A stretch of 37,523 bases of DNA from positions 1-37,523 of the forward strand of contig NZ_JAEUMO010000209.1 in assembly GCF_016793285.1 (NCBI RefSeq), written 5' to 3'. The translations under genes and the position numbers were made by a program. Position 1 is the stretch's first letter; every line of letters starts with the position of its first letter. The notes beneath the pieces were generated by a model that saw only the letters and a list, made by a program, of their open reading frames with translations, was not told the origin of the DNA and made no database searches. Positions 1 to 37,523 of this stretch are shown in pieces. The stretch is from Phenylobacterium sp. GTDB taxonomy: Bacteria; Pseudomonadota; Alphaproteobacteria; Caulobacterales; Caulobacteraceae.

Positions 1-309
1 CCAGTCGAAGCGGTGCAGGGCCTCGGCGAAGGCGCGGCTGGGGCTGGGGCGGTCCCAGGGGTCGCCGCGCACGCCGCTGGCCAGGGTCTGGCCCGCCAGC
101 ACGAAGGCGCCCGCCAGCACCGCGCGGCCGGCCTCGACGTCGGGCGGCCGGAAGTCCCGCGGCGCGATCCCGAAGCCGTCCGGGCGCGGGCGCGACGTCG
201 CCCAGCGGTGCAGTCCCGATGCGCGCCATTCCTCCGAGAGCGCGCCGCCCGCGCCCGCCCAGAGCGCCAGCGCCAGGTGGCGGCCGGGAATCCGCGGGAC
301 GCCGGCCAA
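1..309 (-). CDS. Heparinase II/III-like protein, N-terminal part (runs off the window)
   Basis: This open frame continues past base 1, so only the first 103 codons are present. The translation contains GVRGDPWDRPSPSRAFAEAL followed by HRFDW, and upstream RPRPDGFGIAPRDFRPPDVE. I recognise these from the N-terminal alpha/alpha-toroid region of alphaproteobacterial heparinase II/III family proteins, which are polysaccharide-lyase-like. It lies directly downstream of rpe on the same strand, 10 nt after its stop, so it is probably the third gene of an rsmB-rpe operon. In Caulobacter-type genomes I recall this order continuing to purH, which cannot be checked here. The start is uncertain: TTG at 309 is the first plausible codon after the rpe stop and has no good ribosome binding site. 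The frame stays open further upstream inside rpe without an ATG or GTG nearby. The substrate is unknown and the catalytic C-terminal part is not in view. Confidence 0.6.
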   Translation of the reverse strand, partial: MAGVPRIPGRHLALALWAGAGGALSEEWRASGLHRWATSRPRPDGFGIAPRDFRPPDVEAGRAVLAGAFVLAGQTLASGVRGDPWDRPSPSRAFAEALHRFDW

Positions 310-319
310 GCCGGGACGC

Positions 320-982
320 CTAGCCGCGCAGGGCGGCGATGTTGGCGGCGTAGGCGGACGGGCCGCCGCGGAACACCGCGGTCCCCGCCACCAACGCGGT
401 CGCCCCCGCCGCGATGCAGAGTTTCGCCGTCTCCGGCGTGACGCCCCCGTCGACCTCCAGCGGGATGTCGCGCCCCTCGGCGTCTATCATCCTACGGAGC
501 GCCTCGATCTTGCGAAGCTGGGAATGCATGAAGGTCTGGCCGCCGAAGCCCGGGTTGATCGACATGACGAGGATCAGGTCGACCTCGTCCATCATCCACT
601 GGATCACGCTGGGGTCGGTCGACGGATTGAACACCACGCCCGCCTTCGCACCCGTCTTGCGGATCAGCTTCAGCGTCCGGTTCAGATGCGGCCCGGCCTC
701 CGGGTGCACCGAGATGTAGTCGGCCCCGGCCTCGCGGAACGCCTCGATGTAGGGGTCGGCCGGCGAGATCATCAGGTGGCAGTCGAACGGCAGCGTCGAA
801 TGGGGACGCAGGGCCTTCACCACGTCGGGGCCGATGGTGATGTTCGGCACGAAGTGGCCGTCCATCACGTCGACGTGGACCCAGTCGGCGCCGGCGGCTT
901 CGATCGCCGCCACCTCCGCCCCCAGCCGCGCGAAGTCGCTCGCCAGGATCGAGGGCGCGATGATCACGTCAGGCTTGGCCAT
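320..982 (-). CDS. rpe: Ribulose-phosphate 3-epimerase
   Basis: Cytoplasmic enzyme interconverting D-ribulose 5-phosphate and D-xylulose 5-phosphate in the pentose phosphate/Calvin pathways. The 220-aa product has the full family length. It shows the (beta/alpha)8 landmarks: APSILASDF near residue 10, HVDVMDG with metal/catalytic residues His36 and Asp38, CHLM with His69, the phosphate-binding MSINPGFGGQ at about 140-149, and EVDGG with Asp178. The start ATG at 982 begins MAKPDVIIAPSIL, the expected N-terminus. It follows rsmB by about 45 nt and precedes a heparinase-like gene, all on the minus strand, so it is likely cotranscribed with both. Nothing is unusual in the sequence. Confidence 0.97.
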   Translation of the reverse strand: MAKPDVIIAPSILASDFARLGAEVAAIEAAGADWVHVDVMDGHFVPNITIGPDVVKALRPHSTLPFDCHLMISPADPYIEAFREAGADYISVHPEAGPHLNRTLKLIRKTGAKAGVVFNPSTDPSVIQWMMDEVDLILVMSINPGFGGQTFMHSQLRKIEALRRMIDAEGRDIPLEVDGGVTPETAKLCIAAGATALVAGTAVFRGGPSAYAANIAALRG

Positions 983-1027
983 GCGACGGGCTTAACGTGA
1001 TGCGGGCCTCCGCACCACTCCCGCCGT

Positions 1028-2263
1028 TCAGCGCCTGCGCAGGCGGGCCACGTAGAAGCCGTCGGTCCCGCCCTCGCGATGATGCGGCAGGATGCGCAGC
1101 GCGCCGTCGTCGCGCCGGCTGGCGGCGGGGGCGGCGCCCTCCCCCTCGGCGATCGGGTCGAGGACGAAGCCGGGCGTGCGGGCGAGGAACGCCGCGACCT
1201 GGCCCTCGCCCTCCTCGGGCTCCAGCGAGCAGACGCAGTAGACGAGCCGGCCGCCCGGCTTCACCCGCCGCGCGGCGCTGTCGAGCAGGCGGGCCTGGAC
1301 GGCGGCGAGCTTGGGAATGTCGGCGGGACTCGCCACCCACAGCACGTCGGGATGGCGGCGGAACGTGCCGGTCGCCGAGCAGGGCGCGTCGAGCAGCACG
1401 GCGTCGAACGTGCGCCCGTCCTTCCACTCGGCGGCGTCGGCAACCACCACCTCGGCGCCCAGGCCGGTCCGCGCCAGGTTCTCGCTGACGCGCCTGATGC
1501 GGCCCGCCGAGCGGTCCAGCGCCACCACCTTCGCGCCGGCCGCGGCGAGTTGCAGCGTCTTGCCGCCGGGCGCCGCGCAGAGGTCGAGCGCCGTCTCGCC
1601 GGGCTTCACGTCCAGCAGCCGCGCGGGCACGGCGGCCGAAGCGTCCTGCACCCACCATGCGCCGTCCGCGAAGCCGTCCCAGGCCGACACGTCGCCCTTC
1701 TGGCCGCTGCGCTCGGTCGCGCCGGTGGCCTGGATGGTGAGGTCGGTGGCCGGCTCCAGGGGGACCACGGCGGCGATCGCACGGGCGTCGGCCTCGCCGT
1801 AGGCCGCGCGCCAGCGGGCGGCGAGCCAGGTGGGCAGCAGCAGGTCCGGATCGTCGAGCGCCGGCGGCTCGCGGGTCAGGCCGCGCAGCACCGCGTTGGC
1901 CAGGCCCTTGAACGCGGCGCCGCCCTTCTGGGCCGCGACGACGTCGACCGTCGCGCCGACCGCGGCGTGCGGGGGCGTCTTCAGCACGAAGAGCTGGGCC
2001 ACGCCGAGGCGCAGCGCATGCACGATGCGCTCGGGCGGCGGCTTCTTCAGCCGCGACTGCAGGACGGCGTCGATGGCCCCCAGGTGGCGCAGCGTCGCCA
2101 TGACTACCGCCCGCGCGAAGGCGCGGTCGCGCGGGGCGAGCGCGGACATGGCGGGATGGTTCAGGCCCTCGTCCAGGCCGGCCCGGCGGGCGAGCGCGGT
2201 GGCAAGGAGATCGAGCGCGGCGGCGCGGGCGGGGAGGCCCGCGATATCGGGGGTATCGTTCAC
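1028..2263 (-). CDS. rsmB: RsmB-family 16S rRNA (cytosine-C5) methyltransferase
   Basis: Probable S-adenosylmethionine-dependent methyltransferase making m5C967 in 16S rRNA (Fmu/Sun family). The 411-aa protein has an N-terminal NusB-like helical domain (about residues 8-135) and a C-terminal Rossmann methyltransferase domain. The SAM motif is ALDLCAAPGGKT (about 225-236). The two cysteines of the RNA m5C family are present: Cys295 in DAPCSATGTFRRHPD (motif IV) and Cys345 in VYCVCSLEPEEGE (motif VI, where the usual TC is VC). ATG at 2263 gives a sensible N-terminus. It is the first gene of the rsmB-rpe-heparinase-like unit and is divergent from the small DUF1674 gene, with 55 nt between them. 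Family assignment is firm. The exact rRNA target is inferred from the NusB-like domain, which marks RsmB rather than other NSUN members. Confidence 0.92.
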   Translation of the reverse strand: MNDTPDIAGLPARAAALDLLATALARRAGLDEGLNHPAMSALAPRDRAFARAVVMATLRHLGAIDAVLQSRLKKPPPERIVHALRLGVAQLFVLKTPPHAAVGATVDVVAAQKGGAAFKGLANAVLRGLTREPPALDDPDLLLPTWLAARWRAAYGEADARAIAAVVPLEPATDLTIQATGATERSGQKGDVSAWDGFADGAWWVQDASAAVPARLLDVKPGETALDLCAAPGGKTLQLAAAGAKVVALDRSAGRIRRVSENLARTGLGAEVVVADAAEWKDGRTFDAVLLDAPCSATGTFRRHPDVLWVASPADIPKLAAVQARLLDSAARRVKPGGRLVYCVCSLEPEEGEGQVAAFLARTPGFVLDPIAEGEGAAPAASRRDDGALRILPHHREGGTDGFYVARLRRR

Positions 2264-2318
2264 GGCGCGCGGCGTGTGCCCGCTTGGAGCCCCGCGCGCA
2301 AGCGCTTAAGTTTCCCGC

Positions 2319-2513
2319 ATGGACGAGACGCCGCCGAACGCCGCCCCGGGCAAGGAGCTCCCACCGGCCGCCCGCCGCGCCCTCGAAGAGGCCGAAGCCC
2401 GCCGCCGGACCGAGCACGCCGCCGAAAGGCCGCACGAGGACGGCGGCCCAAGGGGCCCCGAACCCACCCGCTTCGGCGACTGGGAGCGCAAGGGCATCGC
2501 GGTCGACTTCTAG
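2319..2513 (+). CDS. DUF1674 protein, SdhAF4-like succinate dehydrogenase assembly factor
   Basis: A 64-residue hydrophilic protein ending GPEPTRFGDWERKGIAVDF, the hallmark C-terminal signature of DUF1674. In eukaryotes the homologue SDHAF4 (Sdh8) binds the flavinylated SDHA subunit and helps its assembly with SDHB. A similar role in bacteria is inferred from homology. The N-terminal half (EEAEARRRTEHAAERP) is charged, predicted helical and of low complexity, as usual in this family. No sdh genes are in the window. The gene stands alone, divergent from rsmB. A conserved GATTC site lies just after the stop (2520-2524). Confidence 0.88.
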   Translation: MDETPPNAAPGKELPPAARRALEEAEARRRTEHAAERPHEDGGPRGPEPTRFGDWERKGIAVDF

Positions 2514-2591
2514 GGTTCCGATTCCGAAGTTCGCAAGCGCGTGTTCGCTCGGCGCTCAACCCGGAAGCAGGCGCACTTCAGATCCAGCACA

Positions 2592-3323
2592 CTAGGGCAG
2601 GGCCCCCGCCATCTCCCCAGCCACCCGGCGCGCCGCGGCGGCGGGGTCGTTCGCCGCGGTGATCGGGCGGCCGCAGACGATGTGGCTGGCGCCGGCCCGC
2701 AGGGCGTCGAGCGGCGTGGCGGCGCGGGCCTGATCGTTCCTGGCCGACCAGTCGGGCCGCACGCCGGGCGTGACCACCAGGAAGTCCTTGCCGCCGAGCG
2801 CGCGGGCCAGCGCCGCCTCGTGCGGGCTGGCGATCACGCCGTCGCAGCCGGCGGCGATGGCCTGGTGGATGCGCCGCTCGACCAGGGCGCGGGCGCTCTC
2901 GTGGTAGCCGGTCTCGATCAGGTCCGCGTCGGTCAGGCTGGTCAGCACGGTCACGGCCAGGATCCTGAGGCCCGACGATCCGCGGCCGCGCACCGCCGAG
3001 GCCATGACCTGCGGCTCGCCATGCACCGTCAGGAAGTCGCAGCCCGAGCCCGCCAGCACCGCCGCCGCCCGCTGTACGGTCGTCCCGATGTCGTGCAGCT
3101 TCCAGTCGAGGAACACCTGCTTGCCGGCCGCCTTCAGGTCGCGCGCCAGGGTCATGCCCTCGCCGCCCGCGAACAGCTCCAGCCCCACCTTGTAGAAGCT
3201 GACCGCCTCGCCCAGCGCCTCGACCATCGCCCGCGCCTCGGCCACGGACGGCAGGTCCAGCGGGACGATCAGCCGCGGATCGGCCTTGACGGTGGAGGCT
3301 TGCGCAAGGGCGGCGGCGGCCAT
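2592..3323 (-). CDS. pyrF: Orotidine 5'-phosphate decarboxylase
   Basis: Catalyses the last step of UMP synthesis, decarboxylation of OMP. The 243-aa protein has the expected (beta/alpha)8 pattern: RLIVPLDLPS at 17-26, the catalytic Asp-x-Lys-x-x-Asp in FLDWKLHDIG (Asp73, Lys75, Asp78), and C-terminal VVTPGVRPDW and IVCGRPIT, which form the phosphate site. ATG at 3323 is preceded by GGAG about 8-11 nt upstream. It is divergent from marC, with 64 nt between the starts. It stands alone on its strand. The stretch from 2514 to 2591 between it and the DUF1674 gene is noncoding and the two genes converge there. Confidence 0.96.
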   Translation of the reverse strand: MAAAALAQASTVKADPRLIVPLDLPSVAEARAMVEALGEAVSFYKVGLELFAGGEGMTLARDLKAAGKQVFLDWKLHDIGTTVQRAAAVLAGSGCDFLTVHGEPQVMASAVRGRGSSGLRILAVTVLTSLTDADLIETGYHESARALVERRIHQAIAAGCDGVIASPHEAALARALGGKDFLVVTPGVRPDWSARNDQARAATPLDALRAGASHIVCGRPITAANDPAAAARRVAGEMAGALP

Positions 3324-3387
3324 GATGACAGGCTCCGTTCGGGCGCGGGGGTGGTCCGCGGATGGCGATGTGGGCTAAGAGCCCTGC

Positions 3388-4074
3388 ATGAGCCAGGCCG
3401 AGTTCGCGGTCAACTTCTTCGTCGCCCTGTTCGCGCTGATCGATCCGGTCGGCAACGTGCCGCTGTTCGCGGCGGCGACGGGTGGCGTGAAATCGCGCGA
3501 TCGCGCCTGGATCGCGCTCTACATCTCGCTGTTCGTCTTCGGCTTCCTGACCTTCTTCTACTTCTCGGGGCTCAGCCTGCTGGAGTTCTTCGGGATCTCG
3601 CTGGCGGCGTTCCGGATCGCGGGCGGGATCATCCTGCTTCTGCTGGGCCTGGAGATGGCCCGCGACGACTTCACCGCCAGCTTCACCGAGGCGGCGGACA
3701 CCACGACCGGCACCGGCCGCGCGTTCGTCAGGAAGCGCTTCGAGCGGATGATCGTGCCGTTCGCCATGCCGCTGCTGATCGGTCCCGGCGCGATCTCGAC
3801 GGTGGTGATCTACGCCAGCCAGGCGCGCCAGTTCGGCATGCAGGGCGCCGCCGTGGGCGTGGGCGCGATCGCCGCCGTGGGCCTGGCCACCCTGCTGTCG
3901 TTCCTGGCGACCCCGATCCTGACCCGCCTCCTGGGCCGCATCGGCCTCACCATCGTCGTGCGCGTGCTGGGCCTGATCCTCTGCGCACTCGCGGTCCAGT
4001 TCATCCTGGCCGGCCTCGCCGAGAGCACCACCGGCTTCATCCGCCCGAGCGTGGCCAAGCCCTACGGGCACTAG
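3388..4074 (+). CDS. MarC-family integral membrane protein (UPF0056)
   Basis: A 228-aa polytopic membrane protein. FVALFALIDPVGNVPLFAA near residues 11-29 is the conserved first-helix motif of the MarC/YchE/YhgN family. Several further hydrophobic segments follow, including FGFLTFFYFSGLSLLEFFGI and IIVPFAMPLLIGPGAISTVV; the latter matches the second conserved Pro/Gly-rich region. Function is unknown in the family: the old link of MarC to multiple antibiotic resistance was not upheld, and substrate transport is only presumed. Start ATG at 3388 has only a weak upstream purine stretch. It converges on the SDR gene, with a GC palindrome (4084-4099) between them. Confidence 0.9.
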   Translation: MSQAEFAVNFFVALFALIDPVGNVPLFAAATGGVKSRDRAWIALYISLFVFGFLTFFYFSGLSLLEFFGISLAAFRIAGGIILLLLGLEMARDDFTASFTEAADTTTGTGRAFVRKRFERMIVPFAMPLLIGPGAISTVVIYASQARQFGMQGAAVGVGAIAAVGLATLLSFLATPILTRLLGRIGLTIVVRVLGLILCALAVQFILAGLAESTTGFIRPSVAKPYGH

Positions 4075-4083
4075 ACCGGGTTT

Positions 4084-4099
4084 CTCCCCCCGGGGGGAG
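4084..4099. repeat. Perfect 16-bp GC palindrome between convergent genes
   Basis: CT-C6-G6-AG reads identically on both strands and sits in the 29-nt gap between the ends of marC and the SDR gene. It could act as a bidirectional transcription end, but it has no loop and no T-run on either side, so terminator function is weak inference. Confidence 0.4.
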
Positions 4100-4103
4100 C
4101 AAC

Positions 4104-4904
4104 TCATGTCTTCCGCAACCGCCCGCTCTGGCTGGCCATCAGGGCCAGGGCCCAGTCCTCCGGGATCGCGCGGGCGAAGCCGGCGATGGCCTTGTTGACC
4201 GCGCCCGGCACGCAGACGGGGCGGTTGGCCTCCGCGGCGCGCCAGCCGGCCTCCACCACCGCCCCGGCGTCCTGCCAGATCCAGCGGGGCAGCGAGGCGT
4301 CGGCGCGTTCGCGCGTGCCGTTCACGTCATGGAACTCGGTCCAGGTGAAGCCCGGACACAGCGCGGTCACATGCACGCCGAGCGGCCGCAGCTCCAGGTG
4401 CAGGCTCTGGGAGAACCGCACGAGGAACGCCTTCGACGCGGCGTAGAGCGTGTGTCCCCCCGCGGCCGGCAGCAGGCCCGCCAGCGACGCCACGTTGACG
4501 ATCCGCCCGAAGCGCCGCTCGCGCATGCCGCCCGCGACCCGGTGCGCCAGCTCGCAGGGCGCCGTCACCATCACCTGCACGAAGGCCTGCTGGTCGGCCC
4601 ACGACGTCTCGGCGTAGGTCCCGCCCAGTCCGTAGCCGGCGTTGTTGATCAGCACGTCGACCGATCGGCCGCGCGCGGCCAGGTGGTCCAGGATCCCGCC
4701 GGGCGCCTCGGGATCGGCGAGATCGGCCGCCACCGTCAGCGCCTCGACACCGTGACGCGCGCGGATCTCGCCGGCGAGCGCGTCCAGCCGGGCGGCCCGC
4801 CGCGCGGTCAGCGCCAGGTCGTAGCCGCGCCCGGCGAGGGCGCGCGCGAAGCCCGCGCCGATGCCCGCCGAAGCGCCCGTCACCAGCGCCAGTTTGCGAT
4901 CCAT
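4104..4904 (-). CDS. Short-chain dehydrogenase/reductase (SDR), DltE-like
   Basis: A 266-aa classical SDR, an NAD(P)-dependent oxidoreductase of unknown substrate. Visible motifs are the nucleotide-binding TGASAGIG at 9-16, Asp61-Leu in VAADLADPE, NNAG at 87-90, and the catalytic Ser140 (NVASLAG) and Tyr154-x3-Lys158 (YAASK). The open frame extends 47 codons further upstream, but I chose ATG at 4904. It starts exactly before the first beta-strand (MDRKLALVTG) and has GGAGGG about 8 nt upstream. ALTARRAARL after the first strand suggests an NADP preference. It is divergent from kup with a 184-nt shared upstream region. The substrate cannot be told from the sequence. Confidence 0.9.
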   Translation of the reverse strand: MDRKLALVTGASAGIGAGFARALAGRGYDLALTARRAARLDALAGEIRARHGVEALTVAADLADPEAPGGILDHLAARGRSVDVLINNAGYGLGGTYAETSWADQQAFVQVMVTAPCELAHRVAGGMRERRFGRIVNVASLAGLLPAAGGHTLYAASKAFLVRFSQSLHLELRPLGVHVTALCPGFTWTEFHDVNGTRERADASLPRWIWQDAGAVVEAGWRAAEANRPVCVPGAVNKAIAGFARAIPEDWALALMASQSGRLRKT

Positions 4905-5088
4905 GTGCGTCCCTCCAGCGCGGCGGCCCGAAACCCGGGCGGCCGATAAGCCGTTCAAGGCCCAGGTTGCAGCTATTCGCCTGACCGGCGCCATGCGATT
5001 GAACGGCGCCCGGATTGGGTGTATTCGCGCCCGCCGCGACGGCATGGGGCCGCCTTGGGGACCTCGCGGGGCTCCCCGGAGATACTGG

Positions 5089-7047
5089 ATGGCTGAGCAG
5101 GCCGTCGACGGAAAGCCGTCCGAAGACCCGTCGCATTCCCCGAACGGCTCGGCCCCCGGCGGTCAGGCCAACGGACACTCCGCGCACGCGGAGGGTTTCT
5201 GGGCGCTCGCGCTCGGCTCGATCGGGGTGGTGTTCGGCGACATCGGCACCAGTCCCCTCTACGCCATGCGCGAGGCGCTGGGGCATTCGCGCGGCGGCGG
5301 CGGCGGCGAGATGGCCGTGCTCGGCGTGGTCTCGCTGATCACCTGGGCGCTGATCCTGATCGTCACGGTCAAGTACGTGATCTTCCTCATGCGGGCCGAC
5401 AACAAGGGCGAGGGCGGCACGCTCGCGCTCATGGCCCTGGCCCAGCGGGTGATGCCGCGACGCTCGACGTTCGTGTTCTTCCTGGCGGTGTTCGGCGCGG
5501 CGCTGTTCTACGGCGACGGCATCATCACGCCGGCGGTGTCGGTGCTTTCGGCCGTCGAGGGCCTGCGCGACGCGCCGGGCGTGCCCAAGAGCGCCGACGG
5601 CCTGGTCCTGCCGATCTCGGCGGGCATCCTGATCGCGCTCTTCCTCGTGCAGTCGCGCGGCACGGCGCTGGTCGCCAAGTTCTTCGGGCCGATCACCGCG
5701 GTGTGGTTCCTGACGCTGGCGGGCCTGGGCTTCTACCACCTGGCCGACGACCTCTCGGTCTTCCGCGCGCTCTCGCCGCACTACGGGGTCAGCTTCCTGC
5801 TCGACAACGGCTTCCTGGGCTTCGTGATCCTGGGCAGCGTCTTCCTGGCCGTGACCGGCGCCGAGGCGCTGTACGCCGATATGGGCCACTTCGGGAAGAA
5901 GCCGATCCGCGTCGCCTGGCTGGGCTTCGTGCTGCCCTGCCTGCTCGTGAACTACCTGGGCCAGGGCGCCCTGGTGCTCGCGAACCCCGAGGCGCGGTCC
6001 AATCCCTTCTTCGAGATGATTCCCGAGATCGCCTACTGGCCGGTGCTGATCCTGGCGACCATCGCCACGGTGATCGCGAGCCAGGCGGTGATCACCGGCG
6101 CCTTCTCGATGACCCAGCAGGCCGTGTCGCTGGGCCTGTTCCCGCGGATCGACATCCGCCGCACCTCCGAGACCCAGGCCGGGCAGATCTACGTGCCGCA
6201 GGTGAACACCTTCCTGCTGGTGGGCGTGCTGCTGCTGCTGTTCGTCTTCCGCACCAGCTCGAACCTGGCCTCGGCCTACGGCATCGCCGTCACCGGCGCG
6301 ATGTTCGTCGACACCCTGCTGTTCTTCTTCATCGTCCGCCACCTCTGGAAGCGGCCGGTCTGGCAGGCGGTCGCCGCGTCGACCGCGTTCGGCGTGCTGG
6401 ACGTGGTGTTCATCACCTCCAACCTGCTCAAGTTCTTCCACGGCGCCTGGCTGCCGCTGGCGCTGGGCGGGGCGCTGGTGGTGATCATGTGGACCTGGAC
6501 CCGCGGCGCGCAGATCCTCTACGACAAGAGCCGGCGCGACTCCGTGCCCCTGGCCGAGCTGGCCGACATCCTGAAGGCCCGCAGCCCCTATCGCGCGCCC
6601 GGCACCGCCATCTTCCTGACCAGCGACCCCGACATCGCGCCCGTCGCGCTGATGCACAACCTCAAGCACAACAAGGTGCTGCACGAGAAGAACATCATCC
6701 TGACGATCCACACGGCCGAGACGCCGCGGGTCGCCGAGGAGAAGCGGGTCCGGATCGAGCCGCTGAACGACGACTTCAAGAAGCTGATCATCGCCTACGG
6801 CTTCATGGAGAGCCCGAACATCCCCAAGGCCCTGGGTCTCTGCCGCAAGCTGGGCCTGAAGTTCGACATCATGGCCACCAGCTTCTTCCTGGGGCGGCGC
6901 AGCGTGGTGCCGTCGGCGCAGTCGGGCATGCCGCTCTGGCAGGACAAGCTCTTCATCTTCCTGATGAAGAACGCCGCCAACCCGACCGACTTCTACAAGA
7001 TACCGCCGGGCCGCGTGGTCGAGATGGGGACGCAGGTCACCGTCTAG
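5089..7047 (+). CDS. kup: Kup-type potassium uptake protein
   Basis: A 652-aa K+/H+ symporter of the KUP/HAK/KT family in the cytoplasmic membrane. The signature GSIGVVFGDIGTSPLYAM lies near residues 44-61. About twelve hydrophobic segments follow up to about residue 480, including FYGDGIITPA and the conserved GHFGKKPIRVAW loop, then a soluble C-terminal domain of about 150 residues. The frame is open back to 4861, but ATG at 5089 fits best: it has GGAG about 8 nt upstream and leaves a short polar N-tail (residues 1-38) before the first helix. A small membrane-protein gene begins at the very next base after the stop, implying coupled translation. Kup systems are usually constitutive and no regulator site is evident. 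Confidence 0.95.
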   Translation: MAEQAVDGKPSEDPSHSPNGSAPGGQANGHSAHAEGFWALALGSIGVVFGDIGTSPLYAMREALGHSRGGGGGEMAVLGVVSLITWALILIVTVKYVIFLMRADNKGEGGTLALMALAQRVMPRRSTFVFFLAVFGAALFYGDGIITPAVSVLSAVEGLRDAPGVPKSADGLVLPISAGILIALFLVQSRGTALVAKFFGPITAVWFLTLAGLGFYHLADDLSVFRALSPHYGVSFLLDNGFLGFVILGSVFLAVTGAEALYADMGHFGKKPIRVAWLGFVLPCLLVNYLGQGALVLANPEARSNPFFEMIPEIAYWPVLILATIATVIASQAVITGAFSMTQQAVSLGLFPRIDIRRTSETQAGQIYVPQVNTFLLVGVLLLLFVFRTSSNLASAYGIAVTGAMFVDTLLFFFIVRHLWKRPVWQAVAASTAFGVLDVVFITSNLLKFFHGAWLPLALGGALVVIMWTWTRGAQILYDKSRRDSVPLAELADILKARSPYRAPGTAIFLTSDPDIAPVALMHNLKHNKVLHEKNIILTIHTAETPRVAEEKRVRIEPLNDDFKKLIIAYGFMESPNIPKALGLCRKLGLKFDIMATSFFLGRRSVVPSAQSGMPLWQDKLFIFLMKNAANPTDFYKIPPGRVVEMGTQVTV

Positions 7048-7398
7048 ATGCTGACCGCGCTCCACTACATCGCCGACGGCCTGTGGATCCTGGCCATGGC
7101 GCTGATCGCCTCGACCAGCCGCGGAGCGCTGAAGCGCGTGCCAGCCGGCGTGAGGATGCCGATGTGGGGCGGCGTGCGGCTCGCCCGCAACCTCGCGCTC
7201 GGGATCATGTTCGGCGCGCCGCTGCTGATCGGGCTCGGCCTTTCGGCGATGTCGTCCGCCGGCGGCCTGGACGCCCAGGGCGGCGTGATCCTGTTCCTCG
7301 TGCGCGTCACGCTGGCCGGCCTGTTCGCCGTCGTGTGCCTCACATGGCTCCGCGGCAGTCTGCGAACGCTCGAGGACGAGGGCGCGGTGAGCGCCTGA
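7048..7398 (+). CDS. Small integral membrane protein of unknown function, coupled to kup
   Basis: A 116-aa protein with about three hydrophobic segments: LHYIADGLWILAMALIAS (about 5-22), a Gly/Leu-rich LALGIMFGAPLLIGLGLSAM (about 49-68) and VILFLVRVTLAGLFAVVCL (about 80-98). Its C-terminus is acidic (LEDEGAVSA). The ATG follows the kup TAG with no gap, so the pair is probably cotranscribed and translationally coupled. I do not recognise a family. It could be an accessory subunit of the potassium transporter, but only the gene position supports that. The stop codon TGA is the first base triplet of a 17-bp tandem repeat. Confidence 0.75.
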   Translation: MLTALHYIADGLWILAMALIASTSRGALKRVPAGVRMPMWGGVRLARNLALGIMFGAPLLIGLGLSAMSSAGGLDAQGGVILFLVRVTLAGLFAVVCLTWLRGSLRTLEDEGAVSA

Positions 7399-7440
7399 AC
7401 CCCATTCCCGCCTGAACCCTATTCCCGCTTGAACCGCGGG
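7396..7440. repeat. 17-bp tandem repeat, about 2.5 copies, upstream of argG
   Basis: Two adjacent copies of TGAACCC(C/T)ATTCCCGC(C/T) at 7396-7412 and 7413-7429 differ at two positions. They are followed by a partial third copy beginning TTGAACCG. The first copy contains the stop of the upstream gene. The repeats lie 60-105 nt upstream of the argG start. Confidence 0.8.
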
Positions 7441-7500
7441 GCCGCGTGCCCTTAAAGGCGCGCGACTTCCTCACCTCTTCACCCGAAGGCTCCTATCGAC

Positions 7501-8727
<1,227 letters not shown>

Positions 8728-8731
8728 CCGC

Positions 8732-8938
8732 TCAGGCGTCGAGCCGGTTGTAGGGGTACTGGTCGCGGATCTCGGCGTGGAAGAACCGGCCCTTGGAATC
8801 CGCCTCCAGGAACGCGCGGCAGACCTCGCCCGGCACGCCCACGTAGACGTAGCGCTCGCCGCTGGCGAAGCGGACCAGCAGCTTGGTGTGATCCTCGTCG
8901 TAGTCGATGGCCGCGATGGCCTCTGAGTCGACGTCCAT
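8732..8938 (-). CDS. KTSC domain protein
   Basis: A 68-aa single-domain protein matching the KTSC pattern (Lys-tRNA synthetase C-terminal-like small domain): IAAIDYDEDHTKLLVRFASG, then a YVYVGVPGEVCRAFLEADSKG stretch (about 30-50) and a C-terminal GRFFHAEIRDQYPYNRL. The role is not established in the family, though nucleic-acid binding has been suggested. ATG at 8938 is chosen because it starts the conserved domain, although the frame stays open upstream. It converges on argG and is divergent from the MAPEG gene. Confidence 0.85.
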   Translation of the reverse strand: MDVDSEAIAAIDYDEDHTKLLVRFASGERYVYVGVPGEVCRAFLEADSKGRFFHAEIRDQYPYNRLDA

Positions 8939-9071
8939 GGGCGCGCTCCAGCAATCGGAGGTCGGCAAGACAAGGCCTCGTGCGCCCTCGCGGTTCCCGC
9001 GCGGCCCGACGCATGCCAAGCTCGGCCGTGACGGCGCCGGCTGAAGGCGCGCCGCATCGCGCGAGGATCCC

Positions 9072-9479
9072 ATGCCGCCCCACACCCTGGTCGCCATCGT
9101 CACGCTCCTGGCCCTGCTGGTCTACTTCTGGATGGGCCTCCAGGTCGGCCGCGCACGCGGGAAGAGCGGCATCGCCGCACCGGCCATGACCGGCGACCCG
9201 GTGCTCGAGCGGACGATCCGCGCGCACTACAACACCCTGGAATGGCTGCCGCTGTTCCTCGTGCCGCTGTGGCTGTTCGCGATCTACTGGGACGACCGCA
9301 TCGCCGCCGCCGTCGGCCTGGTCTGGATCGTCGGCCGGGTCGTCTATCAGGTGGGCTATGTCGCCGACCCCAAGAAGCGCGAGGCCGGCTTCATGATCCA
9401 GGCGCTGGCGGTCGCCGTGCTGCTGTTCGGGTCGCTGGGCCGCCTGATCTACGTGCTGACGGTCACCGGCGGCGCCTGA
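9072..9479 (+). CDS. MAPEG family membrane protein
   Basis: A 135-aa four-helix membrane protein of the MAPEG family (membrane-associated proteins in eicosanoid and glutathione metabolism). Supporting features are an N-terminal helix (LVAIVTLLALLVYFWMGLQV), the loop motif ERTIRAHYNTLEWLPLFLVP with the family Arg/His/Asn/Glu pattern, WIVGRVVYQVGYVADPKKR with the second conserved Arg-Tyr region, and a last helix (AVAVLLFGSLGRLIYVL). Bacterial members may have glutathione transferase activity, but this one is uncharacterised. The start is ATG at 9072, with AGGAT about 6 nt upstream. Confidence 0.9.
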   Translation: MPPHTLVAIVTLLALLVYFWMGLQVGRARGKSGIAAPAMTGDPVLERTIRAHYNTLEWLPLFLVPLWLFAIYWDDRIAAAVGLVWIVGRVVYQVGYVADPKKREAGFMIQALAVAVLLFGSLGRLIYVLTVTGGA

Positions 9480-9562
9480 GCGCAACACGGCAACCACAAT
9501 TGCGGCCAAGTGTTGAGCTTCCTGGTCCCCGGATGGGAACTCTGAGACTTCGAGACCTGCCA

Positions 9563-10147
9563 ATGTTTAGGAAATCCACCACCCTGGCCGCCGCGGCGCT
9601 CGCGCTCGGCCTGGCCGCGTGCGCCACCCCGACGCCCTACCAGCCCAATATCCGCGGCGGGGCGACGTCCGGGGGCTTCTCCGAGGTGAAGCTGGAGCCG
9701 AACCGCTTCCGCGTGAACTTCGCCGGCAATTCGCTGACGAGCCGCGAGACGGTGGAGGGCTACCTGCTCTTCCGCGCCGCCGAACTCACCACCCAGAACG
9801 GCTACGACTGGTTCGAGATCATCGACCGCGACGTCGACAAGCACAGCCGCACCTACGTCGAGCCCGACCCGTTCTACCGGCCCTGGTACGGCGCCTACGG
9901 CTTCTGGCGCCCGTCGTGGCGCTACTACGGCCGCGGCTTCGGCTGGCGGGGCTGGGATCCCTTCTGGGGCGACCCGTTCTGGGCCGACCGGGTGGACGTG
10001 CGCACCATCGACAGGTTCGAGGCCTCTGCCGAGATCGTCATGGGCCGTGGCCCCAAGCCGGCCGACAACGTCCGCGCGTTCGAGGCGCGGGCGGTGATCG
10101 ACAACCTGCGCTCGCGGATCGTCTACCCCGAAGCGAAGGCCCGCTGA
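9563..10147 (+). CDS. CC0125/CC1285-like lipoprotein
   Basis: A 194-aa exported lipoprotein. The N-terminus MFRKSTTLAAAALALGLAAC ends in a lipobox with the lipidated Cys20. The mature part starts ATPTPYQPN, has the conserved FSEVKLEPNRFRVNFAGNSL stretch, then TSRETVEGYLLFRAAELT and GYDWFEIIDRDVD. I associate this pattern with the Caulobacter CC0125/CC1285 lipoprotein family. A Trp/Tyr/Gly-rich segment (about 102-145) contains several FW and WGDPFW-type repeats. Function is unknown, with an outer-membrane or periplasmic surface role presumed. I chose ATG at 9563 because it gives a complete signal peptide; the open frame upstream is noncoding. A hairpin (10206-10228) follows the stop by about 60 nt. 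Confidence 0.85.
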   Translation: MFRKSTTLAAAALALGLAACATPTPYQPNIRGGATSGGFSEVKLEPNRFRVNFAGNSLTSRETVEGYLLFRAAELTTQNGYDWFEIIDRDVDKHSRTYVEPDPFYRPWYGAYGFWRPSWRYYGRGFGWRGWDPFWGDPFWADRVDVRTIDRFEASAEIVMGRGPKPADNVRAFEARAVIDNLRSRIVYPEAKAR

Positions 10148-10189
10148 CCCGCCGCCCGACCGCGCCCTGCGCGCGGATCGTCGACAAAA

Positions 10190-10312
10190 GATTCGCCCTC
10201 CGGAGCGTCCGCCGCCGCGCGGCGGACGAATAGGATTCGGGACGCCGGCCGGCGGCGGTCCGGCTTCACTTGATCGCCGCCGCGCGGTGATGTTGAGTCC
10301 CGGTCGGGATTC
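10190..10312. promoter_or_regulatory. Cluster of four GANTC (CcrM-type) sites upstream of the caspase gene
   Basis: GATTC at 10190-10194, GATTC at 10234-10238, GAGTC at 10295-10299 and GATTC at 10308-10312 all lie within the 196-nt noncoding gap before the caspase-like gene. In Caulobacterales GANTC is methylated by CcrM and can make promoters cell-cycle dependent. The sites are seen; methylation and regulation are inferred. Confidence 0.5.
10206..10228. terminator. Strong GC hairpin after the lipoprotein gene
   Basis: A perfect 10-bp stem (CGTCCGCCGC / GCGGCGGACG) with a 3-nt loop lies about 60 nt after the lipoprotein stop and about 115 nt before the next start. No T-run follows, so it may be a factor-assisted terminator or a leader structure. 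Confidence 0.5.
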
Positions 10313-10343
10313 CTGCCCGCTATGCGGCTGGAGGGTGAAGTTG

Positions 10344-12383
10344 ATGCGTAGGGCGACCGCGGAACGGCCCCGGTCGGCGCGCCGCTGGCAGGCGGTCGTC
10401 GTCGCGGTGGCGCTGAATGTCGTCGTCGTGCCGGGGGCATGGGCGGCGCAGCGCGTGGCGCTGATCGTCAGCGTCTCGAAGTACGACAAGGTCCCCAGCC
10501 TCGCGAACCCCGCCAAGGACGCCAAGCTGGTGCAGGCGACCCTGCAGAAGCTGGGCTTCACGGTGAAGGTGCTGAACGACCCCAGCCGCCTGCAGCTCAT
10601 CGAGGGCCTCGGCGCGTTCGAGGAGGACGCCAAGGGCTCGGAGGCCGCGGTCGTCTACTACGCCGGCCACGGGGCCATGATCGACGGCGTGAACTACCTG
10701 CTGCCCAAGGACGCCATCTCGACCAACAAGTCGACGCTGACCGCCAGCTCGGTGGAGTCGGCCCTGCTGGGCCAGTCGCTGATGGGCGCGAAGGCCGTGC
10801 GCCTGATCATCCTCGACGCCTGCCGCAACAACCCCACCGCGACCCGCAGCCTGGGGGGCAACACCCGCGGCCTGGCGCGCGAGGCGGGCCCCACCAGCGT
10901 CGCGGTCGTGACCCTGATGGCCGCCGGCCCCGGCCAGGTGGCGCAGGACGGCGCCGCGGGCGCCGCCAACAGCCCGTTCGCCATCGCCCTCACCCAGGGC
11001 ATGACGCGGCCCGGCATCACCGTCGGCGAACTGCCCAGCTACGTGCAGGCCGAAGTCGAGCGGATGACCGAGGGCGAGCAGACACCCGACCTGCAGGGGA
11101 TCTGGCCCAACGTCCACTGGAGCTTCGACCCCAACGGCCCCGCGAAGCAGGCTTCGGCCGCGCCCGCCGCCGACGTCACCAAGATCAAGTGGGAGAAGGA
11201 CCAGGTCTTCTGGACGTCGATCAAGGACTCCGACGACCCGGCCGACTTCAAGGCCTACATGGACGCCCAGGACCGTGGCGAGATCTCGGGCTCGTTCCGC
11301 AAGCTCGCGTCCAACCGCATCCGCGCGCTCGAGAAGCTGCCGGCGGGCTCGTTCCAGGTCGCGTCGCGCTCGGCGGCGCCCGGCCAGGAGTTGGTCGGCG
11401 CGGCCCGCGACGCCTTCGCCCGCGGCGACTACAAGGCCGCCTTCCGCGACTGGTCGACCGCCGCCGGCCAGGGCAACGGCGCGGCCATGTACAACCTCGG
11501 CGTCATGTCGCTCACCGGCAAGGGCGCCCCCAAGGACGTCAACGCCGCGGCCAGGTGGTTCAAGAGCTCGGCCGACGCCGGCCACTCCGGCGGCATGGTC
11601 AACTGGGCGCTCTGCCAGCTCAACGGCTTCGGCGCCGCCAGGAACGAGGGCGCCGGTTTCCAGACCCTGCAGCGGGCCGCCGATCGCGGCTCGGCCACGG
11701 CGATGGGCATGCTGGCCGAGGCCTATCTGCGCGGCCGCGGCGCCGCCCAGGACCCGCGCCAGGCGGCCGGCTGGCTGCAGAAGGCGGTGGACGCCGGCGA
11801 CGGCCCCTCCATCGCCCAGCTCGGCGACCTCTACGAACGCGGCGTCGGCGTGCCGAAGGACGGCCGCCGCGCCTTCACCCTCTACCAGCGCGCCGCGGTG
11901 GCCGGCGACACCGACGCCATGGTGCGGCTGGGCTACGCCTACGAGGACGGCGAGGCGGTGGCGAAGGACGACGTCCAGGCCGCCACCTGGTATCAGCGCG
12001 CCGCCGAGGCCGGGAACAGCGAGGGCATGTCGAGCCTGGCCGTGATGTTCGAGAACGGCGCGGGCCTGACGCAGGACTACGGCCGCGCCGCCGACTACTA
12101 CCGGCAGGCCGCGAACGCCGGCGACGCCCGCGGCTATCTGGGCCTGGGCAGCCTGACCGCGCGCGGCGCGGGCGTGCGGGCCAACACGGCCGAGGCGGTG
12201 AAGCTGTTCCAGCAGGCCGCAGACCGGGGCAGCGCCGCGGCGATGCGCAACCTGGGGATCATGTACGAAGGCGGTCAGGGCGTGGCGGCAAACCGCGCCA
12301 GGGCCGTCGAATGGTATCGCAAGGCGGTCGCGGCGGGCGACCAGGGCGCGCAGGGCGAGCTGGACCGCCTGGGCGCGCGATAG
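10344..12383 (+). CDS. Exported caspase-like (peptidase C14) protein with Sel1 repeats
   Basis: A 679-aa protein with an N-terminal signal peptide (hydrophobic about 16-30, likely cleaved after AWA near 34). A caspase p20-type domain follows (about 36-255), with catalytic His109 in VVYYAGHG and Cys160 in LIILDACRNNP. It also has the usual SPFAIAL and TEGEQTPD signatures. A linker region (about 270-350) leads into about eight Sel1-like repeats (about 370-672), of the type AMYNLGVMSLTGKGAPKD and AMRNLGIMYEGGQGVAANR, which form a protein-binding solenoid. ATG at 10344 has GGAGG about 9 nt upstream; an in-frame ATG at 10287 is less likely. Prokaryotic caspase homologues cleave after Arg/Lys or act as stress or death proteases. 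The substrate here is unknown, and export suggests a periplasmic or envelope target. A gene for an exported SH3 protein follows 102 nt downstream. Confidence 0.9.
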   Translation: MRRATAERPRSARRWQAVVVAVALNVVVVPGAWAAQRVALIVSVSKYDKVPSLANPAKDAKLVQATLQKLGFTVKVLNDPSRLQLIEGLGAFEEDAKGSEAAVVYYAGHGAMIDGVNYLLPKDAISTNKSTLTASSVESALLGQSLMGAKAVRLIILDACRNNPTATRSLGGNTRGLAREAGPTSVAVVTLMAAGPGQVAQDGAAGAANSPFAIALTQGMTRPGITVGELPSYVQAEVERMTEGEQTPDLQGIWPNVHWSFDPNGPAKQASAAPAADVTKIKWEKDQVFWTSIKDSDDPADFKAYMDAQDRGEISGSFRKLASNRIRALEKLPAGSFQVASRSAAPGQELVGAARDAFARGDYKAAFRDWSTAAGQGNGAAMYNLGVMSLTGKGAPKDVNAAARWFKSSADAGHSGGMVNWALCQLNGFGAARNEGAGFQTLQRAADRGSATAMGMLAEAYLRGRGAAQDPRQAAGWLQKAVDAGDGPSIAQLGDLYERGVGVPKDGRRAFTLYQRAAVAGDTDAMVRLGYAYEDGEAVAKDDVQAATWYQRAAEAGNSEGMSSLAVMFENGAGLTQDYGRAADYYRQAANAGDARGYLGLGSLTARGAGVRANTAEAVKLFQQAADRGSAAAMRNLGIMYEGGQGVAANRARAVEWYRKAVAAGDQGAQGELDRLGAR

Positions 12384-12392
12384 GGTCTCCCG

Positions 12393-12407
12393 GTCCGCTG
12401 CGCGGAC
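12393..12407. other. Short hairpin between the caspase-like and SH3 genes
   Basis: A 6-bp perfect stem GTCCGC/GCGGAC with a TGC loop begins 9 nt after the caspase-gene stop. It lacks a T-run. It may partly terminate or stabilise the transcript between the two genes. Confidence 0.35.
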
Positions 12408-12485
12408 GGGCCGGAACGTGGGAGTGTCGGGCCCCATGTCGCGTTTCGCCAAGCGGAACCGGCGGGGCTCCAGGAGGATGGGGCT

Positions 12486-13976
12486 ATGTTGCAGATGCTG
12501 CGCAGGCGGGGTCTCCGCCTTTCCGTGAGCGCGGTGGCGCTCCTGAGCATGAGCGTCCAGCCGGTGCTGGCCCAGGGCAAGAACGACAGCGTCCTGAACG
12601 CCTGCGGGACCGAGCGCGCGAACCTCGTCAAGCTCGACAAGGACTACAAGGACCTGAAGCGCTCCAAGATGGCCAACGCCGTCGGCGAGGGCATCAAGCA
12701 GGGCGCCATGGTGCTGGCCAAGGGCGTGATGAGCGGCGGCATCCCGGTGGGCGGCCGCGGCGGGGGCGGCGGCTTCGGCAGCGCCATGGGCGGCATGGGC
12801 GGGCTGATGGGCGCCGTCGGCGGCCTCGCCATGCAGAGCGCCGCCCAGCAGCAGGCCGCGCAGGCGCAGCAGGGTCAGCCGCAGGCGTCGCCGCAGGCCG
12901 CCATGTTCGGCCAGGACATGCTCTCGGGCGCCATGGGCCTGCAGATCCCCGGCGTCAGCAACTACGGCGGCTTCAGCGGCAGCGGCGGCGACAACATGAA
13001 GGCCTATGCGGCGCTGGCCGTCCTGGTGGCCATCGTGGCGACCGCGGACGCCTATGCGAAGCTGAAGGAACAGGAAGCCGGCGGCGACCTGAAGAAGGCC
13101 TCGTTCAACATCGACCAGGACGCGGCGCGCCAGCTCACCGTCTCGCGCCAGATCGTGGCGGACGGGACGTCGCTCGCAGACTGCCGGGCCCGCCAGCTCG
13201 GCGACATCAACACCCGCCTGGCCGGCGCCGCCAACGACAAGGACCGCAAGGCGATCCGCCGTGAGCGCACGGACCTCGTCTCGGCGCTGAAGAAGGACAT
13301 CGACCTCACCGGCGACGTGGTCGACCAGCATACCGGCATGGCCAAGACCTTCACGCAGGGCCGCGCCATGACCGACGGCGCCTCGGAAGCCGACGTGCTG
13401 GGCGGCCAGACGCCGGCCTACGCGACCGTGGCCGACACGACCCGGAAGTCGATGCCGAAGGCCGGCGGGGCGCCCGCGGGACAGCAGCAGCAGGCCGCGG
13501 CCCCGCCGGCGGCGCCGCCGCCCTCGTCGCTGGTGGCGATCAAGGCGACGGTGGTCCGCTCGGCGCCGGTGGCCTCCGCCGGCGTGGTCACGAACCTGCC
13601 GGTCGGCCGCGAGATCCGCCCGAAGAACAGCCAGCCCGACGGCGGCTGGTGGGAGATCGACGTGGCGGGCGCCCCCGGCTACGTGCGCGCCTCCGACGTC
13701 GGCCCGCCGGGCTCGGTCCCCGTGCAGACGGCCGCCGCCGCCAAGGCCCCGCCGGCCAAGGGCGGCGCGAAGGGCAAGGGCGTGGTCCAGGCCAAGGCCC
13801 CGCCACCGCCTCCGGTCCCCGCCGGCCCGACCAACATCCGCGCCTACAACCAATCGGTCATCGCCGCGCGCGACACCGGCAAGGGCCGCCTGTCGAGCCT
13901 GATGACCGACATCCAGACCAGCCAGCGCCGGGACAACGTCTTCTACGCCTGGCTCGACGGCCTGCCCTGGAGCTGA
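12486..13976 (+). CDS. Exported Gly/Gln-rich protein with an SH3 domain, unknown function
   Basis: A 496-aa protein with a signal peptide (residues 1-29, PVLA/Q). A Gly/Met-rich stretch (about 80-114) is followed by a Gln/Ala-rich one (115-140). There is one strong internal hydrophobic segment (about 172-190, KAYAALAVLVAIVATADAY), a charged helical region (190-290), an Ala/Pro linker, and a bacterial SH3-like domain (about 348-406; VVRSAPVASAGVVTNLPVG, GWWEI, GYVRASDV). A Pro/Lys/Ala-rich linker and a conserved-looking C-terminal tail follow. AGGAGG lies 8 nt before ATG 12486. The Gly-rich segment resembles glycine-zipper membrane proteins. It shares orientation with the caspase-like gene. 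Binding to the cell wall through the SH3 domain is a guess from the domain. Confidence 0.8.
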   Translation: MLQMLRRRGLRLSVSAVALLSMSVQPVLAQGKNDSVLNACGTERANLVKLDKDYKDLKRSKMANAVGEGIKQGAMVLAKGVMSGGIPVGGRGGGGGFGSAMGGMGGLMGAVGGLAMQSAAQQQAAQAQQGQPQASPQAAMFGQDMLSGAMGLQIPGVSNYGGFSGSGGDNMKAYAALAVLVAIVATADAYAKLKEQEAGGDLKKASFNIDQDAARQLTVSRQIVADGTSLADCRARQLGDINTRLAGAANDKDRKAIRRERTDLVSALKKDIDLTGDVVDQHTGMAKTFTQGRAMTDGASEADVLGGQTPAYATVADTTRKSMPKAGGAPAGQQQQAAAPPAAPPPSSLVAIKATVVRSAPVASAGVVTNLPVGREIRPKNSQPDGGWWEIDVAGAPGYVRASDVGPPGSVPVQTAAAAKAPPAKGGAKGKGVVQAKAPPPPPVPAGPTNIRAYNQSVIAARDTGKGRLSSLMTDIQTSQRRDNVFYAWLDGLPWS

Positions 13977-13989
13977 TCGGCCGCGGCGC

Positions 13990-15573
13990 CTATCCGACCG
14001 CGATCCAGCCCGCGCCGAGGGAGGACAGGGCGACGCCGGCCAGGACCACCTGCCCGCCGCCGCCCAGGCTGACGATGGTGTCCGCCCCGCTCTGGGCGAG
14101 CGAATAGGTCGTCCCGAAGTCCAGGACGAGGCGGTCGCCCTCGGCGAAGCTGAAGTCGGCGATCCGCTCGAGGCCCGCCTCGCCGAATGCGTGGAAGGTG
14201 TCGGCGCCCGCGCCGCCGGTCAGGGTGTCGCTGCCGCGGTCGCCCGAGAGGTAGTCGTCGCCGGCGCCGCCGAAGAGCAGGTCGTCCTGCTGGCCGCCGC
14301 GCAGCGTATCGTCACCGGAACCTCCCTCGCAGGTGTCGTTCCCGAGGTTGCCGTAGACGAGATCGTCGCCGGCGTCGCCGGACAGCCGGTCGTCGTCCTT
14401 GCCGCCGACCACCCAGTCGTCGCCGGAACCGCCCGAGGCCGTGTCGGCGCCCTGGTTGCCGTTGATGTCGTCGAAGCCGGCCGAGCCCTGCAGCACGTCG
14501 TCGCCCTCGCCGCCGCGCATGACGTTGCCCGTGACGCCGCCCAGCAGCAGGTCGTCGGCGGACGTGCCGGTCATGGACACGACGCGGGGCGAGAGCAGGG
14601 CCCGCAGCGCCGCGGCGCCGTCGGCCACCGGGGCCAGGATGACCCGCCCGGTCTCGCTGACGTCGCTCGACTCGAGGATCGTCAGCCGCATGGTCGCGTT
14701 GTCGTCGACCGTCAGCCCGTCGATGCGGGTCAGGCGGATGTACGAGTTCCGGTCCAGCAGCGCCTGGACCGTGTTGTTCTCGACGGCGACGTCGACCGCG
14801 TGGTCGACGGTGATGGCGTTGTAGGTCGAGCCGACGAGGATGTTGCCGCGGATGATCACCCGCTCGTAGGGCAACCCGCCGTTCTCGTCGCGCAGGCAGA
14901 TGCCCTGCACGTAGTAGCCGTCGCCGCGGCTGAAGATGTTGTCCTCGACGAGGATGTCGTGCGCCGAGGCGGTGGTGTTGGTGGTCCAGAACTGGATCAC
15001 GTCGCCGTGGTCGCCGTCCTTGATGTGGAAGTCGCGGAAGCTGTTCCGCGCAATGGTGACGTTCGACGAACCGCCGCCGCGGACGCCGTCCATCCTGAGG
15101 TCGTGGAACTCGTTGTCGCTGATCGTCAGCCGCGTGTCGTCGAGGTGGCTGATCGCCCAGTAGAGCTGCTCGAACGTCGAATGGGTGACGCTGACGTCGG
15201 CGCTCCCGCGGATCTGGAGCCCGCCGACGTCGTCGGTCGGGTCGCCGTTCAGGGAGCCGTGGAAATAGACGCGGTCGAACGCGATCCGCTCGCTGCCGCT
15301 CACCAGGTTCGGGATGGCGCCGTCGTCAGGATCGGCCAGCAGGGTGAGGCCGCGGAAGGTGATGCCGCCGCTGTTCTGGACGTTGAGGCCCGAGATTTCG
15401 GCGGGCGACCGGCTGTCCTGCGAGGTGATCGTGATCCCTGCGCCGGCGAAGGTCAGCTTGCTGATCGCGACGTCGTCGTACCGGCCGGCGGCCAGGGCGA
15501 TCACGTCGCCGGGCTGCGCAGCCCGCAGGGCGGCGGCGAGCGCCGCCGCGTCGCTCACGGCGACCACACTCAT
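13990..15573 (-). CDS. Right-handed beta-helix protein with RTX calcium-binding repeats
   Basis: A 527-aa protein that appears secreted but has no N-terminal signal peptide. Residues about 20-320 show parallel beta-helix features: many short Asn/Asp-rich repeats such as ISDNEFHDL, ITFRGLTLL, ILVEDNIFSRG and VIIRGNILVG, as in pectate-lyase or alginate-epimerase-like folds. Residues about 338-460 carry RTX nonapeptides (GGEGDDVLQG, GGSGDDTLRG, GGAGDDYLSG, GGAGADTF). A C-terminal ADFSFAEGDRLVLDFG segment is typical of type I secretion substrates. No type I secretion genes are in the window. Enzyme activity is not certain; polysaccharide binding or lysis is likely from the fold. ATG 15573 has GGGGG about 8-12 nt upstream. 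The gene converges on the SH3 gene, 13 nt apart. Confidence 0.88.
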   Translation of the reverse strand: MSVVAVSDAAALAAALRAAQPGDVIALAAGRYDDVAISKLTFAGAGITITSQDSRSPAEISGLNVQNSGGITFRGLTLLADPDDGAIPNLVSGSERIAFDRVYFHGSLNGDPTDDVGGLQIRGSADVSVTHSTFEQLYWAISHLDDTRLTISDNEFHDLRMDGVRGGGSSNVTIARNSFRDFHIKDGDHGDVIQFWTTNTTASAHDILVEDNIFSRGDGYYVQGICLRDENGGLPYERVIIRGNILVGSTYNAITVDHAVDVAVENNTVQALLDRNSYIRLTRIDGLTVDDNATMRLTILESSDVSETGRVILAPVADGAAALRALLSPRVVSMTGTSADDLLLGGVTGNVMRGGEGDDVLQGSAGFDDINGNQGADTASGGSGDDWVVGGKDDDRLSGDAGDDLVYGNLGNDTCEGGSGDDTLRGGQQDDLLFGGAGDDYLSGDRGSDTLTGGAGADTFHAFGEAGLERIADFSFAEGDRLVLDFGTTYSLAQSGADTIVSLGGGGQVVLAGVALSSLGAGWIAVG

Positions 15574-15890
15574 CGAAAACCCCCACGCATACCGAGGCCC
15601 TTCACGCCCGTTGACTGGTACGCGCCGGGGTACGCGAAGGATGGCTAAAGCTTAGATAAGCAGCTCGGCCGTGTCCGGCGTCGAATCGCCCGGATTCCCC
15701 TCGGCAGCCGCGGCATGCCGTCGCGGCGGACTGGATAAAACTTCCAGCGTATCAATTGGTTATGGTCAAGCTTGATCCGGTTCGGAGGTCGTCCGCGAGC
15801 GCGCCGCACCTCCGCGGTGATCCGCCCGCAGAGCGGCCGCCGCCGCGGGACGCCGAAGCGGCGGCGAGAACCTGTCGTCGACTGGAAATT
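15574..15890. other. 317-nt noncoding region between the RTX gene and tRNA-Gly
   Basis: I see no convincing gene here. It holds a direct repeat GGTACGCG at 15617-15624 and 15629-15636 (12-nt spacing), about 50 nt upstream of the RTX start. There are GANTC sites at 15683-15687 and 15693-15697. A comparatively AT-rich stretch at about 15735-15775 includes the 10-bp palindrome TCAAGCTTGA. The part next to the tRNA 3' end would be a natural integration site, but no integrase or repeated tRNA end is visible. Confidence 0.5.
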
Positions 15891-15965
15891 TGGAGCGGGC
15901 GAGGCGATTCGAACGCCCGACCCCAACCTTGGCAAGGTTGTGCTCTACCCCTGAGCTACGCCCGC
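15891..15965 (-). tRNA. tRNA-Gly (anticodon GCC)
   Basis: The minus strand folds as a complete tRNA. The acceptor stem is GCGGGCG paired with CGCCCGC, the D-stem GCTC/GAGC, and the anticodon stem CAACC/GGTTG around TTGCCAA, with anticodon GCC at + positions 15931-15933. The T-arm has GGGCG-TTCGAAT-CGCCT, then discriminator T and an encoded CCA. Every stem pairs, with one G-U in the T-stem. It is a single gene, not part of a visible cluster. Confidence 0.97.
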
Positions 15966-16068
15966 GCTCCGTGGGGACCGATAGGCGTCCCCGTGCGAGA
16001 GGCGGCCTTATGACAGACGGCTTTTCGCATTGCAAGCGGTCGAGTGACGGGGCCCCGAACCGGGATCG

Positions 16069-16827
16069 CTAGCGGAATTTCGGGGTCTTCAGGCGGCGCT
16101 TGTTGACGTGCCCTTCCGGGTTCGGCGCGTTCGCCTCCTCGGGGAACTCGCCCTTGAAGTAGTAGCGCTGCCAGGCCGCCTTGGTGGCTTCCGGGTCGCC
16201 GCGGAATATCTTCTGGTTGAACTCGGAGCGGTGCTTTTCCCAGACGTCGTACTGGTGGCGCAGCTCGGGATCCGAATCCATGCGCCGGATCACCGGCTGG
16301 ATGTCGTGCAGCGTCTTGTCCTGGAGGAGCGTGATGAAGCAGAAGGGCTCGCCCTTCTCGAAGCGCACGCGGCCGGGGCGCGTGAAGATCCAGTTCATCG
16401 TGAAGGGGAAGGGCAGCCAGTCGGTCTCGACCACGCCCGCCAGCGGCTGGATGCCGTCCTTGACGTGGTTGGGCGGGCCCTGGGCCAGCATCGACCAGCC
16501 GGGCGGCGTGCGGAACAGGTAGCCGGCGTGGAACGTCAGCACCCCGTGGCTGAAGTGGCTGGACGCCAGCTTGTGGAAGTCGGGGTTGGGGCTGTCGGCG
16601 CGCAGCGTGATGTCGCCCTGCATGGGGCCGCCGTTCCACTCGGCGGTGAACGACATGGGGCAGAGCAGCTCCCAGCCCGAGGTGTTGGCCATGGCGAGCG
16701 GGAGGCAGCGATAGGGGTGCCGCGCCGTGAAGTTGTCCATCCAGGCGCGCCCCGGGCGGCCCGGCACAAGCTCGGGCGGCCGTTCGGTGACCGGGAAACA
16801 CTCCAGTTCCATAGGTGGCTGGCTCAC
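16069..16827 (-). CDS. DUF6065-like protein of unknown function
   Basis: A 252-aa soluble-looking protein with no signal peptide or membrane segment. It is rich in aromatic residues and Pro: the stretches ANTSGWELLCPMSFTAEWNG, FHAGYLFRTPPGW and FPFTMNWIFTRPG, and a charged C-terminus DVWEKHRSEFNQKIF. I recall this pattern as DUF6065, often found near oxygenase or tailoring genes, but I am not certain of the family. The GTG start at 16827 is supported by GGAGGG 5 nt upstream; an in-frame ATG lies at 16812. It stands upstream of tRNA-Gly on the same strand and downstream of the terminator of the PEP-CTERM gene, so it needs its own promoter. No catalytic motif is recognised. Confidence 0.7.
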   Translation of the reverse strand: MSQPPMELECFPVTERPPELVPGRPGRAWMDNFTARHPYRCLPLAMANTSGWELLCPMSFTAEWNGGPMQGDITLRADSPNPDFHKLASSHFSHGVLTFHAGYLFRTPPGWSMLAQGPPNHVKDGIQPLAGVVETDWLPFPFTMNWIFTRPGRVRFEKGEPFCFITLLQDKTLHDIQPVIRRMDSDPELRHQYDVWEKHRSEFNQKIFRGDPEATKAAWQRYYFKGEFPEEANAPNPEGHVNKRRLKTPKFR

Positions 16828-16907
16828 GCGACCCTCCGGGCTCGTCTCGACCGACCCTTAAAGCCCCGGTCGCGCCCCCGTCCACAGGCAACAGGCCGAC
16901 CGCGCAA

Positions 16908-16935
16908 AGCAAAGGCCCCGCCGGTGGGCGGGGCC
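16908..16935 (-). terminator. Intrinsic terminator of the PEP-CTERM gene
   Basis: A perfect 9-bp stem (GGCCCCGCC/GGCGGGGCC, 16914-16935) with a 4-nt loop lies 33 nt downstream of the stop at 16968. On the minus strand it is followed by TTTGCTTTG, a T-rich run. This is the clearest rho-independent terminator in the window. Confidence 0.85.
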
Positions 16936-16967
16936 TCGCGTGGTCTCGAGCCGTTCGTCGTCGGCGA

Positions 16968-17657
16968 TCAGGCGACCGCGGCCCTGCGGCGGCGGATCAT
17001 CGCGCCCGCCAGGCCGAAGCCGCCGATCATCAGCGCCCAGGTCGCGGGCTCGGGCACGATGCCGGCCAGGCCGTCGAATTCGAACGCGTCCGACGTGGAG
17101 TCGAACCGGATGCCGGTCACCCTGGTCGTGCCGAAGCTGTAGTAGACGCGGAAGCCTTGCGTGCGGTCGCCGTTGCCGGGCGGGTCGCCGCCCCAGATGT
17201 CGACGCCCTCGAACACCGTCGAGCCGCCGCCCTGATGGAAGAAGGTGACTTTGTTGTAGGTGTCCGGCGAGCCCATGTAGAAGCTGAAGCCGCGCAGCGT
17301 GGTCCCGCCGAGCATCGTGTAGGTCGAGAACGTGCCGCCCTGGACCGACGCGTAGTTGGTGTTGTCGACGGGGTTGGCCGCGCCGCCGACGATGATGCCG
17401 CCCGAGTACGGCGGCGGAGCGCTGGTCGAGATCGGATCCTGGAACTCGTCCGGATACTCGATGATGTTGCCGACGTAGGACGTCCGCGCGTCGTCGATCG
17501 CGTCGAAGTCGTCCAGCATCACCTGGCCGTTGGCGGCGAGGGTCGAGCCGTGCAGGTCGTCGGCCACGGTGGTCGAGACGGTGATCGCGGCGTCGGCGGC
17601 CGACCCCACGGCCGCGAGCATCATCGCGGACGCCGCCGCGAGCACGAGCTTCTTCAT
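16968..17657 (-). CDS. PEPxxWA-CTERM sorting-domain exoprotein
   Basis: A 229-aa secreted protein. A signal peptide (about 1-23, [13 protein letters not shown]) precedes a beta-rich body full of Gly, Thr and aromatics, for example [20 protein letters not shown]. The C-terminus [19 protein letters not shown] (201 onwards), followed by an Arg cluster, is the PEP-CTERM signal with the PEPxxWA variant common in alphaproteobacteria. Such proteins are thought to be sorted by an exosortase, which is not in this window. Function is unknown; an exopolysaccharide- or surface-associated role is usual in the family. A 7-bp hairpin lies in its leader (17676-17695), and a TTAA-type box lies further upstream. 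A strong terminator follows. Confidence 0.92.
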
Positions 17658-17675
17658 GAAACTTCCCCGTTTCCA

Positions 17676-17695
17676 GGCCCGCCCGATAGCGGGCC
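17676..17695 (-). other. Leader hairpin of the PEP-CTERM gene
   Basis: GGCCCGC (17676-17682) pairs perfectly with GCGGGCC (17689-17695) around a 6-nt loop, about 19 nt before the ATG. It could affect translation or transcript stability. No known leader RNA class is recognised. Confidence 0.45.
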
Positions 17696-17706
17696 CGGTT
17701 CCATCC

Positions 17707-17722
17707 GTTAACCATACACTAA
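17707..17722. promoter_or_regulatory. Candidate CtrA box between divergent genes
   Basis: GTTAA-N7-CTAA on the plus strand reads as TTAG-N7-TTAAC on the minus strand. This differs by one base from the Caulobacter CtrA consensus TTAA-N7-TTAAC. It sits 50 nt before the PEP-CTERM start and 90 nt before the deacylase start. CtrA binding is inferred. Confidence 0.4.
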
Positions 17723-17811
17723 AGTCGGCAATCCGACGAACGCGACTCGCCCAACGCGGGATTTTCTCCGGAAAATGCTGGCGCTTCAGTCAGTCTCGGT
17801 TAAGGCGGGGC

Positions 17812-18318
17812 ATGATGTGTCGTGATGAGCTTCTCGCATTCCTGGTAGAGTTGGGCGTCGAACACTCGACATACGAGCATCCGGCGGTGTTCACCGTCGG
17901 CGAGAGCGGAAACATCAAGCAGCAGATACCTGGGGCCCACACCAAGAACTTGTTCCTGAAGGACGCCAAAGACCAGCTATGGCTGGTTTCGGCCGAGGCG
18001 CAGGCGCAGATCGACCTGAAGCGCCTGCACACCGTCATCGGCTCGGCCCGGCTGTCGTTCGGCAGGGCCGAGCTGATGGAGGCGACGCTCGGCGTCACCC
18101 CGGGTTCGGTCACCGCCTTCGGCCTCGTCAACGATACCGGCCGCCGCGTGCGGTTCGTCCTGGACCGGACCCTGGCCGAGGCCCCCGTGGTGAACTTCCA
18201 CCCGCTGACCAACACCGCCACCACCAGCGTCGGCCGCGAGGGCTTCCGGCGCTTCCTCGGGGCCGTTGGCGTGGTTCCGACCGTCGTCGATTTCGACACG
18301 ATGCGCGTGGTGCAGTAG
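17812..18318 (+). CDS. YbaK/ProXp-type aminoacyl-tRNA deacylase
   Basis: A 168-aa soluble protein of the YbaK/ProRS-associated editing superfamily. These enzymes hydrolyse mischarged aminoacyl-tRNA in trans. Visible conserved segments are [12 protein letters not shown] (about 21-32), the catalytic-Lys region [34 protein letters not shown] and [13 protein letters not shown]. These are closest to ProXp-ala (alanyl-tRNA-Pro deacylase) in my recollection; YbaK with Cys-tRNA-Pro is less likely. The start is ATG 17812 or the adjacent ATG 17815, after AAGGCGGGG. It is followed 70 nt later by the CnoX-like gene in the same direction. Confidence 0.87.
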
Positions 18319-18388
18319 CGATCGGCCCAACTTGCGACCATCTTGGGCGCGAACCGTTTCAGACACTCAGGGACAAGGGATACCGGGC

Positions 18389-19306
18389 ATGACCCTCATC
18401 GGGGGAACCCCTCAAGGCGGCGCGGGCGCCGGCGCGCCGGCGCCGGCCGACCTCATCAAGGACACGACCGACGCCAGCTTCATGGCCGACGTGATCGAGG
18501 CGTCGAAGACGACGCCGGTGATCGTCGACTTCTGGGCGCCGTGGTGCGGCCCGTGCCGCCAACTGGGCCCGGCCATCGAGAAGGCGGTGGTCGCCGCCAA
18601 GGGTGCGGTGAAGCTGGTCAAGATCGACATCGACAAGAACCCTGCCTATGCGGGCCAACTGCGCGTGCAGTCGATCCCGGCGGTCTTCGCCTTCGTCGAC
18701 GGCCGGCCGGTGGACGGCTTCATGGGCGCCCTGCCCGACAGCCAGGTGAAGCAGTTCGTCGAGCGCCTGGCCAAGCAGGGCGGCGGCTCGCCCATCGACG
18801 AGCTGATCGAGATGGCCAGGGAGTCGCTGGAGCTGAACGACCTGGGCGGCGCGGCCCAGGCCTATGCCCAGGCGCTGCAGATGGATCCGGGCAACCCCAA
18901 GGCCATCGGCGGCCTGGCGCGGCTCTATCAGACGCAGGGCGACCTGGAGCGTGCGGCCGAGGTGCTGGAGATGGCCGCGCCCGACGCCAGGGATCCGGAC
19001 ATCGACGCCGTGCGCGCCGCCCTCACCCTGGCGGCCGGAGCGCCCTCCGAGACCGCCGAGTTCGAGGCCCGTCTCGCCCGGGACCCCGACGACCACGAGG
19101 CGCGCCTCGAGTTGGCAAAGGCGCTCGCCGCCTCGGGCCGGATGACGGAGGCGGCCGACGAGCTGCTGGAATCGATCCGCCGCGACCGCGAATGGAACGA
19201 GCAGGCGGCCCGCAAGCAGCTCCTCACCATCTTCGAGGCCGCCGGCCCCGTGTCGGACGTCGCCCGGCAGGGCCGCCGCAAGCTCTCGTCCATCCTGTTC
19301 AGCTAG
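18389..19306 (+). CDS. CnoX-like chaperedoxin (thioredoxin fused to TPR)
   Basis: A 305-aa cytoplasmic protein. A thioredoxin domain (about 28-135) carries the full active site WCGPC (Cys53, Cys56) in VDFWAPWCGPCRQLGP and a cis-Pro in SIPAVFAF. A C-terminal helical TPR-like domain (about 145-300) follows. This architecture matches YbbN/CnoX, a holdase that protects proteins from oxidation and cooperates with GroEL. E. coli CnoX lacks the redox-active pair, whereas the Caulobacter protein has thioredoxin activity, and this one resembles the latter. ATG at 18389 has AAGGGA upstream; a Gly/Ala/Pro-rich stretch (5-20) forms a flexible N-tail. It is 19 nt upstream of a LON-domain gene, suggesting an operon for protein quality control. 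Confidence 0.9.
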   Translation: MTLIGGTPQGGAGAGAPAPADLIKDTTDASFMADVIEASKTTPVIVDFWAPWCGPCRQLGPAIEKAVVAAKGAVKLVKIDIDKNPAYAGQLRVQSIPAVFAFVDGRPVDGFMGALPDSQVKQFVERLAKQGGGSPIDELIEMARESLELNDLGGAAQAYAQALQMDPGNPKAIGGLARLYQTQGDLERAAEVLEMAAPDARDPDIDAVRAALTLAAGAPSETAEFEARLARDPDDHEARLELAKALAASGRMTEAADELLESIRRDREWNEQAARKQLLTIFEAAGPVSDVARQGRRKLSSILFS

Positions 19307-19325
19307 TTCCAGAGAAAGGGCCCCG

Positions 19326-19982
19326 ATGGCGCCCTACCGCAACCTCGCCGACCTGCCGCAGCTCATCCCGGTATTCCCGCTGGACGGCGCTCTGCTGCTG
19401 CCCGGCGGCGAGCTGCCGCTGCAGATCTTCGAGCCGCGCTACCTCAACATGGTCGATGATGCGATGGCCGGCGACCGCGTCATCGGCATGATCCAGACCC
19501 GCGGGGGATCGCGGGCGCGGCCGATGCTGAGCCCGGTCGGGTGCCTCGGCCGCATCACCAGCTACGCCGAGACCACCGACGGCCGCTACCTCATCACGCT
19601 CACCGGCGTCTGCCGCTTCCAGACTGGCGAGGAACTGGACCTGCGCATGCCCTACCGCCAGGTCCGCGCGGCCTACGAGAAGTTCGGCGACGACCTGGAC
19701 CGCGACGAAGACGCCGAGGTCGGCGAAGCCGCCCGCGCCCGCTTCGCCACGGCGCTGAAGACCTACCTCAACCGCCGCGAGCTCGACATCGACTGGGAGA
19801 CCGCCAACGTCGCCCCGATCGAGGCCCTGGTGAACAGCCTCTGCATGGGCCTGCCGTTCGAGCCCGCCGAGAAGCAGGCGTTCCTGGAGGCTCCGGACCT
19901 CGAGGGCCGCTTCGAGGTGCTGACCACGCTCCTCGAGATCGACGCCTCCGAGCCGGATGACGAGCGGCCCAACCTGCAGTAG
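19326..19982 (+). CDS. LON substrate-binding-domain protein
   Basis: A 218-aa protein consisting of the Lon protease N-terminal (substrate-recognition) domain without ATPase or peptidase. Supporting segments are [20 protein letters not shown] (about 14-33), the family motif [34 protein letters not shown], and a helical C-terminal bundle. Such stand-alone LON proteins are widespread and of unknown role; substrate binding or adaptor activity is inferred. AGAAAGG precedes ATG 19326. It lies between the CnoX-like gene and a Trm112-like gene with short gaps (19 and 10 nt), so all three probably share one transcript. Confidence 0.9.
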
Positions 19983-19992
19983 GACGCCGGCC

Positions 19993-20178
19993 ATGCAACA
20001 CGACATCGACCCGCGCCTTCTGGAGGTGCTCGTCTGCCCCGTCACCCGGGGCCCGCTCGGCTACGACCGTGAGAAGGGCGAACTGGTCAGCAAGGGCGCC
20101 CGCCTCGCCTACCCGATCCGCGACGGCGTTCCGATCATGCTGCCCGAAGAGGCCCGGGACCTCGGCGAGGGGGAATAG
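19993..20178 (+). CDS. Trm112-family small protein (UPF0434/YcaR-like)
   Basis: A 61-aa protein starting [20 protein letters not shown] and ending with [16 protein letters not shown], the UPF0434/Trm112 signature. Only one Cys of the usual zinc-type CP..C pattern remains (Cys17), as in many bacterial members. Eukaryotic Trm112 activates methyltransferases; no partner is known for the bacterial family, although one may be expected. ATG 19993 has AGGA upstream. It is the last gene of the CnoX-LON-Trm112 set and converges on ubiH, with an imperfect GC hairpin between them. Confidence 0.9.
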
Positions 20179-20183
20179 GACTC

Positions 20184-20216
20184 CGCTCCCGCGTCGCTCC
20201 GCGGGGGAAGGGAGCG
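20184..20216. terminator. Imperfect GC hairpin between convergent genes
   Basis: CGCTCCC (20184-20190) is complementary to GGGAGCG (20210-20216), with a further GCG/CGC pairing inside. It lies in the 39-nt gap between the Trm112-like gene and ubiH stops. It may end transcripts from both sides, but no T-run is present. Confidence 0.4.
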
Positions 20217-20217
20217 C

Positions 20218-21471
20218 TCAGAGCGTCTCGCCCCGCAGCAGGCGCGGCAGATCCCCGACGGCGCCGCCGGCTTCCTGCATGAAGAAGCGCCGCGCCGGGC
20301 CGATGCGGTTGACCACCGCCATCCCGGCTCCGCGCGCCATGCGCAGCAGCGGGTTGTCGTTGGAGAAGAGCCGCACGAAGGCGTCCATGCCGGCCGACAG
20401 CATCACGGTGTCGAAGCGACGCCACGCCGCATAGCGTTCCAGCACCGCCTCCGAGCCGATGTCCTCGCCCGCGCGGGCGGCGTCGACCAGCACCTCGGCC
20501 AGCGCCGCGGCGCCCTTCAGCCCGAGGTTCAGCCCCTGGCCGGCGATCGGATGCACCCCGTGGGCGGCGTCGCCCAGCAACGCCACGCGCGGGGCGACCA
20601 TCCGTTCGGCGAGCTGCAGGCTCAGCGGGTAGGTGAAGACCGGGCCCTCGACGGCGATCGCGCCCAGGAAGTCGCCGAACCGGCGCTCCAGATGCGCCTG
20701 GAACATCTCCGGCCGCGCGGCCTTCAGCGCCGCCCCGCGGGCCGTGCTCTCGGTCCAGACCAGGCTCGCGCGGTCGTCGGTGAGCGGCAGGATCGCGAAC
20801 GGGCCGCCCGGCAGGAAGTATTCGTACGCCACGCCCTCGTGGGGTCGCTCCAGGCGCACGGTGGCGACCACGCCGGTCTGCCGGTAGTCCCAGCCGATGG
20901 CCCCGATGCCGGCCTCGGCCCGGATCACCGACCCTCGCCCCTCGGCGCCCACGGCGAGCGGCGCGCTCAGGACGCGCCCGTCCGCGAGCGTCACCTCGGC
21001 CGCGCGGGGACCGAACGCGGCCTGCGCCACCCGCGCCGGGGCCAGGACCTCGATCCCGGCGGCCTTGACCGCGCCCGCCAGGGCCGCGCGGGTGTGGCGG
21101 TTTTCCAGCAGGTAGCCCAGCGGCTCGCCGTCCGAGCGGTCGGCGATCTCACCCGAGTCGAACCGCAGGAAGAAAGGCGGCGCCGCGCCGGCCGCCGCGC
21201 CCGGCGTCGTGCTGTCGGTCACCAGGATCTGCTCGATCCGCTGGGCGTGCGGGTCCAGCGCGTCGCCGAGGCCCAGGGCCCGCCACTGCCGATAGGCCGC
21301 GTAGGCGATGGCCGAGGCCCGGCCGTCGAAGGCCGGCGCGAGCTGATCGTCGAACGCCACGGGGTCGATCAGCACGGGATCCAGTCCCGCCTGCTTCAGG
21401 GAAAGGGCCAGCGTCGCCCCGGCCATGCCGGCCCCGGCCACGATCACGTCGGCGTTCCTGCCCTCGCTCAT
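20218..21471 (-). CDS. ubiH: UbiH/Coq6-family FAD-dependent monooxygenase
   Basis: A 417-aa flavin hydroxylase of ubiquinone synthesis. It shows the N-terminal dinucleotide fold VIVAGAGMAGATLALSLKQAG (about 10-29), a family-typical GRASAIAYAAYR (RxxAL-like region), a conserved DG motif region (VGAEGRGS), and the FAD ribityl motif LLGDAAHGVHPIAGQGLNLG. Members UbiH, UbiF, UbiI and UbiL hydroxylate different ring positions; UbiH is my best guess and I cannot exclude UbiL. The frame extends 32 codons upstream, but ATG 21471 starts right before the Rossmann strand. It is divergent from the efflux operon, and one palindromic operator lies 48 nt upstream of this start. Confidence 0.88.
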   Translation of the reverse strand: MSEGRNADVIVAGAGMAGATLALSLKQAGLDPVLIDPVAFDDQLAPAFDGRASAIAYAAYRQWRALGLGDALDPHAQRIEQILVTDSTTPGAAAGAAPPFFLRFDSGEIADRSDGEPLGYLLENRHTRAALAGAVKAAGIEVLAPARVAQAAFGPRAAEVTLADGRVLSAPLAVGAEGRGSVIRAEAGIGAIGWDYRQTGVVATVRLERPHEGVAYEYFLPGGPFAILPLTDDRASLVWTESTARGAALKAARPEMFQAHLERRFGDFLGAIAVEGPVFTYPLSLQLAERMVAPRVALLGDAAHGVHPIAGQGLNLGLKGAAALAEVLVDAARAGEDIGSEAVLERYAAWRRFDTVMLSAGMDAFVRLFSNDNPLLRMARGAGMAVVNRIGPARRFFMQEAGGAVGDLPRLLRGETL

Positions 21472-21518
21472 GGGGCGGATAGGCCACGAACGGAGCGCGA
21501 CGTCCAGCGGCGGAAATT

Positions 21519-21536
21519 CTGGACCGCCGGGTCCAG
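21519..21536. promoter_or_regulatory. Palindromic operator 1 (probable TetR-family site)
   Basis: CTGGACC-GCCG-GGTCCAG is a perfect inverted repeat. It matches operator 2 in the core TGGACC-N4-GGTCCA. It lies between ubiH and emrA, just upstream of a possible -35 box. The operon encodes its own TetR-family regulator, the likely binder. Confidence 0.8.
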
Positions 21537-21543
21537 TCTTCAC

Positions 21544-21572
21544 TTGAAGGCAACCCCCCGGGCACATATCTC
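21544..21572 (+). promoter_or_regulatory. Possible promoter of the EmrAB-TetR operon
   Basis: TTGAAG (21544-21549) and TATCTC (21567-21572) are spaced by 17 nt and lie between the two operators. Both match the -35/-10 consensus only partly, so this is a suggestion. If correct, transcription starts next to operator 2. Confidence 0.3.
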
Positions 21573-21581
21573 CCGGAAAGG

Positions 21582-21599
21582 TTGGACCGCGTGGTCCAA
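21582..21599. promoter_or_regulatory. Palindromic operator 2 (probable TetR-family site)
   Basis: TTGGACC-GCGT-GGTCCAA is a perfect 18-bp inverted repeat with the same core as operator 1, only 27 nt before the emrA start. The centres of the two operators are 63 bp apart, six helical turns, so two repressor dimers would sit on the same DNA face. Confidence 0.82.
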
Positions 21600-21625
21600 T
21601 TTTCGTTTTCGTGGGGCTTCAGTTC

Positions 21626-22732
21626 ATGGCCGGACTTCGCAAGGGCCGCATCGTTCCCATCGCCGCCGGTGGCCTCGCCGCGGTCGCGATCGCCGTGGGC
21701 GGCGGCCTCTGGTGGATCGACCGCCAGACCTTCGAGACCACCGACAACGCCTTCGTCGCGGCCGACAAGGTGAGCGTCGCCCCGCTGATCGACGGCTACG
21801 TCGCCGAGGTGCTGGTCGACGACAACGAGACCGTCCGGCCGGGCCAGGTGCTGGTGCGCATCGACCCCGCGACGCTGAAGGCGCGTCTGGCGCAGGCCGA
21901 GGCCAACGCCCAGGCGCTGGACGCCGCGGTCAGCGCGGTCGACGACAAGGCCCGCCTCGAGCAGGCGATGATCGCCCAGCGCGCCGCCGCCGTGACCGCC
22001 GCCGACGCCCAGGCCCGCTTCGCCGCCTCCGAGATGAACCGCTACGGCCAGTTGGCGCAGCAGGGCTGGGTGTCGCCCCAGCGCGCCCAGACGGCGAAGA
22101 CGGCGCAGGACCAGGCGACCGCCGGCGTGACGCAGGCCAAGGCCGCCCTGGAAGCCGAACGGCGCGCCGCCCAGTCCCTGGGCTCGGCCCGCGAGCAGAG
22201 CGTGGCGCAGGCCGCCGCCGCCCGCGCGGCCGCCGACCAGACCCGCATCGACCTGTCCCGCACCGAGATCCGCGCCCCCGTCGCCGGCGTCGTCGGCGCC
22301 AAGGGCGTGCGCCTCGGCCAGTACGTGCGGCCGGGCGGCGCGCTGATGAGCATCGTGCCGCTGACCCAGGCCTACGTCGTCGCCAACTTCAAGGAGACGC
22401 AGGTGGCGCGCCTGCGCATCGGCCAGGCCGTGACCATCCACGCCGACGCCTTCGGCAAGCAGGCGATCCGCGGCCGCGTGGAAAGCTTCGCGCCCGCCAC
22501 GGGCGCGGAGTTCGCGCTGATCCCGGTGGAGAACGCCGTCGGCAACTTCACCAAGATCACCCAGCGGCTGCCGGTCCGCATCGCCATCGACCAGAACCAG
22601 CCGCTGGCCGGCGGCCTGCGCCCCGGCCTGTCGCTCAAGGTGAAGGTGGACGTGACCAAGGACACGGGCCTGAGCTTCGCGGAATCAGGCCGCGCGCCGA
22701 CCGAGTTCGCCCGTCGCGGCGCCTCGAACTGA
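21626..22732 (+). CDS. emrA: EmrA/HlyD-type membrane fusion protein
   Basis: A 368-aa periplasmic adaptor for an MFS drug efflux pump. It has a short cytoplasmic tail, one membrane helix (about 8-29), and a biotinyl-lipoyl-like half, ETTDNAFVAADKVSVAPLIDG. A long Ala/Gln-rich coiled-coil hairpin follows (about 85-215), then the second lipoyl half TEIRAPVAGVVGAKGVRLGQ and beta-barrel domain elements (AYVVANFKETQVARL). ATG at 21626 has GTGGGG about 9 nt upstream; a GTG at 21611 is an alternative. It is the first gene of emrA-emrB-tetR and would bridge EmrB to a TolC-like outer-membrane channel not present here. Confidence 0.92.
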   Translation: MAGLRKGRIVPIAAGGLAAVAIAVGGGLWWIDRQTFETTDNAFVAADKVSVAPLIDGYVAEVLVDDNETVRPGQVLVRIDPATLKARLAQAEANAQALDAAVSAVDDKARLEQAMIAQRAAAVTAADAQARFAASEMNRYGQLAQQGWVSPQRAQTAKTAQDQATAGVTQAKAALEAERRAAQSLGSAREQSVAQAAAARAAADQTRIDLSRTEIRAPVAGVVGAKGVRLGQYVRPGGALMSIVPLTQAYVVANFKETQVARLRIGQAVTIHADAFGKQAIRGRVESFAPATGAEFALIPVENAVGNFTKITQRLPVRIAIDQNQPLAGGLRPGLSLKVKVDVTKDTGLSFAESGRAPTEFARRGASN

Positions 22733-22745
22733 TCCGGGCGCCGTC

Positions 22746-24371
22746 GTGACCGACGCGGTTCTTCATCCCGATTCCCAGCGGGCGGCAGCGCCCCAGGCGC
22801 CCGTCATGCTGGGCGCCGACGGGGCGGAGGTCGACTGGTTCCGGGTGTTCCTCGGCTTCGGCGGGATGGTCATCGGCCAGTTCATGGCCATGCTCGACAT
22901 CCAGATCGTGGCGAGCTCGCTCACCCAGATCCAGTCGGGCATCGGCGCCACCGCCGACGAGATTAGCTGGGTGCAGACGATCTACCTCCTGGCGGAGGTC
23001 GTGATCATGCCGCTCACCGCCTACCTGACGAAGATGTGGGGCACGCGGTCGTTCTACGTGATCGCGGTCATCGGCTTCATCGTCACCTCCGCGGCCGTGG
23101 GGCTTTCGTCCTCCGTGCCGATGATGATCGTCTTCCGGGCGTTCCAGGGCCTGTTCGCCGGCGCGATGATCCCGCCGGTGTTCGCCACCGCCATGACCGT
23201 CTTCCCGCCCGAGCGGCGGGTGACCGCCAACGTCATCGTCGGCCTCATCGTCACGCTCTCGTCGACCATCGGCCCGACGCTCGGCGGCCATCTGACCGAG
23301 CTGCTCTCCTGGCGCTGGCTCTTCTTCATCAACATCCCGGTGGGCGTGCTGGTGATCTTCCTGGTCGGCCGCTACGCCAACTTCGACAAGGGCGACCCCA
23401 GCCTCTCCAAGGGCATCGACTGGTGGGGCCTCGTCCTGATGGCCGTCGCCCTGCTCTCCCTGCAGTACGTCCTCGAAGAAGGCGCCAGCGACAACTGGTT
23501 CGAGGAGCCTGCGATCCTGTGGCTCAGCGTCGTCGCGGCGGTCGGCGGCGTGGTCTTCATCTGGCGCCAGCTCACCTACTGGCAGCCGATCGTCTCGCTG
23601 AAGCCGTTCCGGGACATCAACTTCTCCCTCGGCATCGTCATGACCTTCGTGACGGGCGTCAGCCTGTTCGGCGGCACGTTCCTGATGCCGATCTTCCTCG
23701 GCAACATCCGGGGCTTCTCGTCGGCCGAGGTGGGCACCACCATGCTGGTGACCGGCGCGACCATGTTCCTGTCGGCCCCGCTCGCCGGGCGCCTGATCCG
23801 CGTCGTCGACCCGCGGATCGCCATGGTCGGCGGCTTCGCGCTCGCCGCCTGGGGCATCCAGCTCGCGGTGCGGGTGACCGACCAGTGGGGCTTCGCCGAG
23901 TTCTTCACGCTGCAGGTGGCCCGCGGCCTCGGCACCATGATCGCCATGATCGCCGCGCAGCAGATGAGCGTGGCCTCGCTGCCGGTGACGATGATGAAGG
24001 ACGCCTCGGGGCTCATCAACCTGACCCGCAACGTGGCCGGCGCCATCGGCCTGGCCATGCTGTCGACCATCCTCAGCCACCAGACGGCGGTCCACTACAT
24101 GGACCTGGTCAGCGCCGCGAACACCGCCAACCCCACCTCGCAGGCCATGATGGACGCCGTCCAGGGGATGATGAGCGCCGGCGGCGCTTCCGACCCCGAG
24201 GGGATGGCGTACAAGGCGATGGGCGGCATGATGCGCAAGCAGGCGTCCGTCCTGGCGTTCGGCGATGCGTTCGGGGCGCTCGCCCTGGGCTGCTGGATCG
24301 CCTGCGGCCTGGCCCTCTTCGTGAAGCCGGCGAAGGGCGACCTGCCGGCCCAGGGCGCGGGAGCGCACTGA
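22746..24371 (+). CDS. emrB: EmrB-type MFS multidrug transporter (DHA2 family)
   Basis: A 541-aa inner-membrane proton-drug antiporter with about 14 membrane segments. The DHA2 marks are MAMLDIQIVASSLTQIQSGI near the first helix, LTKMWGTRSFYVIAVIGF (motif A), FRAFQGLFAGAMIPP and STIGPTLGGHL (motif C). The GTG start at 22746 lies 13 nt after emrA; an in-frame ATG exists at 22806 but would cut a conserved-looking N-tail, so I keep GTG with moderate certainty. The stop overlaps the regulator start by one base (TGATG). The export substrate is unknown. Expression is likely controlled by the adjacent TetR protein through the two upstream operators. Confidence 0.93.
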   Translation: MTDAVLHPDSQRAAAPQAPVMLGADGAEVDWFRVFLGFGGMVIGQFMAMLDIQIVASSLTQIQSGIGATADEISWVQTIYLLAEVVIMPLTAYLTKMWGTRSFYVIAVIGFIVTSAAVGLSSSVPMMIVFRAFQGLFAGAMIPPVFATAMTVFPPERRVTANVIVGLIVTLSSTIGPTLGGHLTELLSWRWLFFINIPVGVLVIFLVGRYANFDKGDPSLSKGIDWWGLVLMAVALLSLQYVLEEGASDNWFEEPAILWLSVVAAVGGVVFIWRQLTYWQPIVSLKPFRDINFSLGIVMTFVTGVSLFGGTFLMPIFLGNIRGFSSAEVGTTMLVTGATMFLSAPLAGRLIRVVDPRIAMVGGFALAAWGIQLAVRVTDQWGFAEFFTLQVARGLGTMIAMIAAQQMSVASLPVTMMKDASGLINLTRNVAGAIGLAMLSTILSHQTAVHYMDLVSAANTANPTSQAMMDAVQGMMSAGGASDPEGMAYKAMGGMMRKQASVLAFGDAFGALALGCWIACGLALFVKPAKGDLPAQGAGAH

Positions 24372-24979
24372 TGGCGCGCCTGGCCGGGCAGATCGACGTC
24401 TCGAAGAACGAGGCCATCCTCGACGCCGCCCTCGACGTGATGGCCGAGCGGGGCGTCGGCGCCTCGATGGAGGAGATCGCCCGGCGCGCCGGGGTCTCGA
24501 AGCAGACGATCTACAACCACTACGGCAGCAAGGCCGAGCTGGCGCAGGCGATGTCCGAGCGCCGAGCGCTGGAAGTGGTCGAGGTCCTGGAATCGCCGGG
24601 CGCCGTCGAGCACCCGCAACAGACGCTGGCGGCCTACGCGCGCCTGCTGCTGACGGTGGCGATCAACCCCCGCAGCATGACGATCTACCGCATGGCCATG
24701 ACGGCGGCCTCGACCATGCCCGACGTGGCCCGCGCCATCTACGAGGCGGGCCCGCGGGCCAGCCGCGGCCGCCTGGCCGACTACCTGCGGCTCGAGAACG
24801 CGGCCGGCCGCCTCTCCTGTCCCGACCCGTTGCAGGCGGCCCAGTTCTTCGGCGGCCTCGTGCTGGGCCCCTACCAGACCGCCGCCCTGCTGGGGGTCGG
24901 CGCGGAGCTCGACGAGGCCGAGATCGAGCGCGTGGCCGAGGAAGCCGCCCAGCGCTTCATGCGCGCCTACGCCGTCTGA
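24371..24979 (+). CDS. TetR-family transcriptional regulator of the efflux operon
   Basis: A 202-aa regulator. The N-terminal TetR DNA-binding domain spans about residues 12-60: AILDAALDVMAERGVGASME, then a helix-turn-helix EEIARRAGVSKQTIYNHYGS. The C-terminal ligand-binding domain is helical and has a TetR_C-like DPLQAAQFFGGLVLGPYQTA region. The ATG overlaps the emrB stop, so the regulator is translationally coupled to the pump and autoregulated if it binds the operators at 21519 and 21582. The 3' end overlaps the fabI 3' end by 13 nt on opposite strands. The ligand is unknown. Confidence 0.93.
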   Translation: MARLAGQIDVSKNEAILDAALDVMAERGVGASMEEIARRAGVSKQTIYNHYGSKAELAQAMSERRALEVVEVLESPGAVEHPQQTLAAYARLLLTVAINPRSMTIYRMAMTAASTMPDVARAIYEAGPRASRGRLADYLRLENAAGRLSCPDPLQAAQFFGGLVLGPYQTAALLGVGAELDEAEIERVAEEAAQRFMRAYAV

Positions 24980-25797
24980 CCTTCCGCGGGCTCGTCGTCC
25001 GAGAAGCCCATGATGTGGAAGCCGGCGTCGACGTGGACGCACTCGCCCGTCGTGGAGCGGCCGAGGTCCGACAGCAGCCAGAGCGCTGCGCCGGCCACGC
25101 CTTCCATCTCGGTGTCTTCCTTCATGGCGCTGAGCGAGCGGCCCTTGGCCAGCATGCCGCGCCCGCCGGAGATGCCCGCCAGCGACAGCGTCTTCATCGC
25201 CCCGGGCGACAGCGCGTTCACGCGGATGCCCTTCGGGCCCAGGTCGCGCGCGGCGTAGCGCACGGAGGCTTCGAGGGCCGCCTTGGCGACGCCCATGGTG
25301 TTGTAGTTCGGGATCGCCCGCTCCGAGCCCATGTAGGTGAGCGTCAGGATCGACCCGCCGGCCTCGGGCATCAGCGCCGCCGCGCGCCGGGCGCAGTCCA
25401 CGAAGCTGAACGCCGAGATGTTCATCGCCCGCAGGAAGCCGTCGCGCGTGGTGTTGTCCACGAAGCTGCCCTTCAGCTCGTCCTTGTTGGCGAAGGCGAT
25501 GGCGTGGACGAAGAAGTCGATCTGGCCGAACGCCTTCTCCACGACCCCGAACGCCGTATCCATCGCCGCATCGTCCGTGACGTCGACCGGCGCCAGCACC
25601 TTCACGCCGATGCTCTCGGCGAGCGGCTCGACGCGCCGCTCCATGCCCGGCAGGTGCAGGAAGGCCATCTCGGCGCCCTGTGCGGCCAGCTGGCTCGCGA
25701 TGCCCCAGGCGATCGACTGGTGGTTGGCGACCCCGGTGACGACCCCCTTCTTGCCCCTCATCAGGGTCCCGGTCGGCATCTGATACTCGTCGGCCAC
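24967..25797 (-). CDS. fabI: Enoyl-[acyl-carrier-protein] reductase (NADH)
   Basis: Reduces trans-2-enoyl-ACP in the last step of each fatty acid elongation cycle. The 276-aa protein shows the FabI pattern: GVVTGVANHQSIAWGIA near residues 18-34, the catalytic Tyr155 (LTYMGSERAIPNYNTMG), Tyr165-x6-Lys172, and NALSPGAMKTLS. The start is GTG at 25797 with AGGGAG upstream; an ATG six codons later is also possible. It is the last gene of the fabA-fabB-small protein-fabI unit, separated from the preceding gene by a 154-nt palindrome-rich gap. FabI is the triclosan and isoniazid-type target in bacteria. The gene overlaps the convergent tetR by 13 nt. Confidence 0.94.
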   Translation of the reverse strand: MADEYQMPTGTLMRGKKGVVTGVANHQSIAWGIASQLAAQGAEMAFLHLPGMERRVEPLAESIGVKVLAPVDVTDDAAMDTAFGVVEKAFGQIDFFVHAIAFANKDELKGSFVDNTTRDGFLRAMNISAFSFVDCARRAAALMPEAGGSILTLTYMGSERAIPNYNTMGVAKAALEASVRYAARDLGPKGIRVNALSPGAMKTLSLAGISGGRGMLAKGRSLSAMKEDTEMEGVAGAALWLLSDLGRSTTGECVHVDAGFHIMGFSDDEPAEGQTA

Positions 25798-25822
25798 GTT
25801 CGGCGTCTCCCTCGTGTTCTTC

Positions 25823-25842
25823 CCCTCCCTTAATGGGGAGGG
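25823..25842. repeat. REP-like hairpin in the fab operon gap
   Basis: CCCTCCC-TTAATG-GGGAGGG forms a 7-bp stem. The surrounding text, CTTCCCCTCCCTTAATGGGG and then GACAGACCGCG, resembles a dispersed palindromic intergenic repeat that I associate with Caulobacterales genomes. Only one copy is in the window, so its repeat status is from memory. Confidence 0.5.
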
Positions 25843-25922
25843 ACAGACCGCGCCAGCGGCCAGGGTGGGGAAGTGTGGGGCGAGAACGCGGTGGTCGGGG
25901 ATGATCCGGCCTTCCCCGCCCC

Positions 25923-25961
25923 GCCCGGCTGCGCCGGGCTGTTCCTGCCGATCAAGGCAGG
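25923..25961. repeat. Two further hairpins after the small Cys-rich gene
   Basis: GCCCGGC-TGC-GCCGGGC (25923-25939) and CCTGCC-GATCAA-GGCAGG (25944-25961) are perfect stems. The second overlaps the stop of the small gene. With the hairpin at 25823 they make the gap before fabI highly structured, and could tune the fabI share of the operon transcript. Confidence 0.5.
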
Positions 25962-26122
25962 GAAGCGCGCACCTCGTCCGGATCGAGCCCCATGGCCCGG
26001 ATCCGGGTCTCCCAGCGCTCCAGCGCGCGGTCGTAGTAGTCGAGGATGCAGGGGTCGCAGCCGCGCTGGCAGCACTCCTGCGGATCCGGCGGGGTGGGCG
26101 GCCGCGGGATCGGCGGCTCCAC
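25952..26122 (-). CDS. Oxidored-like domain small Cys-rich protein
   Basis: A 56-aa protein missed by many size cut-offs. The sequence begins EPPIPRPPTPPDPQECCQRG and continues CDPCILDYYDRALERWE, matching the oxidoreductase-like (PF09791-type) domain with its Pro-rich lead and a Cys-Cys-x3-Cys-x2-Cys pattern (Cys17, Cys18, Cys22, Cys25). In eukaryotes the domain occurs in small mitochondrial-type proteins; no enzyme function is established. GTG at 26122 overlaps the fabB TAG stop (TAGTG), so it is translationally coupled to fabB. Its place between fabB and fabI suggests a link with fatty acid synthesis. Metal or redox binding by the cysteines is plausible but unproven. Confidence 0.8.
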   Translation of the reverse strand: MEPPIPRPPTPPDPQECCQRGCDPCILDYYDRALERWETRIRAMGLDPDEVRASLP

Positions 26123-27327
26123 TAGACCCGCGCCATCACCAGGCAGCCGTTCGTCCCGCCGAAGCCGAACGAGTTGCTCATCACCGTCGTCAGCGCGCGG
26201 TCCTCGCGTTTGCGCACGATCGGCATGTCGGCGAACGCGGGGTCGAGGTTGTCGATGTGCGCGCTCTCGGCGGCGAAGCCGTTGTTCAGCATCAACAGCG
26301 AGTAGATCGCCTCCTGTGCCCCGGCCGCGCCCAGGCTGTGCCCGGTCAGCGACTTGGTCGACGAGATCAAGGGGGCCTTGTCGCCGAACACGGCGCGGAC
26401 GGCCTCCATCTCCTTCACATCGCCCACCGGCGTGCCGGTGCCGTGCGGGTTCAGGTAGTCGATGGTGCGGCCGTCCGGATTGGCCAGCCGCATGCAGCGC
26501 GCCGCGCCCTCGCCCGACGGCGCGACCATGTCGAACCCATCGGAGTTGGCGGCATAGCCCACGATCTCGCCGTAGATCTTCGCGCCGCGCGCCCTGGCCC
26601 GCTCGTACTCCTCCAGGACCAGCACGCCCGCGCCGCCGGCGATCACGAACCCGTCGCGGTCGACGTCGTAGGCGCGGCTGGCGACCTCGGGGCGGTCGTT
26701 GAACCTGGACGCCATCGCGCCCATCGCGTCGAACAGTACCGAAAGCGTCCAGTCGAGCTCTTCCGTGCCGCCGGCGAACACCACGTCCTGCTTGCCCATG
26801 GCGATCTGCTCGTAGCCCGAGCCGACGCAGTGGGTGGAGGTCGCGCACGCGGAACTGATCGAGAAGTTCAGGCCCTTGATCTTGAACCAGGTGGCCAGCG
26901 TCGCCGATGGCCCCGAGCTCATCGCCTTGGGGACCGCGAACGGCCCGACGCGCTTCGGCCCCTTGTCGCGGGCGATCTGAGCGGATTCCACGATGGCGCG
27001 GGTGGAGGGGCCGCCCGACCCTACGATCAGGCCGGTCTTCTCGTGACTGACTTCGGCGTCGGTTAGGCCGGAGTCGGCGATCGCCTGTTCCATGGCGATG
27101 TGGCCGAAGGCCGTGCCCTGGGCCAGGAAGCGCGCGGCGCGGCGGTCGACCATCGACTCCCAGTCGATGCGCGGCGGCGCATGCACCTGGCAACGGAAGC
27201 CGAGTTCGGCATACTCGGCCGCGGCGGTGACGCCGGACCTGGCCTCCCGCAGCGAGGCCAGGACTTCGTTCGTGTTGTTGCCGATGGACGAGACGATCCC
27301 CATCCCGGTGACGACGACGCGACGCAT
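26122..27327 (-). CDS. fabB: 3-oxoacyl-[ACP] synthase I
   Basis: Condensing enzyme needed to extend unsaturated acyl chains made by FabA. The 401-aa protein begins [18 protein letters not shown] and has the thiolase-fold catalytic set: Cys161 in [12 protein letters not shown], His295 in [12 protein letters not shown], Lys325 and His330 in [17 protein letters not shown], and the Phe/Gly-rich [10 protein letters not shown] end. These points fit the FabB type rather than FabF, in line with its neighbour fabA. The gap to fabA upstream is 15 nt, showing an operon. It uses ATG 27327. Confidence 0.95.
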
Positions 27328-27342
27328 CGGTCCTTGTCCTCC

Positions 27343-27870
27343 CTAACCCTGCTTGTCGTTCTGGAAGAGGCCGACGCGCAGGTCCCTGGCCTCATAGATG
27401 GGCTTGCCGTCGGCCAGGAGAACCCCGTCGCCGATGCCCATGACCAGGCGGCGCAGGATCACCCGCTTCATCTCGATCTTGTAGGTCACCTTCCTGATGT
27501 CGGGCGTCACCTCGCCGGCGAAGCGGACTTCGCCGCAGCCGACCGCGCGGCCGCTGCCCGGCGCGCCGCTCCAGCCCAGGAAGAAGCCGACCAGTTGCCA
27601 CATGGCGTCCAGCCCCAGGCAGCCGGGCATCACGGGGTCGCCGACGAAGTGGCAGGCGAAGAACCAGAGGTCCGGATTGATGTCGAGTTCGGCCTCGATG
27701 TAGCCCTTGCCGTGCTCGCCGCCGGTCGAGTTGATCTCGACGATCCGGTCGAACATCAGCATCGGCGGGACCGGCAACTGGGCGTTGCCCGGGCCGAACA
27801 GCTCGCCGCGCCCGCAGGCCAGCAGCTCCTCGTAGCTGAATTTCGAGGGCCGGATGGGCACGTCGTTCAT
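27343..27870 (-). CDS. fabA: 3-hydroxydecanoyl-[ACP] dehydratase/isomerase
   Basis: Introduces the cis double bond at the C10 stage in the anaerobic unsaturated fatty acid pathway. The 175-aa hot-dog-fold protein has the catalytic His74 in [20 protein letters not shown] and Asp88, matching His70/Asp84 of E. coli with a 4-residue offset. The central helix sequence [11 protein letters not shown] is typical. It is the first gene of fabA-fabB-small protein-fabI, so FabA, FabB and FabI sit in one transcription unit. ATG 27870 is the natural start. The upstream gap of 57 nt to the SH3 gene stop holds its promoter if the genes are not cotranscribed; I recognise no operator. Confidence 0.96.
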
Positions 27871-27927
27871 CTGGTTTCGCCCTTTAGGATCGAGGGGCCT
27901 GCGCCTAACACGTCGCGCAGGGTGGCC

Positions 27928-28443
27928 TCAACGACATTGCAGGGCCTCGGACGTGCCCCAAAGGGCGCCTTCCCGCACCCATCCGGACGCGCCGTCGGCC
28001 TTCACCTTGCACCAGCCCTTTTCGCAGCGATCCAGGGCGGCCATGGCGCGAACATTCAGGAAGGCCCCGGGTTCCGCCCCGCTCTTCGGGTGGCGATAGA
28101 GCGGCTGCGGCGTCCGGCGCGTGTTGATGACCGCGCGGCGGCCGTCGATCGTGCGCTTATGCACCCAGGCCACGCCGCCCTCGGGGTCGCACACGCGGCG
28201 CCACTCGGCGGTCTCGGCCACGACCTGCAGCGGCAGTCCCTTGGTGCGGTAGACCCAGAGCAGCCGGTGGTCGTCGCCGGGGCCGGCGCGGGCGTTCACC
28301 TTGCCGAACTTGAGGATCACGTAGCGCGGGACGTCGTAGCCCGAAGGCGTCTGACGCTTCTCTTCCGGCGCCGCGCCCAGCAGGCCCACGGCCGTCACGG
28401 CGAGCGCTGCGAACCTGAGCGCCCTAGGCGCGAAGACTTTCAA
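27928..28443 (-). CDS. Exported double-SH3 (SH3-like) protein
   Basis: A 171-aa protein with an N-terminal signal peptide (about 1-25, ALAVTAVGLLGAA/P). It has two SH3-like domains: one near residues 40-105 (ILKFGKVNARAGPGDDHRLLW, then GVAWVHKRTIDG) and one near 108-165 (GAFLNVRAMAAL, GWCKVKADGASGWVREGALW). Two Cys (Cys139 and Cys145, approximate) flank the second domain. This is the SH3_4-type family of unknown function; periplasmic peptidoglycan association is plausible. It is divergent from the hydroxyacid dehydrogenase gene and lies upstream of fabA on the same strand, with a 57-nt gap, so cotranscription with the fab genes is possible but unproven. Confidence 0.87.
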   Translation of the reverse strand: MKVFAPRALRFAALAVTAVGLLGAAPEEKRQTPSGYDVPRYVILKFGKVNARAGPGDDHRLLWVYRTKGLPLQVVAETAEWRRVCDPEGGVAWVHKRTIDGRRAVINTRRTPQPLYRHPKSGAEPGAFLNVRAMAALDRCEKGWCKVKADGASGWVREGALWGTSEALQCR

Positions 28444-28556
28444 CCGTGCGCCTCGCCTTGGCCATGGCGGGCCCCCCTGCTAAGGGTTCCGCAAATCGCG
28501 CCCCCCGTTCCAAAAAAGTGGGCGGCGCTGGAAACGTCCCTTTCTCCCGTAGGCCC

Positions 28557-29543
28557 ATGGCGTCCCGCAAGCCGAAAGTCATCGTCACCCGAAAACTGCC
28601 CGATCCGGTCGAGACGCGGATGCGCGAGCTGTTCGACACCGAGCTGAACGTCGCGGACGAGCCGATGTCGCGCAAGCAGTTGATCGACGCCGTGGGGCGC
28701 TGCGACGTGCTGGCCCCGACCATCACCGACAAGATCGACGCCGGCCTGATCGAGAAGGCGGGCGAGCGCCTGAAGCTGATCGCCAACTTCGGCGCGGGCG
28801 TGGACCACATCGACGTGGCCGCCGCCAACGCCAGGGGGATCGTCGTCACCAACACGCCGGGCGTGCTGACCGACGATACCGCCGACCTGACCATGACGCT
28901 GATCATGGCGACCCTGCGCCGGCTGATCGAGGGCGCCAATGCCGTGCAGTCGGGGCAGTTCACCGGCTGGGCGCCCACCTGGATGCTGGGCCGCCGGCTG
29001 GGCGGCAAGCGGCTGGGCATCATCGGAATGGGGCGGATCGGCGCCGCGGTGGCGCGCCGCGCCAAGGCGTTCGGCCTGCAGATCCACTACCACAACCGCA
29101 AGCCCGTCAGTCACGTGGTGGCCGACGAACTCGAGGCGACCTACTGGGAAAGCCTCGACCAGATGCTCGCGCGCGTCGACATCGTCTCGGTTCACGCCCC
29201 GGCCAATCCGGCCAGCTACCACCTGCTCTCGGGCCGCCGCCTGAAGCTGCTGCAGCCGCACGCCGTGGTCATCAACACCGCCCGCGGGTCGATCATCGAC
29301 GAACAGGCGCTGGCCGACCTCCTCGCCGAGGGCAAGATCGCCGGCGCCGGCCTCGACGTCTTCGAGCAGGAGCCGCGGATCAACCCCAAGCTCCTGAAGC
29401 TGCCCAACGCCGTGCTGCTGCCGCACATGGGCTCGGCCACCGTCGAGGCCCGCGTCGACATGGGCGAGAAGGTGATCATCAACATCAAGACCTGGATGGA
29501 CGGCCACCGGCCGCCCGACCGCGTCCTGCCGCAGATGCTCTAA
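28557..29543 (+). CDS. D-2-hydroxyacid dehydrogenase (glyoxylate/hydroxypyruvate reductase-like)
   Basis: A 328-aa NAD(P)H-dependent dehydrogenase. The nucleotide-binding fold is LGIIGMGRIGAAVARRAKAFG (Gly157-x-Gly-x-x-Gly162). The catalytic Arg243 (NTARGSIID), Glu272 (FEQEPR) and His290 (LPHMGSAT) are present. NFGAGVDHIDVAAA is the substrate-domain signature. ATG 28557 is chosen as the start; the frame runs upstream to 28446, but the extra N-terminus is low complexity. The basic residue after the second strand (HNRKP) suggests NADPH use. The substrate could be glyoxylate, hydroxypyruvate or another 2-oxoacid. It is divergent from the SH3 gene and 80 nt upstream of the S9 peptidase gene in the same direction. 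Confidence 0.9.
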   Translation: MASRKPKVIVTRKLPDPVETRMRELFDTELNVADEPMSRKQLIDAVGRCDVLAPTITDKIDAGLIEKAGERLKLIANFGAGVDHIDVAAANARGIVVTNTPGVLTDDTADLTMTLIMATLRRLIEGANAVQSGQFTGWAPTWMLGRRLGGKRLGIIGMGRIGAAVARRAKAFGLQIHYHNRKPVSHVVADELEATYWESLDQMLARVDIVSVHAPANPASYHLLSGRRLKLLQPHAVVINTARGSIIDEQALADLLAEGKIAGAGLDVFEQEPRINPKLLKLPNAVLLPHMGSATVEARVDMGEKVIINIKTWMDGHRPPDRVLPQML

Positions 29544-29623
29544 GCACCGCGTGCGGCGTTGACGCGCCCGAGGCGGCTCACGCACTGTCGCAGACGTAAC
29601 ATCCCGGGTTGCCGCGGACCTCG

Positions 29624-31633
29624 ATGCTGACACGCCGCACGATGCTGGCTGCCGCGGGCGCCGCGCCCGGCGTGGCGCCGGCGCTGGCGCGTGCGCAGGG
29701 CAAGCCGCCGGTTCCGCCCACCATCGACGAGCTGATGCGCGAGCCGGCGGTACACGACGCGGCCATCTCGCCCGACGGCGAGCAGCTCGCGATCCTGCGC
29801 ACGCAGCCCAGGGGCGGCAGGACCAGCGCCTTCGTGACCCTCTCGCGGATGGCCGACCTCACGGCGCGACCCGCCGTGGCGCTCCTGGGCGAGCACAAGG
29901 TCCGGCAGGTCGAGTGGGCCAACAACGAGCGCCTGCTCATCTGGATCACCTTCTACAACGACGAGAAGGGGCGTCCCTACGGCGTGTGGCTCGGCGACGA
30001 GTTCACCGCGATCCCAGTGCGCCGCGTGTTGTCGGTGGACCTGAAGGGCGGCGATCCGGTCGTGATGTTCGCCGGCTCGAAGGCGGTGCTGCGCCGCGGC
30101 TTCGACGCCAGCCAGGTGGTCGACCTGATGCCGGACGACCCCCGCCGGATCCTCATGCAGGCGTGGAACGAGGCCAGGAACGCCTACGGGCTGTACCACG
30201 TCGACGTCTATTCGGGCGAAGCCTCGCTGCTGGAGCAGGGCGTGCCGGCCACCGATTTCTGGCTCACGCAGGGCGGTGTGCCGATGCTCCGCATGGACTC
30301 CAACGCCCGCGGCACCGTGCGCTGGATCTACGGCCGCGCGCCGGGCGAGCGCGACTGGAAGCTGATCCGCAAGTCGCGCCTGAACGAACTGCGCAAGGCG
30401 CCCGACTTCGACGTGGTCGGCGCTACGCCAAGGGCCGGTGTCTTCCTGGTCCGGCAGCGGATGGAGGGGCGCGACACCGCCGTCATCCGCAGCTTCGACG
30501 TGGCCGGCCTGGAGTTCGGCGCCGTGGTGGCCGACACGCCCGGGCGGGAATACGAGACGGCCTTCATCGACGAGAACCTGAAGCTCGTCGGCAGCCTCTA
30601 CTGGGACGACCGGTTGAACTACCAGTTCGCCGATCCCGGCCTGAACAGCCACTTCAAGGCCGTGAACGCGGCCCTGAAGAACGCCTGCAACGTGGCGCTC
30701 TACGACATCGACCTCGCCCACCGGCGGATGCTGCTGAAGGTCACCGGGCCGCAGGAGGCCGGCGCTTTCCAGGTGTACGACCGCGAGAAGCGGGCGCTGG
30801 AGTACGTGGGCCACTGCAAGCCCTGGCTCACCGCCGACCGCCTGGCCAACACCGAGCCGGTGCGCGTGACGACCCGCGACGGCGCCGGGATCACCGCCTA
30901 CCTCACCACGCCGATCAACGCGGGGAAGGACCCACTGCCGATGGTGGTGATGCCCCACGGCGGGCCCGAGTTGCGCGACTATCTCGACTGGGACGTGACC
31001 GTGCAGGCGCTGGCGGCGCGCGGCTGGCTGGTGCTGCAGCCCAACTTCCGCGGCTCGGGCGGCTACGGCAAGGCGTTCGCCGACAAGGGCCGCCGCCGCT
31101 GGGGCGACCTGATGCAGGACGACGTCGAAGACGCCGTCGCCCACGTCGTCCGCTCCGGCCGCGCCGATCCCCGGCGGCTGGCCATCTTCGGCGCCAGCTA
31201 CGGCGGCTATGCGGCGCTGATGGGCGCGGTGAAGACGCCCAAGGCCTACAGGGTCGTGGTCTCGATCGCCGGCGACGCCGACCTTCTCGAGACGCTGGCC
31301 TTCTCGCGGCGCGAGGACGGCGCGGACTCGCCCACCTACGCCTACTGGCGCATGACCATCGGCGACCCGAAGGCCGACGAGGCGCTGCTGATCCGCTCGT
31401 CCCCCGCTCGCCGCGCGGCCGAGATCGAGGCGCCCGTGCTCCTGATCCACGGGACCGAGGACACCATCGTCGATCCGCGTCAGTCGCGGGCGATGGCCAA
31501 GGCGCTCAGGGCCGCCGGCAAGACCTGCGACCTGGTGGAACTCAGGGGCGAGGGCCACCGCAACTGGTCCGACGCGACGTGGAAGCTCGTCCTCGACAAG
31601 GTGATCGACTACGTCGCGCCGCGGCTCAACTGA
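29624..31633 (+). CDS. Secreted S9-family serine peptidase (prolyl oligopeptidase-like)
   Basis: A 669-aa protein with a Tat-like signal, MLTRRTMLAAAGAAPGVAPA, ending near ARAQG. An N-terminal beta-propeller (about 40-390) precedes an alpha/beta-hydrolase domain (about 400-669). The catalytic triad is Ser525 in FGASYGGYAALMG, Asp613 in HGTEDTIVDP and His645 in EGHRNW. MVVMPHGGPELRDYLDWD marks the oxyanion region. A TTG at 29609 is a weaker start than ATG 29624. Substrates of this family are peptides, often after Pro or with acyl-peptide specificity; the exact type is unknown. The 3' end overlaps the next gene on the opposite strand by 8 nt. Export through Tat is inferred from RRxM. Confidence 0.92.
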   Translation: MLTRRTMLAAAGAAPGVAPALARAQGKPPVPPTIDELMREPAVHDAAISPDGEQLAILRTQPRGGRTSAFVTLSRMADLTARPAVALLGEHKVRQVEWANNERLLIWITFYNDEKGRPYGVWLGDEFTAIPVRRVLSVDLKGGDPVVMFAGSKAVLRRGFDASQVVDLMPDDPRRILMQAWNEARNAYGLYHVDVYSGEASLLEQGVPATDFWLTQGGVPMLRMDSNARGTVRWIYGRAPGERDWKLIRKSRLNELRKAPDFDVVGATPRAGVFLVRQRMEGRDTAVIRSFDVAGLEFGAVVADTPGREYETAFIDENLKLVGSLYWDDRLNYQFADPGLNSHFKAVNAALKNACNVALYDIDLAHRRMLLKVTGPQEAGAFQVYDREKRALEYVGHCKPWLTADRLANTEPVRVTTRDGAGITAYLTTPINAGKDPLPMVVMPHGGPELRDYLDWDVTVQALAARGWLVLQPNFRGSGGYGKAFADKGRRRWGDLMQDDVEDAVAHVVRSGRADPRRLAIFGASYGGYAALMGAVKTPKAYRVVVSIAGDADLLETLAFSRREDGADSPTYAYWRMTIGDPKADEALLIRSSPARRAAEIEAPVLLIHGTEDTIVDPRQSRAMAKALRAAGKTCDLVELRGEGHRNWSDATWKLVLDKVIDYVAPRLN

Positions 31634-31904
31634 ACTGCGCCTCGCCTTCCAGCTTGTTCAGCCGGTCGAGCACCGACAGGAACGACAGCAGGTAGAAGAT
31701 CGCGGCGACCAGCAGCCCGATCGCCGGGATCAGCGTGGCGATCGTCCACGGCCACGGGTTCACGCGGCGCTTGCGGGCGATCACGTACACGACGATCGCG
31801 TAGACGACCCCGACGATGAAGTAGACGAAGAGCAGGAAGACCGCACTGGCCCCGGCGGCTGCGGCGGCCGCATCGGCCGCCTGGGTGGCTTCGACGTCTT
31901 GCAT
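31626..31904 (-). CDS. Small membrane protein of unknown function
   Basis: A 92-aa protein. An Ala/Asp-rich N-terminal tail (about 1-20, EATQAADAAAAAAGASA) precedes two membrane helices, VFLLFVYFIVGVVYAIVVYV (about 21-40) and WTIATLIPAIGLLVAAIFYL (about 52-71). A basic loop ARKRRVNPWP lies between them and the C-terminus is amphipathic (DRLNKLEGEAQFS). ATG 31904 has GGGGGAA upstream. No family is recognised. It converges with the S9 peptidase, overlapping it by 8 nt, and is divergent from nothing on its 5' side; the ThiF gene stop lies 51 nt upstream in the same direction. Confidence 0.72.
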   Translation of the reverse strand: MQDVEATQAADAAAAAAGASAVFLLFVYFIVGVVYAIVVYVIARKRRVNPWPWTIATLIPAIGLLVAAIFYLLSFLSVLDRLNKLEGEAQFS

Positions 31905-31954
31905 GATGGTTCCCCCAGCAGAGGGCGCCACGGTCGACCCTCGCGGACCTTACG

Positions 31955-32695
31955 TCAACGTCCGCCGCAAACGGGGCACCCGGGGTCCGCCGCCACACGC
32001 ACGGTCCGGGTCTCGCCCGCCAGCGCGTCGTAGAGCAGCAACCGCCCCGTCAGCGGCTCTCCCGCGCCGGTGATCATCTTCACGGCCTCGACCGCCATCA
32101 TCGAGCCGATGACGCCGGCCAGGGCGCCCACCACGCCCACGGCCGTACAGGTCTCGGCGTCGGGCGGGATCTCCGGCACCAGGCAGCGGTAGCAGGGCTT
32201 GGCGCCGAACACGCCCACCTGCCCCGTCCAGCGCCCGATCGCGCCCGAGATCAGCGGCTTGCCGTGCTTCACGCAGGCGGCGTTGACGCAGAAGCGCACC
32301 CCGAAGTCGTCGGTGCCGTCCAGCACCAGGTCGACGCCCTCGACCAAGCCGTCGGCGGTCGCCTCATCGAACGCGCCGTTGAAACCGGCGACGAAGATAT
32401 GCGGGTTCAGGCCGTGCAGCCGGTCGGCGGCGGCGTCCACCTTGGGCCGGCCCAGGTCGTCGTCGGCGTAGAGCACCTGCCGCTGCAGGTTCGAGCGCTC
32501 CACCTCGTCCGGATCGGCCAGGATGATGGTCCCCACGCCGGCCGCGGCCAGGTAGAGCGACGCGGGCGAACCCAGCCCGCCGGCGCCCACGATCAGCGCG
32601 CTGGCGCTCTTGAGCCTTTGTTGCCCCGGCCCGCCCACCTCGCGCAGCACCAGGTGGCGGGCATACCGCTCGATCTCTTCGTCGGTAAAGCTCAT
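31955..32695 (-). CDS. HesA/MoeB/ThiF-family adenylyltransferase
   Basis: A 246-aa E1-like enzyme that adenylates the C-terminal Gly of a ubiquitin-like sulfur carrier (MoaD or ThiS). It has the ATP-binding SALIVGAGGLGSPASLYLA (about 32-50), the acidic DPDEVERSNLQRQ (about 61-73), and two zinc pairs, Cys168-x2-Cys171 (CYRC) and Cys240-x2-Cys243 (CPVC). The start ERYARHLVLREVGGPGQQRL is typical of MoeB. No rhodanese domain is present, so it is MoeB or ThiF type rather than MOCS3. Molybdopterin synthesis and thiamine synthesis are both possible; no carrier gene is in the window. It is divergent from hslV with 55 nt between the starts. Confidence 0.9.
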   Translation of the reverse strand: MSFTDEEIERYARHLVLREVGGPGQQRLKSASALIVGAGGLGSPASLYLAAAGVGTIILADPDEVERSNLQRQVLYADDDLGRPKVDAAADRLHGLNPHIFVAGFNGAFDEATADGLVEGVDLVLDGTDDFGVRFCVNAACVKHGKPLISGAIGRWTGQVGVFGAKPCYRCLVPEIPPDAETCTAVGVVGALAGVIGSMMAVEAVKMITGAGEPLTGRLLLYDALAGETRTVRVAADPGCPVCGGR

Positions 32696-32750
32696 GGGTC
32701 CGTGAAGCTCATCTCTTGACCGGGAGGCCCCCGCTGCTCACATCGCGCCG

Positions 32751-33299
32751 ATGTCGAACAACTTCCCCGACTGGCACGGCACCACCATCCTCGCGGTGCG
32801 CAAGGGCGGCAAGACCGTGGTCGCCGGCGACGGACAGGTCAGCATGGGCCAGACCGTCGTCAAGGGCACGGCGAAGAAGGTCCGCACCCTGGCCGGCGGC
32901 CGGGTGATCGCGGGCTTCGCCGGCTCCACCGCCGACGCCTTCACCCTGATCGAGCGGCTCGAGGCCAAGCTCGAGCAGTATCCGGAACAACTCGCCCGCG
33001 CCTGCGTCGACCTCGCCAAGGACTGGCGCACCGACCGCTACCTGCGCCGCCTCGAAGCCATGCTGATCGTCGCCGACAAGGACCAGATCTTCACGGTCAC
33101 CGGCGCCGGCGACGTGCTGGAGCCCGAACACGGCGTCGCCGCCATCGGCTCCGGCGGCAACTACGCGCTCTCCGCCGCCCGCGCCCTGGTCGACGTCGAC
33201 GGCATCGACGCCGAGGCCGTCGCCCGCAAGGCCATGGCCATCGCCGCGGAGATCTGCGTCTACACCAACGGCTCGCTGACGCTGGAAACGCTGGGTTAG
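32751..33299 (+). CDS. hslV: ATP-dependent protease peptidase subunit HslV
   Basis: The proteolytic subunit of the HslUV (ClpQY) two-ring protease, related to the proteasome beta subunit. The 182-aa precursor is [10 protein letters not shown] followed by [10 protein letters not shown], so Thr11 becomes the N-terminal nucleophile after cleavage after Gly10. Lys-rich [15 protein letters not shown] and [20 protein letters not shown] are family segments. ATG 32751 starts a standard alphaproteobacterial N-extension. It is paired with hslU but separated from it by an exported protein gene, so the hslVU operon is interrupted. It is divergent from the ThiF gene. No clear sigma-32 promoter could be placed in the short gap. 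Confidence 0.96.
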
Positions 33300-33400
33300 A
33301 TCCCGACCTCGCCGCGCCCGAGCCTTCGTCCCGCCGCGTCCGACTTGCCGTTTGCAGATAGCCGGCTGACGACCATCGAAGCGCTGGCTAGATCAACGCG

Positions 33401-34270
33401 ATGACATCGTTTCGGAACATCGTTCTTGCGGCAGCCGTCCTCGCCGCGCCCGCCGCAGCCGAGATCACGCCTGCCCCCGTGGTCGCGGCCGAGCGGGCGT
33501 TCGCGGCCGACGGGCTGGAGCTGGGCGTGCAGGGCGCGTTCCTGAAGCACTCGGCGCCCGAGGGGATCGTCCTCCAGCCCGAGCCGGTGCTGGCGAAGGC
33601 CGCGTTCGGCCAGCCGCAGCCGAAGGGGCCGCCGCTTGTCTGGTGGCCGCTCTGGGCCGGCATCGCGCGCTCGGGCGACCTGGGCTTCACGACCGGCCCC
33701 TACAGCGTAGGCGGCAAGCCCAGAGGCTACTACTTCACGGTCTGGGCGAAGCAGGCCGACGGCCAGTGGCGCTGGCTCTACGATGGCGGCCCGCCCAGCG
33801 ACCCCACCGGCGCGGCGCCGCAAGACTCGGACGTCGCGTATGCCCGGCTCGCGGATCGCCGCACGGGCTCGCCGGCCAAGGCCATGACGGCGGTCAGCCG
33901 GGCCGAGATCGCCCTGCACGCGGCGGCCAGATCCGACGTCAAGGCCGCGTTCCTGGCCGTGGTCGCCGACGGCGGCCGCATCGTCGGCTCGAGGGCCGCG
34001 CCGCCCCGGACCCGCGCCGACCTGGAGGCCGAGCTCGCCACCCGCCCGGCATCCATCGCCTACGCCCCACTGGGCGGCTCGGCGTCGAGCGCCGGGGACC
34101 TCGCCTGGACCTACGGCGCGGCGAGCTGGACGGCCCGCGACGGCTCGCCCCAGCGCGGCCATTACGTGCGCATCTGGCGCAACGACAAGGCGGGCTGGCG
34201 GCTGCTGTTCGACCAGCTCCTGGCCGCGCCGCCGCTGAAAACGCCGCCGGTATCGTCAGCGGGAGGCTGA
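33401..34270 (+). CDS. Exported protein with two NTF2/DUF4440-like domains
   Basis: A 289-aa secreted protein; a signal peptide spans about residues 1-20 (AAAVLAAPAAA/E). The body has two related NTF2-like halves. One contains SGDLGFTTGPYSVGGKPRGY and FTVWAKQADGQWRWLYDGG; the other AGDLAWTYGAASWTARDGSP and HYVRIWRNDKAGWRLLFDQL. Both have a GxxxVxWxxxxxGWRxLxD-like beta ending, which indicates an internal duplication. It resembles the SnoaL/DUF4440 ketosteroid-isomerase fold family. Substrate and role are unknown. It sits between hslV (101 nt away) and hslU (18 nt away) in the same direction, so it is probably cotranscribed with them. Confidence 0.78.
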   Translation: MTSFRNIVLAAAVLAAPAAAEITPAPVVAAERAFAADGLELGVQGAFLKHSAPEGIVLQPEPVLAKAAFGQPQPKGPPLVWWPLWAGIARSGDLGFTTGPYSVGGKPRGYYFTVWAKQADGQWRWLYDGGPPSDPTGAAPQDSDVAYARLADRRTGSPAKAMTAVSRAEIALHAAARSDVKAAFLAVVADGGRIVGSRAAPPRTRADLEAELATRPASIAYAPLGGSASSAGDLAWTYGAASWTARDGSPQRGHYVRIWRNDKAGWRLLFDQLLAAPPLKTPPVSSAGG

Positions 34271-34288
34271 CCCCCTATCTAGGCGGCG

Positions 34289-35593
34289 ATGACCGAATTT
34301 TCCCCCCGCGAGATCGTCTCCGAACTCGACCGCTTCATCGTCGGCCACAACGACGCCAAGAAGGCCGTCGCCGTCGCGCTCCGCAACCGCTGGCGTCGCC
34401 GCCGCGTGGCCGACGACATGAAGGACGAGGTGACGCCCAAGAACATCCTGATGATCGGCCCGACCGGCGTCGGGAAGACCGAGATCGCGCGGCGGCTCGC
34501 CAAGCTCGCCCAGGCCCCGTTCCTGAAGGTGGAGGCCACCAAGTTCACCGAGGTCGGCTATGTCGGCCGCGACGTCGACCAGATCGTCCGCGACCTGGTG
34601 GAGAGCGCCATCGCCATGGTGCGCGAGAAGCGCCGCGCCGGGGTCGGCCCCCGCGCCGAGGCCGCCGCCGAGGAGAAGATCCTGGATGCGCTGACCGGCC
34701 CAGGCTCCACGGCCGCCCGCGAGAGCTTCCGCCGGAAGCTCCGCGCCGGCGAACTCGACGACAAGGAGGTCGAACTCCAGCTCGCCGACACCTCGAACCC
34801 GATGGGCATGATGGACATCCCCGGCCAGCCCGGCTCGCAGATGGGGATGCTCAACATCGGCGACATGCTGGGCAAGGCGTTCGGCGGCCGCACCAAGACC
34901 CACAAGACCACGGTGAAGGGCGCCTGGGCCCCGCTGATCGCCGAGGAGAGCGACAAGCTGGTCGACCAGGACGCGCTGACCGCCGAGGCCGTGGCGCTCG
35001 CCGAGAACGAGGGCATCGTCTTCCTGGACGAGATCGACAAGGTGGCCAGCCGGCAGGATCGCGCCGGCGCCGACGTCAGCCGCGAAGGCGTGCAGCGCGA
35101 CCTGCTGCCGCTGATCGAGGGCACCACCGTCTCCACCAAGCACGGGCCGGTGAAGACCGACCACATCCTCTTCATCGCGTCGGGCGCCTTCCACGTCGCC
35201 AAGCCATCGGACCTGCTCCCCGAGCTTCAGGGCCGCCTGCCGATCCGGGTGGAGCTGAAGGCGCTGACCCGCGAGGACATGCGCCGCATCCTGGTCGAGC
35301 CCGAGGCCAATCTCGTGCGCCAGCACCAGGCGCTGATGGCCACCGAGGGCGTGACGCTGCAATTCACCGAGGACGCCTACGACGCCCTGGCCGACTGCGC
35401 CGTCGAGGTGAACGGCTCGGTCGAGAACATCGGCGCGCGACGCCTCCAGACGGTCCTCGAGCGCGTCATGGAGGAGATCAGCTTCTCCGCCGCCGACCGC
35501 GCCGGCGAGACCCTCGTCATCGACGCCGCCTACGTGAAGACCCGCATCGGCGACCTCGCGAAGAACGCCGACCTGAGCAAGTTCATCCTCTAA
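34289..35593 (+). CDS. hslU: ATP-dependent protease ATPase subunit HslU
   Basis: The AAA+ unfoldase of HslUV, which feeds substrates to HslV. The 434-aa protein shows [20 protein letters not shown] at the N-terminus, Walker A GPTGVGKT (57-64), [20 protein letters not shown] (pore region with GYVG), the HslU-specific I domain (about 110-245), Walker [11 protein letters not shown], and a sensor-2 region including [14 protein letters not shown]. The C-terminal end DLSKFIL is the tail that docks into HslV. ATG 34289 is preceded by GGCG and is the family-typical start. It follows the NTF2-like gene by 18 nt and converges on the DUF2244 gene with 4 nt between the stops. Confidence 0.97.
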
Positions 35594-35597
35594 GCGG

Positions 35598-36080
35598 TCA
35601 GTCCCGGTGGCTTCGGGCCTTCCAGATCGCCTCTTCCAGCGCCTTGGCGAAGGCCTCGCGCTCGCCCGGGCTCAGCGCCGCGGCGACCGCGGTCTCGCGG
35701 CCGGACAGCGCCAGCCGCAGCGCCGTGCATCGCCGGTCGGAATCGTGCTCGGTCGTCACGCGGGTGAAGGCCGTGGGGCTTTCCCAGACGACCTTGGTCG
35801 CCTTCGGCGTCTCGTAGGTGATCTTCACCTCGGACGGGCTCACCTGGACCCGCTCGATCACCCGGCCCGAGCGGAAGCTGAGCATGAAGGCGACGGCCAC
35901 CGCCAGCACGTCGATCGCCAGGAACGGCAGCAGGACGAACACCGCCTGCATGCGCATGAAGATCAGCGCCGAGCCGCAGTTGGCCAGCGTGATGACGCTG
36001 ATCAGGATGATGAAGCCGCGCTCGGAGAGCGACCGGTTCGGCCGGATCTCGGCGTCCATGTAGAGCGCGGCCGCGGGCAT
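35598..36080 (-). CDS. DUF2244 membrane protein
   Basis: A 160-aa protein with two membrane segments near the N-terminus (about 22-43 and 47-69; FIILISVITLANCGSALIF and VFVLLPFLAIDVLAVAVAF) and a cytoplasmic beta/alpha domain. The segments EIRPNRSLSERGF near residue 11 and VIERVQVSPSEVKITYE match DUF2244, common in alphaproteobacteria and often linked to cytochrome oxidase or central genes. Function is unknown. Starts possible are GTG 36092, ATG 36080 and ATG 36059; ATG 36080 is a compromise, none has a strong ribosome binding site. The C-terminus (GEREAFAKALEEAIWKAR) is helical. It is divergent from the SDR gene by 50 nt. Confidence 0.87.
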   Translation of the reverse strand: MPAAALYMDAEIRPNRSLSERGFIILISVITLANCGSALIFMRMQAVFVLLPFLAIDVLAVAVAFMLSFRSGRVIERVQVSPSEVKITYETPKATKVVWESPTAFTRVTTEHDSDRRCTALRLALSGRETAVAAALSPGEREAFAKALEEAIWKARSHRD

Positions 36081-36130
36081 GGCTCGCGACACTATTCCGG
36101 TCGCCGCGGAAGTCCACTATCCCAGCCATC

Positions 36131-36904
36131 ATGAGCGACACCACCTGGGCCAACGGCCGCATCGCCCTCGTCACGGGCGCCACCTCGGGCTTCGGCGAGG
36201 CGATGGTGCGGCGCCTCATCGCCGGCGGTGCGAAGGTGATCGCCACCGGCCGCCGCACCGAGCGCCTCGACGCCCTGGCCGGCGAGCTCGCCACCGACCG
36301 GCTGCTCACCCGCGAGCTCGACGTCCGCTCGGCCGCCTCCATCGACGCCCTGCTGCCCAGCCTCCCGGCCGGGTTCGCCGCGATCGACGTGCTCTACAAC
36401 AACGCCGGCCTGGCGCTCGGCCTCGGCAAGGCGCACGAGGCCGACCTCGACGACTGGACGACCATGATCGAGACCAACGTCACCGGTCTCGTCCGCATGA
36501 CCCGCGCGGTCCTGCCCGGGATGGTCGAGCGCAACCGCGGCGACGTGATGAACCTCTCGTCCGTGGCGGCCAGCTACCCCTATCCGGGCGGCAACGTGTA
36601 CGGCGGGACGAAGGCCTTCGTGCGCCAGTTCTCGCTGAACCTGCGCGCCGACCTGATCGGGACGAAGGTGCGCGTCACCTCCATCGAGCCCGGCATGGCC
36701 GAGACCGAGTTCTCGGTGGTCCGCTTCGCGGGCGACCAGGCCAAGGCCGACAACGTCTACAAGGGCATCCACGCCTTGAGCGCCGACGACGTCGCCCTGG
36801 TCTGCGAGAGCGTCCTGAGACTTCCGGCCCACATCAACGTCAACACGCTCGAGGTCATGCCGGTGCAGCAGGCGTTCGGCGCCTTCGCCGTGGACCGCGG
36901 CTGA
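36131..36904 (+). CDS. YdfG-like SDR (3-hydroxy acid/L-allo-threonine dehydrogenase type)
   Basis: A 257-aa NADP-dependent short-chain dehydrogenase. It has TGATSGFG at 15-22, Arg41-Arg42 after the second strand (NADP preference), NNAGLALGLGKAHEADLDDW (about 90-109), Ser143/144, and the catalytic Tyr157-x3-Lys161 (YGGTK). The GLALGLGKAHEA segment and the C-terminal NVYGGTKAFVRQFSLNL and VTSIEPGMAETEFS stretches are typical of YdfG, which oxidises L-serine, L-allo-threonine and 3-hydroxy acids. The specific substrate is inferred. It overlaps nothing, and nth begins 1 nt after its stop. Confidence 0.9.
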   Translation: MSDTTWANGRIALVTGATSGFGEAMVRRLIAGGAKVIATGRRTERLDALAGELATDRLLTRELDVRSAASIDALLPSLPAGFAAIDVLYNNAGLALGLGKAHEADLDDWTTMIETNVTGLVRMTRAVLPGMVERNRGDVMNLSSVAASYPYPGGNVYGGTKAFVRQFSLNLRADLIGTKVRVTSIEPGMAETEFSVVRFAGDQAKADNVYKGIHALSADDVALVCESVLRLPAHINVNTLEVMPVQQAFGAFAVDRG

Positions 36905-36905
36905 C

Positions 36906-37523
36906 GTGGCCAAGGCGCCCGCGAAACGCAAGACGCTGAAACCCGCCGAGCAGGCGCGGATCGCCGAGCTGTTCGCGCGCTTCGAAGCCCAGGAGAGCGA
37001 TCCCCGCACCGAGCTGGACTACGCCAGTCCCTACGAACTGGTGGTCGCCGTGGCGCTCTCGGCCCAGGCCACCGACGTCTCGGTCAACAAGGCCACCGCC
37101 AGGCTCTTCAAGGTCGCCGACACCCCGCAGAAGATGCTGGCCCTCGGCGAGGCGGGCCTGAAGCCGTTCATCAGCTCGATCGGCCTCTACAACATGAAGG
37201 CCAAGAACGTGATCCGGATGGCCGAGATCCTGATCGAGAGCCACGGCGGCGAAGTCCCCCTCGTCCGCGAGCAACTCCAGGCGCTGCCCGGCGTCGGCCG
37301 CAAGACCGCCTCGGTGGTGCTGAACGAGCTGCGTATCGAACCCGCCATCGCCGTCGACACCCACGTCTTCCGCGTCAGCCATCGGCTCGGCCTCTCCACC
37401 GGCAAGACGCCCGACAAGGTCGAGGCCGACCTGATGGCCGTCGTGCCCGCGCCGTACCTGACCCGCGCCCACCACTGGCTGATCCTGCACGGCCGCTACA
37501 CCTGCGTGGCGCGCAAGCCGAAG
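36906..37523 (+). CDS. nth: Endonuclease III (partial at 3' end)
   Basis: A base-excision repair DNA glycosylase/AP lyase removing oxidised pyrimidines. Only the first 206 codons are present; the frame runs off the window. The helix-hairpin-helix LPGVGRKTASVVL contains the catalytic Lys133, and VDTHVFRVSHRLG contains Asp151. Cys200 in HGRYTC is the first ligand of the [4Fe-4S] loop; the other three Cys lie beyond the end. LSAQATDVSVNKATARLF (about 51-68) is the family start of the HhH-GPD core. The GTG start at 36906 is one base after the SDR stop, and no ATG is available nearby, so the start is fairly sure and coupling to the SDR likely. Confidence 0.93.
   Translation, partial: MAKAPAKRKTLKPAEQARIAELFARFEAQESDPRTELDYASPYELVVAVALSAQATDVSVNKATARLFKVADTPQKMLALGEAGLKPFISSIGLYNMKAKNVIRMAEILIESHGGEVPLVREQLQALPGVGRKTASVVLNELRIEPAIAVDTHVFRVSHRLGLSTGKTPDKVEADLMAVVPAPYLTRAHHWLILHGRYTCVARKPK

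Follow-up and report, generated by a model that had tools for sequence, protein, structure and literature searches.

An exported-looking caspase-Sel1 protease in Phenylobacterium and its conserved SH3 partner, a distant relative of TagQ-matching proteins

Most discussion of caspase homologues in bacteria treats them as stress or defence proteases of the cytoplasm; to our knowledge, little is known about the substrates and controllers of exported ones. One locus of Phenylobacterium sp. narrows this question to a pair of genes. Within the 37,523-nucleotide stretch of DNA that we analysed (contig NZ_JAEUMO010000209.1; hereafter the window), an exported-looking caspase with Sel1 repeats is followed by an exported-looking protein with an SH3 domain. 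An earlier note on this DNA had described two consecutive same-strand genes, had surmised a functional link between them, and had guessed that the second protein is substrate, anchor or inhibitor of the first. Do the two genes belong together and, if so, what would the partner do for the protease? A steady and compact partner would provide a directly testable handle on the role of an exported caspase.

The features of both genes are listed in Table 1. The longest open reading frame of the caspase gene starts at GTG 10287. We prefer ATG 10344 as start, because it lies 9 nt after a GGAGG (10330–10334) and fits the residue numbering of the earlier note (H109, C160) exactly; with this start, the left edge given in that note, 10148, includes about 200 nt of upstream DNA. 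In the signal region, Ala32, Ala34 and Ala35 were invariant and Trp33 nearly invariant in 11 sequences. Signal peptides of both proteins, as well as the lipoboxes mentioned below, were called by eye and by hydropathy rather than by a dedicated predictor, and on these grounds both proteins probably carry a signal peptide, in agreement with the export proposed for them earlier.

The caspase domain scored 98 bits against a Pfam cut-off of 21.4, which makes the protein a caspase homologue of the orthocaspase type. Its His-Cys dyad is intact, with the very residues that had been named before (H109 and C160), both invariant in 11 sequences. The best PDB match of the domain was the paracaspase MALT1, with an Asp-x-Cys pattern in common. 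The Asp two residues before the catalytic Cys is kept in the window caspase as in MALT1. C14B proteases are described, in passages of one source, as cleaving after basic residues (PMC6426788); together with MALT1 as the best match and the same Asp-x-Cys pattern, this suggests that the window caspase should cut after Arg or Lys.

The linker motif after the caspase domain was common to the window protein, the caspase of genome G138 (another genus of the same family) and 4 of 10 tested SH3-bearing caspase ORFs; the motif-scan table is without four other caspase loci of the window's genome (L002, L003, L174 and L175), at which no ORF passed the motif test. The Sel1 region scored 189.9 bits against a cut-off of 30.7, so that the protein is also a Sel1 repeat protein. 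Seven repeats passed singly in Pfam and about nine units were seen as helix pairs in the predicted model, close to the 'about eight' of the earlier note. The best PDB fold matches of the solenoid model were Sel1 proteins. Among the 50 matches listed for the whole caspase-Sel1 model there were Sel1 and other helical repeats and no caspase, the caspase part of this model being poor.

Table 1. Positions of the caspase-Sel1 gene, its partner gene and their features in the window.
Feature	Position	Strand	Evidence or remark
Exported-looking caspase-Sel1 protease gene, 679 aa (stop included)	10344..12383	+	ORF, start choice, Pfam C14 and Sel1, orthologues
Probable Sec signal peptide of caspase, cleavage probably Ala-Trp-Ala / Ala	10344..10445	+	Hydropathy 2.2, residues 17-35
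Caspase (Peptidase_C14) domain	10452..11093	+	Pfam PF00656, E 8.9e-28
Catalytic His109 codon, in YYAGHG	10668..10670	+	Invariant in 11 sequences; aligns with MALT1 YYAGHG
Catalytic Cys160 codon, in LDACRN	10821..10823	+	Invariant in 11 sequences; aligns with MALT1 LDMCR
Linker after caspase domain, motif W-x2-[IV]-[KRQ]-x-S-x2-P-x2-[FY]-x2-Y	11211..11336	+	Motif scan
Sel1 solenoid, about nine repeats, edges approximate	11376..12353	+	Pfam PF08238, E 2.2e-57; predicted helix pairs, residues 348-676
Intergenic gap of 102 nt	12384..12485	+	No plus-strand terminator-like site (simple scan)
Exported-looking SH3 partner gene, 496 aa (stop included)	12486..13976	+	
Probable Sec signal peptide of partner, without lipobox	12486..12572	+	Sequence and hydropathy
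Cys40 codon, one of the partner's only two cysteines, both invariant	12603..12605	+	18/18 sequences
Gly/Gln/Ala-rich stretch, residues 83-167	12732..12986	+	26 Gly of 85; length varies among orthologues (alignment)
Hydrophobic helix, residues 173-191	13002..13058	+	Mean hydropathy 1.79; alignment
Conserved helical region, residues 200-300, main part of homology to TagQ-matching proteins	13083..13385	+	Profile comparison; model helices 207-247 and 251-297
Cys233 codon, second invariant cysteine of partner	13182..13184	+	
Bacterial SH3 domain (SH3_3), residues 357-405	13554..13700	+	Pfam PF08239, E 1.1e-4, below curated cut-off

The partner has the composition that the earlier note had read from it, namely a Gly-rich stretch, one internal hydrophobic segment that stands out (residues 173–191) and an SH3 domain, the last with an SH3_3 (PF08239) score of 22.8 bits, below the Pfam cut-off of 27. 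Further parts are a helix after the signal peptide, a Pro-rich linker before SH3_3, a second linker and a C-terminal helix. Among homologues, the SH3_3 scores also lay below 27 bits in genomes G369 (26.4), G138 (22.4) and G119 (14.9), and above it in the relative from G574 (49.1). Cys40 and Cys233, invariant in 18 of 18 partner sequences and kept in the relatives of G369, G446 and G574, probably form a disulfide, as would fit an exported protein. Cys40 follows a polar stretch; the relatives from G446 and G574 have a lipobox, and it is their second Cys, outside this lipobox, with which Cys40 aligns. The hydrophobic helix lies near the position of the second glycine-zipper helix of distant relatives in the alignment. 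The partner's AlphaFold model (mean pLDDT 42.9) did not reach the quality that a fold search needs; it has long low-confidence stretches, among them residues 62–169 and 291–377, that are probably flexible. The nearest named relative of the gene was found in a Phenylobacterium MAG (89% over the best segment).

Full-length orthologues of the caspase occurred in 18 of the 101 genomes of the genus Phenylobacterium, at 73–97% identity in the 17 besides that of the window. The partner lay directly downstream on the same strand in all 18 (cut by the contig end in G095), with 15–103 nt between the matches of the two genes, and its orthologues in the 17 other genomes were 66–92% identical. The adjacency on the plus strand that had been noted in the window is confirmed and holds throughout the genus wherever the full caspase is present. 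A partner match was obtained in 23 of the 101 genomes, but the count leaves out four weak matches to SH3 only (G002, G007, G023 and G075) and the diverged G119, where a partner of 46% identity is preceded by only the Sel1 end of a caspase gene and by unrelated sequence beyond it. In G061 the caspase was cut at the end of the stretch, which places the partner position outside the view. Each genome search scored a few first-look candidates, and misses are possible.

Conservation within the genus is a weak argument when taken alone, because the genes on the argG side are conserved in Phenylobacterium too and shared ancestry could account for both. In the window, the neighbours of the pair are genes that we take by eye to be of argG and MAPEG type, and one RTX protein. 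Upstream of the pair, argG, the MAPEG-type gene and a small ORF (9551) were present in 10 of 10 named loci, and a gene that we likewise presume to be kup in all eight loci showing that region. Stronger evidence comes from another genus of the same family, in which two genomes (G137 and G138) keep the pair with the genes overlapping by 4 nt, while none of the other tested neighbours of the window was found in the respective stretches of 8.4 and 9.0 kb. Across the family, 91 of 390 genomes matched the partner search, mostly by SH3 alone; a partner profile free of SH3 matched 22 of the 390, comprising 19 Phenylobacterium genomes, G137, G138 and G369. A sigma-70 scan found no promoter-like site and a terminator scan found six terminator-like sites, all on the minus strand (mean 2.0 in shuffles); both results say little in a G+C-rich alphaproteobacterium. 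A plasmid-borne system was rejected, as tblastn of the proteins P0002 and P0003 against plasmids gave no match.

At the level of the class, the modules of the pair also occur in single proteins. The full partner profile gave seven hits besides the window in 385 class genomes, all to the SH3 part, and five of the seven (L096, L097, L098, L100 and L101, but not L099 and L102) were proteins with a caspase domain above the Pfam cut-off. L098 unites all the modules of the pair, namely Sel1 repeats, an SH3 domain and a caspase domain, in a single chain. These single-chain proteins resemble the window pair in having a caspase domain together with a bacterial SH3 domain, although the SH3 scores of L097 and L098 lie below the Pfam cut-off; L096, L097 and L100 have the same linker motif as the window caspase, and four of the five have signal peptides by eye (the L100 ORF is without the start of its domain). 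Unlike in these fused proteins, the SH3 domain of Phenylobacterium belongs to a second protein, encoded by the adjacent gene, which has helical and glycine-rich parts of its own. By comparison, 5 of the best 30 SH3_3 loci in 142 class genomes encoded caspase proteins by the motif test with 1500-nt flanks, a background in which further caspases may be hidden. SH3 domains and caspases thus go together generally in the class, which weakens the five of seven, and the enrichment of caspases among the SH3 hits is suggestive, not strong. Taken together, the pairing in all 18 Phenylobacterium genomes with the full caspase, its retention among different neighbours in two genomes from another genus, and the fusion of the modules elsewhere support the functional link that the earlier note could only surmise.

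What kind of protein is the partner? A first lead came from P0003, the homologue in G369, which appeared as a weak match (E 3.3e-4) in the family genomes. Against a profile of 18 partner sequences not containing P0003, it matched with 99% probability, SH3 included. After removal of SH3, and with G369 left out of the profile, P0003 scored 75.9 against a maximum of 27.9 in 200 local shuffles. Two further proteins also exceeded their shuffle maxima clearly in the comparison without SH3, P0008 from G446 (58.1 vs 29.2) and P0007 from G574 (37.8 vs 26.0), whereas two relatives without SH3, L170 (41.4 vs 39.1) and L171 (36.2 vs 33.0), were marginal. Nine other proteins scored 12.1–19.4.

The SH3-free profile that included G369 retrieved four genomes besides that of the window in the class search. 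At all four loci the gene immediately before that of the relative encoded an FGE-sulfatase domain protein, the genes being arranged as ABC ATPase, FtsX-type permease, FGE protein, TagQ-like protein (the permease matches of L170 and L171 falling just under the Pfam cut-off). As judged from the longest ORFs, the gene before P0003 at its single locus encodes an exported-looking Trypsin_2 protein and ends 86 nt upstream.

These proteins also matched the NCBIfam model VI_TagQ (NF041250): P0003 with E 8.1e-8, and the relatives of G574, G446, G792 and G728 with E 2.3e-5, 1.4e-9, 6e-10 and 1.1e-7, respectively. The five matches score 23.8–38.9 bits against a curated cut-off of 300, and those of P0003 (residues 24–162) and P0008 (residues 39–221) span more than a zipper. 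Part of the signal is probably that of a generic glycine zipper, because at E up to 1 the model also matched weakly in 7 of 14 control genomes and at six other places in the window's genome, none of them over the cut-off. Of 13 family members scanned without SH3, one matched VI_TagQ, which we take to be that of G369. The window partner itself gave no match to NF041250 up to E 1.

The part of the partner outside SH3 is, by these profile comparisons, homologous to the TagQ-matching proteins. On this transitive link, we regard the window partner as a probable distant relative of TagQ via intermediates; we do not file it as a TagQ, because it fails the TagQ model itself. By eye, it has no Cys at the end of its hydrophobic part, as a TagQ lipoprotein would, and we saw neither an ABC or FtsX gene nor an FGE gene next to it. 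A TrbK-like match of the partner (E 0.23–0.56) was taken as chance.

The TagQ-TagR couple (PA0070/PA0071) of the H1 type VI secretion system (T6SS) of Pseudomonas aeruginosa likewise combines an exported protein with a glycine-zipper-type envelope protein; the fold of TagR is presumably FGE-like. The distant relatives of the partner match VI_TagQ and sit in the same kind of gene order: passages of one study give the neighbours tagT, tagS, tagR and tagQ as PA0073–PA0070 and describe TagQ-TagR as envelope sensors (PMC6657622). The window pair differs in that its exported-looking protein is a caspase-Sel1 protein and not of the FGE fold, and its partner differs from TagQ by the missing lipobox, the added SH3 domain, the absence of TagST-like neighbours and the failure against the TagQ model. 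In addition, the T6SS protein VipB was found in none of the 19 Phenylobacterium genomes with the pair or the diverged partner, on which basis we rejected a T6SS component in this genus. VipB was found in 4 of the 26 genomes searched overall (G137, G138, G446 and G728), so that both pair carriers of the other genus have it and a tie to T6SS is possible there. The literature searched listed no paper on TagR with formylglycine.

We think that the partner works like a TagQ. The reading that we prefer, and to which we give somewhat less than an even chance, is a two-component exported unit of a caspase-Sel1 protease and an envelope anchor or scaffold. The caspase-Sel1 protein would be a periplasmic cysteine protease whose Sel1 solenoid serves as protein-binding surface. 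The partner would be associated with the membrane via its hydrophobic helix, and probably with the wall via SH3, and would recruit and position the protease, in analogy to periplasmic TagR, whose recruitment depends on the outer-membrane lipoprotein TagQ. Release or activation, probably upon envelope damage, would let the caspase cleave a protein of the envelope after an Arg or Lys residue; the partner may also be a sensor. Of the three roles guessed in the earlier note, the comparative evidence favours that of anchor or scaffold over those of substrate and inhibitor, because the exported-looking proteins that precede the partner and its relatives have three unrelated folds: caspase, trypsin-like protease and FGE.

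A partner that acts mainly as regulator rather than tether, keeping the caspase inactive or switching it on upon wall or membrane damage, seems unlikely to us. The description of TagQ-TagR as envelope sensors and the steady pairing with an enzyme would suit such a role, and sequence does not tell a regulator from an anchor; the SH3 domain within the caspase chain elsewhere suggests targeting rather than inhibition. Equally improbable is a partner that serves as substrate, with the exported caspase cutting a flexible linker to release either the hydrophobic and Gly-rich part or SH3, as caspase-like proteases do with bacterial gasdermins. Proteases of this type with a neighbouring gasdermin as target are known, and the partner has both a hydrophobic helix and long, probably flexible stretches. 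However, a protease substrate is hard to reconcile with neighbours of three folds: relatives of the partner follow an FGE-domain protein at all four class-level loci, and one follows a protease of another fold. A gasdermin-like partner was rejected, as no gasdermin-like family matched the window protein. That the two genes, with unrelated functions, are neighbours only through inheritance of a block is very unlikely; the conserved upstream genes would allow it, but this reading was already weakened by the overlapping pair without those genes in another genus and by the fused modules.

Beyond the preferred anchor or scaffold for the Phenylobacterium caspase, there may be a whole family of exported two-protein envelope units, in which one kind of TagQ-like glycine-zipper/SH3 anchor goes with enzyme-like partners that are exchangeable (FGE-fold TagR-like, trypsin-like or caspase-Sel1). 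The Phenylobacterium pair would then be an envelope-held, damage-sensing caspase that acts beyond the cytoplasm and separately from type VI secretion. This broader proposal is possible, though we regard it as doubtful. Should the partner be an anchor of the TagQ type, then TagQR sensing would belong to a larger set of envelope units whose enzymes are exchangeable, seen here in genomes in which VipB was not found.

Bacterial gasdermin systems resemble the window pair as small units with a caspase-like protease. They act in the cytoplasm; both window proteins, by contrast, look exported and have no gasdermin match. A known anti-phage defence system was rejected as well: the PADLOC defence models gave only the bare caspase model (E 4.4e-8), and the partner matched none of them up to E 1.

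The caspase itself has closer precedents. The prokaryotic metacaspases and orthocaspases with Sel1 share the C14 domain, the His-Cys dyad and the Sel1 repeats with the window protein; passages of a 2012 survey report Sel1 in 40 of 671 prokaryotic caspase homologues and note N-terminal helices that are possibly signal peptides (PMC3501461). The earlier note, which called periplasmic caspases with a solenoid less described, is therefore only half right: that survey already covers Sel1-bearing caspases and possible signal peptides. The passages of the survey describe no partner of the kind seen here, and 'SH3' has no occurrence in its main text (PMC3501461). The literature searched, which was limited and open-licence, likewise showed no description of such a caspase-partner pair; within it, the steady partner, the partner family and its exchangeable enzyme-like neighbours seem to be new. 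Passages of another paper describe a secreted Bradyrhizobium caspase with tandem YARHG domains, proposed by its authors to bind peptidoglycan (PMC3355149).

The gene facing the caspase-partner pair in the window codes for a beta-helix protein that carries RTX calcium-binding repeats. A search of 13 related stretches at E 1e-8 gave no match to this gene.

The genome of the window also encodes a second, exported-looking caspase homologue (L174), which has a DUF4384 domain and contains the motif DACHSG. Elsewhere in this genome, outside the window, a ThsA-type macro-domain protein is followed by a protein of 1003 aa that combines a caspase domain and a DEAD helicase in one chain (L175); these two proteins possibly form a defence pair.

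Coordinates of the features.
Feature	Location	Strand	Basis
RTX beta-helix protein gene, facing the pair	window 13990-15573	minus	
L174 caspase homologue gene	G000:C206, 2867-4456		
L175 macro-domain protein gene	G000:C98, 2113-2997		
L175 caspase-helicase protein gene	G000:C98, 3382-6393		
Integrase/transposase-like ORFs flanking the G369 pair	L106, 873-2415 and 8115-8888		by eye

The protease-partner pair of genome G369 may be mobile, because the ORFs on both sides of it resemble integrase/transposase genes. A plasmid search by tblastn with the G369 partner protein gave no match.

VipB was not found in searches of genomes G792 and G574, and hence ABC-FtsX-FGE-TagQ-like gene rows can occur apart from VipB. 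At L170 and L171, the rows also include a VWA-domain protein gene on the upstream side and, downstream, a small ORF judged by eye to encode a lipoprotein.
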